Positions 1-64,000 of a stretch of DNA of 64,000 nt are shown one piece after another. Position numbers and translations under genes: made by a program. Position 1 is the first letter of the stretch, and every line of letters begins with the position of its first letter. Origin of the DNA: Peribacillus frigoritolerans (GTDB lineage Bacteria > Bacillota > Bacilli > Bacillales > DSM-1321); contig NZ_CP158190.1 of NCBI RefSeq assembly GCF_040250305.1, forward strand, positions 714,001-778,000. The letters are read 5' to 3'. The notes under the pieces were generated by a model. It was not told the DNA's origin. It saw only the letters and a list, made by a program, of their open reading frames with translations, and did not search any database.

Positions 1-2
1 AA

Positions 3-1037
3 AATGATCAATATTATATTTTTTACAATGATAAAGGTTATGCAGAGCCCAAGAATGCAGTGACCGTTTCTGAAGCCCATGGTTACGGGATGATGATAAC
101 GGCGATCATGGCAGGCAGCCAGGACAAGCAGTACTTCGATGGGCTTTATCGTTTTTATAAAGCGCATGGAAGTGATAATGACCCTTCATTAATGGCGTGG
201 CAGCAAGTAAAGGATAAATCGGGTAAAATCATCACTACGCCAGGGGATGCCGATTCAGCAACTGATGGCGATATGGATATCGCCTATTCGTTATTACTGG
301 CACATCGCCAGTGGGGAAGTGAAGGGGAAATTGACTATCTTGCCAGTGCAAAGGACATCTTGGATGCGATCATGTCGAATGAGATAAATCGGTCGCAGTA
401 CCTTGTTAAACTAGGGGACTGGGCGGAAGATGAAGATGACGTATATGGACAATCGACTCGTTCATCTGACCTTCTTCTCAATCATTTTAAGTCATTTGAG
501 GCGGCAACTGGGAATGATGAATGGAAAGGTGTAACGGATAAGGCCTATAGGATCATTCATTCGATTTTTAAGGAGGAAAGCGGCAATACTGGCCTCATGC
601 CGGACTTCATTATACAATCCAAGGAAGAATATCAGCCGGCAGAAGCGGGCTTTTTAGAAGGGGAGAATGACGGCAATTATAGCTGGAACAGCAGCAGGAC
701 CCCTTGGCGCTATACGCTCGATTACTTACTGACTGGTGATGAAAGAGCCCTGCCGCAATTAAAGAAGATGAATGATTGGATTAAAGCGGAAACGGATGGC
801 AACCCAGAAAATATCCAATCCGGTTATACGCTAAGCGGAAAAACCGTGGAAGAAGGGAATAGTACAAGCTTCGTTGCTCCATTCATGGTGAGTGCCATGG
901 TTGATTCCTCCAATCAGCAATGGATTAACATGTTATGGAATCGGACGGTACAGGACCAAGATGATGATGATTATTTTGCCAATACGATAAAATTACAGAC
1001 AATGATCGTGGTTTCAGGTAACTGGTGGGCGCCATGA
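3..1037 (+). CDS. Glycoside hydrolase family 8 enzyme, 5'-truncated by window edge
   Basis: The reading frame is open from base 3, so the true start lies outside the window and only the C-terminal 344 residues are seen. The GH8 signature TVSEAHGYGM, which carries the proton-donor Glu, is at about residues 20-30 of the visible part. The second GH8 block SATDGDMDIAYSLLLA, with the conserved Asp, follows about 65 residues later. Family members are secreted chitosanases, lichenases or endoglucanases acting on beta-1,4-linked polymers. The substrate cannot be told from this fragment, and no signal peptide can be judged. A GTG at position 60 is inside the conserved block and is not the start. The next gene follows after a short gap in the same direction. 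Confidence 0.9.
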   Translation, partial: NDQYYIFYNDKGYAEPKNAVTVSEAHGYGMMITAIMAGSQDKQYFDGLYRFYKAHGSDNDPSLMAWQQVKDKSGKIITTPGDADSATDGDMDIAYSLLLAHRQWGSEGEIDYLASAKDILDAIMSNEINRSQYLVKLGDWAEDEDDVYGQSTRSSDLLLNHFKSFEAATGNDEWKGVTDKAYRIIHSIFKEESGNTGLMPDFIIQSKEEYQPAEAGFLEGENDGNYSWNSSRTPWRYTLDYLLTGDERALPQLKKMNDWIKAETDGNPENIQSGYTLSGKTVEEGNSTSFVAPFMVSAMVDSSNQQWINMLWNRTVQDQDDDDYFANTIKLQTMIVVSGNWWAP

Positions 1038-1082
1038 TTCAATGCAAGAAACTAATTAAAGATGAAAAGGAGTTTGATGAGA

Positions 1083-1478
1083 ATGATGAAGGTCACACCT
1101 TTCTTGATGTTCGAAGGTAATGCGGAGGAAGCGATGAATTATTACACATCTTTAATCGAAGGATCGAAAATAACGAGCATTGTTCGGTATGGTGCAAATG
1201 AATCAGGTACAGAGGGAAGCGTCATGCAGGCTACCTTTACCTTGAAAGATCAGGAATTTATGTGCATCGATAGCAATGTTAAGCATCAATTTACGTTTAC
1301 ACCATCGTTTTCAATATTCCTTACATGTGATAGTGAAGAGGAAATTGACAGCCTTTATTCGAGTTTAACTGATGGCGGACAAGTGATGATGCCATTGGGT
1401 GACTATTTCTTTAGTAAGAAGTTCGGCTGGGTATCTGATAAGTTTGGTGTTTCCTGGCAGCTTACTCTACCAATATGA
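1083..1478 (+). CDS. VOC-superfamily (PhnB/3-demethylubiquinone methyltransferase-like) protein
   Basis: A small single-domain protein of about 131 residues beginning VTPFLMFEGNAEEAMNYY, typical of PhnB-like members of the glyoxalase/bleomycin resistance fold (PF06983 type). It also has the usual end FGWVSDKFGVSWQL. These proteins form dimers built from beta-alpha-beta-beta-beta units. Most have no known substrate, and the old methyltransferase label is not supported by any SAM motif here. I prefer ATG 1083 because AAGGAG at 1067-1072 is then 10 bases upstream. ATG 1077 (4 bases) and 1086 are alternatives, and the ATG at 1062 precedes the ribosome site. A terminator follows at 1488. Confidence 0.85.
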   Translation: MMKVTPFLMFEGNAEEAMNYYTSLIEGSKITSIVRYGANESGTEGSVMQATFTLKDQEFMCIDSNVKHQFTFTPSFSIFLTCDSEEEIDSLYSSLTDGGQVMMPLGDYFFSKKFGWVSDKFGVSWQLTLPI

Positions 1479-1487
1479 ATGAAGTGA

Positions 1488-1513
1488 AAACGCCACTGGA
1501 TAGTGGCTTTTTT
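1488..1513 (+). terminator. Intrinsic terminator after VOC gene
   Basis: GCCACT and AGTGGC form a 6-bp stem with a GGAT loop, followed by six T. Confidence 0.75.
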
Positions 1514-1729
1514 CAGTTTGGTGGCCAAAGGGGTTCGTAAGTGTCTCACCCCGAACCATGATTTTAAAAGAAGACTTTGTGAGGCTTTTTCCCGAAGCAT
1601 AGAAAAGGTACATAAACGGATCAAGGATAAACCGTTTGTGCTGTGAAGGAATTAATTATATATTAATCCTTGAGTACATTAATTCATGGATTAAAGTATG
1701 ATGATAAGAAAAGCCCGGAGGAGACAATC

Positions 1730-2044
1730 ATGAAAAATATCAATACAGAACAAGAATATCGTGAACAAATCAACCAAGAGGGACTGACAGTCGGGATTTT
1801 TACGACTACATGGTGTCCGGACTGCAAACGTTTAGACATGTTCATCGATGAGATCACTCAAGAACATCAAGACAAACAGTGGTTTACGATCGATCGTGAC
1901 GAGTTCCCTGAGATTTCTGAAGAGCAAACGGTAATGGGAATTCCATCACTATTAGTATTTAAAAATGGGGAAAAGGTTGCGCACCTCCACAGTGCAAATG
2001 CTAAAACTCCAGAAGCGGTCAATGAATTTCTAAATGACCTATAA
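1730..2044 (+). CDS. Thioredoxin-family protein (CPDC active site)
   Basis: A 104-residue cytoplasmic thioredoxin-fold protein without signal peptide. The redox motif WCPDC puts the cysteines at residues 29 and 32, and the cis-proline loop is MGIPSLLVF. This resembles the small YtpP/YdbP-type thioredoxins of Bacillus, which have variant CxxC dipeptides and are thought to reduce disulfides or mixed bacillithiol adducts; the true partner is unknown. ATG 1730 is chosen because GGAGGAG (1717-1723) lies just before it. The frame is open further upstream (from 1670) but without a better ribosome site. It is a single-gene unit closed by a strong terminator. Confidence 0.9.
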   Translation: MKNINTEQEYREQINQEGLTVGIFTTTWCPDCKRLDMFIDEITQEHQDKQWFTIDRDEFPEISEEQTVMGIPSLLVFKNGEKVAHLHSANAKTPEAVNEFLNDL

Positions 2045-2058
2045 AAGATCTTGAAAAG

Positions 2059-2101
2059 GTGAACCCCTTATTGTGCTGTAATGAGGGGTTCATCTTTTTT
2101 T
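2059..2101 (+). terminator. Intrinsic terminator after thioredoxin gene
   Basis: GAACCCCTTA pairs imperfectly with TGAGGGGTTC and is followed by a T-rich run. Confidence 0.85.
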
Positions 2102-2218
2102 AGAAATTTTTTCTAGAAATGACTTGATTTCTAAGGTGAAACGGGTTTTAATTATAGATACCGAATATCCATTATGGATATATGATATCTACATACATAT
2201 TAAAAGAGGTGAACTGAT

Positions 2219-2725
2219 TTGCAATTAACAAAAGGGGTCGAGCAAGCCATATGCATCATCGTTATACTCTCTACCCAGGATAAAAATGTCCCGCTTTCGT
2301 CTAATGAGATCAGCAGGCGATTAGAGGTGTCTCCTTCTTATTTGAAAAAAATCATAAGGAAATTGGTCGTAAAGCAGATAATCACTTCCGTTCCTGGTAA
2401 TAACGGCGGCCTTACTCTTGCCAAAAGTGTAGATAAGATTAAAAACCTTGAAATTATTGAGGCGATGGAAGGTCCCATTTCGATGTTTCCGGATACAGGA
2501 CTTATAGAAAAAGCGTTTAAAGATGGAGAGTATGCAGAGAAGGGAATGGACGTCCTTCGTCGGATGTTTTCTCGGGCGGATCAACTTTTAATAGAGTTCT
2601 TTTCCAGCCAAACAGTGGTAGATTTGCTTAAAGAAAGCTTTGGCACCACGGACATACCGACTCTTAATTGGAATACCGCGTCATTGAGTGATGTACTGCG
2701 TGAAAAGAAAGGTGAAAAGAAGTGA
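2219..2725 (+). CDS. Rrf2-family transcriptional regulator
   Basis: A 168-residue protein with an N-terminal winged helix typical of Rrf2. LSSNEISRRLEVSPSYLKKI is the helix-turn-helix (about residues 26-45), followed by the wing SVPGNNGGLTLAK. No cluster of three cysteines is present, so it is not an IscR-type Fe-S sensor by sequence. The start is TTG 2219, placed 7-8 bases after AGAGGTG. The stop overlaps the GTG start of the YhgE/Pip gene, so the two are translationally coupled and the regulator very likely controls that membrane protein. Its signal is unknown. Confidence 0.88.
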   Translation: MQLTKGVEQAICIIVILSTQDKNVPLSSNEISRRLEVSPSYLKKIIRKLVVKQIITSVPGNNGGLTLAKSVDKIKNLEIIEAMEGPISMFPDTGLIEKAFKDGEYAEKGMDVLRRMFSRADQLLIEFFSSQTVVDLLKESFGTTDIPTLNWNTASLSDVLREKKGEKK

Positions 2726-5577
2726 ACATGCTTAAACAAGAATGGAAGCTTTTCCTTACAAATCGAAAACTGGTCGGTGTCGCAATCGTTTTACTGTTCG
2801 TCCCGATTATTTATGGGGGGTTATTCCTTAGTTCTGCTTGGAATCCATACGGAAATACAGGCAAATTGCCTGTTGCAGTCGTGAATAAGGATGTGAAGGC
2901 GGAATATGAGGGAAAAACCTTAACAGTCGGTAATGAGCTAGTCGAGCAATTAAAGGACAATGATGATTTAGAATGGCATTTCGTAACGGAAAAAGCGGCG
3001 AAAAAAGGGTTTGATGATGGTACATATTATATGGTCGTTACCATTCCGGAGGATTTTTCAAAAAATGCATCTACCGTCATGGATGATAAGCCCAAAAAAA
3101 TGAATCTGACGTATGATGTGAATCCAGGACGCAGTTTCGTTTCTGAAACGGTCGGGAAACAGGCAACGAATAATTTGAAAACGGAAATTGCCGAAAGTGT
3201 CACAAAAGAATATGCGGAAGCGATCTTCTCCCAACTGGATGAAATCGGAGAAGGATTCGGCGATGCGGCAGATGGGGCATCAAAATTGGATGACGGTGCA
3301 AAAAAACTGCATGATGGAAACAAAGAAGTGACGGAAAATCTGAATAAGTTAGCTTCGAGCACATTAACTTTTAAAGATGGAGCGAATAAACTTCAAATTG
3401 GCGTTGGCGAGTTTTTGGAAGGAGCCAACAAGCTTGAAAGTGGCGCATCGGATCTAAATAAGGGAATTTCACAATATACTTCCGGTGTCGGTCAGTTGCA
3501 AAAGGGTGCGGATGAACTAGCATCAGGCACAGGGGAATTAGCTAGTAATAGTGAAGCACTTATACAAGGTTCTTCCCAACTTTCCACTGGTTTGGCCAAA
3601 GTGGTTCCAGGAGCGCAAACTTTAAATACTGGATTGGCACAAGCGCAAACAGGCAGTGCGAATTTGAATGATGGGTTGAATCAATTATCACAAAATGCAA
3701 GCCAGCTGACGGACCAATCGACAGGAATTCCAAAATTGGCAGCAGGTCAGCAGAGTTTAAATCAGGGAATCAATAAACTGGCAGAAGGTAGCCAGGCATT
3801 AAATGACGGCCTGAAAAAAATGGATGGCCAATTGCCCGCAGAAGAACAGCTGAATCAGCTTAAGCAAGGACTGACAAGCATTCAAAGCGGTGTAAATCAA
3901 TTGCAAGAAGCGGTTCCAGCAGGAAGCAGCACGTCCGGTACCGTATCCGGCATTACCGAAGATCTCAATAACAGTCAAGCGGCTTTAACGGAACTTCAAT
4001 CAACGATTGCGAATAATGGTCAGAGCACGATCAATGCCGTTCAAAACACGGAAGCCTTCAAAAGCATGACCAGTGAACAGCAATCCGAATTAATCGGAGC
4101 GGTTCAAAATGAACTTCAAAGCCAGGCGGAAGCACAAAAACGAATCGCATCGACTCTTGCTGCAAGTGTATCCGACTTATCAACGCAATTAACGGATAAA
4201 GTAATGCCTGTATTGAATGGATTAGGCCAGCTTCCGGAACAAGTGGCCAATTTAAATAATGCGGTGAATAAAGTCAATCCAAACGCTGTTTCAGCGTTAA
4301 ACGGATATACGGCAATAAGGAACGCACTGGAAGAACAATTAATTCCTGGTGCGACCCAATTAAATGGCGGCTTGAATGAAGCTGTCGAAGGAAGCAATCA
4401 ATTAACGGCGGCAACACAAAGTTTAAATGAACGGACACCAGAATTAGTGAAGGGGATCAACCAGTTAGCACAAGGCGGTTCCTCGTTAAATAATGGCCTT
4501 TCAAAACTAACTGAGGGATCTGGTCAGTTGGTTGATGGAGTTTCACAACTGCAATCAGGGTCATCCTCCTTTGGGAATGGTCTTGAGAAGTACGCATTTG
4601 GTGTTAGCCAAGTCGGCGAAGGGGCAAGCAAACTGGCTAATGGGGCCAATCAACTGAATGCCAACTCAGCGGCCTTGAATGAGGGCTCATCAGCACTTGT
4701 TAAAGGCACTGAACAATTGGCAAGCAATCTGCCTACTTTGAGCAATGGAGTCATCCAGCTTGCTGATGGCGCAGGTAAGATCAATGAAGGTTCATCAGCA
4801 CTTGCTGAAGGTTCCGGTAAATTGGGTGATGGAATCACCTCACTTGAAGATGGAACTGTCGAGCTTTCGGAAAAACTCAGTGATGGTGCAGAAGAAATAA
4901 GTGAAAATAAAACAAACGATGATAATTACAGCATGATTGCTGAACCGACACAGGTCAAAGAACAAAAAAGCAGTGACGTGCCGAATTATGGTCATGCACT
5001 GGCTCCTTATGTATTGTCTCTAGGGTTATTTGTTGGAGCTATTGCCTTCAATATGGGATTCCCGACAGGATTGCCTTCTACAAGGCCTACATCAGGAGTG
5101 GCATGGTGGTTCAGTAAATTTACGGTCCTATTTATCCAAGCGACGCTTTCTGCATTAGTGTTGGATGCGATCATGGTTTGGGGAATGGATTTACAGGTCG
5201 AGAACATGGGGCAATTCATTGGGGTTTCCATACTGACTTCACTTACGTTCATGTTCATCGTTACTTTCTTGACCGTAGGGTTTGGAAATCCAGGTCGTTT
5301 ATTGGCGATGATATTCCTTGTATTACAGTTAGGTGCAAGCGGAGGAATGTTCCCTGTGGAGCTGACCAATAACTTCTTCAGTCATGTTCACCCGTTCATA
5401 CCGATGACATACTCTGTCATGGGCTTCCGTCAGGCGATGAGTACGAGCCTTGGAGCGGATGCATTGACAACGAGTATAGTGTTCCTTACTGGATGCATCA
5501 TTGTCTTTAATCTGCTGCTATTGCTAACGATGGTCATCAAGAAGCGCAAAGCACACAATATTGAGATGGATGCATAA
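2722..5577 (+). CDS. YhgE/Pip-family membrane protein (phage-infection protein-like)
   Basis: A 951-residue protein. One N-terminal transmembrane helix (about residues 13-35) is followed by an extracellular PGRSFVSETV region. Next comes a very long coiled segment (about residues 170-720) made of repeated 7- and 11-residue units of the type LxxGxxxLxxGxxxL. The C-terminal ABC-2-like membrane domain has about five helices. This is the architecture of Pip (lactococcal phage receptor), YhgE and YueB. YueB is the SPP1 receptor and part of a type VII secretion locus. The protein is longer than Bacillus YhgE (about 775 residues) because of the repeat segment. It is co-translated with the upstream Rrf2 gene. 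Whether it works in secretion, lipid export or only as a surface fibre is open. Confidence 0.88.
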   Translation: MNMLKQEWKLFLTNRKLVGVAIVLLFVPIIYGGLFLSSAWNPYGNTGKLPVAVVNKDVKAEYEGKTLTVGNELVEQLKDNDDLEWHFVTEKAAKKGFDDGTYYMVVTIPEDFSKNASTVMDDKPKKMNLTYDVNPGRSFVSETVGKQATNNLKTEIAESVTKEYAEAIFSQLDEIGEGFGDAADGASKLDDGAKKLHDGNKEVTENLNKLASSTLTFKDGANKLQIGVGEFLEGANKLESGASDLNKGISQYTSGVGQLQKGADELASGTGELASNSEALIQGSSQLSTGLAKVVPGAQTLNTGLAQAQTGSANLNDGLNQLSQNASQLTDQSTGIPKLAAGQQSLNQGINKLAEGSQALNDGLKKMDGQLPAEEQLNQLKQGLTSIQSGVNQLQEAVPAGSSTSGTVSGITEDLNNSQAALTELQSTIANNGQSTINAVQNTEAFKSMTSEQQSELIGAVQNELQSQAEAQKRIASTLAASVSDLSTQLTDKVMPVLNGLGQLPEQVANLNNAVNKVNPNAVSALNGYTAIRNALEEQLIPGATQLNGGLNEAVEGSNQLTAATQSLNERTPELVKGINQLAQGGSSLNNGLSKLTEGSGQLVDGVSQLQSGSSSFGNGLEKYAFGVSQVGEGASKLANGANQLNANSAALNEGSSALVKGTEQLASNLPTLSNGVIQLADGAGKINEGSSALAEGSGKLGDGITSLEDGTVELSEKLSDGAEEISENKTNDDNYSMIAEPTQVKEQKSSDVPNYGHALAPYVLSLGLFVGAIAFNMGFPTGLPSTRPTSGVAWWFSKFTVLFIQATLSALVLDAIMVWGMDLQVENMGQFIGVSILTSLTFMFIVTFLTVGFGNPGRLLAMIFLVLQLGASGGMFPVELTNNFFSHVHPFIPMTYSVMGFRQAMSTSLGADALTTSIVFLTGCIIVFNLLLLLTMVIKKRKAHNIEMDA

Positions 5578-5582
5578 ACTAA

Positions 5583-5624
5583 TGAAGAAAAACCCCGGTG
5601 CAATGCGCCGGGGTTTTTCTTCAT
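5583..5624. terminator. Bidirectional terminator between convergent genes
   Basis: AAAAACCCCGG and CCGGGGTTTTT form a near-perfect stem with T-runs on both strands. It serves the YhgE gene (+) and the ArsR gene (-). Confidence 0.9.
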
Positions 5625-5995
5625 TATGATGGTTCATTCGTGTCCTTTTCTTTTTCGATGACTTTCAATCCATTTTCCCCTGAATTTTCAATCGCATGTT
5701 TAAGGATGGATAATTTGTTATCCCAGAATCGATCGTAAAAAGAAAGCCACTGTTTCAATTCAGCTAAAGGTTCCGGCTGAAGCCGAAAGCGTTTCTCTCT
5801 TCCTACCTTCCGGCCACTGACCAATTCAGCTTCAGAAAGGATATGAAGGTGCTTGGCAATCGCTGTACGGCTCATGGAAAAGTGAGAAGTAATTTCTGAA
5901 ATGGGTAAATCCCCTTCAGCAAGCAATTGCAGGACCTTTCGGCGGGTCGGGTCGGCGATAGCCTGAAATACATCATGTTTTTCTGCTGCAGACAC
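5624..5995 (-). CDS. ArsR-family winged-helix repressor
   Basis: A 123-residue protein with the ArsR/SmtB fold. ADPTRRKVLQLL forms the start of the domain (about residues 14-25), the recognition region is SEITSHFSMSRTAIAKHLHI, and the wing is GRKVGREKRF. No CxC or other metal-ligand cluster is visible, so a metal sensor is unlikely. This subclass commonly pairs with an SRPBCC/AHSA1 gene, as here. The start is GTG 5995, immediately after the TAA of the upstream SRPBCC gene, with GAGGG just before it. Both genes are read from the promoter at 6472-6501, which carries two AAACC-N4-GGTTT palindromes, so autorepression is the likely mode. Confidence 0.88.
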   Translation of the reverse strand: MSAAEKHDVFQAIADPTRRKVLQLLAEGDLPISEITSHFSMSRTAIAKHLHILSEAELVSGRKVGREKRFRLQPEPLAELKQWLSFYDRFWDNKLSILKHAIENSGENGLKVIEKEKDTNEPS

Positions 5996-6418
5996 TTAGC
6001 CCTCAACAGCCTTTTTAAGACCTTGATTAACGATTTGTTCCCAGCCATGATTCATTCTATCGCGAATCACTGAGCTTTTTTCGTTCGGTTTCGGAAGAAT
6101 CGTATCAGGCTCTTTCCAACCGCCATGAATAAGGGTGAACTCCGTTTTGCCATCCACTTCTTTTAAAATGAAGGAAATGAACCAACCGTCCGTATCCCAA
6201 CTGAATGAAAGGCGATGAGGAGCATCTAACTCCATTACCTTACAAGGAGATGGACCGAAGGGGGATTGCACATGGAACTCATGTCCCACTTTCGGTTGAA
6301 AATCATTTGGCATGAACCATGAAGCTATGCCCTCTGCAGTGGAAACTGTATCCCAAACTTTTTGGATAGGTGCTTCAAGAATAACCGTCTTCTTGATATC
6401 CTGTAATGTATTTTCCAT
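5996..6418 (-). CDS. SRPBCC (AHSA1/START-like) domain protein
   Basis: A 140-residue single-domain protein. The opening [20 protein letters not shown] and the block [26 protein letters not shown] (here split across strands) are typical of AHSA1-type SRPBCC proteins. These form a helix-grip fold with a large hydrophobic ligand pocket. The ligand is not known. The start is ATG 6418 with AAAGGAG 8 bases upstream; the longer frame to 6454 lies inside the operator region. It is the first gene of a two-gene unit with the ArsR repressor. Confidence 0.88.
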
Positions 6419-6447
6419 AATGATTCTCCTTTTTAAGTGAAAATGTG

Positions 6448-6501
6448 AAACCAATTGGTTTTGCTTTGTTGATTATATAAAACCTTTTGGTTTCATGTCA
6501 A
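6448..6501 (-). promoter_or_regulatory. Promoter with two ArsR-type operators
   Basis: On the minus strand, TTGACA (6496-6501) and TATAAT (6472-6477) are 18 bp apart. AAACCTTTTGGTTT (6480-6493) fills the spacer and AAACCAATTGGTTT (6448-6461) lies at the transcription start. The two palindromes share AAACC-N4-GGTTT and are 32 bp apart, about three helical turns. This fits cooperative autorepression by the ArsR protein encoded downstream. Confidence 0.8.
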
Positions 6502-6543
6502 TAATTTGTTTCAGGCGAATCCTTTTTATTCATTGCATGATGC

Positions 6544-6987
6544 TTAATTTCCCAACTCTTCAATTTGTTTTGCCAATCCCGTTATATTATCGATTGATTT
6601 CATTATCTCTGAATCTTCCAATGCCTTAGGATCAATTTGGCCCTTTTCAATATTATTCAGATATAATTCAATTCCATCTGAAAGCTGTTGATTTGAGCTG
6701 ACGATCTTCTCATGGATGCCTTCAGCGATTTGGGGTGGTTCAGTTGCATTGAATTCTTCAATTTCCGTTTTAATCAATTCCAGTTCCTTTTCAAGATTTG
6801 CTCTTACTTCGGCATTCGTGACGGCGTCCTGTGACATTGCGGGAACCTCATTGGAAAAATCCTTAACGGTATTTACATACTCCGTCGCATTATCTGCATA
6901 CTCCAATGATGAATTGACTTCTTCTAAAGCTGAGCATCCGCTTAATGTAAGGATGGACAGCAGAGCAATGGTCATTATTTTTTTCAT
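6544..6987 (-). CDS. Small lipoprotein, DUF6376-like
   Basis: A 147-residue protein with a lipoprotein signal peptide. KKIM is followed by a hydrophobic stretch and the lipobox LSGC at about residues 15-18, so the mature form is anchored to the outer face of the membrane. The rest is predicted to be helical, starting SALEEVNSSLEYADNATEY, and resembles the DUF6376 family of Bacillus lipoproteins (identified from memory). The start is ATG 6987 with GGAGGC just upstream. It lies 34 bp after the kinase-like gene in the same direction and may share its riboswitch-controlled transcript. No function is known. Confidence 0.75.
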   Translation of the reverse strand: MKKIMTIALLSILTLSGCSALEEVNSSLEYADNATEYVNTVKDFSNEVPAMSQDAVTNAEVRANLEKELELIKTEIEEFNATEPPQIAEGIHEKIVSSNQQLSDGIELYLNNIEKGQIDPKALEDSEIMKSIDNITGLAKQIEELGN

Positions 6988-7021
6988 ATGTGCCTCCAAT
7001 GTGATTTTTTTATAGTAAGGA

Positions 7022-7627
7022 TCAGATGGGCAGAAATCTCTTTTTATAAATCGCTGCAATGGAATTCAGTATGAAGCTTGGAATCTTCTTTGGAAAAAAT
7101 GACTTCGAATAGAAAAGGTGAAAGGCACTTTTCAAGTCGTGCCACTGATTGCAGGATTTCACTTGCTTAAACCTTGCAACGTCAATGATCTTCACCTTTT
7201 TTTCGGAAGTGATGAAGATGTTTCGTAAATGGATATCCGAAGGGTTCAATCCCTCTTTCCTTGCCAATTGCAGGGCATGGTCTATCTCCGCAATGTTTTC
7301 TTCCGTTATCGGGATTCCCAATGTTAAACATTCAAAAAGAGTGTTGCCTTCAATGTGATCTATAACCAGGTAATTTACCCCCGCATCATATAGGGTTGGA
7401 TAGTAATCGATGGATTGGACGGTTTTGTATATTTCAGCTTCAACTTTAGCTGTGTGTGTATGATCCGGGAAAAACACTTTTAGTGCCTTATTGGTGGAAT
7501 GTATCCGGAATACATATGCGCTGCGGCCTTTTCCGATTAGTGATAAAGATGGGTCGGCATCAAGCAATATATGCTTTTTATCATCGGAAATCTTAACGCT
7601 TTTAGCTAATTCATTATAGTTCTGCAT
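7022..7627 (-). CDS. Serine/threonine protein kinase-like protein (YrzF type)
   Basis: A compact 201-residue protein kinase-like fold. It has a glycine loop GKGRSAYVF (residues 32-40) and a VAIK-type Lys in ALKVF (K50). A helix-C Glu lies in VEAEIYK (E65). The catalytic loop is PSDIHLRNIFI with D131 and N136, and IIDVARF stands in place of DFG with D149. The catalytic residues K, E, D, N and D are all kept, but HRD has become PSD. It resembles the small YrzF/YbdM kinases of Bacillus. The start is ATG 7627 after GAGGTG. Upstream lies a terminator hairpin and a yybP-ykoY riboswitch, so expression probably depends on Mn2+. Confidence 0.75.
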   Translation of the reverse strand: MQNYNELAKSVKISDDKKHILLDADPSLSLIGKGRSAYVFRIHSTNKALKVFFPDHTHTAKVEAEIYKTVQSIDYYPTLYDAGVNYLVIDHIEGNTLFECLTLGIPITEENIAEIDHALQLARKEGLNPSDIHLRNIFITSEKKVKIIDVARFKQVKSCNQWHDLKSAFHLFYSKSFFPKKIPSFILNSIAAIYKKRFLPI

Positions 7628-7662
7628 ACTTTTCACCTCTATTGTGCAATTTTTCGAATCAA

Positions 7663-7701
7663 AAAAGACGGTATAACCGATTATTGGTTATACCGTCTTT
7701 T
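7663..7701 (-). terminator. Riboswitch-linked terminator
   Basis: A perfect 16-bp hairpin (AAAAGACGGTATAACC arm) with a 7-base loop. On the minus strand it is followed by T residues. It sits between the yybP-ykoY aptamer and the kinase-like gene and is the likely expression platform. Confidence 0.85.
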
Positions 7702-7708
7702 AAAAATT

Positions 7709-7825
7709 AAAAGACCTCACCAAATAATCGGCAAGGTCTTGCAAACAACTAAAATCAGTTGCCAATAAAGCCGAGGATTCAATCCTGTACTGACGACTTT
7801 ATTGTATAGCTACTCCCCTTAACAG
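7709..7825 (-). promoter_or_regulatory. yybP-ykoY (manganese) riboswitch
   Basis: On the minus strand the conserved blocks of the class occur in order: AAGGGGAGTAGC, then AAGTCGTCAGTACA, then CGGCTTTATTGGC, then TTTGCAAGACCTTGCC pairing with GGTGAGGTCTT. Family knowledge: Mn2+ binds between the two helical legs and usually turns on efflux genes (TerC family, MntP, P-type ATPases). Here the next gene in the same direction is a kinase-like protein. The identification comes from pattern recognition, with no covariance search. Confidence 0.88.
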
Positions 7826-8214
7826 AAGGATTCTTATAAGTTATATACAGTAATTATATAGGTTATTGCCTCTATCCGTCAAATATAAGGATTGGTGCTT
7901 ACCCTATATATATATTCGATTTAGGCAGAAAGATGCTCGTCTCATCCTTATTAATTTGAGTGGTAAGTAATTATATCAATATACTTTATATTCATCATTT
8001 GTTTGTCGCACAAGCTTCATTGCTAATATTTCTATTTAATTACTTAAATGTCTATTAGTTTACTATTATGTTACAATCTGCTTCATCTCCATATAGATCT
8101 AATGGAATATGATATATTTTAGATGAATAAGTATATTTACCTATATTATTATACTGATTTTAACCGATATTTAAATAAATGTTAAAAATATAATTCTTTA
8201 GTAGGGAGAATGAG
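7826..8214. other. AT-rich intergenic region
   Basis: About 390 bases between the riboswitch start and the SH3b gene, very AT-rich. It should hold promoters for both directions. I see no gene and no confident -35/-10 pair. The SH3b gene start has TAGGGAGAATGAG upstream. Confidence 0.5.
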
Positions 8215-11200
8215 ATGAAGAAATTAATTATACCAACTTTCTGTTTTGCGGTGTTGTCGACAGTTGCTTTCGAAGAAAAAATATCTGCAGCTCCACTACA
8301 TGCGGAACAGGCCAAAACTGAAGACGTCATGTTTGTACAGGTAAATTCCGGATCGCTCAATATGAGAAAAACCGGGGCGGAAGGTGCAAGCATAGTTGCA
8401 AAGCTGGCAAATGGCACACAGGTAACGGTGTATTCGGAATCCAAAGGCTGGGCGAAAATCAAAGCCAATGGGAAAGAAGGATATGTCAGTACCAAGTATT
8501 TATCGGCAACAAAGCCAGGGACTTTAACGAAAACTGCAGTAACCATTAAAACGACAACAAAATATGTGAATGTCAGTACAGGTTCACTTAATATGCGAAA
8601 AAGCGGCAGTGATAGTGCCAGCATTGTCACGAAACTGACAAGGGGCACACAGGTGACTGTGTATTCGGAATCCAAAGGCTGGGCGAAGATCAAAGCCAAT
8701 GGAAAAGAAGGATATGTCAGTTCCAAGTATCTCTCGGCAACGAAGCCTGGAGAGGTAAATAAAGCTGCGGCGACCGTTAAAACGACAACAAAATATGTGA
8801 ATGTGAGCACAGGTTCACTAAATATGCGGAAAAATGGGACAGATAGTGCCAGCATAGTCTCGAAGCTGACAAGAGGTGCACAGGTAACGGTGTATTCGGA
8901 ATCCAAAGGCTGGGCGAAAATCAAGGCCAATGGAAAAGAAGGATACGTCAATACTAAATATCTCTCGGCAACGAAGCCTGGAACGGTAACCAAAGCTGCG
9001 GCAACGGTTAAAACGACAACGAAATATGTGAATGTGAGTACGGGTTCACTTAATATGCGAAAAAGTGGAAAAGCTACCGCAAGCATTGTTGCCATACTTT
9101 CAAAAGGGACTAAAGTGACGGTATATTCGGAATCCAATGGATGGGCGAAAATCAAGGCCAATGGAAAAGAAGGATATGTGAGTACCAAATATCTGTCTGC
9201 TTCAAAGCCGGGATCGGGATCAACGGTAGCCACACCTGCAAAAACGACGACGAAATATGTGAATGTAAGCACGGGTTCACTCAATATGCGAAAAAGTGGA
9301 AAAGCTACCGCAAGCATAGTCGCCATACTTTCAAAAGGAACGAAAGTGACGGTGTATTCGGAATCCAATGGATGGGCGAAAGTCAAAGCCAATGGAAAGG
9401 ACGGATATGTCAACACCAAATATCTATCTGTTTCAAAGCCAGGATCGGGATCTTCGGCCGTAACGCCTGAAAAAACGACGACGAAATATGTAAACGTAAG
9501 CTCTGGAACTCTCAATATGAGAAAAAGCGGATCGGAAAGCGCGAGCATAGTCGCGAAGCTTTCAAAAGGAACGAAAGTGACGGTCTATTCGGAATCCAAA
9601 GGTTGGGCCAAGATCAAAGCAAATGGAAAAGACGGGCATGTCAGTGCGAAATATCTATCGACAACAAAACCATCAACGGCCGTAACGCCTGAAAAAACGA
9701 CGACGAAATATGTAAACGTAAGCTCTGGAACACTCTATATGAGAAAAAGCGGGTCGGAAAGTGCGAGCATAGTCGCAAAGCTGTCAAGAGGAACTGAAGT
9801 GACGGTGTATTCGGAATCAAAGGGTTGGGCGAAAATCAAGGTAAATGGGAAGGATGGGTATGTTAGTACTGACTATCTTTCGACGACAAAGCCTGGAATG
9901 GAATCCAAACCATCCATACCTGAAAAAACGACAACGAAATATGTAAATGTCAGCACGGGTTCACTGAATATGCGGAATAAGCCGTCAGAAAGTGCTTCCG
10001 TCATTGTGAAATTGGCAAGGGGTGTAGAGGTAGAAGTCATCTCGGAATCAAATGGCTGGTCAAAAGTTAAAGCGTATGGCGGAGAGGGTTATGTCAATAC
10101 GCAATATCTATCAGCAACGAAGCCTGGTCCTTTACCGGGGCTGAATCCAGACGAAGGAAACACGTCAGTTAAATATGTAAATGTAAATGATGGATCCAGT
10201 CTGAATATGCGATCTGCTGCATCAGCTTCCGCTTCAATTATAGCCAAGCTTGTAAACAATACGGCCGTAACGGTTTATTCAGAGTCTAATGGTTGGTCAA
10301 GAGTCACGGCCAATGGAAAAACCGGATATGTCAGTACGCAATATTTAACGGCCAAAGCACCGGAAGGTCCGGGTAGTTCAAATGGATCGATAATCAGGAT
10401 TGATAAAGAGTATAATCTTACGATGGAAAAGATGGTTGAAATTCAAATGGCCGTAAATGGTCAAACGGATAAAAAGTATAAAACCTACATACGTGAAGAT
10501 GGATTAACTTTGATCAATTCAACAAAAGGTACGGTTAAAGGAACCGGATGGCGTGTCAGGGGCGGAGCTGGTTCTAATTATTGGGTAGTCGGTCCTGTCA
10601 GCAATAACCAATCATTGAATATTAAATCGAAAGTAAAGGGCTCTGATGGATACTATTGGTATGAGGTGGACTATAACAAGACATGGGTAAATGCCAGTCC
10701 GGAAGATATAAAATATAATCTTAACCCAAATAATTTTGTGAATGATCCAGTCAATTCATTCCAATTCGTCAAGCTTTCCCAAGTCACCAACATGAACGTT
10801 TCAGAAGTTAATAATAGAATCCTTTCAGGAAAAGGGATTTTACAAGGCCAAGCTGCAACCTTCACTGCGGCAGGGGAAAAATATGGGGTCAATGAAATCT
10901 ACCTGATATCACATGCTTTGCTGGAGACCGGGAATGGCACATCACCGTTAGCGACTGGCGTAAAGGTAAACGGGAAAACGGTCTATAATATGTATGGAGT
11001 GGGAGCATTTGACGGAACGGCGCTAAGCAGCGGCGCTCAATACGCCTATAATGCAGGCTGGTTCACTCCGGAAGCGGCCATCATAGGCGGTGCAGAATTC
11101 ATCGCCAAAGGATATATATCCTCTGGACAGGACACGCTTTACAAAATGAGATGGAATCCTACAGCTGCAGAGAAATATGGATATGCTTCACACCAGTATG

Positions 11201-11304
11201 CCACTGATATTGGCTGGGCAACAAAACAAGTGAAACAGATTTATAATTTGTATAGTTTACTAGATTCCTATAAATTGACAATTGAAGTTCCTAAGTATAA
11301 ATAA
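8215..11304 (+). CDS. Secreted endo-beta-N-acetylglucosaminidase (GH73/LytD-like) with nine SH3b repeats
   Basis: A 1029-residue autolysin. A signal peptide (residues 1 to about 25, ending ISAAP) is followed by nine bacterial SH3 repeats of about 65-80 residues. Each repeat starts (Y/F)V.V..GSLNMR and ends GYV.(T/S)KYLS, with K/T-rich linkers (about residues 37-720). The C-terminal catalytic domain (about residues 800-1010) contains LISHALLETGNGTS, with the likely general acid Glu904. It cleaves the GlcNAc-MurNAc backbone of peptidoglycan, and the SH3b repeats should bind the wall. Repeats 2 to 8 are very similar at DNA level, so copy number may vary by recombination. It is a single-gene unit closed by a terminator at 11313. 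Confidence 0.9.
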   Translation: MKKLIIPTFCFAVLSTVAFEEKISAAPLHAEQAKTEDVMFVQVNSGSLNMRKTGAEGASIVAKLANGTQVTVYSESKGWAKIKANGKEGYVSTKYLSATKPGTLTKTAVTIKTTTKYVNVSTGSLNMRKSGSDSASIVTKLTRGTQVTVYSESKGWAKIKANGKEGYVSSKYLSATKPGEVNKAAATVKTTTKYVNVSTGSLNMRKNGTDSASIVSKLTRGAQVTVYSESKGWAKIKANGKEGYVNTKYLSATKPGTVTKAAATVKTTTKYVNVSTGSLNMRKSGKATASIVAILSKGTKVTVYSESNGWAKIKANGKEGYVSTKYLSASKPGSGSTVATPAKTTTKYVNVSTGSLNMRKSGKATASIVAILSKGTKVTVYSESNGWAKVKANGKDGYVNTKYLSVSKPGSGSSAVTPEKTTTKYVNVSSGTLNMRKSGSESASIVAKLSKGTKVTVYSESKGWAKIKANGKDGHVSAKYLSTTKPSTAVTPEKTTTKYVNVSSGTLYMRKSGSESASIVAKLSRGTEVTVYSESKGWAKIKVNGKDGYVSTDYLSTTKPGMESKPSIPEKTTTKYVNVSTGSLNMRNKPSESASVIVKLARGVEVEVISESNGWSKVKAYGGEGYVNTQYLSATKPGPLPGLNPDEGNTSVKYVNVNDGSSLNMRSAASASASIIAKLVNNTAVTVYSESNGWSRVTANGKTGYVSTQYLTAKAPEGPGSSNGSIIRIDKEYNLTMEKMVEIQMAVNGQTDKKYKTYIREDGLTLINSTKGTVKGTGWRVRGGAGSNYWVVGPVSNNQSLNIKSKVKGSDGYYWYEVDYNKTWVNASPEDIKYNLNPNNFVNDPVNSFQFVKLSQVTNMNVSEVNNRILSGKGILQGQAATFTAAGEKYGVNEIYLISHALLETGNGTSPLATGVKVNGKTVYNMYGVGAFDGTALSSGAQYAYNAGWFTPEAAIIGGAEFIAKGYISSGQDTLYKMRWNPTAAEKYGYASHQYATDIGWATKQVKQIYNLYSLLDSYKLTIEVPKYK
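8326..10370 (+). repeat. Nine in-frame SH3b coding repeats
   Basis: Units begin near 8326, 8560, 8794, 9022, 9256, 9484, 9706, 9943 and 10171, so the period is about 222-237 bases. Units 4 and 5 encode the same LNMRKSGKATASIV block and are nearly identical. Units 8 and 9 are the most divergent. Confidence 0.85.
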
Positions 11305-11312
11305 GAAAACAG

Positions 11313-11348
11313 GAAAAAACACATGAGTCGGACTCATGTGTTTTTTTG
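11313..11348. terminator. Bidirectional terminator
   Basis: AAACACATGAGT and ACTCATGTGTTT form a perfect stem with a CGG loop and T-runs on both strands. It lies between the convergent SH3b and Rrf2 genes. Confidence 0.9.
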
Positions 11349-11352
11349 CTAA

Positions 11353-11784
11353 TTAGTTTTTATCCTTTTCCAGAATACCTCTGACGACATCCTCGATCGT
11401 CACCACTCCCAATGCCTTTTCCAAGGCAAGTTCAGCAACTGAAAAGATGGGCTCTATTGTATCTTGTATATTTCTTCCAACAGTGCATGCTGGATTAGGA
11501 TTTTCATGGATTCCAAATAATTCTTTATCGGAGACAACGTTGACAGCCTGATAAACATCGAGCAAAGTGATATCCGATAATTCCTTGGCCAATGTTGCTC
11601 CTGCGATACCCGGCCGAACATTCACTAAACCAGCATTCTTCAGCATGCCGGTGATTTTTCTGATTAAGGCTGGGTTGGTGTTTACACTTTTTGCAATGAA
11701 ATCAGAAGTGTTAACACCTTCTTTATTTATTTCTAAAAGAGATAATATATGGATTCCTACGGAAAAGCGGGTACTGATGGACAT
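11353..11784 (-). CDS. Rrf2-family regulator, YwnA-like
   Basis: A 143-residue Rrf2 protein beginning MSISTRFSVGIHIL, with winged helix SDFIAKSVNTNPALIRKI and wing NVRPGIAGATLAK. It contains a single cysteine in PNPACTVG, so a one-Cys thiol or electrophile switch is possible, but an Fe-S cluster is not. Bacillus subtilis ywnA is adjacent to ywnB; here the ywnB-like gene is 1.7 kb away, beyond bdbDC. Its promoter region and those of the bdbDC and ywnB-like units share the GTAAC/TTACATGT motif, so it is the likely common regulator. The start is ATG 11784 with AGGAGAG upstream. Confidence 0.88.
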   Translation of the reverse strand: MSISTRFSVGIHILSLLEINKEGVNTSDFIAKSVNTNPALIRKITGMLKNAGLVNVRPGIAGATLAKELSDITLLDVYQAVNVVSDKELFGIHENPNPACTVGRNIQDTIEPIFSVAELALEKALGVVTIEDVVRGILEKDKN

Positions 11785-11836
11785 CTCTTTTTTCTCTCCT
11801 TTAAAATCTCTATTCTTATATAGTATAAATTATTTA

Positions 11837-11857
11837 ACATGTAATTCAAGTGGTTAC
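11837..11857 (-). promoter_or_regulatory. Rrf2 operator, site 1 (autoregulation)
   Basis: On the minus strand GTAAC-N8-TTACATGT, identical in spacing to the site at 13393-13413. It overlaps a TTGAAT -35 whose -10 is TATACT, 16 bp downstream, so binding would block the regulator's own promoter. Confidence 0.65.
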
Positions 11858-11954
11858 AAGTTATAATGGCCTGCAAGAATAATATTTATCCATGATCCGT
11901 TTCCTTGTCAAGTCACGCCGTTTCTGCAAAGGCGAAAATAAAAGGTATGTGTAA

Positions 11955-12008
11955 TTGACAAACCAGATGGTGAATCTTATATTATAACGTGTAAATAAAT
12001 CAGTTACA
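11955..12008 (+). promoter_or_regulatory. bdbDC promoter with Rrf2 operator, site 2
   Basis: TTGACA (11955-11960), 17 bp, TATATT (11978-11983). From the -10 onward the sequence CTTATATTATAACGTGTAA and the downstream AGTTACA match the ywnB-like promoter closely, including the exact -35/-10 layout. Confidence 0.75.
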
Positions 12009-12096
12009 GGTGAAAGGTGCAGGAAGGGGGAACTGAAATCGGCCGCTATGGCTGGATAAGAAATATCGGCACAACAACAAGTGATGGAGGTATATG

Positions 12097-12786
12097 ATGG
12101 CTAATAAAAAAAAGGGTAATCAAAAGCAATCTTCTGCATTCACGTTTTGGATCATCGGGTTAATCGCTGTAATCATTATTGGCTTTATATTTTTAGCAAA
12201 TGGGAAAGACGAAGATACAGCCGTTAATGAAATCGATTATAAATCACAGCCTTATTTGGGAGAAAAATCAGCTCCTGTCCAAATAGTGGAATTTGGGGAT
12301 TATAAATGTCCAGTCTGTAAGACATTCGAGGAGCAATTCTTCCCTTCTATACAAAGTGAATTGATTGATACAGGAAAAGCGCAATTTTATTTCATGAATT
12401 ATTCGTTCATTAACGTCGATTCAACCAGATCTGCTAAATTCGCGGAAAGTGTTTATCAGGAATTAGGAAATGAGACCTTTTGGAAATTTCATGAGCTTTT
12501 GTTCGAAAAGCAGCCAGCTGACCTGAAATATGAAAAGGAAGATGTCTTTACAGACAAATTCTTAGAAGAAACATTGAAAGAAATCGCAAATGACAAAGAT
12601 GTGAAAAAAGTCGTTACCTCCTTTAAAGCCAAAAAGTCCGAGGACCAATGGAACAAGGATATGGAGCTGGCCGACGAATTGGGCGTTACTGGAACTCCTT
12701 CCTTATTTGTCAATGGCAAGAAGTTTGAAGGAAATACAATCGATGATTTAGTGAAAATGGTTGATGATGCAGCGAAGGAGAAATAG
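12097..12786 (+). CDS. bdbD: DsbA-family thiol-disulfide oxidoreductase (BdbD-like)
   Basis: A 229-residue membrane-anchored thiol oxidase. A single N-terminal helix (about residues 17-34) is followed by an extracytoplasmic thioredoxin/DsbA domain with CPVC (C71-C74) and cis-Pro loop TGTPSLFVNG. It introduces disulfides into exported proteins and is re-oxidised by the DsbB/BdbC protein encoded next. ATG 12097 is 6 bases after GGAGG; ATG 12094 is only 3 bases away. Its promoter carries the shared Rrf2-type operator. This order (bdbD then bdbC) and the control region suggest response to thiol or oxidative stress. Confidence 0.92.
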   Translation: MANKKKGNQKQSSAFTFWIIGLIAVIIIGFIFLANGKDEDTAVNEIDYKSQPYLGEKSAPVQIVEFGDYKCPVCKTFEEQFFPSIQSELIDTGKAQFYFMNYSFINVDSTRSAKFAESVYQELGNETFWKFHELLFEKQPADLKYEKEDVFTDKFLEETLKEIANDKDVKKVVTSFKAKKSEDQWNKDMELADELGVTGTPSLFVNGKKFEGNTIDDLVKMVDDAAKEK

Positions 12787-12788
12787 TG

Positions 12789-13199
12789 ATGAACAAGCCA
12801 CTATTATTTTCTTGGATCCTGTCCATCATCGCCACTGCTGGAAGTCTCTACTTTAGTGAGATTCTCCATTATGTACCCTGTACCTTTTGTTGGTATCAAA
12901 GGATCCTGATGTACCCGCTCGTTATCTTATTGGGCCGGGCCTTTTATGAACAGGACCTGAAAATCTATCGATACATTCTCCCATTATCGATTTTGGGCAT
13001 GTTGGTGTCAGGGTATCACTATAGTCTGCAAAAAATTCCAGCACTACAGCATTTCGAAATGTGCCAAAGCGGTGTTCCCTGCTCAGGTGAGTATATAAAT
13101 TGGCTAGGATTCATCACGATCCCGTTTTTGGCCTTTATCGCTTTTACGCTCATCACAATCTGCATGGCACTGCTAATGAAAAAGAGAAAAAGCATGTAA
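12789..13199 (+). CDS. bdbC: DsbB-family disulfide oxidoreductase (BdbC-like)
   Basis: A 136-residue protein with four transmembrane helices. The first cysteine pair is CTFC (C31, C34) and the second pair lies in MCQSGVPC (C92, C98), as in BdbC. It passes electrons from BdbD to menaquinone. It starts 2 bases after the bdbD stop, using AGGAG inside the end of bdbD. A GTG at 12786 would overlap that stop and is less likely. A terminator follows. Confidence 0.93.
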   Translation: MNKPLLFSWILSIIATAGSLYFSEILHYVPCTFCWYQRILMYPLVILLGRAFYEQDLKIYRYILPLSILGMLVSGYHYSLQKIPALQHFEMCQSGVPCSGEYINWLGFITIPFLAFIAFTLITICMALLMKKRKSM

Positions 13200-13206
13200 T
13201 TAAGCG

Positions 13207-13240
13207 GCGCACCATTCTAATAGGAATGGTGCTTTTTTAT
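13207..13240 (+). terminator. Terminator after bdbDC
   Basis: GCACCATTC and GAATGGTGC are perfect 9-bp arms, followed by six T. Confidence 0.9.
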
Positions 13241-13262
13241 ATATATCAGATGAAAAATCCGG

Positions 13263-13362
13263 ATATATCTCCGAAATCTGCAATATATCTGCGAAATTCC
13301 GTATATATCTTCGAAAATTGCAATATATCGACGAAAACTCCAATATATCTACAAAACTCCTC
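13263..13362 (+). repeat. Five tandem 20-bp units
   Basis: Five units of exactly 20 bp with consensus ATATATCTNCGAAATNTNCA, at 13263, 13283, 13303, 13323 and 13343. The last unit is the most diverged. The array lies in the noncoding gap just after the bdbDC terminator and ends 13 bases before the ywnB-like promoter. Confidence 0.85.
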
Positions 13363-13375
13363 AAAATAAAAAATG

Positions 13376-13429
13376 TTGACAAGATAAAACCTGTAACTTA
13401 TATTATTACATGTAATAAATTTAGTTACA
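13376..13429 (+). promoter_or_regulatory. ywnB-like promoter with Rrf2 operator, site 3
   Basis: TTGACA (13376-13381), 17 bp, TATATT (13399-13404). GTAAC-N8-TTACATGT (13393-13413) covers the -10, and AGTTACA (13423-13429) follows. It matches site 1 in the first part and site 2 along its whole length. Confidence 0.75.
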
Positions 13430-13467
13430 ATTGAAGTTTCTAAAACAATATATAGGAGGAATTTAAT

Positions 13468-14109
13468 ATGAAAATCGGTATTATTGGTGCGAGCGGGAAA
13501 GCTGGAAGTCTGATTTTAAAGGAAGCATTGACTAGGGGACATGAAGTTACGGCCATTGTCAGGGATGAAGCTAAAGTCCAAATTCAAGGAGCATCCGTAC
13601 TGGAAAAAGACGTATTCGATCTGAAAGCAGAGGACATTAAAGAATTCGATGTGGTAGTGAATGCCTTTGGCGCTGCTCCGGGGAAAGAACATCTGCATGT
13701 CGATGCAGGTAAAATCCTGATTGACGCAATGAAAGGGGCGCCTCAAACTAGACTGATCGTTGTTGGCGGAGCTGGAAGCCTTTTCGTTGACGAGGCAAAA
13801 ACGGTCCGTGTACTGGATACGCCTGAGTTCCCTAAAGAATACTTTGCAACAGCCTTTAATCAATCAAAGAACCTTGGAGATCTGCAAAATGCGACTGGCA
13901 TCCAATGGACGTTCATCAGTCCTTCCGCCTTCTTTGATCCGCAAGGAAATAGAACAGGCGGGTATAAACTGGGTAAAGATAACCTTCTTGTAAACTCAAA
14001 GGGTGAAAGCTATGTAAGTTATGCCGATTTTGCCCTTGCCGCACTTGATGAAATTGAAATTCCAAAGCACATCAACCAACGCTTTACCGTTGTTGCCGAA
14101 GCTGAATAA
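13468..14109 (+). CDS. NAD(P)-dependent oxidoreductase, YwnB-like
   Basis: A 213-residue atypical short-chain dehydrogenase (NmrA/BVR-B-like). The Rossmann motif GASGKAG is at residues 7-13 after a short beta strand, and further blocks are VVVNAFGA and RLIVVGGAGS. There is no YxxxK catalytic pair of classical SDRs. It is likely an NAD(P)H-dependent reductase or sensor of flavin/quinone type. The start is ATG 13468 after AGGAGG. Its promoter carries the Rrf2 operator, matching the ywnA/ywnB link in Bacillus. Confidence 0.85.
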   Translation: MKIGIIGASGKAGSLILKEALTRGHEVTAIVRDEAKVQIQGASVLEKDVFDLKAEDIKEFDVVVNAFGAAPGKEHLHVDAGKILIDAMKGAPQTRLIVVGGAGSLFVDEAKTVRVLDTPEFPKEYFATAFNQSKNLGDLQNATGIQWTFISPSAFFDPQGNRTGGYKLGKDNLLVNSKGESYVSYADFALAALDEIEIPKHINQRFTVVAEAE

Positions 14110-14113
14110 TTAA

Positions 14114-14148
14114 GTGGACGTCGCTCCTTGTGGTGACGTCCATTTTTT
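14114..14148 (+). terminator. Terminator after ywnB-like gene
   Basis: GGACGTC and GACGTCC arms followed by ATTTTTT. Confidence 0.85.
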
Positions 14149-14309
14149 CGACCTATTATGTATAACGAATTTAATATTGACTGATGTCCATTTATTGCAG
14201 ATAATATAGCGAGAAAGTCCTATAGAGGCTTTTTTTTTATTAATTTGTATTGTTAGTTTTTAGTAGAAAAATCTAGATTTCCCAACAAAGAAAGAAGGAC
14301 TATGCGAAG

Positions 14310-16052
14310 ATGAATTGGAAATGTTCTTACGACTCATGGGTGAATTTCGAAGCCCTTGATAATGAAATGAAATCATTACTTAACGAGATGCAAGATGATG
14401 AAAAAAATATAGAAGATGCGTTTTATAAAAACCTGGAATTCGGCACAGGCGGTATGCGCGGGGAAATTGGGGCAGGTACGAATCGGATGAATCTATATAC
14501 AGTCCGTAAAGCAACTTTGGGATTAGCCCATTATCTGCAATCGATGGGTGATGAAGCAAAACGCAGAGGTGTCGCGATTGCTTACGATTCACGTTTTAAA
14601 TCGCCTGAATTTGCCTTGGAAGCAGCCAAGACCCTTGCTACAGAAGGAATCAAGGCTTATCTATTTGATGAGTTAAGACCAACGCCGGAGTTATCCTTTG
14701 CCGTTCGTGAACTGAATGCATATGCTGGGATCGTTATTACAGCAAGTCATAATCCCCCTGAATATAATGGCTATAAAGTGTACGGGCCAGATGGCGCACA
14801 GCTTCCACCGGCAACGGCTGATGTAGTGATAGAATTCGTGAATGCGATTGAAAACGAACTTGCCATTTCGGTTAAAGATGAAGAGACATTGAAAGCGCAA
14901 GGCCTAATTGAGATTATCGGAGAGGAAATCGATACCGCATATAATGAAAAATTGCTTACTGTGCCCGAAAACAAAGATTTAAGTGAAGAAGTGGATGTGA
15001 CAGTAGTATTCACACCGCTTCATGGCACGGCAAATAAGTCTGTCAGACGTGCTTTACAAGATCTGGGATACGACAAGGTACACGTTGTAAAAGAGCAGGA
15101 ATTGCCTGATCCCAATTTTTCGACAGTTCAATCCCCGAACCCGGAAGAGCATGCAGCTTTTGAAATGGCCATTGAATTAGGAAATGAAGTATCGGCAGAC
15201 CTTTTGATCGCAACAGATCCGGATGCAGATCGACTCGGTATTGCCGTTAAAAATAAAGATGGCGAATATGTGGTGCTTACAGGTAATCAGACAGGTGCAC
15301 TAATATTGGATTATCTTTTAAAAGAAAAGAAAGCGAAAGGCACTTTACCTCCCAATGGAGTTGTCTTAAAAACGATAGTAACTTCTGAAATCGGGCGCAG
15401 AATCGCTAAGGAATACGGTTTAGGGACCGTTGATGTATTAACGGGTTTTAAATTCATCGCTGAAAAGATCAATGAATATGAGGATAGCGGCAAGCACACG
15501 TTCTTATTCGGATATGAAGAAAGTTATGGCTATTTAATCAAGGATTTTGCCCGTGACAAAGATGCGATCCAAGCGGCCGTTCTTGCGGTGGAGGTTTGTG
15601 CCCACTATAAAAAACAGGGCATGGATCTATATGAAGGATTGCTTAGCATCTTTGAAAAGTACGGATATTATCTGGAGGGACTTCAGTCATTGACCTTAAA
15701 GGGGATTGAAGGCGCCGGGCAGATTCAAGGGATACTGAATCAGTTCCGTGAGGCTCCTCCAAAGCAAATTGCCGGTAATGCTGTAATGGTGCAGGAGGAT
15801 TATCAAAGCGGTGTGAGACTGACGGTGGGCACCAATAAGGAAGAAGTCATCGATTTACCTAAATCAAATGTAATCAAGTACTTCCTTGAGGACGGCACAT
15901 GGGTATGCTTGCGGCCATCTGGTACTGAACCTAAAATCAAATTCTATTTCGGGATCCAAGGTGAAACGATGGAAGAAGCCGAGCTGAAATTGAAGCAGGT
16001 CATGAATGATTTCATGGAAAAAATAAATGGAATGATCAATAGTGCTAAATAA
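14310..16052 (+). CDS. pgcA: Alpha-phosphoglucomutase / phospho-sugar mutase (PgcA)
   Basis: A 580-residue alpha-D-phosphohexomutase, the usual length of Bacillus PgcA. The active-site serine is in [13 protein letters not shown] (Ser146), the Mg2+ loop is DPDADRLG, the sugar-binding loop is FGYEESYG, and the phosphate loop is [10 protein letters not shown]. It interconverts glucose 6-phosphate and glucose 1-phosphate and so feeds GalU, encoded next. Products are UDP-glucose for wall teichoic acid glucosylation, glycolipid anchors and exopolysaccharide. It has its own terminator at 16094, so it is a separate unit from galU. The ATG at 14310 is weakly preceded by AAGGAC. Confidence 0.95.
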
Positions 16053-16093
16053 ATAAGTCTTAGGACCTGCCAATCATATAAGTAAGAAAAATA

Positions 16094-16130
16094 AGGCCTT
16101 TCCCTGAAATATCGGGGAAAGGCATTTACT
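16094..16130 (+). terminator. Terminator after pgcA
   Basis: GCCTTTCCC and GGGGAAAGGC arms followed by a T-rich stretch. Confidence 0.8.
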
Positions 16131-16242
16131 TTAATCCATTAAGCGATCAAGAGGATGACGGTCAGCCAGTTGGAATCCTGTCTTTAAAGTTGTGGATGGT
16201 CAAATTTCCAGCCAATAAAGTAAAAAATTGACTTAATAAGTT

Positions 16243-16270
16243 TTGAATCTTGAAGAAATTGGTATATAAT
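16243..16270 (+). promoter_or_regulatory. Probable galU promoter
   Basis: TTGAAT (16243-16248), 16 bp, TATAAT (16265-16270), about 140 bases before the galU start. The rest of 16131-16406 is AT-rich and shows no gene. Confidence 0.6.
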
Positions 16271-16406
16271 AAATGCATATGAAAGTATTGAATATACTAA
16301 CATTTTAACAAAAAACCAGACTATGTTACTATGAATATGGTGATTAAGAAAACTTGTAATTATTAGGATTTTAATTATTAAGTTGATATGGAGGAGTTAC
16401 AAGAGA

Positions 16407-17294
16407 ATGAAAAAAGTAAAAAAGGCCATTATACCTGCAGCGGGATTGGGAACCAGATTTTTGCCTGCTACGAAGGCAATGCCAAAAGAAATGCTGCCAA
16501 TAGTGGACAAACCAACTATTCAATATATTATAGAAGAGGCCGTTAAGTCGGGAATCGAAGATATAATCATTGTCACAGGAAAGAATAAACGAGCGATAGA
16601 AGATCATTTTGATAATGCGTACGAGCTTGAGAACAACTTGAGGGAAAAAGGGAAATTCGATTTATTGGAGAAGGTGCAATACCCATCCAATTTAGCTAAT
16701 ATCCACTACATTAGGCAAAAAGAGCCAAAAGGCCTTGGACATGCCGTTTGGTGTGCACGTAACTTTATTGGTGATGAGCCATTTGCCGTCCTTTTAGGCG
16801 ATGATATCGTAGAAAGCGATGTGCCTTCCCTACGTCAATTAATGAATGAGTATGATGCGACAGGTTCGTCTATCATTGGAGTGCAGCCAGTCAATGAGAA
16901 CGAAACACATAGATATGGCATAATTGACCCGCTTACGCAAGAGGGCAGAAGATACGAAGTGAATAGTTTCGTTGAAAAACCGAAACAAGGAACGGCCCCA
17001 TCCAATTTAGCCATCATGGGTAGATATATATTAACCCCGGAAATATTCGATTTCCTAGCCAAGCAGGAAACAGGGGCTGGCGGTGAAATCCAGTTGACGG
17101 ATGCCATCCAGAATTTGAATGAAATCCAAAAAGTCTTCGCTTACGATTTTGAAGGGAAACGCTATGATGTCGGAGTTGTCGATGGCTTTGTGAAAACGAC
17201 AATTGAATTTGCCCTGCAACGTCCTGATTTAAGAGACGACATTATAGAAGTAATGGAAAATATCATCAAAGAGCATAAGGCTGGTATCAAATAA
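16407..17294 (+). CDS. galU: UTP-glucose-1-phosphate uridylyltransferase (GalU/GtaB)
   Basis: A 295-residue nucleotidyltransferase. The N-terminal signature [20 protein letters not shown] contains the UTP-binding loop. LLGDDIV binds the metal, and [19 protein letters not shown] is the sugar-binding region. It makes UDP-glucose from UTP and glucose 1-phosphate. The start is ATG 16407, 10 bases after GGAGGAG; the frame upstream to 16383 has no ribosome site. It lies between pgcA and galE and with them forms a complete route from glucose 6-phosphate to UDP-galactose. Confidence 0.95.
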
Positions 17295-17398
17295 CCCATT
17301 TTAAATAGGGTCCTTATGATATTATTCCCTTTAGGTAGAAAGTGTACTAAAATCACCAACAATTGTGGGTGGTACATGACTATTTAGAGGGGATTATT

Positions 17399-17485
17399 AT
17401 GCCTGAAAAAGGACTGAATTCCGATCCAAGGATACGTCCAAAGCTTTTAGGAGCCGGACGTTGGTTGGGGAACCTTATAACGTGA
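17399..17485 (+). CDS. Possible 28-residue leader ORF before galE
   Basis: ATG 17399 has GAGGGGA 6 bases upstream and encodes PEKGLNSDPRIRPKLLGAG and a few more residues, ending TGATGA 22 bases before galE. I do not recognise the peptide. It could be a real small ORF coupled to galE, a remnant of a larger gene, or chance. The remainder of 17295-17506 shows nothing. Confidence 0.25.
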   Translation: MPEKGLNSDPRIRPKLLGAGRWLGNLIT

Positions 17486-17506
17486 TGAAGATAGGGGAAA
17501 TTCTAT

Positions 17507-18478
17507 ATGATTTTGGTCGTTGGCGGTGCAGGATATATTGGAAGTCATCTTGTAAAAGAGTTAGTGAATACTGAAGAGGTTGTCATTCTGGATAATCTCT
17601 CAACCGGTTTTCGTTCGCTGGTCGATTCGAAGGCCGTCTTGGTGGAAGGAAACTTAGGGGACGAAGCGGTTTTGAATGAAATATTCCTTAAGTATCCCAT
17701 TAAAGCTGTTATGCACTTTGCCGCTAATAGCTTGGTGGGGGAGTCTGTTCAAGATCCTTATAAATACTATGATAATAATGTTGGTGCAACTCTTACATTA
17801 TTGAATACCATGCTCAAGCATGATGTTAAGAATTTCATTTTCTCATCAACGGCAGCTACGTATGGGATACCAAATGTTGATATGATTGATGAAGATCAGC
17901 CAACCAATCCGATTAATCCATATGGCCGCTCGAAATTGATGGTTGAACAGATCTTAGGGGACTTTGCAAATGCGTATGGACTTCATTATGTCGTCTTGCG
18001 TTACTTTAATGCAGCTGGAGCGCATGCGTCGGCAGAAATCGGTGAAAGTCATGAACCGGAAACACACCTGATTCCTATTATTTTACAGCATTTATTAGGA
18101 CAACGTGAGAAAATATCAGTGTTTGGAACGGACTACGACACAGAAGATGGCACATGCATTCGTGACTATATCCATGTAACGGATTTAGCCCAAGCTCATA
18201 TAATCGCCCTTCAAGCCCTATTATCCGGGAAGAAGGATACGGCCACCTACAATCTTGGGAATGGAAAAGGATTTTCGGTTAAGGATGTAATCGACACTTG
18301 TGAAAAAGTCACAGGAGTGAAACCGACCATAGAGTATGCAGACCGTCGCCCTGGAGATCCAGCCCGTCTGGTTGCTTCGGCAAATAAGATATATGAAGAG
18401 CTTGGATGGAAAGCATCGATAGATTTGGAAGAAATCATTGAAAGTGCATGGAAATGGCATAAATCTCAAATGAATTAG
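17507..18478 (+). CDS. galE: UDP-glucose 4-epimerase (GalE)
   Basis: A 323-residue extended short-chain dehydrogenase. The NAD-binding motif GGAGYIGSH is at residues 6-14, DNLSTG binds the adenosine, and the catalytic Ser/Tyr/Lys lie in FSSTAATYG and NPYGRSKLMVEQ. RDYIHVTDLA and RRPGDPARL are typical of GalE. It interconverts UDP-glucose and UDP-galactose, using the GalU product. ATG 17507 is 9 bases after AGGGGA. It is closed by a strong terminator at 18501. Confidence 0.95.
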   Translation: MILVVGGAGYIGSHLVKELVNTEEVVILDNLSTGFRSLVDSKAVLVEGNLGDEAVLNEIFLKYPIKAVMHFAANSLVGESVQDPYKYYDNNVGATLTLLNTMLKHDVKNFIFSSTAATYGIPNVDMIDEDQPTNPINPYGRSKLMVEQILGDFANAYGLHYVVLRYFNAAGAHASAEIGESHEPETHLIPIILQHLLGQREKISVFGTDYDTEDGTCIRDYIHVTDLAQAHIIALQALLSGKKDTATYNLGNGKGFSVKDVIDTCEKVTGVKPTIEYADRRPGDPARLVASANKIYEELGWKASIDLEEIIESAWKWHKSQMN

Positions 18479-18500
18479 TGGTCCCTTGGGACTCGGTAGA

Positions 18501-18547
18501 CTGTAGACAAACTCGAAGAAAAGCGAGTTTGCCTGCAGTTTTTTTAT
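18501..18547 (+). terminator. Terminator after galE
   Basis: CTGTAGACAAACTCG pairs with CGAGTTTG and CTGCAG, followed by seven T. Confidence 0.85.
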
Positions 18548-18615
18548 TTAAAGGAAGTTACAGTAAAAAAACATGTAGTATAACCAAGTCTTGTTTTAAA
18601 ATCCTGGTACGCACT

Positions 18616-18832
18616 TTATTCGACCGTTCCCGCCAGTTATTCGACCTACCGCGCACTTTATTCGACCGTTCCCGCAGTTATTCGACCTACCGCGCACTTT
18701 ATTCGACCGTTCGCGCAGTTATTCGACCTACCGCGCACTTTATTCGACCGTTCCCGCAGTTATTCGACCTACCGCGCACTTTATTCGACCGTTCGCGCAC
18801 TTTATTCAACCTACACCAAACTTTATTCTGCC
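18616..18832 (+). repeat. Eleven-unit tandem repeat, about 20.5-bp period (TTATTCGACC)
   Basis: The core TTATTCGACC or a close variant recurs at 18616, 18637, 18658, 18678, 18699, 18719, 18740, 18760, 18781, 18802 and 18823. Steps alternate 20 and 21 bp. Units alternate between ...CGTTCCCGCA and ...CTACCGCGCAC, giving a 41-bp higher-order unit, and the last two units are decayed. There are no spacers, so it is not CRISPR. It fills the gap between the galE terminator and the end of the convergent ATP-grasp gene. A related array is at 62851-62942. Confidence 0.9.
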
Positions 18833-18843
18833 GTCCACGAATT

Positions 18844-19668
18844 CTAAGCTTGCAGAGCTTTTTGGATTGATTTTTTCATGGCTTCTACAAAATTGTGACG
18901 TGTTTCATTCGTTAATTCCAGCAGGGACAGATAAGGGTTTAAATCCTCCAGTTCTACTAATAAAAGTTCACCTTGCTCATTCCGGCAGGCATCAACTCGT
19001 TGGATGCCCCAATCAAGATTGTTCCATTCAACAAATCGTTTAGCAAAAGCCAGGTCTGCTTCAGTAGGGGCATATTCTTTTAATTCCCATCTTTTCTCTT
19101 TATCAGGCGCATAAAGGGCGTACTGAAATTCCTTATCGATAAAATAAAAAGAGACTTCATACTCAAAGTTGATAAATGGCTGTACCAATGTGTTCTTTGA
19201 TTCCAAATCCAATTTATCTCCCAGTTCTTCTTTCGTGGCAAATTCCAAACCGATGGAATCCGCGCCATCTTTCGGCTTCACTATATACGTTTCCACATTA
19301 GGAAGTTTATTTAAAGATTCAAGTGTATCGATGGTCGGAATGACAGGGAATTGGGCATTCGTCAGTTCGATTAAGTATTCCTTTCCGTTCATATCAGCCT
19401 TTCCAACAAATGAATTGTACGTTTTCAAACAACCGGCAGCCACTCTATTACGGAATGCTAGATACTTATCTTTAAAATTGGCTACTGGACCGGCATTTCG
19501 AAAGACGATCAAGTCAAAATCCTTTTCAAACGTTTCAATGTCTTCAGGATGGCAAAGTACTAACTGAAAATCTTCTCTAAGCTTCGAAGGAAGGAACAAA
19601 TCCTCCTCATAATAATTTCTTCCTTTTGCTTCATAGTATAAATCCGTTACGAATAATAGTGTCTGCAT
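18844..19668 (-). CDS. ATP-grasp-type ligase of unknown substrate, T-box controlled
   Basis: A 274-residue protein. The order is an N-terminal Rossmann-like part (MQTLLFVTDLYYEAKGRN), then IVKPKDGADSIG as the ATP-binding Lys/flexible loop (about residues 148-160). LVQPFINFEYEVSFYFID is the next ATP-grasp strand pair, and LLLVELEDLNPYLSLLEL is the metal-binding end with E and N. This resembles RimK/glutathione synthetase-like ATP-grasp proteins, which join a carboxylate to an amine. The substrate is unknown. The start is ATG 19668 after CAGGAG. A T-box leader that I read as isoleucine-specific lies just upstream, so an amino-acid ligase using isoleucine, or a product derived from it, is plausible. 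Confidence 0.7.
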   Translation of the reverse strand: MQTLLFVTDLYYEAKGRNYYEEDLFLPSKLREDFQLVLCHPEDIETFEKDFDLIVFRNAGPVANFKDKYLAFRNRVAAGCLKTYNSFVGKADMNGKEYLIELTNAQFPVIPTIDTLESLNKLPNVETYIVKPKDGADSIGLEFATKEELGDKLDLESKNTLVQPFINFEYEVSFYFIDKEFQYALYAPDKEKRWELKEYAPTEADLAFAKRFVEWNNLDWGIQRVDACRNEQGELLLVELEDLNPYLSLLELTNETRHNFVEAMKKSIQKALQA

Positions 19669-19716
19669 GACTCCTGCACCTGCTTTCCCGTTATTTTCAT
19701 TGAATAGGTTAAAAAC

Positions 19717-19955
19717 AAAAAATCCCGTCTCATTAAGAGACGAGATTTGAACTCGCGGCACCACTCTTGTTTAATGACAAACGCACATTAATGCGTTGTC
19801 CCATTTAACGGGGGAAACCGGAAAAGCCTACTGAGGCTTCGGCTTTACTTCTCGGGGATGATCTTCGGTTATATTCTGGACACTGGCTTTCAGCAAAGCA
19901 CCAGCTCTCTTTGGAACAGAACGACAACGTACTCCTTCCCTTCATGGAATTTTAC
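19717..19955 (-). promoter_or_regulatory. T-box leader, probable isoleucine specifier (AUC)
   Basis: On the minus strand: Stem I base GGGA with AGTA (about 19926-19940); a distal arm GAGCTGGTGC...GCCAG; then CCGAAGATCATCCCCGAG, where GAA-G-AUC-A puts the specifier AUC at 19860-19862. The T-box is AGAGTGGTGCCGCG (19754-19767), with UGGU pairing to an ACCA end, which fits tRNA-Ile (discriminator A). The terminator stem CGTCTC/GAGACGGGATTTTTT (19717-19746) follows. Uncharged tRNA should allow read-through into the ATP-grasp gene. Confidence 0.88.
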
Positions 19956-20100
19956 ATTTGATGAATTTGAGTAATTGTATAATATTCAGAAAATAAAATC
20001 AATGGTTGTTTCACTTAATATAGGACGAAAAAGGGATATTGAAAGAGATATAGAATTACTATTCAAGAGAAGCGCCATCATTTAATAGGAGATGTTAGAT

Positions 20101-20991
20101 TTGAAAATGGTAAGGGTTTTTCATTACGATGCGTTTAGCAGTAAACCGAATAAAGGAAATCCGGCAGGTGTGGTTTTAGATGCGGATGGACTGACAGAAA
20201 AGGAAATGCAGGAAATAGCGGAGAAGGTGGGGTTCAATGAAACCTCTTTTCCGATGGATTCCGATATTGCCGATCTTAGAATCCGTTATTTTACACCGGG
20301 ACATGAAATGAATCTTTGCGGACACGCGACAATGGCTACCATCCATGCACTGAAGACCAGGGGATTATTGGATAAAGATGAGCTGATGATTGAAACAGGA
20401 GCGGGAATATTGCCAATCAAGATCCATACAACGGCGGATCAAGATATATATATTACGATGAAGCAGGCCGCGCCTCAGTTTGAAGCGTTTAACGGAGATA
20501 AGGGTGGCTTAGCCAGTTCCCTTGGCCTGGATATAGAAGATCTTGAAAGTGAATTACCTATTGTTTATGGAAGTACAGGTTTATGGACTTTACTGGTTCC
20601 TGTAAAAGAAAGAAGTTCATTTAAAAGGATGAAGGCGAACAATAGCATGTTTCCGCAATTATTAAAGGAAATGCCAAGAGCATCCGTTCATCCCTTTTGC
20701 CTGGAAACGTACGATAGTGACGCCCATATGCATGCCCGGCATTTTTCCTCGCCATTTTCAGGTACGCTTGAAGACCCGGTTACAGGAACGGCTTCAGGTG
20801 TAATGGGTGCTTATTTTGCAAAATACATAAAGGATGGTCTTGAAGATGAAGTGCACCTGTTAATCGAACAAGGACATGAAATCGGAAAGGATGGCAGAGT
20901 TCGCGTTTCGGCTACCAAAAACGATGACACATATGATATTGAAATCACGGGGAATGCTGTCTACGTTAAAGAATTTGAAGTGGAAGTTTAA
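20101..20991 (+). CDS. PhzF-family epimerase/isomerase-like protein
   Basis: A 296-residue protein of the PhzF/diaminopimelate-epimerase fold, made of two similar halves. N-terminal blocks are [17 protein letters not shown] and GFNETSF, which holds the catalytic Glu of Phz[13 protein letters not shown] and [14 protein letters not shown] are the conserved loops of the two halves. The physiological substrate of this YddE/YxiO-like group is unknown. The start is TTG 20101, 9 bases after AGGAG (20087-20091). The ATG at 20092 would overlap that site. A second, diverged PhzF paralogue lies at 46547. Confidence 0.9.
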
Positions 20992-21058
20992 AGGTCAGGC
21001 TGGGAGGATGGGCGGTTGAATGGTAAGTAAATCTGAGAAAGGTATATGAATATATAAA

Positions 21059-21097
21059 AACCCTGTGCTAAGACGTTGTATGTCTTAGCACAGGGTT
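21059..21097 (-). terminator. Strong terminator, minus-strand direction
   Basis: A perfect 16-bp stem (AACCCTGTGCTAAGAC arm) with a 7-base loop. The T-run is on the minus strand, so it serves the pentapeptide gene. It may also stop PhzF transcription. Confidence 0.8.
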
Positions 21098-21205
21098 CGT
21101 GTAGATCATTCTCCCATTTCATTCCTTTTTAAACGACTGCAGTCAGAAACACGGTCTCGCAAATGATTGAGGTGGATGCGACAATCGTTGTCCTTTAGAT
21201 GAGGG

Positions 21206-21487
21206 TCACGTTTTTTTATAAATGCTGTTCTTGAAATAAATTTGCACTTTTAAATAAGGTCCAGTTAAATTGGCGTTTTCAAAGATGCGATTATCTAAGT
21301 TACTGCTTTTAAATGTGCTGTTCGTCAGGTCGGAATGGCTGAAGTCAGAACGGCTTAAATCGCAGGAATTAAACTTCCCATCATGCACCGAAACCGAGCG
21401 GAAGTCGGAATCCAATAAGCGATGCCTGGAATAGTCCATGTTTATCGCCTGCTCAAGCACATTGTATTGTAGGTTGAGTGATTCCAT
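21206..21487 (-). pseudogene. Pentapeptide-repeat protein, frameshifted near 3' end
   Basis: The frame encodes a 93-residue product with pentapeptide-type repeats (SCDLSRSDFSHSDLTNSTF, then SNLDNRIFENANLTG). After NLTG it runs into unrelated residues (PYLKVQIYFK). Shifting by one base restores the repeat pattern as TLFKSANLFQEQHL then a stop. This is best explained by loss of one A in the GGACC stretch. The protein would be a short right-handed beta helix. Either it is a decaying gene or the shift is a sequencing error. The opening MESLNLQYNVLEQAINMD is an intact start with good ribosome site. Confidence 0.6.
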
Positions 21488-21595
21488 TAGCTCTGATACC
21501 TCCCCAATCGAATCAACAGTCTAATTTACCAGATATAATATCCGCTTGGAATGGATTTATCATGCTTCATGGAAGTAGTATGTAAGGGGGTGGGG

Positions 21596-22219
21596 ATGTT
21601 GAATAATTCGTGGAATAAAGTGATTTATAAATTTTGGTCGCCAATTTATGACAAAATCTTCAACTCTCATCTCTTTTTAGATGCCAGGAAAAGAATGTTT
21701 GAAGAGATGGATTTTCATGATGATGCAAAGGTTCTGTTTGTGGGCGTAGGTACGGGGGCCGATTTGGAGCTGATCAAGAACCTTGACCTTGAGATAACGG
21801 CGATAGACCTGTCAGCCGATATGCTAAAAAAAGCGATGGGGAAATTTGATGATGCATCGATCAATTTCCTCGAGATGGATGCACAGCATATGGAATTCGA
21901 TAACGAAGCGTTTGACTATATAGTGGGAAGTTTGGTTCTTTCCGTCGTACCTGATGCCAATGAATGCCTTCGGGAAATGATCAGAGTTTTAAAAGGGGAT
22001 GGAAAAATAATACTATTCGACAAGTTTATTTCTAAAGATGAAGTGCCTTCACTACCCAAAAAGCTTCTGAGGCCCATCATTCGATTTTTAGGAACGGATA
22101 TTGGCTTGAGGTTTGAAGACTTGTTAAGTAGACATGTTAAGAATATGAAAATTGAAGAAGATCGACCGATCATGCTGAATGGAATGTATAGAAAGATAAT
22201 CATCAGTAAACGGATGTGA
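21596..22219 (+). CDS. Class I SAM-dependent methyltransferase
   Basis: A 207-residue methyltransferase. SAM motif I is VLFVGVGTGADLELI, motif II is EITAIDLSADML, motif III is FLEMDAQHMEF, followed by FDYIVGSLVLSVVPD. The N-terminal WNKVIYKFWSPIYDKIF resembles the UbiE/COQ5-like and phosphatidylethanolamine methyltransferase group. The acceptor is unknown. ATG 21596 follows a G-rich ribosome site (AAGGGGGTGGGG). Upstream in-frame codons to 21551 lack one. Confidence 0.85.
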   Translation: MLNNSWNKVIYKFWSPIYDKIFNSHLFLDARKRMFEEMDFHDDAKVLFVGVGTGADLELIKNLDLEITAIDLSADMLKKAMGKFDDASINFLEMDAQHMEFDNEAFDYIVGSLVLSVVPDANECLREMIRVLKGDGKIILFDKFISKDEVPSLPKKLLRPIIRFLGTDIGLRFEDLLSRHVKNMKIEEDRPIMLNGMYRKIIISKRM

Positions 22220-22613
22220 CAGGAAGGTGGCGGAGGGATGTTTCAGAAGTGGATTGGAAGTCGGATTCAAAGACATCAGGTACTACATAGAGCTGAGTTT
22301 TGTTTTGGAAGCTAAACCGGATCCGCTGTAAAGAAGCATGTAATATTTGACATGCATGTATAAAACCCATGTCTTCCCTAACATGGTTAATGAGCTGATC
22401 ATCGGGTTATTGAGTAAGAATGTATCATAACCATCAGAAGGCAGTTTGCATGCATCATTGATACCTTTAAATTCCAGTGACCAACACATAAACAACAGGG
22501 TCCAATAGTGTCTGAACGTCCTATGTCACGCATTTTTGATGCAGCTGTTACATAGGCAAAGGCCGAAATCAGTATAATTAAATAGTGGGATACAATGGGA
22601 AGAGGTGATGGTT
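22220..22613. other. Intergenic, no gene recognised
   Basis: About 390 bases. A minus-strand frame (22283-22495, 70 codons, beginning MFMCWSLEFKGIND) is open but has no ribosome site I trust and no recognisable motif. It may be a gene remnant. Otherwise only the ribosome site of the next gene is evident. Confidence 0.4.
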
Positions 22614-23315
22614 TTGTCCGAGACGATAACAACCTATGAAGATCTATTGAATATGCTCGACTCGTTATTGCGTGAACCAACTGGATTCTGGAATGGTTTT
22701 TATGAAGACCGCTCAAAAGGGGTTCCCTTTTTCGGAAATTTTCCGGATGAGAATTTGGTTTCATATTTTGATGGTGGGTTAATTGGGCCAGGGAAGGTTC
22801 TTGAGCTTGGATGCGGACCTGGCAGAAATGCCATTTACCTTGCTGAAAAGGGCTGTTCCGTTGATGCGGTGGACCTTTCGAAGGAAGCCCTTGAATGGGG
22901 AAAAGAACGGGCAGGAGATAAAAATGTCCAAGTGAACTTCATTCAAAGGAATATATTTGATTTGGACATTGAGGAAGGGCAATATGACTTCGTCTTTGAT
23001 TCAGGTTGTTTTCACCATATTGCTCCACATAGAAGGATCAATTATTTGGAGATGGTGAAAAAGGCGTTAAGGCCTAAGGGATTGTATTCGATTACTTGTT
23101 TTGTCGAGGGCGGCATATTGGGTGGTGCCGATATTTCGGATTGGGAAGTATATAGGCAAAGAAGCCTTAAAGGCGGATTAGGTTTTACGGAAGAAAAACT
23201 CAGAATGATCTTCAAGGAATTCGAAGTGGTGGAAATACGGAAAATGAGGAAAATGGAACAATCGAATGAAACCTTTGGGGTGCAAGGTTTATGGACGGCT
23301 TTATTTATGAAATGA
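22614..23315 (+). CDS. Class I SAM-dependent methyltransferase (TehB/thiopurine type)
   Basis: A 233-residue methyltransferase with motif I VLELGCGPGRNAIYLAEKG, motif II VDAVDLSKEALEW, then YDFVFDSGCFHHIAPH. The N-terminal FWNGFYEDRSKGVPFF is typical of small detoxifying methyltransferases of the TehB/TPMT-like group. The acceptor is not known. TTG 22614 is 8 bases after AGAGG. ATG 22608 and GTG 22605 are too close to that site. It is closed by a hairpin terminator at 23340. It is unrelated in sequence to the methyltransferase just upstream beyond the SAM fold. Confidence 0.85.
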   Translation: MSETITTYEDLLNMLDSLLREPTGFWNGFYEDRSKGVPFFGNFPDENLVSYFDGGLIGPGKVLELGCGPGRNAIYLAEKGCSVDAVDLSKEALEWGKERAGDKNVQVNFIQRNIFDLDIEEGQYDFVFDSGCFHHIAPHRRINYLEMVKKALRPKGLYSITCFVEGGILGGADISDWEVYRQRSLKGGLGFTEEKLRMIFKEFEVVEIRKMRKMEQSNETFGVQGLWTALFMK

Positions 23316-23339
23316 GAAGGCGAAATGGTTTTAAACGGA

Positions 23340-23364
23340 GGATCTGGGATCAGGTCCTTTTTTT
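23340..23364 (+). terminator. Terminator after methyltransferase gene
   Basis: GGATCTG and CAGGTCC arms with one G-U pair, loop GGAT, then seven T. From 23365 to 23673 I see no further gene. Confidence 0.8.
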
Positions 23365-23673
23365 GCGTGGAAATTGTTAACAAAAAATAAAAATGGTAAA
23401 CTATAACAACACTATAAAGTTTTAGGAACGCAGATTTACCAGAATGATAGATGAAGGCTTTTGCTGATCTTTTTTTTAAAAACATGGTTTCAAAAACAGC
23501 TGGGAAGGTATATGGAAAGAGGGGCAATTGGGCATCAGAGCATAAGATTTTAAGTGTGGAAGAGGTTATCTTCGATGCTTACTTTGTTGATAATATTTCA
23601 ATACCCTGACAATGCCGTTTTCAGCGTTAGATTTATCGATTGCTTTTTATAAAAAACTAAATAGGAGGAGTTT

Positions 23674-24507
23674 ATGCACGTAAATAAAGAATTATATTCC
23701 TTTTTATTGGGTGTGGCAGCACAACTGACTGAGGATTGGTACGCATCATTGAATAAAAGTGATAAGGCGGGTGTTTATAGTTCATCCGATCCCAAAGTGA
23801 TTAAAAAACTTAAGCAGCAAAATAATGAATTCCATTTACGTTTCTTTCAGGTCTTTGATACAGAGGAGAGGGAATTCTTTAAGCAGCTTGGTGATTGGAT
23901 TGAAGATATCGGTCAGGATGAGCAGCATTTAAACACACCCATCTATTTTATATTGAGGGAGTTTTTCCGAACGCAAGAGCAATACCTGGATTATATTGAC
24001 CGGTTTGTGAAATTGCATGGAGATCAATATACACAGGAGGAAATAAACTCCTGGTATCGGATAGTGGTGAAGGTGTTCAGTGAAGTAATGGAGAGGTTTA
24101 CGGAAGCCAATCATAGATATGCCAATAAAATTATGAAAGCCCAACAGGCAACGATCGATGAATTGAGCACGCCCATCATTTCGCTAAAAGATAACACGGC
24201 ATTGCTTCCCCTGATAGGCGATATTGACACGGCGAGGGGCATGTCCTTGCTTGAAATCACATTACAAAAGTGCGCTGAAAAAAATGTCACCAGACTTTTC
24301 ATTGACCTATCTGGCGTTCATGCGATAGACAGCGGATCCGCACACCAGCTGTCTCAATTGATTGAATCCTTACATTTGATCGGAATTCAAACAACCCTTT
24401 CAGGACTTCGGCCGGAAATCGCCATGACTGCCGTTAAGCTTCAACTGCCTTTTGATAAAGTGACGATAAAGTCCACTCTTGCCCAAGCGATCAGTACGAT
24501 AAAATAA
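23674..24507 (+). CDS. RsbR-family stressosome protein (globin-like N domain plus STAS)
   Basis: A 277-residue protein. The N-terminal half (about residues 1-150) is the helical non-haem globin-like RsbR domain. The C-terminal STAS domain begins near LSTPIISLKDNTALLPLIGDIDTARG. The Thr of IDTAR matches the first RsbT phosphorylation site of RsbRA. At the second site a Ser (IDSGSAHQL) replaces Thr. RsbR paralogues build the stressosome with RsbS and RsbT and tune sigma-B activation. No rsbS or rsbT is nearby, so this is an orphan paralogue like YkoB/YojH/YqhA. AGGAGGAG precedes ATG 23674. Confidence 0.9.
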   Translation: MHVNKELYSFLLGVAAQLTEDWYASLNKSDKAGVYSSSDPKVIKKLKQQNNEFHLRFFQVFDTEEREFFKQLGDWIEDIGQDEQHLNTPIYFILREFFRTQEQYLDYIDRFVKLHGDQYTQEEINSWYRIVVKVFSEVMERFTEANHRYANKIMKAQQATIDELSTPIISLKDNTALLPLIGDIDTARGMSLLEITLQKCAEKNVTRLFIDLSGVHAIDSGSAHQLSQLIESLHLIGIQTTLSGLRPEIAMTAVKLQLPFDKVTIKSTLAQAISTIK

Positions 24508-24641
24508 TACATACATATCCAGGGCACGGGGATGCTCGTTATGAATTTCATCGAGAAGACTTCCATATGGCGGTCTTCTCGTAGTATTAGCATTCAAAAT
24601 AGGTATCGGGCTACATAAAGCAAGAGCCGGAACCTGCCGGA

Positions 24642-25298
24642 TTATTCAATATTGGCAAAGACGGCCAGATCTTCTTTATTGCCAACCACTAAAAGCATAT
24701 CTTTTTCATGGATATCCTGATCCGGTGAGGGTGCAATGATAATTTCTCCATTACTTACGATGGCAATGACGCTGATATTATATTTTGCCCGTAAATCAAG
24801 CTCCCTGAGGCTTTTTCCCTTCATGCTCATGGGGAGGATGATTTCCTCGATATTGTATTCTTTAGAGAGCTCTATATAGTTCAGCATGTTAGGGGAAAGG
24901 AGCTGATTCGCGACCCGTTCCCCCATATCCCTCTCAGGATAGATGACCCAGTCGGCACCGACTTTTGTGAGCACCTGACCGTGATTTTTATTAAGTGCTT
25001 TGGCAATGACCTTTTTGATCCCAAGCTCTTTTAAAAGCAAGGTAGTTAAAATGCTCGATTGCATGTCATTTCCGATGGCTACGATGACACAATCGAAATT
25101 ACGGATTCCGATTGCTTTCAATGTCTCTTCTTCAGTCGTGTCCGCCATGACCGCATGGGTAACGTTCAGTTCCGCATTCTCGACTCTTTCCTCGTTGACA
25201 TCAATACCCAAAACCTCTTGACCGGCCGTATATAATCTATGGGCCACACTGGTTCCAAATCTGCCTAAACCTATCACGGCGTATTGTCGTTTTCCCAT
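24642..25298 (-). CDS. ktrA: Potassium uptake regulatory subunit KtrA/KtrC (RCK)
   Basis: A 218-residue cytoplasmic RCK protein. The Rossmann motif VIGLGRFGTSVA (about residues 8-19) binds ATP/ADP or NAD. The C-terminal TrkA-C domain (about residues 135-218; GKSLRELDLRAKYNISVIAI) binds c-di-AMP in the family. It forms an octameric ring gating KtrB. It lies 23 bases after the KtrB gene in the same direction, so both are in the operon behind the ydaO riboswitch. c-di-AMP therefore probably acts both on transcription and on the protein. Confidence 0.93.
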   Translation of the reverse strand: MGKRQYAVIGLGRFGTSVAHRLYTAGQEVLGIDVNEERVENAELNVTHAVMADTTEEETLKAIGIRNFDCVIVAIGNDMQSSILTTLLLKELGIKKVIAKALNKNHGQVLTKVGADWVIYPERDMGERVANQLLSPNMLNYIELSKEYNIEEIILPMSMKGKSLRELDLRAKYNISVIAIVSNGEIIIAPSPDQDIHEKDMLLVVGNKEDLAVFANIE

Positions 25299-25321
25299 CT
25301 TTTACACTCCTCCATTCATTA

Positions 25322-26653
25322 TTAACCAATCATGATTTTCCCTTTTGGCCGGCGGAACGGATCTGGCTTGCGCCTCATGGCGATAGCAAAGGCCAAAGTC
25401 AAAGGACCCACCCGGCCTGCAAACATCGTGAAAATGATGAGCATCCGGCCAACCGGTGATAATTCTGGGGTCAAACCCATTGAAAGTCCCACGGTGGCGA
25501 AAGCTGAAGTGGCTTCGAACAAAATCATCAAGAAGTCAGTTCCGCTTTCAGTGATGGTCAGCAGAATGGAGATGATTGAAACCACGAATACACCAATGAA
25601 TGTGACGGATAATGCTTTAAAAATCGTTTCACTCACGATGCGGTGGCGGAACAATACCACATCACCCTTACCTTTAATCTGTGACCAAACCGTTCCGACA
25701 AGCGTCGCCAATGTAGTCGTTTTAATCCCGCCGCCAGTCGATCCGGGTGATGCCCCAACGAACATCAAGAAAATGATGAGCAGTAATGTAGGCTGAGTTA
25801 AATCAGGGATATTCAGCGTGTTGGAGCCTGCCGTCCGTGGTGATACCGATTGAAATAAAGACGACAGCGTTTTACCCATGAAAGATAAAGGCTGCAATGT
25901 CTTTGGGTTACCAAACTCGAATAAAAAGATTAAAATCGCGCCGGCAATCGTAAGGGTCAAGCTAGTCGTCAGAACTATCTTCGTATGTACGGATAAACGA
26001 TGTGTATTCCGATATTCGTATATTTCATTCATCACGATAAAGCCTATCCCGCCAAACGTGATGAGGAAGGCGACGGTAAGAGTTACGAATGGATCCGATA
26101 CATAAGGGGTCAAACTCCTGAATTCCCCCATTAAATCAAAGCCGGCATTATTGAAATTCGAGATGGAATGAAAAACACCGTAATAGATCGCCTTGCCGAT
26201 TGGCATGTCAAAAGAAAAGCGAATCGATAAAATAAGGGCACCCATGCCCTCAATGATGGCCGTGAAAATTAAAAGCCGTTTCACTAACCTGACTACACCT
26301 GCCATGGATAGATTATTTAAGGACTCCTGCAAGAGTAACCTGCCTTTTAAAGAAATCTTTTTGCCTAATAATAAAAAGAAAAACGTCGCAAATGTCATGA
26401 ACCCTAAGCCGCCTACCTGAATCAATGTTAGGATGACCAACTCACCAAAAGTGGTGAAGGTCGATCCCGTATCCACTACGACCAGTCCTGTTACACATGT
26501 AGCTGAAGTCGAGGTGAATAAAGCATCCAGAAAAGAAAGACCATTTCCATTTTCTGTGGAAATCGGCAGGGTCAATAAATAGGCCCCAATAAGTATCAGG
26601 ATGGCAAAGCCGAGTACAAGTATTTTTGGCGGATCCAATTTTGTCATTCTCAA
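25322..26653 (-). CDS. ktrB: Potassium transporter KtrB/KtrD, membrane subunit
   Basis: A protein of about 444 residues with the four M1-P-M2 repeats of the Trk/Ktr/HKT family. Selectivity-filter glycines are visible in TCVTGLVVVD, SNFNNAGFDLMG, TAGSNTLN and FATVGLSMGL. ASPGSTGGGIKTTT is a conserved loop. It imports K+ driven by Na+ or membrane potential, gated by KtrA. I favour TTG 26653, 6 bases after AGGGA. ATG 26647 is close behind. The frame is open to 26704 but without a ribosome site. Confidence 0.93.
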   Translation of the reverse strand: MRMTKLDPPKILVLGFAILILIGAYLLTLPISTENGNGLSFLDALFTSTSATCVTGLVVVDTGSTFTTFGELVILTLIQVGGLGFMTFATFFFLLLGKKISLKGRLLLQESLNNLSMAGVVRLVKRLLIFTAIIEGMGALILSIRFSFDMPIGKAIYYGVFHSISNFNNAGFDLMGEFRSLTPYVSDPFVTLTVAFLITFGGIGFIVMNEIYEYRNTHRLSVHTKIVLTTSLTLTIAGAILIFLFEFGNPKTLQPLSFMGKTLSSLFQSVSPRTAGSNTLNIPDLTQPTLLLIIFLMFVGASPGSTGGGIKTTTLATLVGTVWSQIKGKGDVVLFRHRIVSETIFKALSVTFIGVFVVSIISILLTITESGTDFLMILFEATSAFATVGLSMGLTPELSPVGRMLIIFTMFAGRVGPLTLAFAIAMRRKPDPFRRPKGKIMIG

Positions 26654-26814
26654 ATGATCATCCCTACCCATAAAAAAATTGTGTAAAACTGTATGACATT
26701 TCAATCATCAATCTGCTTTTCGAATCTTTTTAAAGGCATAATAAAAAGACCTGCGAAAAACCTCGAACTGCTGTTTTGTCACAAAAAGCGTGCAAAATAA
26801 GCTCCCGAAATAGG

Positions 26815-26965
26815 CGGTCTTATGACCTCCTTCGCTTTAGCCGACGAAGTTAGCTGACGGGTAGGATGGCGAAAGAGCTGATCTCATCCCTTCTGCAAGG
26901 CAGAATTAACCCCAAATGATTGGGTCCTCCGTACTCATTTTCCATGAGTTTTGGCCGAAATGCAT
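26815..26965 (-). promoter_or_regulatory. ydaO/yuaA (c-di-AMP) riboswitch
   Basis: On the minus strand the class hallmarks are present: GGAGGACCCAAT pairing with TTGGGGTTAATTC, then CCTACCCGTCAGCTAACTTC, then GAAGGAGGTC. Family knowledge: c-di-AMP binding turns off K+ uptake and osmolyte genes. It sits upstream of ktrB-ktrA, as in Bacillus ktrAB. Between the aptamer and ktrB there are T-rich hairpins fit for an expression platform, though I cannot fold it reliably. Confidence 0.88.
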
Positions 26966-27082
26966 TAAATTGATAAACGTATTCTACTCCCATCATTTAG
27001 CAGTTGTAAACCCCTAAATCGTAAAAAAATATTTCTTTAACAAAACTGAAAATTTACGTTTTATTTACATTTAGAAAACGTA

Positions 27083-27111
27083 TTGACAAATATTAGTTAG
27101 CACATTATGAT
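27083..27111 (+). promoter_or_regulatory. Sigma-A promoter of the 63-residue ORF
   Basis: TTGACA (27083-27088), 17 bp, TATGAT (27106-27111). It leaves a leader of about 180 bases before the small gene. The leader is AT-rich with no riboswitch I recognise. Confidence 0.65.
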
Positions 27112-27295
27112 AGGTTCGATTAATCCAATTATGATAACCGGCATCGATGTACTTTATTCAATAGTTTCAAACAAAACATGCTATTGCGAATCAAAATTTG
27201 TAACATATATATTATGTTTCTTTTGTAAAAGATAAAGGTAAAAGCAGTACATTATTATTTAAATTCAATACATTTTATTAAAAAGGCGGGCAATT

Positions 27296-27487
27296 ATGGA
27301 GAAGACGTTCAATAGATATGTTATTAATGCTACAGGCAAGGGTGGCCAAACATATTTAACACAATGCCAGGATAAAGATGCACTTAGGAAATGGATAGCC
27401 GATCATGAGGATCAAATCATCATGAATGAGTTAAGGATAACGGATAAGAAAAAGAATCCGTTTTTAAAATTGTTTTCCCTAAGGTAA
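27296..27487 (+). CDS. Small hypothetical protein, 63 residues
   Basis: A short basic protein (MEKTFNRYVINATGKGG...) with a soluble, mixed alpha/beta look and a C-terminal KKKNPFLKLFS tail. I do not recognise a family. It is supported as a gene by AAGGCGGG before ATG 27296, a good promoter at 27083 and a terminator at 27583. It is divergent from the ktrB riboswitch unit, which does not reveal its role. Confidence 0.6.
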   Translation: MEKTFNRYVINATGKGGQTYLTQCQDKDALRKWIADHEDQIIMNELRITDKKKNPFLKLFSLR

Positions 27488-27582
27488 ATCAACTGAATCC
27501 AACATTCATTAGCGGTATTCAATTATGTATTCCTGTGTTCTATCCGGAACGCTGAGCGAAAAATCCATATCTTGTTTTGCTT

Positions 27583-27614
27583 TTAAACTCATTTATTTTG
27601 AATGAGTTTTTTTG
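27583..27614 (+). terminator. Terminator after small ORF
   Basis: AAACTCATT and AATGAGTTT arms with a 7-base loop, then T-run. Confidence 0.85.
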
Positions 27615-27670
27615 CGTTATTTACATTATAAAAACATTAATGTTAAAATTTAGTAATTAAGTAGGCGTAA

Positions 27671-27798
27671 AGAGGAGAAAAGTAAATGAAATGACCACTT
27701 TCCAAAAGAGCCTTGAACGGCAGCCGAGGATAGTTAGGGGGGGGCACCGCAAATTGATCTCGTCCCGAGACGCATTGCTGGGGGACCGGGTTTTTTAT
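27671..27798 (+). promoter_or_regulatory. Decayed T-box leader before MFS gene
   Basis: The 5' part GGAGAAAAGTAAATG resembles a Stem I base with AGTA, and CTTTCCAAAAGAGCC resembles the next conserved stretch. The sequence then jumps directly to GTTAGGG...CACCGC and a T-box-type terminator (CTCGTCCC pairing with GGGACCGGG, then TTTTTT). The specifier arm and Stems II/III are missing. The key UGG is replaced by a run of eight G (27737-27744). It is likely a deletion derivative unable to bind tRNA normally. A TTTACA-N17-TTAAAA promoter lies just upstream. Confidence 0.6.
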
Positions 27799-27822
27799 TA
27801 TTCGGTCAAAGGGGGAGAAGCG

Positions 27823-29082
27823 ATGAAATTAAGAAATACATTAGTATCTTGGAAATACCCTTCCATTCTTTTGTGTGGAATAGGAATCTCCAACTTTGGT
27901 TCTTGGGTTTATTTCATTGCCCTTAATTTAATCGTTCTGGATATGACTGATTCAGCCTTGGCGGTAGCTGGTCTTTATATCGTTAAACTGATGGCTGCCA
28001 TATTAACGAATGTGTGGGCAGGCAGCGTGATTGACCGGATAAATAAGCGGAATCTTATGATGGCACTTGACCTATTTCGCACGGTATTCATAGCCTTGCT
28101 GCCATTGACTTCTTCTATTTGGGTCATCTATTCCCTTGTCTTCGTGATCAATATGGCAGGGGCCATGTTCGTAACAACATCAAGGTCGTATATTACAAAA
28201 TTAATTCCCGTTGAACAGAGGAAACCATTTAACTCATTACGTAGCTTAATGGATTCTGGAGCTTTTTTGATTGGACCGGCGCTAGCGGGGATCCTTTTCA
28301 TGATCGGTACGCCCGTTTTAGCGATTTATATTAACGCGGCTGCCTTATTACTATCCGGTATCATCACCCTATTCATGCCTAATCTTGAAAAGGATCATCC
28401 CCTTGAACAATCCAGTCATTACCTGTCTTGGACCATCATGAAAAAGGATTGGGGCATCGTCCTGGACTTCAGCCGGAAATCTTCCTACATCATGCTCATT
28501 TATTTCTTATTCAGCTGCATGGTGGTGATGGAAACGGCTATCGATTCCCAAGAAGCGGCGTTTGCCAAGGCCGTGCTCTTTTTGTCGGACAGCGATTACG
28601 GATTCCTTGTAAGCATCGCCGGGGCAGGCATCATTGCTGGGGCCATAGTCAATGTCGTATTCATCAGTAAAGTGAAAATCTCGCACATGATCGGTCTTGG
28701 ATCTTTATTTGTCTCGATAGGTTATATGATCTTTGCCTATTCGAATTCCTTTTCAATGGCCGCCATCGGATTTTTCATCATTGCCTTTTCATTGGCTTTT
28801 GCCAACACCGGCTTTCAGACCTTTTATCAAAATAATATTCCGGTGGAAATCATGGGCAGGGTCGGAAGTGTTTTTGGTTTGTTAGAAGCATTATTGATCA
28901 TCATGTCTACCGCAATTGTTGGTGTTTCAGCTCATTTCATTTCGATTCGGTTCGTGGTGATTTCAGGTTCCATGATCATGTTCGCTTTATCAATTTTATT
29001 GTCGATGCTTAGTATGAATACCTCCAAAAGGAGGTATTATTCCGTTGGTGATGTAGAGGTAGAAGCTAAGGAAAAGATGTAA
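27823..29082 (+). CDS. MFS transporter
   Basis: A 419-residue protein with about 12 transmembrane helices. The MFS A-like motif is GSVIDRINKRNLMMALD between helices 2 and 3. It resembles the multidrug/macrolide-efflux-like MFS_3 (enterobactin exporter-like) group, and the substrate is unknown. ATG 27823 follows GGGGGAG. The frame extends upstream to 27691 but that part covers the decayed T-box leader and terminator. The last part of the gene carries CCTCCAAAAGGAGG, a small palindrome inside the coding sequence. Confidence 0.88.
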   Translation: MKLRNTLVSWKYPSILLCGIGISNFGSWVYFIALNLIVLDMTDSALAVAGLYIVKLMAAILTNVWAGSVIDRINKRNLMMALDLFRTVFIALLPLTSSIWVIYSLVFVINMAGAMFVTTSRSYITKLIPVEQRKPFNSLRSLMDSGAFLIGPALAGILFMIGTPVLAIYINAAALLLSGIITLFMPNLEKDHPLEQSSHYLSWTIMKKDWGIVLDFSRKSSYIMLIYFLFSCMVVMETAIDSQEAAFAKAVLFLSDSDYGFLVSIAGAGIIAGAIVNVVFISKVKISHMIGLGSLFVSIGYMIFAYSNSFSMAAIGFFIIAFSLAFANTGFQTFYQNNIPVEIMGRVGSVFGLLEALLIIMSTAIVGVSAHFISIRFVVISGSMIMFALSILLSMLSMNTSKRRYYSVGDVEVEAKEKM

Positions 29083-29090
29083 TCCGATTT

Positions 29091-29117
29091 AAAGGCATGT
29101 TGATGGAACATGCCTTT
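29091..29117. terminator. Terminator between convergent MFS and TetR genes
   Basis: AAAGGCATGTT and AACATGCCTTT form a perfect 11-bp stem. Confidence 0.8.
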
Positions 29118-29127
29118 AATGAATCGT

Positions 29128-29727
29128 TCATTGGATGAATGTGCGCAATTGGCTGATGAAGTTCAAGATTTGAAAATGGATTTTCGCCATTTCTTCCGCC
29201 GTTTGTTCTTCACAGTTCTCTAGCCACTCCTGTATCACCCCTAAAATCGCCGATGTAAGGAAGGCGTGCATATACATGCGGAATGCTTCTTCTTTAGCTG
29301 CTGGATGCAGGCTGATCAAACGCTCCAACAGTACTTCACCGAAAACTCGCTTTATTTTTTTCGCAAAAGAAGGATCGCCCTGATCACCAAGAATGGCCCT
29401 TAATGCGTGAGCATGTTCACTGATGAATTGAAAAATCGCTATGAAAGGCGGGTAAAGTTGTTGTTGATGAAGAGCCAAAAAAGCCTCTTTCGGCAAAATG
29501 GCAGTAATGCGGGTTTGAAGTTCATGTAACAATTCTTGCTGTAAGTGATCCATCAATTCATACTTATCTGTGTAATGCAAATAGAATGTGCCCCGATTAA
29601 TGTTGGCTCGCTCTGCAATTTTCTTCACTGATACATGTGAGAACCCCTCTGCTTCAATGAGTGCAATAAAATGATGTTGTATCTGCTTTTTCGTCTTTTG
29701 TACCATATCCTCATGAATCGATGCCAT
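29128..29727 (-). CDS. TetR/AcrR-family regulator
   Basis: A 199-residue TetR-fold protein. The N-terminal helix-turn-helix is VKKIAERANINRGTFYLHYT (about residues 34-53), followed by a variable ligand domain of the TetR_C_7-like type. It is divergent from the ABC exporter genes starting at 29846. AACACCGTGTT at 29809 and AACAT...ATGTGTT near 29743-29766 are possible operators. AAGGAG lies 7 bases before ATG 29727. The inducer is unknown; exporter control is the likely job. Confidence 0.9.
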   Translation of the reverse strand: MASIHEDMVQKTKKQIQHHFIALIEAEGFSHVSVKKIAERANINRGTFYLHYTDKYELMDHLQQELLHELQTRITAILPKEAFLALHQQQLYPPFIAIFQFISEHAHALRAILGDQGDPSFAKKIKRVFGEVLLERLISLHPAAKEEAFRMYMHAFLTSAILGVIQEWLENCEEQTAEEMAKIHFQILNFISQLRTFIQ

Positions 29728-29808
29728 GGAATGTCTCCTTCACTAAACATTTTTCCAAATGTGTTGATTGTATTAGACCGAATGCTACCTTAGAATGATG
29801 ATACACTC

Positions 29809-29819
29809 AACACCGTGTT
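29809..29819. promoter_or_regulatory. Possible TetR operator
   Basis: AACACCGTGTT is an 11-bp palindrome in the divergent promoter region of the TetR and ABC genes. Confidence 0.45.
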
Positions 29820-29845
29820 AATTAAAGAGGGAGGATGTGTGTGCA

Positions 29846-30571
29846 ATGAAAAATGCGATTTCCATTGAAGGAATTGCCAAAGGTTTTCAGCAGAAGAAGG
29901 TCATTCAGCCATTGAGCCTGAATATTGAAAAAAGCGGAATTTTTGGCTTATTAGGTCCATCCGGATGCGGAAAGACGACTTTGATTAAAATGATTGTCGG
30001 ATTGATTAAGCCCGATGCGGGTAAAGTCACGGTTCTGGATCATGAAGTGCCGAATGAAGCACTGTTAAAGGATGTCGGCTATATGGCACAGTCCGATGCT
30101 TTATATACAGAACTGACGGGAGCTGAAAACCTCGAATTTTTTGCGAAGCTATACCGTTTTTCGAAAAAGGAACGAAGGGAACGCATTCAATATGCAGCTG
30201 AAATCGTACAGTTGACGAATGATTTGAACGTTCGAGTTGTCCATTATTCAGGGGGAATGAAACGCCGTCTGTCACTTGCGGTTGCACTCATCCAAAATCC
30301 GGAGATTCTCATTTTGGATGAACCGACAGTAGGAATAGACCCTTTGCTGAAACAATCGATTTGGCAGGAACTTGAGCGTTTAAGAAATGACGATGATAAG
30401 ACGATCATCATCACGACGCATGTGATGGATGAAGCGGAACGATGCGATAAACTGGCGATGCTGCGTGAAGGTGAAATCATCGCGGCAGGAACCCCTGCAG
30501 CTTTAAAAGCAAAATTTGCCGTAGAAACGCTAGATGATGTTTTTTTAAGGATTGGAGGCAGCATGAAATGA
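29846..30571 (+). CDS. ABC transporter ATP-binding protein (ABC-2 exporter)
   Basis: A 241-residue ATPase. Walker A is GPSGCGKTT (about residues 34-42), the signature is HYSGGMKRR, Walker B is ILILDEPTVGID, and the H-loop is THVMDEAER. It pairs with the ABC-2 permease encoded next, with an ATGA overlap. This type of exporter is used for drugs, bacteriocins or lipids. ATG 29846 is chosen; GTG 29837 is only 2 bases from the AGGGAGG site. Confidence 0.92.
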   Translation: MKNAISIEGIAKGFQQKKVIQPLSLNIEKSGIFGLLGPSGCGKTTLIKMIVGLIKPDAGKVTVLDHEVPNEALLKDVGYMAQSDALYTELTGAENLEFFAKLYRFSKKERRERIQYAAEIVQLTNDLNVRVVHYSGGMKRRLSLAVALIQNPEILILDEPTVGIDPLLKQSIWQELERLRNDDDKTIIITTHVMDEAERCDKLAMLREGEIIAAGTPAALKAKFAVETLDDVFLRIGGSMK

Positions 30572-31584
30572 GAATTGCCTCTCTTGTTACTCGAATTACA
30601 CAGCAGATGCGCCGGGATCGAAGGACGCTCGCTTTATTTTTCCTGGCTCCATTGCTCATTTTAACGCTCATGTATTTTATTTTCGATACAGAAGCAAGTG
30701 ATTTGAAAATCGTTGTTACAGGCAGTGATGAAACGATCGTTAAAGCAATGAAACAAGCGGATTTTCAAGTAACGGCTGCTGAGGAATTCTCACAGGAAAA
30801 GATGATTGAAAAGGATACGGATGGCTGGCTGCATGTTGAAAATGGCAAAATGAAACTCACACTTCTGAATGACGAACCGACCCGTGCAAAGGCCGTTCAA
30901 ATGCAAATGATGCAAGGCTTGCAAGGGAATGAAAAAAACACACCTTCCATTGAGGAGCAATATGTTTACGGAGATGCCAACACGAAGGGTTTTGATACCT
31001 TCAGTCCGATGCTCGTCAGCTTTTTTGTTTTCTTCTTTGTATTTTTAATAGCGGGGATTGCGCTTTTGAAAGAACGTACAAGTGGTACGTTGGAACGGCT
31101 GCTTGCCACCCCGATTAAAAGATACGAAATCGTAGCGGGCTATGTGATCGGATATGGCTTATTTGCTCTCGTTCAAACCATAATTGTCGTACTATATGCT
31201 GTCAATGTGTTGGACATCGTCCTTGTTGGCTCCATTTGGCTCGTTTTATTGACGAATATACTGGTCGCGCTCGTTGCATTATCGCTCGGTACATTACTAT
31301 CGAGTTTCGCGACATCTGAATTCCAAATGGTACAATTCATTCCGCTGGTCATCGTGCCGCAAGTCTTCTTTACAGGGATTTTCCCATTGGATGGCATGTC
31401 AGACTGGCTCCAAAAAATCGGCAAGTTCATGCCTCTCTATTACGCATCGGATGCCATGAACGGCATTATGTACAAAGGCTTCACGTTCAATGAGATTTCA
31501 CTGGATCTGCTCATTCTCCTGACCTTTGCCATCGTTTTTATCACCATCAATATCATTAGTTTAAAAAAATACCGTGCACTATAA
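30568..31584 (+). CDS. ABC-2 type permease
   Basis: A 338-residue permease. One N-terminal helix (residues 22-41), an extracytoplasmic domain of about 110 residues, and five C-terminal helices. KERTSGTLERLLATPIKRYE is the classic ABC-2 coupling region. It has YhfK/YadH-like architecture and forms an exporter with the preceding ATPase. The substrate is not predictable. Translation is coupled by the ATGA overlap. Confidence 0.9.
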   Translation: MRIASLVTRITQQMRRDRRTLALFFLAPLLILTLMYFIFDTEASDLKIVVTGSDETIVKAMKQADFQVTAAEEFSQEKMIEKDTDGWLHVENGKMKLTLLNDEPTRAKAVQMQMMQGLQGNEKNTPSIEEQYVYGDANTKGFDTFSPMLVSFFVFFFVFLIAGIALLKERTSGTLERLLATPIKRYEIVAGYVIGYGLFALVQTIIVVLYAVNVLDIVLVGSIWLVLLTNILVALVALSLGTLLSSFATSEFQMVQFIPLVIVPQVFFTGIFPLDGMSDWLQKIGKFMPLYYASDAMNGIMYKGFTFNEISLDLLILLTFAIVFITINIISLKKYRAL

Positions 31585-31587
31585 CTC

Positions 31588-31633
31588 TTTAAAAAAAGCC
31601 GGATTCCTGGAACATGAGGAACAGGCTTTTTTG
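31588..31633. terminator. Terminator after ABC genes
   Basis: AAAAAGCC and GGCTTTTTT outer arms with an inner TTCCT/GAGGAA stem. It lies between convergent units. Confidence 0.8.
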
Positions 31634-31674
31634 TTTTCCTGGACATACTTTTGAGTTGAAAAGGATATAGATAC

Positions 31675-32127
31675 TTATAACTTTTTGATCATGACCTTTT
31701 CATTGTTATAATCTGATTCGCCATTGAATGCAAAGCCGAATTTCCTATACAAATTAAAGGCAGCCTGATTATCTTCGACTATGCTTAAATAGATTTCAGG
31801 ACAATCATATTCTTCTATTATTCTTTTTATTAAAGTCTCCAACATGATGCTTCCAAGCCCGAAACCCTGATGTGCAGCGTCAATGAAAAAGCGGTCTAAC
31901 CACACTCTGCCATTTTCGCCTTCCCCAGGGAAAAATCCATACATCGCAAAGCCGACCAAGATATCATCATAATAGAGCCCAACTGGCCTGTAATATTTAC
32001 ATTCCTTAGCGTCTTTTAAACATTGTTCAGTCGTTTCGATGTAAGCCTTTTGCTTTTCGTATATTCGCAATTTCAAAATATCCGTCACATTTTCGTTCGA
32101 GACTTCATTAATAGTGGTCTTCATCAT
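31675..32127 (-). CDS. bltD: GNAT acetyltransferase, BltD-like (spermidine/spermine)
   Basis: A 150-residue GNAT protein. KECKYYRPVGLYYDDILVGF and GRVWLDRFFIDAAHQGFGLG (acetyl-CoA loop) closely follow the Bacillus polyamine acetyltransferase BltD. YLSIVEDNQAAFNLYRKFGF is the end of the fold. It would N-acetylate spermidine or spermine and so detoxify polyamines. It is divergent from a BltR-like MerR gene and read from a 19-bp-spacer promoter. Unlike B. subtilis, no Blt efflux pump gene lies between them. ATG 32127 follows GGAAGG; ATG 32124 is also possible. Confidence 0.85.
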   Translation of the reverse strand: MMKTTINEVSNENVTDILKLRIYEKQKAYIETTEQCLKDAKECKYYRPVGLYYDDILVGFAMYGFFPGEGENGRVWLDRFFIDAAHQGFGLGSIMLETLIKRIIEEYDCPEIYLSIVEDNQAAFNLYRKFGFAFNGESDYNNEKVMIKKL

Positions 32128-32185
32128 TTATTTTCCTTCCTCATTGCGCACCTGGTTATCCGCTTTGTTATCATGATATATTAAT

Positions 32186-32216
32186 ACCCTAAGGTATATG
32201 GTTACCATATAGTCAA
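32186..32216 (-). promoter_or_regulatory. MerR-type promoter of bltD, 19-bp spacer with palindrome
   Basis: On the minus strand TTGACT (32211-32216), then a 19-bp spacer, then TAGGGT (32186-32191). The spacer contains the perfect palindrome ATATGGTAACCATAT (32196-32210). Overlong spacers with a central dyad are the hallmark of MerR-activated promoters (as in bmr/blt). Confidence 0.8.
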
Positions 32217-32230
32217 GAGGAGAGATCGTA

Positions 32231-33055
32231 ATGCCCGATGGAAATGTAGGCAAATATTTTACTACTGGCGAATTCGCCAAATTATGCAATGTAAAAAAAC
32301 AAACGCTCATTCATTATGATGAGATTGGGCTTCTTACTCCCGATTTAAAAAACGAAAAGGGCTATCGGTATTACTCTTATCAACAATTTGAAGTTTTTTC
32401 GGTCATCACGCTTTTAAAAGAATTCAATATGCCTTTGAAAGAGATCAAATGGTTTCTTACTAACAGGTCACCTATGGAACTAATTGAACTTTTCAAAGAA
32501 AAGACCATAGAATTAGAAAAAAAGATAAAGAACCTTCACAGAGTGCAGAAGATCATTGAAACGAAAATATCCCTCACTGAAAAAGCAATTTGTATGGATG
32601 ACTCTCAAATCACCTTCAAACTTCAGGAGGAAGAACAGCTCTTCCTTAGTGAATCCATCCTGAACTCTTCTGATGCCGAATTCTTAAAATCTACATCTGA
32701 CTTCATTGATTTCTGTAATGAAAATGAATTTTATACAGGTTTCCCTATCGGTGCCATGATTAGTAAAGAAAACATCATCGATGGGAATCATGATGACTAT
32801 TCATTTTTGTACACGAAAGTCATGGAAAAGCACCCAGCCCACACTTTCTATTCAAAACCTAAGGGACTCTATGTTGTTGCCTATCATAAAGGAAGTTATA
32901 AAAATATCTCCGAAACGTACGAAAGAATATTACAATTCATGGAGAGTGAAAACTTGAACCTCAAATCGTTTGCATACGAAGAATACATCTTGGATGAAGT
33001 CGCAGTAAAAGGGTATGAAAATTACCTGACGCAAATCATGGTTGAAGTGGAATGA
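32231..33055 (+). CDS. bltR: MerR-family activator, BltR-like
   Basis: A 274-residue protein. The N-terminal MerR winged helix is YFTTGEFAKLCNVKKQTLIHYDEIGLL (shown in two parts elsewhere), a dimerisation coiled coil spans about residues 75-120, and a C-terminal GyrI-like effector domain covers about 125-270. Multidrug-type MerR proteins (BmrR, BltR) bind drugs there and twist the promoter. It is divergent from bltD. GAGGAGAG precedes ATG 32231. Confidence 0.87.
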   Translation: MPDGNVGKYFTTGEFAKLCNVKKQTLIHYDEIGLLTPDLKNEKGYRYYSYQQFEVFSVITLLKEFNMPLKEIKWFLTNRSPMELIELFKEKTIELEKKIKNLHRVQKIIETKISLTEKAICMDDSQITFKLQEEEQLFLSESILNSSDAEFLKSTSDFIDFCNENEFYTGFPIGAMISKENIIDGNHDDYSFLYTKVMEKHPAHTFYSKPKGLYVVAYHKGSYKNISETYERILQFMESENLNLKSFAYEEYILDEVAVKGYENYLTQIMVEVE

Positions 33056-33181
33056 GATTGAGGGGATTTCACATAGTTCGGGCGAGGATTAAAACATGCG
33101 AATGAATCATTCCAAGCAATGCCGTTAGCCTTGAAAAAGCTTTTCCTTGACGGTTTTCTAATGACAGGTTAATGCAGTTTG

Positions 33182-33210
33182 TTGACGGGTTGTTAAAGTT
33201 GTCCTAGGAT
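33182..33210 (+). promoter_or_regulatory. Probable promoter of VanZ-pepD
   Basis: TTGACG (33182-33187), 17 bp, TAGGAT (33205-33210). Confidence 0.5.
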
Positions 33211-33255
33211 ATAAGGATATGAATTGATTTGGTAATAAATAGAAGGGGGAGTTAT

Positions 33256-33864
33256 ATGTCTCTAAAATCGGTCATGCTTTCCCTTTTGCTGTCGCAAGCA
33301 ATGTTTTTGTGCGGTTTGCCTTTTTTTCTTCAGCTTCTATTATTTTTGAATCCTTTGGTGATCATGGTTGTCTGGTTTTGTATACTTCTTTTCGTTTCGT
33401 TTGCGGTTCTTTATTTTCGAGGTGAAACGATCAGAATTCCGCGCCTTTTATGGCAGGCAGTATTGTTTGGCTACAGTTTATCATTATTGGTTTTGCTGTT
33501 CTTTCGGCCAGAGGGGCAGGTATATTCGTATAATTTGATTCCTTTTTCTACGATTCTTTCCTATTTATCGAATGAAATGAATGGGCTTGTATCATTTTAT
33601 AACCTTAGCGCAAATGTGGGGCTGTTCATTCCATTTGGTCTGTATTTGTTGTCCAGGGAAGGGCAAGAGCCCTCCGCTAAAAGGAAATTTCTATATCCAT
33701 TATTTTCGATTTCAGTCATCGAAATCTGTCAGTTTGTTTTTCGGCGCGGAAGTTTGGATGTCGATGACCTGATCCTGAATACGATTGGTGTTTACCTAGG
33801 GTACATTCTGTATCCTTTGTTCAAGAAAGTCGTAGTGTTCTGTTCTGGAAATGTAAAAGGATGA
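33256..33864 (+). CDS. VanZ-family membrane protein
   Basis: A 202-residue protein with about five transmembrane helices. The blocks YNLIPFSTI, SANVGLFIPFGLYL and RRGSLDVDDLILNTIGVYLGY are the VanZ-like signature. VanZ gives low-level teicoplanin resistance, but for most relatives the role is unknown. ATG 33256 follows AAGGGGGAG. The pepD gene starts 38 bases later in the same direction. Confidence 0.88.
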   Translation: MSLKSVMLSLLLSQAMFLCGLPFFLQLLLFLNPLVIMVVWFCILLFVSFAVLYFRGETIRIPRLLWQAVLFGYSLSLLVLLFFRPEGQVYSYNLIPFSTILSYLSNEMNGLVSFYNLSANVGLFIPFGLYLLSREGQEPSAKRKFLYPLFSISVIEICQFVFRRGSLDVDDLILNTIGVYLGYILYPLFKKVVVFCSGNVKG

Positions 33865-33902
33865 GAGGCAGTGCAAATTGTTAAATGAAAGGGTGTATTT
33901 CC

Positions 33903-35369
33903 ATGTATAGCACATTAGAAGAATTATCGAGCCATCCGGTTTTTCATTATTTTGCTGCGATTTCCAATATCCCGAGAGGATCGGCTAATGAAAAAGCGAT
34001 CAGTGACTATCTGGTTCGCTTCGCGAAGGAGAGGGACCTGGAGGTGATCCAGGATGAGGCGCTGAATGTGATTATCAAAAAGCCTGCCACAATTGGATAT
34101 GAGAGTGCACCTACAGTCATTATTCAGGGGCATATGGATATGGTTTGCGAAAAGAACAAGGGAACGCTTCATGATTTTGAGAAAGATCCCCTTCAATTAA
34201 GGGTTGTCGGAGACATGTTGTATGCGACGGAGACAACATTGGGGGCGGATAATGGGATTGCAGTTGCTTATGCTTTGGCATTATTGGATGCCAATGATAT
34301 TCCGCATCCCTCTCTTGAAATAGTCATAACGACTGAAGAAGAAACGACGATGAACGGTGCACTTGCCGTGGATCCGGCTCACTTCAAGGGGAAAATGATG
34401 ATCAATATCGATTCGGAGGAAGATGGAAAGCTGCTGGTCAGCTCTGCTGGAGGAATACGCGTGCGGCAGGTCCTGCCAATCGGATGGGAAACGGCTTCCA
34501 TTGTTGATGCTGTATCTTATAACATCAGGATTAAAGGGTTGAAGGGCGGGCACTCCGGTATGTCCATCCATAAGGAAAGAGGGAACTCCAATAAACTTTT
34601 GGGCAGAGTATTACATGAATTAACGACAGACTTCCCTTGCTGCATACAGCAAATCAACGGGGGCTTGAAAGGGAATGCAATCCCTCGTGAAGCGGATGCC
34701 ACTGTACTGATTTCTGTTAAAGATGTTCAGAAGATAACGGAGAGACTCCAGAAATGGGAGAATACTTTTAAAAATGAACTGCAATCTTCCGACCCTGAGA
34801 TATCGATTAGGTTTGAAAAGATCGAAACGATTTCTTCAAACGTTTTTTCCAAAGAGACGGTGACTAAAGCCGTTGCCTCCTTACTGGTAATCCCGCATGG
34901 CGTTCAAGCAATGAGCATGGGAATAGAAGGATTAGTCGAAAGTTCGACGAATCTAGGGGTCGTTACAACAAATGAAGCGGAAATGATATTCGAAAGTGAA
35001 ATCAGGAGTTCGGTCAAAAGCATCAAATATAATATGGTCACGCAGGCAAAGGCGATAGCTGACATGCTTGGGTGCAAGCTATTGGTTGACGCGGATTATC
35101 CGGAATGGCCCTATAATCCTGATTCGAAACTCAAGAAATTATTTGAAGAGACATACAAAGAAAAATATCAGGAAGATATTGAAATCATCGCTGTGCATGC
35201 AGGGATCGAGTGTGGGGTATTCATAGATAAGATACCAGGGTTGGATACTGTTTCATTAGGGCCGGATATGTTTTCCGTACATACACCTGAAGAACACTTA
35301 AGCATCCCTTCGACCATAAACAACTGGGAATATTTTGTTTACACACTAAAGCGGATGAAGAATCTATAA
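33903..35369 (+). CDS. pepD: Aminoacyl-histidine dipeptidase (PepD, M20)
   Basis: A 488-residue M20C metallopeptidase, the usual PepD length. GHMDMVCEKN holds the first metal ligand His and Asp, TLGADNGIAVAYALA the bridging Asp, TTEEETTMNG the catalytic Glu pair, and GLKGGHSGMSIH the dimerisation/lid region. It hydrolyses Xaa-His and other dipeptides with Zn2+/Co2+. ATG 33903 follows AAAGGGTG; an upstream in-frame ATG (33885) precedes that site. A strong terminator follows. Confidence 0.92.
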   Translation: MYSTLEELSSHPVFHYFAAISNIPRGSANEKAISDYLVRFAKERDLEVIQDEALNVIIKKPATIGYESAPTVIIQGHMDMVCEKNKGTLHDFEKDPLQLRVVGDMLYATETTLGADNGIAVAYALALLDANDIPHPSLEIVITTEEETTMNGALAVDPAHFKGKMMINIDSEEDGKLLVSSAGGIRVRQVLPIGWETASIVDAVSYNIRIKGLKGGHSGMSIHKERGNSNKLLGRVLHELTTDFPCCIQQINGGLKGNAIPREADATVLISVKDVQKITERLQKWENTFKNELQSSDPEISIRFEKIETISSNVFSKETVTKAVASLLVIPHGVQAMSMGIEGLVESSTNLGVVTTNEAEMIFESEIRSSVKSIKYNMVTQAKAIADMLGCKLLVDADYPEWPYNPDSKLKKLFEETYKEKYQEDIEIIAVHAGIECGVFIDKIPGLDTVSLGPDMFSVHTPEEHLSIPSTINNWEYFVYTLKRMKNL

Positions 35370-35412
35370 ACAACTGCATGTTTGGGGAACAATTGAAATT
35401 CAATAGATTTGG

Positions 35413-35449
35413 AGATATCCTATCGTTCAACGATAGGATGTCTTTTTTT
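35413..35449 (+). terminator. Terminator after pepD
   Basis: ATCCTATCGTT and AACGATAGGAT perfect arms followed by seven T. Confidence 0.9.
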
Positions 35450-35623
35450 CGTTGAAAAAAGGAACAGCCCGAGGATATGGAACATGATCAATTCCATGAG
35501 CCTAGTTAAAAATATAATTGAAGTTATATTAATTTTAGAAAGAGTAAGAAAGAGCCATTAAAGAGAACCAGTCTATCAAAGGTAGATATTATCCTGTTTT
35601 GTTGACTTGATATTCAAGTGAAA

Positions 35624-35692
35624 AAAGCGTTTACAATTATATGTAAACGCTTTATAATTCATTTGTACCTATAAATTCATACCAATGAATTT
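35624..35692 (+). promoter_or_regulatory. Promoter, cre and tandem operator of GH3-GH30 gene
   Basis: TTTACA (35630-35635), 17 bp, TATAAT (35653-35658). The palindrome AAAGCGTTTACA...TGTAAACGCTTT (35624-35653) overlaps both elements and matches cre (CcpA) sites. Just downstream (35661-35692) two copies of a 14-bp unit, RTACCWATRAAT-like, cover the start site. The same design is found at 39779-39848, so CcpA repression plus the GntR protein at 43515 is the likely control. The rest of 35450-35942 shows no gene. Confidence 0.8.
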
Positions 35693-35942
35693 AATGTATA
35701 CTTATCAATATGAATTAAAAATGCCAGAATTCCCTTTAATTAAGGATGGAAGTTATTAATGAAGAGCGGCTTTTAAATTCAGAACATTCTGTTTTTTATT
35801 CAATCATCTTCTAAATAATTAGATTAGCAGAAACATATTTCATATCTTTCTTTAAAGGGGGTGACATACATCTTCATTTCGTTTTGAGATTTACCTGGAT
35901 CAGAAGCAAAAAGTAATCTAAATCAAATAATGGAGGAGAAAA

Positions 35943-38900
35943 ATGAGAAAAACCATTTCGATAATAATTTTGTGTATTTTTACCATTACTTTGTTCGTCG
36001 GGAATATACCAGGAACAGTCAAGGCAAAGCAAGCAGGGAAACCATTATACATGAATGAGAAGGCACCTGATGAAGAAAGAGTCAAAGACTTGTTAAAACG
36101 AATGACAATCGATGAAAAGGTCGGTCAGATGATACAGGCTGAGCGAGCCTCAGTAACCCCAAATGATGTAAAGGAATATAAATTAGGTTCGGTATTAAGC
36201 GGGGGAGGTTCTTTTCCGGATGGAAAGGAGGAAAACAGCACCCGTGAAAAGTGGTCAAACTTAGTGGATTCATATCAATCCGGGGCTGTTTCTACCCGAT
36301 TGGGCATTCCACTATTATATGGAGCAGATGCTGTCCACGGTCATAATAACGTAAAAGGCGCTACCATTTTCCCGCATAATATTGGTTTAGGTGCCACTAG
36401 GAATACAGAATTAATAGAGAAAATTGGATATGCTGCCGCATCAGAAATCAAATCTACAGGCGTGAATTGGACGTTTGCCCCGACAATGGCAAATGTCCAA
36501 AACATCCGATGGGGAAGAACGTATGAAGGGTTTGGAGAAAACTCAAAACTTGTTGCCACCATGGGTGCAGCCTATATTGACGGGCTTCAAGGCAAAAACC
36601 TTAAGAAAACGGAAAATGTTCTAGCTACCGCTAAACATTTCATTGGTGAAGGATATACAAAAGGCGGAGTCAATCAAGGTGATGTGACTGAGTATACAGA
36701 AGAAGAGATACTTAAGAATGACAGGAAGATATATGAGGAGGCTATCGAATCAGGAGCCAGAACGGTGATGGCTTCTTTTCATAGTATCGAAGGGTTGAAA
36801 ATGCATGCGAACAAACGGCTGCTTACCGATGTATTGAAGAAGGATATGGGCTTTACGGGATTTGTCATTTCTGATTGGTATGGGATACAGCAAATCACGA
36901 AGGATCAAAATGGGAATGCGGTTTCCGGGTTAAAGCAGCAGATTGACGTGGCAGTGAATGCTGGGGTCGATATGTTGATGCAGCCTGAAAACTGGAAAGA
37001 GACACTTAAACTTACAAAAGAACTGGTGAATGAAAGTGAAATTTCAGAAAAAAGGCTAGATGATGCCGTTACACGGATTCTTCGGGTCAAGTTTGAGTCT
37101 GGTGTTTTTGAAAAACCAATGACAGATCCAAAGTTGGCTAAGTCATTTGGGTCTGAAAAGAACAGGGAAATAGCGCGTCAATCCGTCAGTGAATCTCTAG
37201 TCCTATTAAAAAATGATAAAGTGAATGGTAAACCGATTCTTTCTCAATTAAAGAAAATGGACAAAATATTTGTGGCAGGCAGAAGCGCTGATGATATCGG
37301 AAAGCAGTCGGGTGGCTGGACGATATCATGGCAAGGGAAATCAGGTGATACGACTGAAGGTACGACTATTCTAGAAGGATTAAAAGAAGTTGGTGGAAAA
37401 CAAAAGAAAATCACTTATAACAAACATGGAAGAGGAGCAAAAGGAAATGATGCTGCTATCGTTGTTGTAGGTGAAGAACCATATGCAGAAACTGATGGTG
37501 ATGCCACTGATCTTCATTTAAATCGGATGGATCTATTAACATTGGAGAATGTCCGCAAGGCAGATCCGAATATTCCGATCGTTGTCGTATTAGTATCTGG
37601 CCGGCCGATGATCATTACGGATGAAATGAAGGATTGGTCAGGTCTGGTTGCAGCGTGGCTTCCTGGTACTGAGGGTGCAGGAGTTGCTGATGTCTTGCTC
37701 GGTGTTGAGGAATTTTCAGGTAAATTGCCAGTCAGTTGGCCTTTCTATTTGGAAGACTATGGAAATAGGGAGGACAAAAAGGATTATTTTATGTTTAATT
37801 ATGGATATGGTCTGACGAAGAAGCAGGCTACGCCAAAGCTGCCTGAAAAACCAGAGCTCCCTGAAAAGTCTGGCTTAAAAGTACCAGGGAAAATTGAAGC
37901 AGAGGATTTTGCCGCCCAATACGGATTGCAAACGGAAAATTCATCTGAAGGGTCATTAAATATGGGGTATGCGGATGGAAGAGATTGGTTGGAGTACGAA
38001 ATAAATGTAGAACAGGATGGCCTTTATCAAGCCGATTTTCGTTATGCGGCGAATCTAAGTGGTCAAACCGGGATTAATATCGTTAGCGAAGAAAAGAAGC
38101 TGCTTGGTAAGTTACGAGTCGGATCCACTGGGGGATGGCAAAATTGGGACACATCTACAGTTGACGGCGTCATCTTGAAGAAGGGTAAACAAAAGATCAA
38201 ATTTGAATATATCGAGGGATCATTGAACTTAAACTGGTTCGAATTCAAGCGGGTTGGCAATATTCCGGCAATACCTCCTCCGACTGAGGATGTACCCGCA
38301 GAAGTGATTAAGGCAAAGGCAGTTGAATCATGGATTACGAATGAACGGGAACCAAGTGATGTTGCTTGGTACTTTGATTCCAGGTATCAACGAGGTGATA
38401 AGAAGTTGTCTAAGCAGGAAAAAATGGATATCACCAAACCGGATGCATCAAATCTTACTACCATAAACATTGATCCGACCAAACAATACCAAAGCATATT
38501 GGGGATCGGTTCTTCAATGGATGAGTCGACCGTTCATAATTTGACGAAAATGTCTTCTGATAAGAGACAGGAAGTTCTCGATAAATTGATAGATCCGAAT
38601 AAAGGCATAGGAATGAGCCTTATTCGAACAACGATAGGCACATCTGACTTCACGGCACAGAAATTTTATACGTATGACGACATGCCGCCAGGGAAAACGG
38701 ATGTTAATCTGAAGCATTTTTCAATCCAAAAGGATATCGATTATAAGATTATTGAAACGTTAAAACAAATTAAGGAAATTAATCCGAATGTTACATTCTT
38801 TGCCTCACCATGGAGTCCTCCAGGCTGGATGAAAACGTCTGACAGCATGATCAAAGGACAGGTGAAAGACGAATACCTGCCAATCCTGGCCAAATATTAT

Positions 38901-39686
38901 TTGAAATACTTTCAAGCATATAAGAAACAGGGAATCGATATAAGTGCAATGACCTTGCAAAATGAACCGATGCTGGAGATTGAGTACCCGAGTACCAATA
39001 TGCCTTACAGTCAGGCAGCGGAATTAGCGACACTCCTAAGAAAAGAGCTCGATAACAACGGTTTCAAGCATGTAAAACTTTGGGGATTTGATCATAACCC
39101 AAGTGATACAGGAACATACGCGGAACAATTGTTAAAAGATAAGGGAGCATATGATGCTTTAGATGGTACGGCTTTCCACGATTACGGCGGATCCTTGTCT
39201 GAAATGACTAGATTACACAACTTATTTCCAGAGAAAAACGTGTATTTAACGGAGCGTGCAGTTTGGGGAACGTATGGTGCGGATCGAATTGCACAATATA
39301 TGAGAAACTGGGCGAGGAGTTATAATTCCTGGGTGGTCATGCTGGATAGCGACATTCAAACGCATCAATGGGTGGGTCAGCCGGATCCTACACTATTGAT
39401 TCAAGATTCAGCTGATAGGGATAATTACTGGTTGACTCCGGAATATTATTTAACTGGGCATTTCTCCAAGTTTGTTAAGCCAGGGTTCATCCGTGTTGAA
39501 AGTGATTATGGTTCTTCGGATACGGTTACAAATGTAACATTCTTAAGTCCTGACCAAAAGACACTTGTATCTATAGTTATCAATCAATCCTATGAACCTC
39601 AAAAATTCAAGTTCATTAGCGAGGATGAACAAATCAAGGGTGAGCTGCCGGCCAAATCCGTGGCTACTTACCAATGGCAAAGATAA
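35943..39686 (+). CDS. Secreted GH3-CBM6-GH30 fusion glycosidase
   Basis: A 1247-residue secreted enzyme. Signal peptide, residues 1 to about 28 (ending VKAK). GH3 module, about 35-640: catalytic Asp in FVISDWYG (near residue 310) and GH3 C-terminal part with LPVSWPFY. CBM6-like module, about 645-770: begins GKIEAEDFAAQYG and ends LNWFEFKRV. GH30 module, about 795-1247: acid/base Glu in TLQNEPMLE (near 1005) and nucleophile Glu in YLTERAVWG (near 1103). GH3 releases terminal beta-glucose; GH30 includes endo-beta-1,6-glucanases and glucosylceramidase-like enzymes. A beta-1,6- or mixed beta-glucan such as fungal wall glucan is a likely substrate. It shares its promoter design with the PTS operon downstream. 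Confidence 0.9.
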   Translation: MRKTISIIILCIFTITLFVGNIPGTVKAKQAGKPLYMNEKAPDEERVKDLLKRMTIDEKVGQMIQAERASVTPNDVKEYKLGSVLSGGGSFPDGKEENSTREKWSNLVDSYQSGAVSTRLGIPLLYGADAVHGHNNVKGATIFPHNIGLGATRNTELIEKIGYAAASEIKSTGVNWTFAPTMANVQNIRWGRTYEGFGENSKLVATMGAAYIDGLQGKNLKKTENVLATAKHFIGEGYTKGGVNQGDVTEYTEEEILKNDRKIYEEAIESGARTVMASFHSIEGLKMHANKRLLTDVLKKDMGFTGFVISDWYGIQQITKDQNGNAVSGLKQQIDVAVNAGVDMLMQPENWKETLKLTKELVNESEISEKRLDDAVTRILRVKFESGVFEKPMTDPKLAKSFGSEKNREIARQSVSESLVLLKNDKVNGKPILSQLKKMDKIFVAGRSADDIGKQSGGWTISWQGKSGDTTEGTTILEGLKEVGGKQKKITYNKHGRGAKGNDAAIVVVGEEPYAETDGDATDLHLNRMDLLTLENVRKADPNIPIVVVLVSGRPMIITDEMKDWSGLVAAWLPGTEGAGVADVLLGVEEFSGKLPVSWPFYLEDYGNREDKKDYFMFNYGYGLTKKQATPKLPEKPELPEKSGLKVPGKIEAEDFAAQYGLQTENSSEGSLNMGYADGRDWLEYEINVEQDGLYQADFRYAANLSGQTGINIVSEEKKLLGKLRVGSTGGWQNWDTSTVDGVILKKGKQKIKFEYIEGSLNLNWFEFKRVGNIPAIPPPTEDVPAEVIKAKAVESWITNEREPSDVAWYFDSRYQRGDKKLSKQEKMDITKPDASNLTTINIDPTKQYQSILGIGSSMDESTVHNLTKMSSDKRQEVLDKLIDPNKGIGMSLIRTTIGTSDFTAQKFYTYDDMPPGKTDVNLKHFSIQKDIDYKIIETLKQIKEINPNVTFFASPWSPPGWMKTSDSMIKGQVKDEYLPILAKYYLKYFQAYKKQGIDISAMTLQNEPMLEIEYPSTNMPYSQAAELATLLRKELDNNGFKHVKLWGFDHNPSDTGTYAEQLLKDKGAYDALDGTAFHDYGGSLSEMTRLHNLFPEKNVYLTERAVWGTYGADRIAQYMRNWARSYNSWVVMLDSDIQTHQWVGQPDPTLLIQDSADRDNYWLTPEYYLTGHFSKFVKPGFIRVESDYGSSDTVTNVTFLSPDQKTLVSIVINQSYEPQKFKFISEDEQIKGELPAKSVATYQWQR

Positions 39687-39704
39687 TGAACACCAAAATT
39701 GAAG

Positions 39705-39737
39705 GAAGGGGCCAATCAAAAAGATTGGCTTCTTTTG
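39705..39737 (+). terminator. Terminator after GH3-GH30 gene
   Basis: GGCCAATC and GATTGGCTTC arms, loop of A residues, then TTTT. Confidence 0.75.
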
Positions 39738-39778
39738 TTGCTGAATAAAAACGCATGAAATTATTTGAATAGATGGAA

Positions 39779-39848
39779 TATAAGCGTTTACATTTATGAG
39801 TGTACGTTTTATACTATATTCATACCAATAAATTTGTACCAATAAATA
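39779..39848 (+). promoter_or_regulatory. Promoter, cre and tandem operator of PTS operon
   Basis: TTTACA (39787-39792), 17 bp, TATACT (39810-39815). TATAAGCGTTTACA (39779-39792) matches the cre consensus at all but one base and overlaps the -35. Two 14-bp units, ATTCATACCAATAA and ATTTGTACCAATAA, follow directly (39818-39845). The layout is the same as at 35624. Confidence 0.8.
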
Positions 39849-39882
39849 TAAATCATTCTTATGAAATGGAGGGGTATTTTAG

Positions 39883-40242
39883 ATGCCTTATACTTCTGAA
39901 GAAGATGTACAGATGATCATATTTGGCTTGATTGCTGGAGCGGGAGATGCCAAATCCAACTTTTATCAAGCGATTTCCCTTGTGCGGGACCATAAATATG
40001 AAGAAGCAGAGGATTTGATACATCAAGGGGAAACAGCCTTACTAGAAGCACATAAAGCCCAAACTAGATTAATAACAAATGAGGCAAATGGAAACAAAAC
40101 GGATATTGGCATCTTAATGATTCATGCTCAGGATCATTTAATGAATGCCATTCTAGTGAAAGAACTATTAAACAATCTAATTTCGATGCAAAAAGATATA
40201 AATGCATTAAAAGAAAAATTGGAGGGAAATGACAATGGTTAA
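39883..40242 (+). CDS. PTS lactose/cellobiose-family IIA component
   Basis: A 119-residue all-helical IIA protein of the Lac family. The phosphorylated His is in IHAQDHLM (H81), and the Asp after it (D84) is the metal ligand. It transfers phosphate from HPr to the IIB protein encoded next. Its stop overlaps the IIB start region by 8 bases. First gene of the IIA-IIB-GH1-IIC-gntR cluster. Confidence 0.93.
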   Translation: MPYTSEEDVQMIIFGLIAGAGDAKSNFYQAISLVRDHKYEEAEDLIHQGETALLEAHKAQTRLITNEANGNKTDIGILMIHAQDHLMNAILVKELLNNLISMQKDINALKEKLEGNDNG

Positions 40243-40546
40243 AATCGGTTTGTTCTGTTCGGCAGGAATGTCAACAAGTATGTTAGTGACAAAAATGAAA
40301 AAAGAAGTTCAAGCAAATAGTTTGGAAGTAGAAATCAATGCATATCCAGAATCTGAATTGGAACAGATCGCAGATTCAATTGATGTGGCTCTATTAGGAC
40401 CCCAAGTTAAGTTCCTTCTGTCTAAAGCAAAAGCCGTTTGCGAACCGAAATCGGTTCCTGTCGAGGTGATAAATACAATGGACTATGGCATGATGAACGG
40501 CAAGAAGGTTTTAGAAACAGCATTGAATCTAGTGAAAAAGCAATAG
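40235..40546 (+). CDS. PTS lactose/cellobiose-family IIB component
   Basis: A 103-residue IIB protein with the phosphocysteine loop GLFCSAGMSTSML (C8). It phosphorylates the sugar during passage through IIC. ATG 40235 is 8 bases after GGAGGG. ATG 40229 is too near. It overlaps the IIA gene. Family knowledge suggests cellobiose, chitobiose or gentiobiose-type beta-diglucosides. Confidence 0.93.
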   Translation: MVKIGLFCSAGMSTSMLVTKMKKEVQANSLEVEINAYPESELEQIADSIDVALLGPQVKFLLSKAKAVCEPKSVPVEVINTMDYGMMNGKKVLETALNLVKKQ

Positions 40547-40559
40547 TGGGAGGTACAAC

Positions 40560-41969
40560 ATGAAATTTCCAAAAGACTTTTTATTCGGAGCTGCATCTGC
40601 ATCATATCAAGTGGAGGGTGCCTGGAATGAAGATGGAAAAGGGCTGAGTAATTGGGACGTCTTTTCAAAGATTCCAGGTAAAACATTCGAAAATACAAAT
40701 GGTGATTTAGCGATTGATCATTACCATAGATATAAAGAAGATATAAAACTAATGGCAGAAATGGGATTGGAGTCTTATAGATTTTCAGTTTCCTGGGCGC
40801 GCATCATCCCGGACGGTGACGGTGAAATAAACGAAAAAGGAATCGGATTTTACAATAATGTCATAGACGAATGTTTGAAATATGGAATCGTCCCGTTCGT
40901 TACACTATACCATTGGGATTTACCACAGAGTTTAGAAGCGGACGGGGGCTGGGTGAATAAAAGAACGATACGGGCATTCGCTAAATACGCCGAGGTTTGT
41001 TTCAGGGCTTTCGGTGACAGGGTGAAACATTGGATCACTTTTAATGAAACCGTTGTATTCTGCACATTAGGATATTTGAATGGAGCCCATCCACCAGGCC
41101 TTGTAAACGATCAAAAAAAATACTTTCAAGCTACTCATAATGTATTCGTGGCTCATGCTGAAGCCGTTCAAATCTATAAAAGCTTAAAGTACTACGGAGA
41201 AATTGGCATAACACATGTTTTTAACCCTGCTTTTAGCATTGATGGCAAAGAAGAAAATATTTTTGCCTCGATGCATGCGAATCACTATCAAACATTTTGG
41301 TATTATGATCCGATTTTAAAAGGGGAATATCCAAGTTATGTAGTGGATGCCTTGAAGGAAAAAGGCCTGACACCTGATTGGACAGAAGCAGAGTTGACTT
41401 TGTTGAAGGATACGGCTGATTACAATGATTTCATGGGCTTGAATTATTATCAGCCAGCAAGGGTGGCCAAAATTGATGGAGCGATTGAAAGCACGAAAAT
41501 TGATCGTGATAAGTCGACCGGGAAACCTGGCAACCCATCATTCGACGGTGTATACAGAACGGTCATGATGGAGGATAAAGTATATACAAAATGGGGCTGG
41601 GAAATTTCTTCCGAGGGCTTCTTGGATGGCTTAAGGATGCTGAAGGATCGTTATGGCGATGTAAAACTTTATATCACTGAAAATGGTCTGGGCGACGAAG
41701 ATCCGATCATAGATGGTGAAATTGTCGATGTCCCAAGAATCAAGTATATTGAAGAGCATTTAAAAGTGATTAAAAGCGCAATAAGTGAAGGAATTAACTT
41801 AAAAGGCTATTATGCTTGGTCAGTCATTGACTTATTAAGCTGGTTAAACGGCTATAAAAAACAATATGGTTTTATTTATGTGGATCATAAAAATAATTTG
41901 GAAAGAAAGAAGAAGTTATCGTTCCATTGGTATAAGCACATTATTGAAACAAGAGGAGAAGAGCTGTAA
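40560..41969 (+). CDS. GH1 6-phospho-beta-glucosidase/galactosidase
   Basis: A 469-residue GH1 enzyme. Acid/base Glu is in ITFNETV and nucleophile Glu in YITENGLG. The C-terminal loop SWLNGYKKQYGF keeps the Ser, Lys and Tyr that bind the 6-phosphate in LacG/BglA-type phospho-glycosidases. This points to cytoplasmic hydrolysis of the phosphorylated disaccharide delivered by the PTS. It lies between IIB and IIC, and the hairpin after it (41989) may reduce expression of IIC. Confidence 0.92.
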   Translation: MKFPKDFLFGAASASYQVEGAWNEDGKGLSNWDVFSKIPGKTFENTNGDLAIDHYHRYKEDIKLMAEMGLESYRFSVSWARIIPDGDGEINEKGIGFYNNVIDECLKYGIVPFVTLYHWDLPQSLEADGGWVNKRTIRAFAKYAEVCFRAFGDRVKHWITFNETVVFCTLGYLNGAHPPGLVNDQKKYFQATHNVFVAHAEAVQIYKSLKYYGEIGITHVFNPAFSIDGKEENIFASMHANHYQTFWYYDPILKGEYPSYVVDALKEKGLTPDWTEAELTLLKDTADYNDFMGLNYYQPARVAKIDGAIESTKIDRDKSTGKPGNPSFDGVYRTVMMEDKVYTKWGWEISSEGFLDGLRMLKDRYGDVKLYITENGLGDEDPIIDGEIVDVPRIKYIEEHLKVIKSAISEGINLKGYYAWSVIDLLSWLNGYKKQYGFIYVDHKNNLERKKKLSFHWYKHIIETRGEEL

Positions 41970-41988
41970 CGCTTTCAGACATCATGAA

Positions 41989-42029
41989 AAAGACTGACCT
42001 AATCCATTTCCAGGATAAGGTCAGTCTTA
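41989..42029 (+). terminator. Hairpin between GH1 and IIC genes
   Basis: AAGACTGACCT and AGGTCAGTCTT perfect 11-bp arms without a strong T-run. It is more likely an attenuating or RNA-stabilising hairpin than a full stop. Confidence 0.6.
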
Positions 42030-42069
42030 CTTAGTAAGTATCATTCACTTTTGACTAGGAGGGGTAGTT

Positions 42070-43383
42070 ATGTCGCGTATTGAAAAACTATTCGAGAAAA
42101 TGATGCCTGCATTCATGAAATTTTCAAATGCAAAAGCAACCGTAGCACTTAAGGATGGTTTCGTACTTACGATGCCGTTGACACTTATTGGCTCCATTTT
42201 CTTATTAATAGCAAACCTGCCGATCAAGAATTGGAATAAAATCATGGCTAATTTATTTGGTGCAGATTGGATGGTGCCATTGAATCAAGTTACAGGAGCC
42301 ACCTTTGACATTCTTGCTCTCATAGCCGTTTTTGGAATCGCTTACTCCTATGTGAAAGCAAGCAATATTGAAGCCGTTCCAGCAGGGATAATCGGTATCA
42401 TTTCATTTTTGATTCTCAGCAATTCATTTGTTGAAAGTCCTTCTGGGGAAGTGGTTGGCGGAGTCATTCCTAAAGCCTGGACAGGCGGACAAGGGATGAT
42501 AACATCCATATTGGTAGGGTTGGTTGTCGGTGCGATTTACACATGGTTCATCAAAAAAAATATCAGGATCAAAATGCCGGAAAGCGTGCCATCTGGTGTT
42601 TCAAATGCCTTCTCGGCATTAGTTCCTGGATTTGTGATCATGTTATTATCGATGTTCATTTTCCTCATTTGTGATAAGATTCAAGGCGTATCAATGACTG
42701 AAATCATTTATAAAGTATTACAGATCCCCATGCAAAATCTATCAGATACATTACCTGGAATCATCATTATCATGGCACTAATATCCATTTTCTGGTGGTT
42801 TGGATTACACGGTCCGAATATCGTGATGGGAATCATGGCACCTATTTTAACTTCAAATGCCTTGGCGAATCAAGCTGTCATAGATGCCGGTAACACGCTG
42901 GCCGTAGGCGGAAATGCAAAAATCGTTACGGTTCAGCTAGTGGATATTTACGCGAAATTCGGTGGTGCGGGCATAACATTAGGTTTAATTGCAGCAGCGC
43001 TGCTTGTCGCTAAATCACAGCAAGTGAATCAGTTATCTAAAATGTCCCTGGTTCCAGGTTTATTCAATATTAATGAACCAATCATTTTCGGGCTTCCCAT
43101 CATATTTAACCCTTTAATGATCGTTCCATTTGTTTTGGTTCCTGTCATTGCCGTATTGATGACGTATTTTTCAATTATTTTAGGGTTTATCCATCCATTT
43201 ACAGCGGTACAGGTCCCGTGGACAACCCCGCCAATCATTTCAGGCTTTTTATTATCGGGATGGCAAGGGGCAGTCGTCCAACTAGCTATATTGGGTATGG
43301 CTACCGTGGTATATTTCCCATTCGTTAAAATGCTTGATAAAGTAGCACTGGAACAAGAAACCCCAATTGAAAAAGTTAGTTGA
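42070..43383 (+). CDS. PTS cellobiose-family IIC component
   Basis: A 437-residue membrane transporter with about 10 helices. Blocks WWFGLHGPNIVMGI and PGLFNINEPIIFGLPI are typical of the Lac/Cel IIC family, the latter holding the substrate-binding Asn and Glu. It imports and phosphorylates a beta-disaccharide with IIA and IIB. AGGAGGGG precedes ATG 42070. A terminator follows before gntR. Confidence 0.93.
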   Translation: MSRIEKLFEKMMPAFMKFSNAKATVALKDGFVLTMPLTLIGSIFLLIANLPIKNWNKIMANLFGADWMVPLNQVTGATFDILALIAVFGIAYSYVKASNIEAVPAGIIGIISFLILSNSFVESPSGEVVGGVIPKAWTGGQGMITSILVGLVVGAIYTWFIKKNIRIKMPESVPSGVSNAFSALVPGFVIMLLSMFIFLICDKIQGVSMTEIIYKVLQIPMQNLSDTLPGIIIIMALISIFWWFGLHGPNIVMGIMAPILTSNALANQAVIDAGNTLAVGGNAKIVTVQLVDIYAKFGGAGITLGLIAAALLVAKSQQVNQLSKMSLVPGLFNINEPIIFGLPIIFNPLMIVPFVLVPVIAVLMTYFSIILGFIHPFTAVQVPWTTPPIISGFLLSGWQGAVVQLAILGMATVVYFPFVKMLDKVALEQETPIEKVS

Positions 43384-43396
43384 TTTAAAAAGAAAC

Positions 43397-43452
43397 AGAG
43401 GTTTCTTTACAATCGTTATGAAATAAACTATTGTAAAGAAAACCTCTCTTTT
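43397..43452 (+). terminator. Terminator after IIC gene
   Basis: AGAGGTTTCTTTACAAT pairs with ATTGTAAAGAAAACCTCT, then CTTTT. Confidence 0.85.
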
Positions 43453-43514
43453 AGTCTAAACTATTGTTCGAAAACGTTCGAAATCATTATGTATAGAGGA
43501 AGGTATATGGAAAT

Positions 43515-44219
43515 ATGGGTGTAAAGTATAGAATGGTCGTAGAACAAATGGAGAAAGAAATATTAGATGGAAAATATACATTAAATACTAAGTTACCTAC
43601 TGAAGAAGAGTTGATGAAGAAGTTCGATGTCAGCAGGAATACCATAAGAAAAGCAATCAATATATTGGTTGAACAGGGTTATATATATCAAGTTCAAGGT
43701 AGCGGCATATTCCTAAGGGAATTTTCCAGACCCGGCTGTATTTCTATGAAGGATATGAATGGCTTAACCAAAGAGTTTGCAAAGGATGAAATGACAAGTA
43801 AAGTGCTGAAGTTGGAATTAATAGAAGCTGATGAAAAATTGGCCGAACAAATGAAATGTAATGTGAATACCAAAATCTATAACCTCAAACGGGTTAGGTA
43901 CTTAAATGGTGAACCCATTGTAATAGAAGAATCCTTTTTTAATAAAGACATCATTCCCATTTTAAATAAAGAAATTGCAAATGGTTCCATTTATGAATAT
44001 ATAGTCGAGGATTTAAAGTTGAATATTGGTTTTGCAGATAAAATCATTTCGTGTGAGAAACTAAATGACGATGATGCAAAGCTTTTGGACTTGCAACCAG
44101 GAGATCCGACTTTAATTGTTGAAAATACGGTCTTCTTAAAAGCGGGAGTCGTTTTCGATTTTTCAATTGAGAAATATAATTATACTTCCGCCAAATTATT
44201 AACATTGACCACGAATTAA
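43515..44219 (+). CDS. GntR-family (HutC/UTRA) regulator
   Basis: A 234-residue protein. The N-terminal GntR winged helix includes LPTEEELMKKFDVSRNTIRK (about residues 24-43). The UTRA effector domain covers about 75-230 and ends IEKYNYTSAKLLTLTTN. Such regulators bind the phosphorylated sugar. The tandem RTACCAAT sites at 35661 and 39818 are the likely operators. A diverged remnant of the same gene's end lies at 47334-47400. Confidence 0.88.
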   Translation: MGVKYRMVVEQMEKEILDGKYTLNTKLPTEEELMKKFDVSRNTIRKAINILVEQGYIYQVQGSGIFLREFSRPGCISMKDMNGLTKEFAKDEMTSKVLKLELIEADEKLAEQMKCNVNTKIYNLKRVRYLNGEPIVIEESFFNKDIIPILNKEIANGSIYEYIVEDLKLNIGFADKIISCEKLNDDDAKLLDLQPGDPTLIVENTVFLKAGVVFDFSIEKYNYTSAKLLTLTTN

Positions 44220-44252
44220 TGGGCTTTCGGGATCTGAATGGAAGAGTCGAAA

Positions 44253-44297
44253 CAAAAAAAGAGCGACTGCATTTCTTAGCAATCGCTCTTTTTTTTA
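44253..44297 (+). terminator. Terminator after gntR
   Basis: GAGCGACTGC and GCAATCGCTC arms framed by A-run and T-run. Confidence 0.9.
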
Positions 44298-44399
44298 TTT
44301 CTCGTTCTATAATGATTTTCAGCTATGGAAATAGGGAGCTCAAAATGCTTCACGTTTTTGCAATAGGTCTAAGAAGATTCCAAAATAAATTAAGCATGA

Positions 44400-44545
44400 A
44401 AGTCAGGAAGATAAAAGTTTGGGTTGCTCCCTGGTATTTCGCATAGTTTGCTGCGCCTACCTCTGCAAATTCCCCAGCAATGACCACCAGCTTCGCGTGT
44501 AACATCTCTTTGTCGTACTGATAGATATGGATCCAGCTTCTACAC
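44400..44545 (-). pseudogene. Remnant of a phospholipase D/cardiolipin synthase-type gene
   Basis: On the minus strand one frame reads IHIYQYDKEMLHAKLVVI then AGEFAEVGAANY. This matches the second HxK...GSAN motif of cardiolipin synthases (usual form: Y..GFLHAK, VD.E.A.VGSAN). The Asp after the strand is Ala, and both sides run into unrelated sequence or stops. It is a short decayed fragment. The rest of 44298-44796 shows no gene. Confidence 0.45.
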
Positions 44546-44796
44546 GGTCACCGTTATAGGTACGGTTTTGGCAATGTCCCTGTCTTTGGTGGATTTGTTT
44601 AACTTTTTTCCTCTACTGAAATCACTCTCTTGTTTTTCTTAGATAAAGAATCCTGGCTCATAATGGGAAACAAAAATTATAAACAATAAGAGCGAAAAAA
44701 CTAAGGATTCTGGAATGTTGAACTCAAAAAAACATATTAGGACTATTTAGGGAATAAAATGAATGGAATATTTTGAAGGAAAGTGGGGCAGTGCAT

Positions 44797-46209
44797 GTGA
44801 AAATCCATGTGGTGAATAGGGGGGATTCGTTGTGGGGAATTTCCCAGCAATATGGTGTCAGTACCAACCGAATTGTTCGGATCAATGGCCTTGAAAATCC
44901 AGATAAGCTAGTGATTGGTCTAGCACTTTTGATTCCTGAACCTTATCTTCGATACAGGGTTCAGCAAGGGGATACTCTAAATAAAATCGCAAATAAGTTT
45001 GGAATTACGGTACAGGAAATCATGCAATCGAATCGCATCACAAATCCTTCTGCTATCTATCCAGGGCAGAGACTAACCATCCCGGTTATTTATCATACCG
45101 TAAGGGAACGAGATACCCTTTATGATATAGCAAGACGTTATGGAACGACAGTTCAAGCCATAATGCAGATGAACCGGATTACAGATCCGTCCAATATTTA
45201 TATCGGACTGATAATAAGGATTCCCCAGAAACCAAAACCCATCATTGATGTAAATGGTTTTACAAACGTTTACGGGCAAGCCGGTGCGGAACAGGTACGT
45301 GAAGTGGCCTACGATTTGACCTACGTAAGTCCATTTGGTTATAGAATGAGGCAAGATGGCAGCTTAGAAGCCATAGATGACACCCCGACGATACGGGCGG
45401 CACAGTCAACTGGCGTAATACCCATGATGTGCATAACGAATTTTTCCGCGACGGAAGCGGGAACTCAGCTTGCACATACGATACTTTCCGATTTAAGTTT
45501 AGTGGAAAAATTATTAACGAACGTCATAAAAACGATGAAAGATAAAGGGTACCGTGGGTTGAATATCGATTTTGAAAGTGTAGCACCAGATGACCGTGAT
45601 TTCTATAATCGCTTTCTCCAAAGAGCAGTGGATCGATTGCATCCTGAGGGCTACTTTGTGTCATCCTCCCTTGCCCCAAAAACTAGCGCCAATCAAAAGG
45701 GACCATTAGTTGAGGCACATGATTATCCAGTTCACGGACGGCTGCTAGACTTCGTAGTGCTGATGACATATGAATGGGGTTACCGAAAAGGGCCGCCACA
45801 GGCAATCTCTCCCATTAATGAAATAAAGCGTGTCCTTGACTATGCCGTAACGGCTATACCAACAAATAAAATCTTCATAGGATTTCAAATTTATGCACGG
45901 GACTGGCTTATTCCTCATGAAGAGGGGCAGGAAGCAGAGACTTTCGACATGCAGGAAGCCATCAGACGCGCCGTCCAATATAATGTAGAAATAAAATATG
46001 ACGAGACAGCCCAATCACCTTATTATAGGTACAAAGATAATCAGGGACGCACACATGAAGTTTGGTTTGAGGACGCACGCAGTGCTAAAGCCAAATTCGA
46101 CCTGGTGAAGATTTACAGGTCAAGGGGTCTCAGTTATTGGGTACTTGGTTATCCTTTTCCCCAGAATTGGGAACTGCTTGGGGATACATTTATTGTAAGG
46201 AAACGGTAG
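44797..46209 (+). CDS. LysM-GH18 spore-type peptidoglycan hydrolase (YaaH/SleL-like)
   Basis: A 470-residue protein. Three LysM domains (about residues 1-47, 51-95 and 100-145) are followed by a GH18 domain. The GH18 motif is RGLNIDFESV, with the catalytic Glu and the Asp two before it kept and Asn in place of the first Asp, as in YaaH/SleL. Relatives are N-acetylglucosaminidases acting on spore cortex or are coat-associated. No signal peptide is seen, which fits spore-coat delivery. GTG 44797 gives the usual MKIHVVNRGDSLWGIS start, 8 bases after GTGGGG. TTG 44773 or GTG 44791 are alternatives. Confidence 0.88.
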   Translation: MKIHVVNRGDSLWGISQQYGVSTNRIVRINGLENPDKLVIGLALLIPEPYLRYRVQQGDTLNKIANKFGITVQEIMQSNRITNPSAIYPGQRLTIPVIYHTVRERDTLYDIARRYGTTVQAIMQMNRITDPSNIYIGLIIRIPQKPKPIIDVNGFTNVYGQAGAEQVREVAYDLTYVSPFGYRMRQDGSLEAIDDTPTIRAAQSTGVIPMMCITNFSATEAGTQLAHTILSDLSLVEKLLTNVIKTMKDKGYRGLNIDFESVAPDDRDFYNRFLQRAVDRLHPEGYFVSSSLAPKTSANQKGPLVEAHDYPVHGRLLDFVVLMTYEWGYRKGPPQAISPINEIKRVLDYAVTAIPTNKIFIGFQIYARDWLIPHEEGQEAETFDMQEAIRRAVQYNVEIKYDETAQSPYYRYKDNQGRTHEVWFEDARSAKAKFDLVKIYRSRGLSYWVLGYPFPQNWELLGDTFIVRKR

Positions 46210-46286
46210 GGTGTTTTGTTACAGCAAGGTGGATGGGCAGCTTTTTTTATAAAGCTGTCTATTTTAGTGAAAACCCTTTAGGTTTC

Positions 46287-46440
46287 GAAATGGACTACAA
46301 GAATTACCGGATTTTTATAACAACGTTAACAATCATTTGGAATCCGAGTCCATAAAGGGGCTTAATCGAGGACGCCATATTGAAACTGAAAAATATAGAA
46401 TTCGAAAAGACCGCTATATGGTGATCTTTTTCATTTTATG
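46287..46440 (+). pseudogene. Tail remnant of an SfnG-like monooxygenase gene with its 3' UTR
   Basis: One frame reads QELPDFYNNVNNHLESESIK, closely matching the C-terminal end of the protein at 58590-59639 (ELPDFYNNVNNRLQSEFIK). Similarity continues past the stop through GCTTAATCGAGGA.GCCATA and AAAATATAGAA to the AAAAGACCGCTATA terminator. About 150 bases are homologous to 59565-59741. No upstream part of the gene is present. Confidence 0.8.
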
Positions 46441-46546
46441 AGATAAAGAGAACTCCTTAAAAACAGGTAAGGGTGATTACCATAAAGGAAATGTGTTCTT
46501 CATTGTGGAAATGTATTACGGACAATCCCATTTAAGGAGGCATTTT

Positions 46547-47332
46547 TTGGAATTAACCATCATTAATACGTTTACAGATCAACCTTTTAAAGGAAATCCT
46601 GCGGCTGTCTGCCTGCTTACCGGGGAAAGTGATAGCGAGTGGATGCAGCGAATAGCTAAAGAGATTAATATGCCTGTTACTGCGTTTATTCACCTTCATA
46701 AAGGCGAATGGCAGCTGCGTTGGTTCACACCTTCCGTTGAAATCCCGATTTGTGGACATGGGACACTGGCAAGCTCTTTCTTTTTGTGGGGTAAAGGATA
46801 CGTGCCAAGGGATAAACCAATTGCCTATCAGACGAAAAGCGGGATTCTCAATGCAAAATTCGTTGATGGAATGGTTCAGTTGGAATTTCCGTCATTAATC
46901 GAACAGGAGACCGCTGCCCCTGAATTACTGATAAAAGCTTTAGGTGTTGTGCCTGTGTATGTTGGACAAAACAAATGGGATTATCTAGTCGAAGTTCAAT
47001 CAGAAGAAATCGTAAGGAATTTAAAGCCGGATTTCAATTCCATTGCCCGAATGCAGATTCGGGGCGTCATTGTAACTAGTCTATCGGATAGCGGTGAATA
47101 TGATTTCGTTTCCCGTTTCTTTTCCCCTGCCCAAGGCCTTGACGAAGATTATGTAACGGGCTCAGCCCATTGTTGTCTCGGACCCTATTGGAAAAACAAG
47201 CTGGACAAAAGTATCACCATAGCCTATCAGGCATCGGAAAGAGGAGGACTATTGAAGGTTGAAGTATCGGAAGACACAGTTAAACTTTCTGGCCATGCCG
47301 TGACAATATACGAAGGGAACTTAACCATTTAA
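46547..47332 (+). CDS. PhzF-family protein lacking the catalytic Glu
   Basis: A 261-residue PhzF-fold protein with blocks FTDQPFKGNPAAVCLL, CGHGTLASSFFL and DYVTGSAHCCLG. The position of the PhzF catalytic Glu (NET.F or SET.F in active members) reads MPVTAF, so Val replaces Glu. The isomerase chemistry may be lost or changed. TTG 46547 is 6 bases after AAGGAGG. The upstream frame to 46493 has no better start. Directly after its stop is a remnant of a GntR gene tail. It is only distantly similar to the PhzF at 20101. Confidence 0.85.
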   Translation: MELTIINTFTDQPFKGNPAAVCLLTGESDSEWMQRIAKEINMPVTAFIHLHKGEWQLRWFTPSVEIPICGHGTLASSFFLWGKGYVPRDKPIAYQTKSGILNAKFVDGMVQLEFPSLIEQETAAPELLIKALGVVPVYVGQNKWDYLVEVQSEEIVRNLKPDFNSIARMQIRGVIVTSLSDSGEYDFVSRFFSPAQGLDEDYVTGSAHCCLGPYWKNKLDKSITIAYQASERGGLLKVEVSEDTVKLSGHAVTIYEGNLTI

Positions 47333-47333
47333 T

Positions 47334-47400
47334 GCAGGAGCCGTTTTTGATTTATCAATCGAGAAATATCATTACACTTCAGCCAAATTATTAACATTGA
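47334..47400 (+). pseudogene. Tail remnant of a GntR/UTRA regulator gene
   Basis: The 67 bases encode AGAVFDLSIEKYHYTSAKLL and TLT, matching the end of the regulator at 43515-44219 (AGVVFDFSIEKYNYTSAKLL). About 8 of 68 bases differ, mostly at silent positions, so it came from a once-selected homologue and not a fresh copy. It begins right after the PhzF stop. Confidence 0.8.
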
Positions 47401-47473
47401 CTTAAAGAGTGCAGGAAATTCTTAAGATTTTACGGTGTGAATTGGAGATATCGATTCACACCGTTTTTTTAAT

Positions 47474-48061
47474 TCATTTCTCTTTTTCCCCAACGATCCC
47501 ATAAAACAAAATCTTCATAATATCCTCAGTCAAAGGCAGGATGCTTTGATAAACCTCTTCCCGTTGGATATATTCATTCATCGCTTTTATATAAAATAAA
47601 ATCGCTTCATTAGATAAATTTGGATCAACATATCCTTGTTCCTTCCCCTGGTTAAACAGATCAATAAAGCGTGGCAGGGCCTTTTCTGTATATATTTTTT
47701 CCATATAATTGATACCGGAAGTATATTCCCTCATTAAATATTGATAAAAATCTTCATGAATTTGTTTCGCAGTTTCATTCTTCGTGAACATGAGTTGTTT
47801 TATTTTTTCAGGGAAAGCAATGTTGCTGGCAAGTATTTGTTCAAATTCATCCAATGCCCTATCTGTATAATAAACAAAAACCTCATGAATTAGGTTATGT
47901 TTGCTTTCGAAGTAATTATATATCGTTACTTGAGATACATTCGCTTTTTTGGCTATTTCTCCTATCGAAATCTTTTGGACACCATACTCCATGAACAAAG
48001 CTAATGCAGCCTCTAGTATATTCAATTTTTTTTGTTCCCTGCGTCGTTGAAATCCGTCCAT
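47474..48061 (-). CDS. TetR/AcrR-family regulator
   Basis: A 195-residue TetR-fold protein. Helix-turn-helix ISIGEIAKKANVSQVTIYNY (about residues 30-49) is followed by an all-helical ligand domain. It is divergent from the ABC exporter genes at 48216-50737, which it probably controls. ATG 48061 is 6 bases after GAGGTG; GTG 48070 lies on that site. AGTTCATAA (48116-48124) and TTATGAACT (48154-48162) in the shared upstream region are an inverted pair and possible operators. Confidence 0.9.
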   Translation of the reverse strand: MDGFQRRREQKKLNILEAALALFMEYGVQKISIGEIAKKANVSQVTIYNYFESKHNLIHEVFVYYTDRALDEFEQILASNIAFPEKIKQLMFTKNETAKQIHEDFYQYLMREYTSGINYMEKIYTEKALPRFIDLFNQGKEQGYVDPNLSNEAILFYIKAMNEYIQREEVYQSILPLTEDIMKILFYGIVGEKEK

Positions 48062-48115
48062 TTGTTTCACCTCAACCTTAGTTTAATTAAAAATATGTAA
48101 TAGAACAATAAAATA

Positions 48116-48162
48116 AGTTCATAAACTATTGTCAGGAATTATTATTTTATATATTATGAACT
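48116..48162. promoter_or_regulatory. Possible TetR operator pair
   Basis: Inverted 9-bp arms AGTTCATAA and TTATGAACT, 29 bases apart, in the divergent promoter region. Confidence 0.4.
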
Positions 48163-48215
48163 AAATCGATAGAAATATTTCATAATTTCTTTTCAGAGGA
48201 AGAGGTGGATGAGGA

Positions 48216-49133
48216 ATGTCAGTATTGAAAACAACGAATTTAACGAAAAAGTTTGGAAAGTTTACCGCTTTAAATGGTGTGAACATTGAAGTGAATAAAG
48301 GTGAGGTATTTGGATTCATCGGTCCTAATGGTGCTGGAAAATCGACAACGATCCGTGTGCTGCTCGGGATTTTAAAAGCGACGGATGGAGAAGCGAAGAT
48401 TTTTGGCATGGATGCATGGAAAGATGCCGTTGAAATTCACAAGCGGATCGCGTATGTTCCAGGAGATGTGAACCTATGGCCCAACTTAACAGGCGGGGAA
48501 GTTATTGATCTATTTGTTGAATTACGCGGGGCAAACAATAAAAGCAGACGCGAAGAACTTATAAAAAAATTCGATTTGGACCCTTCCAAGAAATGCGGGA
48601 CATATTCAAAAGGGAACCGGCAAAAGGTTGCTTTGATTGCTGCTTTCTCATCTGATGCCGACCTTTATATATTGGATGAACCAACATCAGGTTTAGATCC
48701 ATTGATGGAAAGAGTTTTCCAGGAGTGTGTGATGGATGCGAAAAATGAAGGGAAAAGCATATTACTTTCCAGTCACATTCTTTCTGAAGTGGAAAGGTTA
48801 TGCGATAAAGTGGGCATCATTCGGCAAGGACAAATAATTGAAACGGGAACATTGGATGAGTTACGTCATTTAACGAGAACAAGCTTGCTTATCGAAACGA
48901 AGCAGCCTATTCCTGCTTTAGGGAGTGTAAACGGTGTTCGGGATTTCGTGAAGAAAGACGAAGCACTTTCATTCCAAGTGGATACAGATGAATTGGATAA
49001 TGTTATGAGGTATATAAGCCAATTTGGAATTGTGAAATTGGAAAGCGCGCCGCCTACATTGGAAGATTTATTCATGAGCCATTATGAAGGTGAAAGGAAG
49101 ACTTCTGATTCTCGGGCGGGAGGTGCGTTATAA
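48216..49133 (+). CDS. ABC transporter ATP-binding protein
   Basis: A 305-residue ATPase. Walker A GPNGAGKST (about residues 36-44), signature YSKGNRQK (with Asn in place of the usual second Gly), Walker B LYILDEPTSGLD and a C-terminal extension of about 80 residues. It pairs with the large permease encoded next (overlap TAATG). Similar two-gene systems export antibiotics such as tetronasin or polyketides. AAGAGGTGG lies upstream of ATG 48216. Confidence 0.92.
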   Translation: MSVLKTTNLTKKFGKFTALNGVNIEVNKGEVFGFIGPNGAGKSTTIRVLLGILKATDGEAKIFGMDAWKDAVEIHKRIAYVPGDVNLWPNLTGGEVIDLFVELRGANNKSRREELIKKFDLDPSKKCGTYSKGNRQKVALIAAFSSDADLYILDEPTSGLDPLMERVFQECVMDAKNEGKSILLSSHILSEVERLCDKVGIIRQGQIIETGTLDELRHLTRTSLLIETKQPIPALGSVNGVRDFVKKDEALSFQVDTDELDNVMRYISQFGIVKLESAPPTLEDLFMSHYEGERKTSDSRAGGAL

Positions 49134-50737
49134 TGGCGAATCAGTCCTACCAGAATACAGGAAGACTCTCCCGATTCATCGTACGGCAAGATCGGATTCG
49201 GATACCTGTTTGGATAATTTCCCTATCTGTCCTTACCTTTATGGTTGCAATGGCATTCACCGATCTGTACCCGACTGGGCTAGAAAGGCAAACTATTGCA
49301 GAAACGATGAAGAACCCTGCAATGACAGCGATGGTGGGGAAAGGTTACGGCCTGGATGACTATACAAACGGAGCGATGATGGCGCATCAAATGTTACTTT
49401 TAACCGCTATGGCAGTTGGGATAATGAGTATTTTACTTGTTACGCGCCATACACGCGCAGATGAAGAGGACGGCCGTATCGAAATGATCCGTTCTTTGCC
49501 GGCTGGCCGGTTGGCTAATTTATATGCAACCATTTCCGTATCGTTTGGTACGAATGCATTGATCGCGTTAATAACGGGTTTCGGATTATATGCTCTGGGA
49601 ATTGAAAGCATGGATTTGGAAGGTTCCCTTATGTATGGAGCTGCGTTAGGGGCAACCGGTATTTTCTTCTCGGCGATAACGGCATTATTTGCCCAGATTA
49701 CGGAGAGTGCGCGAGGTACGATTGGTTATTCCATCACTGTTTTGCTTCTTTCCTATCTTATTCGGGCGATAGGGGATGTCAGCAATGAAACACTTTCCTG
49801 GTTTTCACCATTGGGTTGGGTTTTAGGTTCAGAGGTATATGTGAATAATTATTGGTGGCCAATCATCATTACGATCAGTGCGGCAATCATTTTGGTTGTA
49901 CTATCACTATATTTGAATGCCATCCGTGATTTGGAAGCTGGATTCATACCGGCTAAGCCTGGCAGAAAATATGCTTCATTGTTTTTAAAAAGTCCGCTTG
50001 GTCTCGCGCTAAGGCTTCAGCGTACAGGATTAATTGCGTGGGCAGCCGGGATGTTCATTTTAGGAGCTTCTTACGGTTCCGTTTTAGGTGATTTAGAATC
50101 CTTTTTTGCAAAAAATGAAATGATGGCCGAACTATTGACGCCAGTTGAAGGCTATTCGCTGACGGAACAATTCTTGACAATGTTGATGTCAGTCATCTCC
50201 ATGATATGCACCATTCCGCCTTTAATGGCGATGTTAAAGCTTAAAGGGGAAGAAAAAAAGAATCTTACTGAACATTTACTGAGTCGCGCTGTATCCCGTA
50301 CAAGGCTTATGGGCAGCTATCTTATCATCTCCGTTATTGGCGGTTTTCTTATGATTACGCTTGCTGCAATCGGTCTTTGGGCAGTCGGGAATTCAGTGAT
50401 GGATGAAGGGATTGCTTTCGGCACTTTATACAGTGCAGCAATGGTCTACCTGCCTGCGATGTGGATCATGATTGGCATTGCCGTGCTGTTTATTGGCTTT
50501 GCACCAAAATTATCCGGCTTGACTTGGCTTTACTTGACATACTCAATCTTAGTCGTTTATTTAGGAGGAATGCTTCAATTCCCGGAATGGATGAATAAAC
50601 TAACACCATTTGGCCATATTCCGAAACTTCCTGTTGAAGATATCGACTTCATGAAAGTATCCATGCTTACCATCATAGCCATAGTATTACTGGCTGTTGG
50701 TTTTATCGGATATAACAAACGGGATATCCGAGGTTGA
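49133..50737 (+). CDS. ABC exporter permease, large 12-helix type
   Basis: A 534-residue permease with about 12 helices in two similar halves, of the tetronasin-exporter-like (TnrB2) type. RHTRADEEDGRIEMIRSLPAG, here split as RADEEDGRIEM and RSLPAGR, is the coupling helix of the first half. AVSRTRLMGSY marks the second half. Together with the preceding ATPase it should export a hydrophobic compound. TetR control is likely from the divergent gene. Confidence 0.88.
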   Translation: MANQSYQNTGRLSRFIVRQDRIRIPVWIISLSVLTFMVAMAFTDLYPTGLERQTIAETMKNPAMTAMVGKGYGLDDYTNGAMMAHQMLLLTAMAVGIMSILLVTRHTRADEEDGRIEMIRSLPAGRLANLYATISVSFGTNALIALITGFGLYALGIESMDLEGSLMYGAALGATGIFFSAITALFAQITESARGTIGYSITVLLLSYLIRAIGDVSNETLSWFSPLGWVLGSEVYVNNYWWPIIITISAAIILVVLSLYLNAIRDLEAGFIPAKPGRKYASLFLKSPLGLALRLQRTGLIAWAAGMFILGASYGSVLGDLESFFAKNEMMAELLTPVEGYSLTEQFLTMLMSVISMICTIPPLMAMLKLKGEEKKNLTEHLLSRAVSRTRLMGSYLIISVIGGFLMITLAAIGLWAVGNSVMDEGIAFGTLYSAAMVYLPAMWIMIGIAVLFIGFAPKLSGLTWLYLTYSILVVYLGGMLQFPEWMNKLTPFGHIPKLPVEDIDFMKVSMLTIIAIVLLAVGFIGYNKRDIRG

Positions 50738-50764
50738 CGATTCAACTATGATTCTATTAGTCCT

Positions 50765-50811
50765 GAAAAAAGCCTGATTCCTCGTTGTTTCAATGAGAAA
50801 TCAGGCTTTTG
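50765..50811. terminator. Bidirectional terminator
   Basis: AAAAGCCTGATT and AATCAGGCTTTT perfect arms, between convergent ABC and TauE genes. Confidence 0.9.
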
Positions 50812-50815
50812 GTTA

Positions 50816-51565
50816 TCAGTCATGGGTAATTAATAATAGTACACCTAGCGCAATGATGATAAAGAATAAATAGCTTTCGAATTTCTTCGCAGGAATTCGC
50901 TTATTCATGAAGATTCCAAGACCTGTCGCAAGTAATATGGCTGGAATGGAATAAGCGTAAAGAATAAGTGAATCGACGGTCCACAGTCCGCCAAGCGCAT
51001 GACCCGTCACGACCAGGATTCCGGATATAAGAAAATGGGCTTGCAATGTTCCGCGAAATCGATCTGGATTCCATCTTCGTAACGTTCCATAGACGACGAC
51101 CGGCACTCCGTTAAAGTTATAGGCGCTGCCAAGGACTCCCGACGCAAAACCGAAAGGCCATACCCAGCCCTTCGAGTTGAGTAAGGGTTTATCCACAGCC
51201 TGAAAAAGTTTTTGCTTTACAAGAGAATATCCCCCATATGCAATCAAAAAAACACCGAGTGCAGAAGTGATGATCATAGAAGGTGCGTAATGCAGCAATG
51301 CGAGGCCGGCTGGTATGCCGATGAATGTTGAAGTCGCCAACCTGATTAAAACCGAGCGTTCGATATGCCGCCATCCGCTAACGACGGTAAGTGAAGCAAC
51401 GGTAAGACCAGCCAATCCAATCAGGGAAACCGAAGTATTAAGCGGAATGTGAAGTAAGGCAAGCAGCGGCATGCTGACAATCGCTTCACCGAACCCGAAC
51501 ATCGTCCGCATCAAGGCGCCGATAAAGACTGCCGCCACCACCAATATGATGCTGCTGATCGTCAT
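50816..51565 (-). CDS. TauE/SafE-family exporter (sulfite/sulfoacetate type)
   Basis: A 249-residue protein with about eight helices and the family motif GALMRTMFGFGEAIVSMPLL in the first repeat and GFASGVLGSAYNFNGVPVV in the second. Family members export sulfite, sulfoacetate or related anions during organosulfur breakdown. This matches the nearby SsuD- and SfnG-like monooxygenases, whose reactions release sulfite or sulfinate. It stands as its own unit. AGGAGGTG lies just before ATG 51565. Confidence 0.85.
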   Translation of the reverse strand: MTISSIILVVAAVFIGALMRTMFGFGEAIVSMPLLALLHIPLNTSVSLIGLAGLTVASLTVVSGWRHIERSVLIRLATSTFIGIPAGLALLHYAPSMIITSALGVFLIAYGGYSLVKQKLFQAVDKPLLNSKGWVWPFGFASGVLGSAYNFNGVPVVVYGTLRRWNPDRFRGTLQAHFLISGILVVTGHALGGLWTVDSLILYAYSIPAILLATGLGIFMNKRIPAKKFESYLFFIIIALGVLLLITHD

Positions 51566-51761
51566 TTTTTCACCTCCTGAAGCAAAAATTAACCCTTCTG
51601 TAATTATACCATACCAAACTGGTTTTATATCGAGGTAACTATGGTTTGAAACAGGTCATTTAAGACCTTTATTACTCTTTATAATGCGTTTAGTTCACCT
51701 TTTAATGGAGAGGTACACGAATTAATTTACGTTGCTTAGGAGTCAATAATGGGGGTGAAAT

Positions 51762-51950
51762 GTGGGTGTGTATCTTGTGGTGTTGTGTGGTGATAAAGAT
51801 AGAAAAACATTCTCTTTAATTGAATTTGATGTGAAGGTTGTTTTGCAGATTAATAAAGATAACGAAGGGTGGTTTGTGGAAAATATGTTACGGGCAATAC
51901 TTTTTAGGGAGGCTTTTTCCATACAAGCAGATTTAAAGAAAGAGTCATAG
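51762..51950 (+). CDS. Possible small protein, 62 residues
   Basis: GTG 51762 with GGGGGTGA upstream opens a 62-codon frame (MGVYLVVLCGDKDRKTFSL...). I recognise no family. Composition is plausible for a soluble protein, but there is no clear promoter or context. It lies in the gap between TauE and metP, which otherwise shows nothing. Confidence 0.3.
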   Translation: MGVYLVVLCGDKDRKTFSLIEFDVKVVLQINKDNEGWFVENMLRAILFREAFSIQADLKKES

Positions 51951-51984
51951 CCTTTCATTGGATTTCTCACCAGGAAAGGCTATG
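51947..51984 (-). terminator. Probable terminator of metQNP
   Basis: CATAGCCTTTC and GAAAGGCTATG arms directly after the metP stop, with a T-rich stretch on the minus strand. Confidence 0.6.
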
Positions 51985-51991
51985 AATGCGT

Positions 51992-52654
51992 TCACCTTTT
52001 ATCAAGCTTAGCAGAAAGGTAATTTCCGGCGAATTGGACGGATTGAACAATGATGATAAGAAGGAATACGGTTGTTATCATGATGTCAGTCTGAAAACGG
52101 TAGTATCCATAACGAATGGCCAAGTCGCCAATTCCCCCGCCGCCCACGACCCCGGCAATAGCCGAGTAGGATATGAAAGAAACGGCAGTAACAGTTAGTC
52201 CTAACAGGAGACCGGAACGCGCTTCTAATAATAATACTTTGAAAATGATCTGGAAGGGGGATCCACCCATAGCAACAGCTGCCTCAATGGTCCCCTTTGG
52301 CACCTCACGTAAAGATTGTTCAACAAGCCGAGCTAAAAAAGGAATGGCAGCTATCGATAATGGGATGGAGGCGGCCAGCGGACCTACAGATGTTCCCAAT
52401 ATCGTTCTTGTAAATGGGATAAGAGCAATGAGTAAAATGATGAATGGGAAGGAACGGACCGTGTTGATCATTGCGTTTAAAACGTTATTTAAGATAGTCT
52501 GTTCGAGTAATTGCTCCTTTGAAGTTAAAAATGTAATGAAACCAAGTGGGAGGCCCAATAAGATAGCTGCAAATATCGCTATTCCCACCATTAAAAATGT
52601 TTGGCCTGCACCTAAGTAAATTTCAGGAAGTAAGGAAATGATATTATCAAACAC
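51992..52654 (-). CDS. metP: Methionine-type ABC transporter permease (MetP/MetI)
   Basis: A 220-residue permease with five helices and the EAA-type loop EAAVAMGGSPFQIIFKVLL (about residues 138-156), typical of MetI/MetP. It works with MetN and the lipoprotein MetQ, both encoded upstream. Its start overlaps the end of metN by 8 bases. Family substrates are L- and D-methionine and methionine sulfoxide; other organosulfur compounds are possible given the neighbours. Confidence 0.93.
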   Translation of the reverse strand: MFDNIISLLPEIYLGAGQTFLMVGIAIFAAILLGLPLGFITFLTSKEQLLEQTILNNVLNAMINTVRSFPFIILLIALIPFTRTILGTSVGPLAASIPLSIAAIPFLARLVEQSLREVPKGTIEAAVAMGGSPFQIIFKVLLLEARSGLLLGLTVTAVSFISYSAIAGVVGGGGIGDLAIRYGYYRFQTDIMITTVFLLIIIVQSVQFAGNYLSAKLDKR

Positions 52655-53408
52655 TTACCTTCACCTCCTCTTCAGATTCATGTTTTAATAGAATTTTACC
52701 GATTTTCGTTGTGGGTACGGTTCTATTATCCGCTAAGTTCAATTCCTCCATGATTCTCCCATTTTCCATGACCGCCACCCTATTTGCTAACCTTCGAATT
52801 ACATCCATTTCATGAGTCACGATCAGGATGGTCACACCATAGGTTTCGTTTATTTTTTTTAGATAGGCCAGGATGGATTGAGTGGTTTGCGGATCAAGTG
52901 AAGAGGTTGGCTCGTCACATAGCAATACATTAGGTCTTGTGCTTATGGCACGGGCGATCGCGACTCTTTGCTTTTGTCCGCCAGAGAGCTGCGCTGGATA
53001 ATGATTGGCTTTATCAGATAAATCGACGATTTGCAGGGATTCAGCTATAATTTTGGCTCGCTCATGTTTTGGTACATTGGCAAGTTCCAATGCCAGACTA
53101 ACATTTCCTTGTACCGTTCGATTTGCCAAGAGGTTGAAATGCTGAAAAACCATCCCGATTTTGTTGCGTGCTTCTCGAAGCTGTTTGCCAGATAAATCAC
53201 TAAGGATAGAATCATTTATTGCTATCGTACCTTCAGTAGGCTTTTCTAATAGGTTACCCATGCGCAGTAAAGTCGATTTACCTGCACCGCTAAAACCGAT
53301 GATCCCATATATTTCATTCTCCTTAATATCCAGATTTATATTGGAAACGGCAGTGAATAATTCATTTTTTACAGTAAATGTCTTACCTACATTTTTAAAT
53401 GTTATCAT
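52647..53408 (-). CDS. metN: Methionine-type ABC transporter ATPase (MetN)
   Basis: A 253-residue ATPase. Walker A GFSGAGKST (about residues 38-46), signature LSGGQKQRVAIARA, Walker B VLLCDEPTSSLD. It lacks the long C-terminal ACT/NIL domain (about 90 residues) of typical MetN (about 340 residues), so substrate feedback (trans-inhibition) is not expected. ATG 53408 is 7 bases after GGGAGG; the frame is open up to 53444 without a site. Confidence 0.9.
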   Translation of the reverse strand: MITFKNVGKTFTVKNELFTAVSNINLDIKENEIYGIIGFSGAGKSTLLRMGNLLEKPTEGTIAINDSILSDLSGKQLREARNKIGMVFQHFNLLANRTVQGNVSLALELANVPKHERAKIIAESLQIVDLSDKANHYPAQLSGGQKQRVAIARAISTRPNVLLCDEPTSSLDPQTTQSILAYLKKINETYGVTILIVTHEMDVIRRLANRVAVMENGRIMEELNLADNRTVPTTKIGKILLKHESEEEVKVSV

Positions 53409-53444
53409 TCTGGAACCTCCCAATCTTAAAGCGTTTATATCCAT

Positions 53445-54278
53445 TCATTTAAAATAATCAGGCCGGTGAAATCCTTCAAATTCTGTATTGCTTTCAATCG
53501 CTTTTTGAAATTCAGGGGATTGGTAGGCGTTAATGATTTCCTTCACGAATCGTTTTTTCTTATCTTCGGTTCTTACTGCTACAAAATTTTGATATTCAAA
53601 TGGGGGATCCTCTAAATAAAGGGCGGAAGAAAGTTTCCGGTCGGATACCAAGATGGTATACCCATTGGCTACCGCATAATCTACATCAGGCAAGATTCGG
53701 GGAACTTGAGCCTGTTCCACCTCAACAAATGAAAAGTTCACTTTTTGATCGACGATATCTTTTTTGGAGACAGTCAAGGGATCGTATCCTTTTTTTAATT
53801 GAAGCCACCCTATTTGTTCAAGCATTCTTAATGCTCTTGCCACGTTAGCGGGATCATTCGGGATTGCCACTTTTTGCCCATCCTTCAATTCATCCTTGCT
53901 GCCATGCTTATCGGAATATAAGCCCATAGGTGCTGTGGGGACTTTAATGGTTTCGGTAAGCTCCAGTTTGTTTTCATTGATGAAATTCTTGAAAAAAGCA
54001 GTATGCTGAAATACATTTACATCGATGGAGCCTTCGGCCAAGGCAAAGTTTGGTTGGTTTGGGTCACTGATTTCCACGTATTTAACGGAGTATCCTTTAT
54101 TTTTCAAATAAGGTTCTATGCCTTTTTTCACTTGGTCACTATAAGGACCTGGAGTGAAGCCGAAAATAATTTCTTTCTTAGCTTCACTCGCTGCTTTATC
54201 ACTGCCGTTGCTGTTGCAAGCTGAAAGCAACATGACGAATAATAGGGACATGATGATGAACAGAAATGAATTTCTCAT
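53445..54278 (-). CDS. metQ: Methionine-type substrate-binding lipoprotein (MetQ/NlpA)
   Basis: A 277-residue lipoprotein. Signal peptide with lipobox LLSAC (Cys at about residue 21) and NlpA-type blocks GFTPGPYSDQVKKGIEPYL, VFQHTAFFKNFI and AIPNDPANVARALRMLEQIG. It captures the substrate outside the membrane. It is the first gene of metQNP and stands behind a leader with terminator. The next gene upstream, in the other direction, is the first HpaB-like monooxygenase. Confidence 0.93.
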   Translation of the reverse strand: MRNSFLFIIMSLLFVMLLSACNSNGSDKAASEAKKEIIFGFTPGPYSDQVKKGIEPYLKNKGYSVKYVEISDPNQPNFALAEGSIDVNVFQHTAFFKNFINENKLELTETIKVPTAPMGLYSDKHGSKDELKDGQKVAIPNDPANVARALRMLEQIGWLQLKKGYDPLTVSKKDIVDQKVNFSFVEVEQAQVPRILPDVDYAVANGYTILVSDRKLSSALYLEDPPFEYQNFVAVRTEDKKKRFVKEIINAYQSPEFQKAIESNTEFEGFHRPDYFK

Positions 54279-54328
54279 GGAATTCCTCTTTTCTTTTTTT
54301 GTATAGGGTTCATTCTTTTTTTAGGAAT

Positions 54329-54405
54329 AAAAAAAAGCATGAACAAGGTTTGTTCATGCCGCCGGTTATCCGGTAGGCTTGCATAGTATAGTTTTCCAAT
54401 TGGAA
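54329..54405 (-). promoter_or_regulatory. metQ promoter and structured attenuator leader (copy 1)
   Basis: On the minus strand: palindrome TTCCAATTGGAA (54394-54405), -10 TATACT (54385-54390), then the RNA motif GCC-TA-CCGG-ATAA-CCGG-C-GGC (54378-54358). The terminator arms GCATGAACAA/TTGTTCATGC (54359-54337) and eight T follow. The last bases of the motif are also the first of the terminator arm, so the two structures compete. The same motif is found in the divergent leader at 54535. Confidence 0.75.
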
Positions 54406-54487
54406 TAATTAAACTATAACAAGAGTATAGATAATTTATCAAGTGTTAATTTTTCTGGATATTTATGGGTTAAAATCAAAAACGCAC

Positions 54488-54596
54488 TTGACCAATTGAT
54501 TTTATCGGATTATGATAGTGAACATAAAAAAATAGCTTATCGGACAACCGAGAGCCCTTGTTAGGAGTCAGTTCCATACTCCTTCAAGGGCTTTTG
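54488..54596 (+). promoter_or_regulatory. Monooxygenase operon promoter and structured attenuator leader (copy 2)
   Basis: TTGACC (54488-54493), 17 bp, TATGAT (54511-54516). The leader then has GCT-TA-TCGG-ACAA-CCGA-G-AGC (54535-54555), whose last three bases begin the terminator arm AGCCCTTG. That arm pairs with CAAGGGCT (54585-54592), with an inner AGGAGT/ACTCCT stem and TTTT after it. Compared with copy 1, both stems keep pairing through paired changes (GCC/GGC versus GCT/AGC; CCGG/CCGG versus TCGG/CCGA). Confidence 0.75.
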
Positions 54597-54624
54597 TGTT
54601 ATCCAGGGAGGAGTTGGGAACTTA

Positions 54625-56103
54625 ATGAATAAGAGAAGCCGGCTTGCCGAAAGTTTGAAAGATGGAAGAAATGTTTGGCTTGATGGAAAGAAAATAGAAG
54701 ATCTTTATGCCCATCAGGCTTTCACAGGCACTTTAAAGACTTTAACAAATTTGTTGGGTATGCTGGATTCACCTGAAGAACAAAAGATTGTCGGGTATGA
54801 AAGTCCAAAAACAAAGGAATATGTTCATAGATCTTTTCTCATTCCTAAAGATTTGGAAGAACTGATTTCAAGAAGAAATGCTTTTGAGTTATGGTCACGG
54901 AAAACTTACGGAGTGATGAGCCGACTATCCGACTATGCGAATTCGATGGTCACAGCATATTTCATTGATAGGGATTTCTTTAACCAGTATGATTCAGGAT
55001 TTTCCGAAAAAATCACTGCATACTATGAACAGGCTAGGGATGAACGGCGTATTGTGATCCAGGCGATTCTTGACCCTCAGATAGATCGGTCAAAGCCAAG
55101 TGATGAACAGGAAGATGCTTTATTGAAAGTCATAAGGGAAACGGAAGAAGGAATCGTTGTTAGAGGGGCGAAAATGATTGCTACCGCTTCCCCGTATGCA
55201 CATGATGTCATCATCATGCCGCATCAGAAGCTGACTCCTGATAAAACGGAGCATGCCAATATGTGCATTATCCCTTTGAATCTTCCTGGCCTGCAAATTG
55301 TCTGTCGTGAATCATTCGCTTCAAAAGACCAAAAGAAACATCCATTAAGTGCACAATTTGATGAAATGGACGCTGTTTTAATTTTTGATGATGTGTTGAT
55401 TCCGTGGGAACGCGTTTTGATAAGGGGATCTGTAGAAGGAGTGTTTGAAGCTCAGCGGCACCAGCAATTGAACTGTCTCGCCCATCATCAGACGGTCGTT
55501 CGCTTGCTTACGAAGCTTCAATTCGTAACGGGGGTGGCTACGGCCATCGCTCAATCGATCGGTGTTGATCAATTCTTACAAGTGAAGGAAAAGCTTGGTG
55601 AACTATATACCCAAATCGATAGTATAGAAGCGTTGCTTATTGCTTCAGAGGTTCAAGGTTCACTTAACGAGAAGGGCGTTTATCTGCCTGCTCTCGTACC
55701 TTTGCAAACGGCCCGAAATCTTGGAACCCGCCATTATCCAAGAGCGATCGAGATTTTAAAACAAATCGGGGCGGGCGGTTTTATCCAGCTCCCTTCTACA
55801 ACGATAGAGGACAGCAACGACCTCATTCCACTATTGGAAAAGTATTTTAGAGGAGCGAATGTTGATGCCGTCACTAAAACTTCTTTATTTCAAATAGGAT
55901 GGGAACTGATTGGAAGCACACTGGGATCGAGGCATGATCTGTATGAAAGGCTGTATACCGGGGATCCCATTCGAACCTTCGCTTTGCAATATGAAACCTA
56001 TGATAAAGAGCCATTAAAACGAAAACTCCACCGTTTTTTGGAGGGGGTAAATGGAAAGGGGAATCGTGATGATCGAAAACAATCGGTATCTTCAACGACT
56101 TAA
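54625..56103 (+). CDS. HpaB-family flavin-dependent monooxygenase, paralogue 1
   Basis: A 492-residue protein of the 4-hydroxyphenylacetate 3-hydroxylase (HpaB/PvcC) family, acyl-CoA dehydrogenase fold. Blocks RNVWLDGKKIEDL, WSRKTYGVMSRLSDY, VVRGAKMIATASPYAHD and FDEMDAVLIFDDVLIPWERV are seen. Family members use FADH2 made by a separate reductase; none is in this window. It is the first gene of a four-gene operon with a paralogue, SsuD and SfnG. The natural substrate could be an organosulfur or an aromatic compound; I cannot decide. GGAGGAG lies upstream of ATG 54625, with a longer gap than usual. Confidence 0.85.
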   Translation: MNKRSRLAESLKDGRNVWLDGKKIEDLYAHQAFTGTLKTLTNLLGMLDSPEEQKIVGYESPKTKEYVHRSFLIPKDLEELISRRNAFELWSRKTYGVMSRLSDYANSMVTAYFIDRDFFNQYDSGFSEKITAYYEQARDERRIVIQAILDPQIDRSKPSDEQEDALLKVIRETEEGIVVRGAKMIATASPYAHDVIIMPHQKLTPDKTEHANMCIIPLNLPGLQIVCRESFASKDQKKHPLSAQFDEMDAVLIFDDVLIPWERVLIRGSVEGVFEAQRHQQLNCLAHHQTVVRLLTKLQFVTGVATAIAQSIGVDQFLQVKEKLGELYTQIDSIEALLIASEVQGSLNEKGVYLPALVPLQTARNLGTRHYPRAIEILKQIGAGGFIQLPSTTIEDSNDLIPLLEKYFRGANVDAVTKTSLFQIGWELIGSTLGSRHDLYERLYTGDPIRTFALQYETYDKEPLKRKLHRFLEGVNGKGNRDDRKQSVSSTT

Positions 56104-57487
56104 TGATGGCAGAAACATTTGGCTAGATGGGGATATCGTCAAAAACTTAGACGAACACCCTGCATTTAAGGGAACGGTCCATACGATACAATCATTGTTG
56201 GATTTACAAACAAAAGCAGACAGTAAATCGTTGCTGACATACAAAACGGAGGAAGGGCTTGATGCGAACCTGTCATTTCTCGTTCCAAGGACGCATAAGG
56301 ATCTGGAAAAAAAACGTTTGGCGTATCAGCATTGGGCCGATCAGACTTTTGGAGTCATGAGCCGTCTATCTGAATATTCCCGTTCCATATTTACTGGTTG
56401 GTTTGCAAACCGTTCAGAGTATGAAGCTGCACATCCAGGTTTTTCTGAAAAAATAGAAAGCTATTACTATCAATCCCGTAATCTTAATTTATTGTCAACA
56501 GTTGCAGGGCATGATCCACAAAAGGATCGTTCAAAAACATTAGTGGAAAAAAAACCGGGGATTTTACATATCAGCCGTAAAGATAGCGAAGGGATCTATG
56601 TTCGCGGTGCGAAAATGATTGCGACAGCGGCTCCGTATGTCGATGAAATTTTAATCTTTTCCTATCACAAGAGAGGAGAAAATGAACGTGAATTTGCAAA
56701 TGTTTTCTTTGTGCCTGTCAATGCGAATGGATTGCATATCGTTTGCAGGGAGTCATTTGCCGATAAACGGGAGGAGGATCACCCGTTAAGTGCACGTTTT
56801 GACGAAATGGATGCAGTCCTAATTTTTGATGATGTATTCATCCCTTGGGAGCGAGTACTGGTTCATGAGGATCCGGAATTTGCTTGGAAGCTTCGTTGTG
56901 ATGCCCCTTCATCACTGCTTAGCCAGCATCAAACAGTAGTGAGACTTGTCAGCAAACTGGAAAGTGTCGTAGCAATCGGGAACGAATTAGCGGAAACGGC
57001 TGGGGCAACACAATTTCTGCATGTGAAAGAGAAGCTTGCAGAATTGATCATACAGTTAGAAACCATTAAAGCATTACTGCTCGCTTCGGAATATAAAGCA
57101 AAAATGTATAACGGCATACTGCTTCCTAATCAAGATTTCTTAGCGACAGCAAGGAATCTGGGAACTAGATTCTACCCAAGAGCGTTGGAAATCCTCCAGC
57201 AGATTGGGGCAGGGGGGCTATTGCAGGTCCCATCCAGCATAAAAGAATTGGAAGGTCCCATAGGTCCTTTGTTAAAAGAATATTACCAGGGTACAGAGAC
57301 ATCTGCAGAAGATAGGACACGATTAATTAAATTAACGTGGGATCTATTGGGAAGCCCTCTTGCATCAAGACATGAATTATATGAGAGATTTTATTCCGGC
57401 GATCCTGTCAGAACGTATGCAGCCCAGTACAATAATTATAAAAATAAGCAGAAACTCGTTGATTATGCTTATGAGGTTTTAAAATAA
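56069..57487 (+). CDS. HpaB-family flavin-dependent monooxygenase, paralogue 2
   Basis: A 472-residue paralogue of the preceding protein with the same blocks (LNDGRNIWLDG, WADQTFGVMSRLSEY, VRGAKMIATAAPYVDE, HPLSARFDEMDAVLIFDDVF). ATG 56069 is chosen because it gives exactly the same N-terminal length as paralogue 1 and has AAAGGGGA just upstream; ATG 56051 is the alternative. The start lies 35 bases inside the end of paralogue 1. Tandem duplication followed by divergence is evident. The two may form a heteromer or act on successive intermediates. Confidence 0.85.
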   Translation: MIENNRYLQRLNDGRNIWLDGDIVKNLDEHPAFKGTVHTIQSLLDLQTKADSKSLLTYKTEEGLDANLSFLVPRTHKDLEKKRLAYQHWADQTFGVMSRLSEYSRSIFTGWFANRSEYEAAHPGFSEKIESYYYQSRNLNLLSTVAGHDPQKDRSKTLVEKKPGILHISRKDSEGIYVRGAKMIATAAPYVDEILIFSYHKRGENEREFANVFFVPVNANGLHIVCRESFADKREEDHPLSARFDEMDAVLIFDDVFIPWERVLVHEDPEFAWKLRCDAPSSLLSQHQTVVRLVSKLESVVAIGNELAETAGATQFLHVKEKLAELIIQLETIKALLLASEYKAKMYNGILLPNQDFLATARNLGTRFYPRALEILQQIGAGGLLQVPSSIKELEGPIGPLLKEYYQGTETSAEDRTRLIKLTWDLLGSPLASRHELYERFYSGDPVRTYAAQYNNYKNKQKLVDYAYEVLK

Positions 57488-57499
57488 GGAGGTCCTATA

Positions 57500-58555
57500 A
57501 TGTCTGTGCATTTTTACTGGTATGTACCTACAAATGGTGATGGTGAATACTTAGGCCTAAACGAGCCGCAGAGGAAGCCTACTTTGGATTATATAATATG
57601 CGTTGCTAAAGCAGCTGAAAAGGCCGGTTTTGAAGGGATATTAATTCCTACGGGCATACCTTATCTAGACTCATGGATAGTGGGTTCGGCCATCATTCAT
57701 CATACGAGAATAATTAAGCCGTTAATCGCTTTTCGCCCAGGATTCATCGCTCCGACGGTTGCGGCTAAAATGGCCGCGACCCTTGATCAATTCTCGGAAG
57801 GGAGAATGCTTGTCAATGTAGTGACTGGAGGTTCGGCAAAAGAATTGGGGCAGGATGGTGACTTCGTTGAGCATAATGAGCGATATGCCAGAACCGGTGA
57901 ATTCCTTGAAGTCGTACAAAAATCATGGACGGAAGAGAAGGTTAATCATATAGGAGAATATTTTACGATCAGTGATGGAGTATTGAATCCAAGCATTCAT
58001 CAAAGTCCGAATATTCCGATTTATTTTGGTGGTTCATCTGATGCAGCAAAGGAAATTGCAGCGAAATCTGCAGATGTTTATTTGCAATGGGGAGAACCAG
58101 CCCAGCAAATTGAACAACAAATCAATGATGTCAAACAAAGGGCGAAGAAGTATGGAAGGCAATTGGAATATGGTGTCAGGATTCATGTGGTCGTTCGGGA
58201 TGAGGAAAGTGAAGCATGGGAGGCAGCCGCAAAAATAATAAGTAAGGCTGACAGGGAAACTCTGAGTAATATGAATCATTACTATGAAACGACGGATTCA
58301 GTGGCCCAAAAACGGATGAATGAATTAACGAGGAACAATGAGCGTTTTGGAAGATATGGTTGGTCGGGCATCGGGAAAATCAGGAAAGGAGCGGGTACAG
58401 CCATTGTAGGCACCCCTGAACAAGTAAGGGAAGGCCTGCAAGAATATATCGATATTGGCGTCAAGCATTTTATCCTATCCGGTTTTCCTCATTTAGAGGA
58501 GGCAGAAAGATTCGGGCAAGCAGTACGGCCATTATTTGGAGAAAAGGTTTTATGA
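57500..58555 (+). CDS. ssuD: Alkanesulfonate monooxygenase (SsuD)
   Basis: A 351-residue luciferase-like FMNH2-dependent monooxygenase. FYWYVPTNGDGEYLG, GILIPTGIPYLDSWIVGSA, FRPGFIAPTVAAKMAATLDQ, NVVTGGSAKELGQDGDF and YFGGSSDAAKEIAAK closely follow SsuD. It cleaves C-S bonds of alkanesulfonates, releasing sulfite and an aldehyde. It needs reduced FMN from a reductase such as SsuE, not encoded here. It starts 12 bases after the HpaB paralogue 2 stop with AAGGAGG. Confidence 0.92.
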   Translation: MSVHFYWYVPTNGDGEYLGLNEPQRKPTLDYIICVAKAAEKAGFEGILIPTGIPYLDSWIVGSAIIHHTRIIKPLIAFRPGFIAPTVAAKMAATLDQFSEGRMLVNVVTGGSAKELGQDGDFVEHNERYARTGEFLEVVQKSWTEEKVNHIGEYFTISDGVLNPSIHQSPNIPIYFGGSSDAAKEIAAKSADVYLQWGEPAQQIEQQINDVKQRAKKYGRQLEYGVRIHVVVRDEESEAWEAAAKIISKADRETLSNMNHYYETTDSVAQKRMNELTRNNERFGRYGWSGIGKIRKGAGTAIVGTPEQVREGLQEYIDIGVKHFILSGFPHLEEAERFGQAVRPLFGEKVL

Positions 58556-58589
58556 GCAGGAGGGTCCATAAAAATAAGGGGGGAAGGAT

Positions 58590-59639
58590 ATGAAATTTTC
58601 AATCTGGGGGGCTAATTTATCAGGTGGTTTCTTGCGGGCAAACGTAGAACAAAATATGGATGGAAGTATGGAGTATAATCGGAAACTCGCTAAAATGGCA
58701 GACCAGCTACAAGTGGATTCCATCCTTTATGCCATTCGCTATGTGGGCAGTATTGGAGGTAGCTCAACGGATAGAGGTCAACTTGATCCCTTATCAGTAA
58801 TCACTGCTTTGGCAGGGGATACCGAAAATGTTCATTTTATTGCTGCGGTTTTACCGGGCTTCATTCACCCTGCAACCCTCGCAAAAGTAAGTTCAAGCAT
58901 CGACATTATCTCAAATGGGAGATTCCACATAAATTTGGTCAGCGGTTGGTTTAAAGAAGAGCAAGAAATGTTTGGGATAGAATGGATTCAGCATGAAGAG
59001 CGGTATAAACGTTCAAGGGAATACCTAGAAGTTTTAAAAGGATTGTGGACGACTGATAATTTTTCTTTTCAAGGGGACTATTATCAAATAAAGAATGCGA
59101 TATTGGCACCGAAGCCGATTCAAAAACCATATCCAGCAATCTATCAAGGCGGTAATTCCCAAGATTCCCAAGAGATGGCCGGGGAATTATCCGATTATTA
59201 CTTTATGAATGGAGCTTCCATAGAAGAGTTGAAAGAACAAATGAATTATGTAAATGCTGTAGCACAAAATCATGGTCGTGAAGTGAAATTTGCCGTTAAT
59301 GCTTTTGTCATTGCCAGGAAAACGGAAGAGGAGGCAAAAAGCGAATATCAGTATATTATCGAACAGGCAGATGATACGGCGATAGCACAGTTCAAAAACC
59401 GTAAAGATACGAAAGGAATGTGGAAAAATGCATCCTCTATTAGTGATTTTGTTGCTAATAATGAAGGATTCAGGACAGGGTTGATCGGCAGTTACGAATC
59501 AGTTGCAAGCAAAATTCAGGAACTTCAAGCAATTGGAATCGATAAGATCCTATTAACTTTTCGAAATGCACTTGAGGAATTACCGGATTTTTATAACAAC
59601 GTTAACAATCGCTTACAATCAGAGTTCATTAAGAAATAA
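58590..59639 (+). CDS. SfnG-like (dimethyl sulfone-type) FMNH2 monooxygenase
   Basis: A 349-residue luciferase-like protein. FSIWGANLSGGFLR, GFIHPATLAKVSSSIDIIS, FHINLVSGWFKEEQEMFG and YPAIYQGGNSQDSQEMA resemble SfnG, which converts dimethyl sulfone to methanesulfinate. With SsuD/MsuD-type enzymes this would release sulfite. It is the last gene of the operon and closed by a terminator. A remnant of this gene's end is at 46287-46440. AAGGGGGGAAGG precedes ATG 58590. Confidence 0.85.
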   Translation: MKFSIWGANLSGGFLRANVEQNMDGSMEYNRKLAKMADQLQVDSILYAIRYVGSIGGSSTDRGQLDPLSVITALAGDTENVHFIAAVLPGFIHPATLAKVSSSIDIISNGRFHINLVSGWFKEEQEMFGIEWIQHEERYKRSREYLEVLKGLWTTDNFSFQGDYYQIKNAILAPKPIQKPYPAIYQGGNSQDSQEMAGELSDYYFMNGASIEELKEQMNYVNAVAQNHGREVKFAVNAFVIARKTEEEAKSEYQYIIEQADDTAIAQFKNRKDTKGMWKNASSISDFVANNEGFRTGLIGSYESVASKIQELQAIGIDKILLTFRNALEELPDFYNNVNNRLQSEFIKK

Positions 59640-59713
59640 AAATGGACAAAAAATTCAGAAGCTTAATCGAGGATGCCATAATGAAACCTGGATGAATAGG
59701 AAAATATAGAACT

Positions 59714-59742
59714 CAAAAAGACCGCTATAAGTGGTCTTTTTG
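59714..59742 (+). terminator. Terminator of the monooxygenase operon
   Basis: AAAAAGACC and GGTCTTTTT arms with a 9-base loop. Confidence 0.9.
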
Positions 59743-59762
59743 GGATTGGATTGAAGAAATTT

Positions 59763-59850
59763 GCGACACTCCTGCCGAATTACTGGCTAGCCGAGACCCC
59801 ACAGGCACTTACTTTGATGAGGCTTGGCAGACACTCGCTTTCCGCGGGCA
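59763..59850. repeat. Dispersed Bacillus-type extragenic element
   Basis: Starts GCGACACTCCTGC, contains GCCGAGACCCCACAGGC and ends with CACTCGCTTTCCGCGGGC. Similar GC-rich elements (CTTTCCGCGGG... with GAGACCCC.CAGG) are scattered in many Bacillus genomes. The flanks are AT-rich, so it stands out in composition. This copy looks degraded in the middle. Recognised from memory only. Confidence 0.55.
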
Positions 59851-59884
59851 ATCTTCTTAATGAAGGATCAAACCTTTACCTTTT

Positions 59885-60469
59885 TTAGTGTACAAGAATC
59901 GAAATGGCACTATACACTAATAACAAAGCCATGATTACATTAAACTGACTTCTATACTTTGATAAAAACGTTTGAAAAACAGAACCGAACATACTCCAGC
60001 AGAACGTACTCATAAAACCAACAAAAGCCAGAAATAATGAAAAGAATAGTAAGCTGAAAGTTGAAGAGTGATAAGGTAGTATGAAGGTCGATATTGCCGT
60101 GATGCCATATAGGATGCCTTTTGGATTTATGAATTGTAAAAGCATGCCAGCTATAAAACTGTTGTTCCTGTCATCATTATCGTCCTTATCTTTATTTGAA
60201 CTGGAAATGATTTTTATGGCCAGATACAGCATATAAATTGCACCTAGGATCGTCATGATAAATTCAATCTTTGGTATGAAATTTTCAAGCAAAACATTAA
60301 AATAACTGCACAATAACATTATTACAAAAAAACCGGCACCTACCCCGAAACAAAATTTAATCGTCTTTTTTAACCCGTACTTGTTCGCAAATAACATGGC
60401 CATGATGTTATTTGGACCTGGAGTGAAACTCGTAATAAAAACAAATAGCAAAAAAGATAGTAAAGGCAT
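59885..60469 (-). CDS. LysE/RhtB-family exporter
   Basis: A 194-residue protein with about six helices. The start PLLSFLLFVFITSFTPGPNN and GVGAGFFVIMLL are typical of LysE/RhtB amino-acid exporters. ATG 60469 follows AAGGGGAG. The longer frame to 60742 overlaps the divergent XRE gene and is not coding. It is divergent from the XRE-cupin regulator, a common arrangement for this family. Confidence 0.88.
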   Translation of the reverse strand: MPLLSFLLFVFITSFTPGPNNIMAMLFANKYGLKKTIKFCFGVGAGFFVIMLLCSYFNVLLENFIPKIEFIMTILGAIYMLYLAIKIISSSNKDKDDNDDRNNSFIAGMLLQFINPKGILYGITAISTFILPYHSSTFSLLFFSLFLAFVGFMSTFCWSMFGSVFQTFLSKYRSQFNVIMALLLVYSAISILVH

Positions 60470-60488
60470 GGTTGACTCCCCTTTGTAT

Positions 60489-60517
60489 GTTATAATGTCC
60501 AAAAGTGACATTATAAC
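60489..60517. promoter_or_regulatory. Operator between lysE and XRE-cupin genes
   Basis: GTTATAATGTC and GACATTATAAC are perfect 11-bp inverted arms with a 7-base gap. It lies over the probable -10 of the LysE promoter on the minus strand. GACGTTATATTGTA near 60542-60555 is a related half site. Confidence 0.65.
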
Positions 60518-60572
60518 GACTTCCTTTTTATTGTACAATGCGGACGTTATATTGTAAATAAGGGGCATTTTT

Positions 60573-61127
60573 ATGGAAGAGATAAATTTTATTATTGCTA
60601 ACAATTTAAAAGCCATCAGGGAAAGTAAAAAATTAAGTCTTGAAAAGGTTGCAGAATTAACTGGAGTAAGCAAAACGATGATCGGACAAATAGAAAGGGG
60701 AGGATCGAGCCCAACGATTACAACAATTTGGAAAATAGCCAATGGATTAAAGATTTCATTTTCTTCATTGATAAATAGTCCGCAGCCGGATACAAAAATT
60801 GTTTTAAAAAGTGAAATTCAATCATTATCTGAAGATAACGGCAAATATCGAGTTTATCCCCACTTTCCCTTTGAGGATGAGAAGCGCTTTGAAGTATATT
60901 CAGTCGAGATAGAAAAAGGTGGATTCCTAAGTTCCGATTCGCATAGGGATGGAACGGAAGAGTACATAACTGTTTTTGAAGGGGAAGTGACTGTACGTGT
61001 AAATAACGAAGAATATACAGTAAGGAATGGTGATTCTATCAGGTTCAAGGCTGACAGACCGCATGCCTACCATAATTCAGGGGAAACATTGACTCGATTA
61101 AGCATGATCTTATATTATCCAGCTTAA
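60573..61127 (+). CDS. XRE-family regulator with cupin domain
   Basis: A 184-residue protein. N-terminal HTH_3 (LEKVAELTGVSKTMIGQIER, about residues 24-43) and a C-terminal cupin (about 110-180; SDSHRDGTEEYITVFEGE and ADRPHAYHNSG). Such proteins sense a small molecule, often an amino acid or amine. The divergent LysE exporter and the shared palindrome suggest it controls that exporter and itself. Confidence 0.9.
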   Translation: MEEINFIIANNLKAIRESKKLSLEKVAELTGVSKTMIGQIERGGSSPTITTIWKIANGLKISFSSLINSPQPDTKIVLKSEIQSLSEDNGKYRVYPHFPFEDEKRFEVYSVEIEKGGFLSSDSHRDGTEEYITVFEGEVTVRVNNEEYTVRNGDSIRFKADRPHAYHNSGETLTRLSMILYYPA

Positions 61128-61264
61128 AAAAAGGGAGTAATGTAGTTCTGTTAATTATATCTTTGCAAAGTGAATATCCCCTATAGATGCCTGTTGGTAA
61201 GGTCTTCCTGTTGGGGATACTGCTTCAACAAGTCAAAGGCCCAACGATTTGACTCGTTATCAAA

Positions 61265-61280
61265 TTACTAGTAAACTGAT
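61265..61280 (+). promoter_or_regulatory. MarR operator, upstream of marR
   Basis: TTACTAGTAAACTGAT, with core palindrome TTACTAGTAA. The identical 16-mer occurs in inverted orientation at 61819-61834. Confidence 0.75.
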
Positions 61281-61310
61281 GGTGCATCAAAGATGGGAGG
61301 TAGGCTTAAC

Positions 61311-61784
61311 ATGGATAGACGGGGATTTTCGGATGAGAACAAATTGAGTTTGCTGATTTGGCTGCGAATGGTTCGTTTTTATCAAAGAAGCAATCAGCTT
61401 TCGAATGAACACTTACAGCATTTCGGCGTAACCGCTGCACAATTCGATATGTTGGCACAAGTGCTTATCCATCAGCCTGTTTCACAAATCGAATTAGCGG
61501 AGCACCTAACGATAAGCCGTGGAGGCGTATCACATATGCTGACAAGGCTGGAAAAAGAGAACTTGATCGTCCGTAATCAACAATGGAAGGTTAAATATAT
61601 TTCATTAACGGAAAAAGGGAAAGAGTTAATGGAAAAGGTCATGCCTATTCAATCCGATTTCCAAGCTTCATTATTCGATATATTGGATGATGAAGAAAAG
61701 AAGCGCATGCATGAGATGATGATAAAGATTCATAGACATAGTTTACAGATGGAAGTGCCTAATCCCAGCCAGGAGGAATCCTAA
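61311..61784 (+). CDS. MarR-family regulator
   Basis: A 157-residue winged-helix protein. SQIELAEHLTISRGGVSHML is the recognition region (about residues 66-85) and the wing is around QWKVKYISLTEKG. No cysteine is present, so a thiol-based (OhrR/HypR-like) switch is excluded. ATG 61311 follows GGGAGGTAGG. It precedes a pirin gene, and both are preceded by the same 16-bp operator. Confidence 0.88.
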   Translation: MDRRGFSDENKLSLLIWLRMVRFYQRSNQLSNEHLQHFGVTAAQFDMLAQVLIHQPVSQIELAEHLTISRGGVSHMLTRLEKENLIVRNQQWKVKYISLTEKGKELMEKVMPIQSDFQASLFDILDDEEKKRMHEMMIKIHRHSLQMEVPNPSQEES

Positions 61785-61818
61785 GACTGGATCAGGCAGC
61801 CATAATGATAGCATTCTT

Positions 61819-61834
61819 ATCAGTTTACTAGTAA
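61819..61834 (+). promoter_or_regulatory. MarR operator, upstream of pirin gene
   Basis: ATCAGTTTACTAGTAA, the exact reverse complement of the site at 61265. Confidence 0.75.
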
Positions 61835-61854
61835 CTTAAGGGAGGAATGGAGTA

Positions 61855-62706
61855 ATGAAAAGTGAAAATCATTTTAAACGGGATATTGTCGAAGTGAAAG
61901 ATGTGAAGCTTCAAAGGTATAGTCCGATTCATACGGCCGGACCAATCATAGAACCAGGAAACTGGGAAAAGAGTGATCCGTTCCTTTTAATGATGGAGGA
62001 TAAATTTCAAAAGGGATCATTCGATATTCACCCGCACAGGGGAATCGAAACCGTTACATTCGTCATTGACGGAACGATCGAGCACTATGACAGTCATACC
62101 GGGGATGGAGGGATACTTGGACCTGGTGATGTCCAATGGATGACAGCGGGAAGCGGCGTCGTGCATAATGAGGTGCCTTCCGAAGGTGTGACTGCCCATT
62201 CCCTTCAACTTTGGGTCAACCTTCCCCGGAGTGAAAAGATGACGACACCAAGATATCAAAACTTAATGGCAAAAGATATGCCGGTCAGAAAAGAAGAAGG
62301 AGCACTGATCCGTGTCTTTTCCGGATCATCCAAGGATGTTATCTCGACAACGAAAAACCATGTTCCCGTGACGATGGTGGAGATGGTTCTGGAGCCAGGA
62401 GCATCGGTCACACAGAATTTACCAGGAAGCTTCAACGGATTCATCTATCTAATAGAAGGAAGCGGAATCTTCGGTAACAACGAAGTGAGAGCCTCAAAGG
62501 GACAGGTCTTATGGCTGGGTGCTTGTAAAGAATCAGGGGAAAGTGAAGTTGATATAACGGTAACTGAACCTTTAAGACTTGTTTTATATGCAGGAGAACC
62601 TTTAATGGAGCCTGTTGTTGCCCGCGGACCGTTTGTCATGAATACTGAAGAGGAAATCGATCAGGCATACCTTGAGTATCGGCAAGGGACTTTCTTGAAG
62701 CATTGA
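61855..62706 (+). CDS. Pirin-family bicupin (quercetinase-like)
   Basis: A 283-residue pirin. Metal ligands are in FDIHPHRGIETVTF (H59, H61) and GVVHNEV (H104, E106). The second cupin follows (about residues 170-275). Bacterial pirins include quercetin 2,3-dioxygenases and redox-linked regulators; the role here is unknown. Ribosome site GGGAGGAATGG precedes ATG 61855. MarR control is supported by the shared operator. Confidence 0.9.
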   Translation: MKSENHFKRDIVEVKDVKLQRYSPIHTAGPIIEPGNWEKSDPFLLMMEDKFQKGSFDIHPHRGIETVTFVIDGTIEHYDSHTGDGGILGPGDVQWMTAGSGVVHNEVPSEGVTAHSLQLWVNLPRSEKMTTPRYQNLMAKDMPVRKEEGALIRVFSGSSKDVISTTKNHVPVTMVEMVLEPGASVTQNLPGSFNGFIYLIEGSGIFGNNEVRASKGQVLWLGACKESGESEVDITVTEPLRLVLYAGEPLMEPVVARGPFVMNTEEEIDQAYLEYRQGTFLKH

Positions 62707-62721
62707 TATGAAAATTTCGAC

Positions 62722-62750
62722 AAGGGCATCGTAACTGATGCTCTTTTTTT
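62722..62750 (+). terminator. Terminator after pirin gene
   Basis: AGGGCATC and GATGCTCT arms, then T-run. Confidence 0.8.
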
Positions 62751-62850
62751 TGAATCCTCCCATAAGAATAGGTAAATATTGATGGCAAAAGGGAGTGTAT
62801 TTAATGCGTGGATCGGAAAAAATGCTCCGGAGTCCGAATAATGAGGTGAA

Positions 62851-62942
62851 GGTTGAAAAAATTCGTGAACGGTCGAATAAAGTACGGTGAAGGTCGAATA
62901 AAGTGCCGGAACGGTCGAATAAATTCGTGGAAGGTCGAATAA
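62851..62942 (-). repeat. Five-unit 20.5-bp repeat array, same family as 18616-18832
   Basis: On the minus strand TTATTCGACC-type cores (plus-strand GGTCGAATAA) at 62851 (diverged), 62871, 62892, 62913 and 62933, again spaced 20-21 bp. A further weak unit may lie near 62831. Orientation is opposite to the galE array. Confidence 0.85.
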
Positions 62943-63022
62943 AGTGCAAACCTCTGAAATCAACTGGACTTTTTTGAAAAAACTGGAAGCTAACTAGTCT
63001 TCTTCGTCATTGTCTGCAGTCT

Positions 63023-63052
63023 GGGAGAGATTTAAATCTCTCCCTTTTTTGA
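63023..63052 (+). terminator. Terminator-like hairpin
   Basis: GGGAGAGATTT and AAATCTCTCCC perfect arms with six T. No gene ends directly before it, so it may be a backup stop for upstream transcription or mark a lost gene. The surroundings (62753-63399) are otherwise the repeat array and an AT-rich leader. Confidence 0.7.
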
Positions 63053-63399
63053 TTTTTAGCAATTAGGTATAAAGACCAAGGGTTATTTCAAAAAACTGAT
63101 TCTATTTTACCACTAATTAATTTTCTTGATATATCATCAATTAGCCACTAGGTATTTTGGGGTGATTATAATGATAATATTCTGTTAATATTCCGTGATG
63201 TATTGTAAATTTGTTTTAAAATTGGATTATTTTGTTGTAATATAGGAGATACACGGATCTTTAGAGGAAAAAAGTAGGGTGGATTTGTGTATGGGTAAGT
63301 AAATTTGTCGGAATTAAATTTTTGGAAAAGCGTGTCAATTCTATGGATAAGTTAGCAGAATGTTATGTCAGTATAGAACTTATAGGGGGATTAACTATA

Positions 63400-64000
63400 A
63401 TGGGGAAAAAGAAAATCGTAAAAATTGCATCCGCTACCATGATGGCTGCGACAGCGGTCGTAGCAGTAGCACCGGCACCTTCGGATGCTGCCACTAGCCT
63501 GAATAGTAAAATCAAAACGGCCAAGGCCGCCATCAAAAAACCATTCGACACCTATTTCTACACTTCTAAACTCGCTTCAGTGTCCACTGTTGAAAAACAA
63601 ATCAAGTCTGCAAAACAAGCAAAAAAAGACATCAACTCTACCATTAAAAAATCAATGCTAAGCAAAAAAGAAAAAGATGCCAAATACAAAGAAATCGAAG
63701 CTTATGACAAGTACATCACTCGTTCAGAAGGTTATGTAAAAGGGTATAAAGCGGCCGAAAAAGCAAAAGCTGCACATGACAAATCGATTAGCGCCCTTAC
63801 GAATTCAATACTTGCCAAGAAATCAATAGATATCAGGAATCAATACGAAGCACTGGATAAGGCCGTGAAAAAGGCAGATAAAGATATTAAAGATACGGTT
63901 TACGGTGCGAAAATCGAAAAGCTCCTATACGACAAATTCACTAAATCGACCAAAACAGCTTTGAACGGTGACCTGAAAGTTCCATACTACTATGAAAAAG
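63400..64000 (+). CDS. S-layer protein, SbsC-like, N-terminal part (cut by window edge)
   Basis: The frame is open from ATG 63400 to the window end (200 codons). The signal peptide MGKKKIVKIASATMMAATAV is followed by VAVAPAPSDAA (cleavage near residue 31). The mature part is Lys/Ala-rich and helical (AIKKPFDTYFYTSKL, KAAEKAKAAHDK, TVYGAKIEKLLYDKF). This closely resembles the N-terminal helical cell-wall-binding region of Geobacillus SbsC, which attaches to secondary cell-wall polymer without SLH domains. AGGGGGA lies upstream, and a long AT-rich leader precedes it, as is common for S-layer genes. Confidence 0.8.
   Translation, partial: MGKKKIVKIASATMMAATAVVAVAPAPSDAATSLNSKIKTAKAAIKKPFDTYFYTSKLASVSTVEKQIKSAKQAKKDINSTIKKSMLSKKEKDAKYKEIEAYDKYITRSEGYVKGYKAAEKAKAAHDKSISALTNSILAKKSIDIRNQYEALDKAVKKADKDIKDTVYGAKIEKLLYDKFTKSTKTALNGDLKVPYYYEK

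Follow-up and report, generated by a model that had tools for sequence, protein, structure and literature searches.

A terminator-overlapping 21-nt hairpin in sulfur gene leaders of Peribacillus frigoritolerans and other Bacilli: a probable antiterminator with YezD as candidate partner

The stretch of DNA analysed (the window; 64,000 nt of the Peribacillus frigoritolerans contig NZ_CP158190.1, positions 714,001 to 778,000) contains two divergent operons related to sulfur metabolism. On the minus strand, genes coding for a MetQ/NlpA-type substrate-binding lipoprotein (53445..54278), a MetN-like ABC ATPase (52647..53408; NCBIfam TIGR02314) and a MetI/MetP-like permease (51992..52654; NCBIfam NF008049) were found, all with NCBIfam matches below the curated cut-offs. 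The first of these products is 70.9% identical to a protein annotated as MetQ/NlpA on a Cytobacillus plasmid. On the plus strand, the genes code for two HpaB-family flavin-dependent mono-oxygenases (54625..56103 and 56051..57487; both TIGR02309), an SsuD-like FMNH2-dependent mono-oxygenase (57500..58555; TIGR03565), and an SfnG-like mono-oxygenase (58590..59639; TIGR04021, 369.6 versus a cut-off of 382.95 bits), again all below the NCBIfam cut-offs. A gene for a TauE/SafE-like permease, read from its translation, is present downstream of the metQNP-like operon (50816-51565).

Both leaders contain the 21-nt hairpin that the original prediction had described, with the sequences and at the places given there. 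Copy 1 (GCC-TA-CCGG-ATAA-CCGG-C-GGC; 54358..54378, minus strand) lies in the leader of the metQ-like operon and copy 2 (GCT-TA-TCGG-ACAA-CCGA-G-AGC; 54535..54555, plus strand) in that of the HpaB-like mono-oxygenase operon. As also proposed, the 3' outer arm of each copy is located in the 5' arm of an intrinsic terminator (terminator scan, folding). Indeed, the first three bases of terminator 1 (54336..54360, minus strand) are the GGC of copy 1 (54360-54358), and terminator 2 (54551..54594, plus strand; 54549-54596 in a second folding run) begins at the final base of the inner 3' strand of copy 2, whose AGC lies inside the 5' arm of a terminator with the end GGGCTTTTGTG. Terminator 2 was obtained by folding and was not picked up by a simple terminator scan; a script search found the same sequence in another P. 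frigoritolerans locus (L062). The mutual exclusion of motif and terminator that had been claimed holds for the outer arm; the inner stem of copy 1 can coexist with the terminator, limiting the exclusivity there to the outer arm. Upon folding of the copy 1 leader, the terminator reached -19.1 kcal/mol versus -16.5 kcal/mol when the complete motif was forced, a cost of 2.6 kcal/mol; the corresponding values for copy 2 were -26.3 and -21.6 kcal/mol, a cost of 4.7 kcal/mol. Since folding alone thus favours the terminator in both leaders, the motif would need a stabilising factor to block it. As regards the predicted start of transcription almost at copy 1, a promoter scan around the leaders returned sigma-70-like matches only, among them TTGACC-17-TATGAT upstream of copy 2 (54488..54516, plus strand; consensus scan only). 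Immediately upstream of copy 1, a dyad TTCCAATTGGAA is present (54394-54405), which we take to resemble a CymR box, and a CCAATTGG-like sequence occurs at the same place in several other metQ leaders.

Within the window, a search for the 14-base core with at most two mismatches gave three matches versus 1.51 expected. As this resemblance is not significant, the case rests on the comparison with other genomes. Both copies are kept in four loci of the same genus (L032-L035), with a single change, G to A at the unpaired base, in copy 2 of L032. The consensus of the motif is GCY-GA-YYRG-ANNA-CYRR-A-GGC (21-22 nt in total), comprising an outer 3-bp stem, an asymmetric GA/A internal loop, an inner 4-bp YYRG/CYRR stem, and an A-rich loop of four bases; many copies that follow yezD have a fifth loop base (mostly ANAAA). 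Positions A5, A13 and A18 and the closing pair G9-C14 are nearly constant. With T for G at position 4 and C or G for A at position 18, the window copies are weak, atypical members of the family, scoring 26.8 (copy 1) and 25.7 bits (copy 2) with the final covariance model (R3) versus about 30-34 bits for the best matches of the R3 search in a class-wide sample.

Among 57 distinct copies, standard pairs filled 97.5% of 399 pair cells, and changes on both sides occurred in six of the seven pairs (106 cells; covariation score 0.711), counts that are biased towards structure, because the descriptors and models used to find the copies demand pairing. The percentage paired, the number of double-change cells and the covariation score were matched by none of 500 shuffles, whereas the number of double-change pairs was reached by 42 and that of further pair types by 495 of them. 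Slid structures were paired in at most 49.7%, and RNAalifold returned the same structure unaided from a set of 50 copies. The pairing-preserving differences that had been noticed between the window copies hence have their counterpart in compensatory changes across copies from many genomes. Furthermore, no Rfam 15 family, including the PyrR element, preQ1 and trpB (RF04312), matched the motif above its gathering threshold in the window and 40 further loci, in agreement with the prediction that it belongs to no known class. The best sub-threshold hit in the window was trpB (23.9 versus 59 bits), mostly on the terminator, and a borderline preQ1 hit in one locus (L118) lay about 800 nt from its motif. 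The SAM-I riboswitch (RF00162) gave no hit in the window leaders, and its hits elsewhere lie beside the motif. The sole T-box (RF00230) of the window, on the minus strand (19733-19954), is far from the motif. A c-di-AMP riboswitch was retrieved on the same strand (26824-26966).

The overlap with a terminator recurs throughout the family. In the fetched loci, a terminator adjoins 158 of the 211 distinct strict matches, and its 5' arm starts at the last base of the inner 3' strand in 134 of these, compared with 361 of 6778 random positions outside same-strand ORFs that adjoin a terminator. Strict matches without an adjoining terminator numbered 53 of the 211, and 38 of the 211 were located inside ORFs. 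For intergenic matches on both strands, with the loop letters left free, the terminator was found on the 3' side in 129 and on the 5' side in 5 of the 156 cases; a same-strand ORF starts 30-400 nt downstream in 105 of the 129 with a 3' terminator, and in the other direction in 40. The covariance models contain no terminator; the early loci L061-L086 were read with a scan that requires one. Taken with the compensatory changes, an attenuator function of motif and terminator is strongly supported.

The recurrence upstream of sulfur genes that the original prediction required was confirmed by covariance-model searches in many genomes. A first model, built from 15 sequences, was run against 36 genomes of the genus, where individual genomes yielded as many as 13 matches at E <= 0.5. 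In 50 loci, motif and terminator precede ssuA-like and ssuB-like genes, genes for LLM and HpaB mono-oxygenases, cysH, and genes for TauE/SafE and LysR proteins; in the order-wide loci, the motif also precedes genes for sulfate-binding proteins, metNPQ, metY, ssuE, the gene for an Rrf2 regulator, and yezD. These gene names are readings of the translations unless checked with NCBIfam. Such a check of ten proteins encoded by the window genome placed five above the curated cut-offs (two of the SsuA family, SsuD, the sulfate-binding protein, and CysH) and the ATPase and the taurine-dioxygenase-like protein below them; TauE and both YezD proteins had no NCBIfam match at 1e-10. The window genome contains nine motif sites, eight of which are R3 hits at E <= 0.01. 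They belong to ssuA-ssuD (57217), the two window leaders (768358 and 768535), a sulfate transporter (1489408), yezD (1499112), TauE (2902465), and an ssuB-like ATPase (4728187), or lie behind a second yezD and before cysH (2909241); the ninth, retrieved by script, belongs to ssuA- and taurine-dioxygenase-like genes (4728361). The attenuator foreseen for the metQNP-like and mono-oxygenase operons is hence carried by both, without being particular to them.

The loci nearest to the window leaders among the named ones were those of Bacillus sp. SD075 (L061) and P. frigoritolerans (L062). Among 25 named loci, more distant ones keep the arrangement with changed stems, namely those of Peribacillus asahii, Oceanobacillus piezotolerans and Kurthia (both strands). 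Shouchella contains it on both strands, with a C-A mismatch in one copy, Paenibacillus naphthalenovorans has one copy, and the Cytobacillus plasmid three more. A descriptor scan of Anoxybacillus (L063) and of loci L069-L085 gave no convincing copy. In Kurthia, three tandem copies precede a mono-oxygenase gene (L067, 5812-5971), two of them with terminators; the third lacks one and is positioned shortly before the ribosome-binding site, where it might act on translation. In an initial Rfam scan of 20 loci, three loci of the genus (L101, L107 and L108) had the motif in tandem with a SAM riboswitch. A loose, mismatch-tolerant pattern search was discarded as uninformative, as it matched 57 of 61 genomes and a control pattern did so about equally often. 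Small basic FbpA-like proteins are encoded behind the motif in five loci (L117, L130, L169, L172 and L173; Pfam-checked for L169), perhaps pointing to an iron-sulfur link. A conserved protein of about 110 amino acids is encoded near the motif in four loci (L121 2661-2987, L129 1558-1890, L151 1060-1428, and L162 1114-1443), and three members that were scanned had no Pfam match above cut-off, with one sub-threshold PriA hit.

Among the ORFs downstream of 129 motif instances, YezD (PF10055/DUF2292) was the commonest small family of no known function (9 loci). In 21 of the 129 instances, yezD neighbours the motif, either with its core at most 700 nt downstream or with its stop codon falling in the interval from 35 nt before the motif to 5 nt into it. 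Fifteen yezD loci (L188-L202) were read: 14 come from genomes with no hit of the earlier covariance model R2, or a weak one (G207), and the last is the window genome's second yezD. In 13 of them, yezD is followed by a motif with a five-base loop (L192 by eye), and the next gene is cysH or cysH-like in nine of those 13, by coordinates or ORFs; the motif is degenerate in L188, and none was found beside yezD in L202 (G420). Of 16 loci scanned (L188-L201, L203 and L204), 10 have a SAM riboswitch ahead of yezD, a common order being S-box, yezD, motif-terminator, cysH. Outside the order but within the class, the orders yezD-motif-ssuA (L227), Rrf2-yezD-motif-ssuA (L231) and yezD-motif-ssuE-ssuD (L233) were retrieved; the yezD loci of two genomes (G477 and G449; L234 and L235) contained no motif. 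YezD itself is a protein of about 45-65 amino acids, for which AlphaFold predicts a helix-strand-strand fold (helix 2-18, strands 22-29 and 32-40; mean pLDDT 85, pTM 0.55). Three residues (G22, Q35 and K41) do not vary across 34 YezD sequences, and two more (E40 and R43) hardly do; a protein search returned only seven close relatives. Foldseek against the PDB gave no significant match (best E 1.4), and a profile search of PDB sequences gave short stretches only, the best in designed repeat proteins, which were taken as artefacts.

The presence of YezD follows that of the motif closely. In 397 genomes of the order, which are not phylogenetically independent, PF10055 was found in 190 and R3 matches (E <= 0.005) in 171, with both in 167, the motif alone in 4, YezD alone in 23, and neither in 203. 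By genus, in a hand count, YezD was present in 64 of the 65 motif-bearing genera, and 4 of the 68 YezD-bearing genera had no R3 hit. R3 was built after five-base-loop copies had been recognised in yezD leaders; R2, which allows a 4-nt loop only, missed those behind yezD, leaving 92 YezD-bearing genomes motif-negative at E <= 0.001. Two of the 23 genomes with YezD alone (G134, L196; G057, L236) carry the motif according to a script search. Of the four exceptions with the motif alone, two are doubtful, one match being antisense inside an ORF without a terminator (G417) and the other lacking a terminator (G331); a third, before a primase-like gene by our own reading (G245; L185 1816, minus strand), looks real and has a terminator, and the fourth is in G185. 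Similarly, 71 genomes were sampled across the class, 66 of which belong to other orders. R3 (E <= 0.01) hit 20 of the 71, all encoding YezD, and had no match in the 46 genomes that lack YezD; five encode YezD without an R3 hit (G079, G424, G449, G477 and G480). YezD is also encoded in Bacillus subtilis, used as a control. CysH, present in 298 of the 397 genomes of the order, is a poorer predictor, as 98 of the 101 R2-positive genomes (E <= 0.001) encode YezD and 93 CysH. The association with YezD holds both within the CysH-bearing genomes (R2 motif and YezD, motif only, YezD only, neither: 91, 2, 89 and 116) and within those without CysH (7, 1, 3 and 88).

These data lead to the reading, held with a probability of roughly 0.6, that the hairpin is an antiterminator of a sulfur-starvation regulon and is recognised by YezD. 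In the ground state, the terminator would fold and the sulfur gene behind it would be off. The 3' arm of the hairpin (the last inner base, the single A and the outer strand) would at the same time form the U-tract-proximal base of the terminator, so that a factor holding the hairpin would prevent the bottom of the terminator from forming, allowing read-through and opening the operon. This factor would most likely be YezD, the gene of which is often an immediate neighbour of the hairpin on one side or the other; as a partner it may be proposed from co-occurrence and gene order. As the regulon combines sulfate uptake and reduction with the use of sulfonates and organosulfur compounds, the ON signal would most likely be sulfur limitation; judging from the S-box stacked before yezD, YezD may also rise when SAM is low. 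Three points are inferred here: that binding means ON, that YezD is the protein binding the RNA, and which signal it senses. The further-reaching proposal that YezD/DUF2292 founds a new family of sequence-specific RNA-binding antiterminators, and together with the hairpin acts as a master sulfur-starvation switch in much of the Bacilli, behind an S-box in the yezD-cysH operon, is given about even odds.

A sulfur metabolite or a protein had both been considered in the original prediction as what the attenuator responds to; the attenuator is supported by the comparative data, and of the two options a protein is preferred, YezD being the candidate. A very small riboswitch, in which the hairpin itself binds a sulfur metabolite (O-acetylserine, sulfide or cysteine) and YezD is a mere member of the regulon, is unlikely, albeit with arguments of its own. 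Many regulon members are metabolic and a common signal is plausible, the motif occurs in tandem with SAM riboswitches and in tandem copies (three in L067), as in some known riboswitches, and YezD has no recognised RNA-binding fold. However, the few constant positions, the 4-5-nt loop and the 2x1 internal loop leave little space for a ligand pocket, and to our knowledge the smallest natural riboswitch, preQ1-I, has about 34 nt, which counts against such a reading of a 21-nt hairpin. Moreover, a riboswitch does not predict a near one-to-one co-occurrence with YezD that is tighter than that with CysH. Somewhat less probable still is a protein-dependent attenuator whose factor is another protein of the sulfur regulon or an RNA-binding protein of the host, with YezD as a companion. 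In some operons, YezD is simply a regulon member behind the motif, and co-occurrence does not separate cause from companionship; indeed, it could also result from another role of YezD in sulfur assimilation. The other candidates considered nevertheless fare worse. CysH predicts the motif less well (93 versus 98 of 101 R2-positive genomes). The FbpA-like family (PF13076) was rejected as trans factor, being present in 9 of the 71 genomes of the class-wide sample and in only 4 of its 20 motif-bearing ones, and the 110-aa family, found in four loci only, is too rare to be the partner. A palindromic DNA operator for a transcription factor, to which the imperfectly palindromic core near promoter-like sites in the window might point, is very improbable and was rejected on orientation and covariation, in view of the compensatory changes in both stems and the orientation-specific terminator overlap (129 versus 5 of 156); the motif is also found within operons, immediately after yezD stop codons. 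Hairpins arising by chance next to ordinary terminators, as could be suspected from a window core no rarer than expected at two mismatches, are the least credible account and are excluded for the family, given its conservation within and outside the order upstream of non-homologous sulfur genes and the absence of R3 matches from the YezD-less genomes of the class-wide sample; the window copies are weaker, but orthologous loci share their arrangement.

Two sentences of Naville & Gautheret (2010) describe an attenuator in bacilli that an operon for a sulfonate transporter shares with an unknown gene. Like the present motif, it is a premature-terminator attenuator linked to sulfonate, and it may be the same element; those sentences describe it without structure, regulon or factor. 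According to the title of van der Ploeg et al. (2001), the ssu sulfonate genes of B. subtilis are under termination control. In Table 4 of an RNA-seq study of B. methanolicus (PMC4342826), the leaders of ssuA, metNPQ and an MFS gene are annotated as (SAM)-(PyrR), and the 'PyrR' calls may likewise correspond to the motif. A B. cereus study places CymR boxes before cysH and ssuB, so that a control of initiation by CymR probably comes on top. What emerges from the present comparison is an RNA regulon that covers the assimilation of sulfate and sulfonates and spans more than one order of the Bacilli. It offers a testable answer to the termination control of such operons, and a function for DUF2292/YezD is proposed. 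If the size holds true (21 nt and about 50 residues), hairpin and protein would rank with the smallest RNA-protein switches found in nature and could readily be tested and reused.

Several known systems resemble this arrangement in part. The SAM-I riboswitch (S-box) controls sulfur genes by termination as well; it is often found upstream of yezD, but it is a separate element (RF00162) that the motif does not match. In the pyr operon, the small regulator gene pyrR adjoins its own attenuators, a layout that is the same as that of yezD-motif-cysH, with the gene of the regulator directly before its own attenuator. The PyrR protein is larger than YezD and unrelated to it, and the motif in the loci scanned matches no Rfam family, that of the PyrR element included. 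The RAT elements of LicT, SacY and GlcT are short imperfect hairpins that overlap the 5' arm of a terminator and are held by a small RNA-binding domain. The overlap is alike, whereas the motif differs in its 21-nt length, its loop pattern, its sulfur regulon, and the absence of an implied CAT/PRD protein. The operator of the MS2 coat protein combines a GG-ANYA-CC-like loop with an unpaired A on the 5' side, as the motif does, but it is a translational operator of a phage with another bulge position, making the likeness an analogy only. ANTAR-type antiterminators consist of two consecutive hairpins with hexaloops, whereas the motif is a single hairpin with a loop of 4-5 nt. Like protein-dependent antiterminators of RAT-like action, the hairpin shares sequence with the 5' arm of a terminator, and compensatory changes preserve this alternative fold. 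As neither a description of the motif nor a function of YezD was found in open-licence PMC papers, the system is counted as a leader antiterminator, a kind that is already known, in which the RNA and its candidate protein are new.
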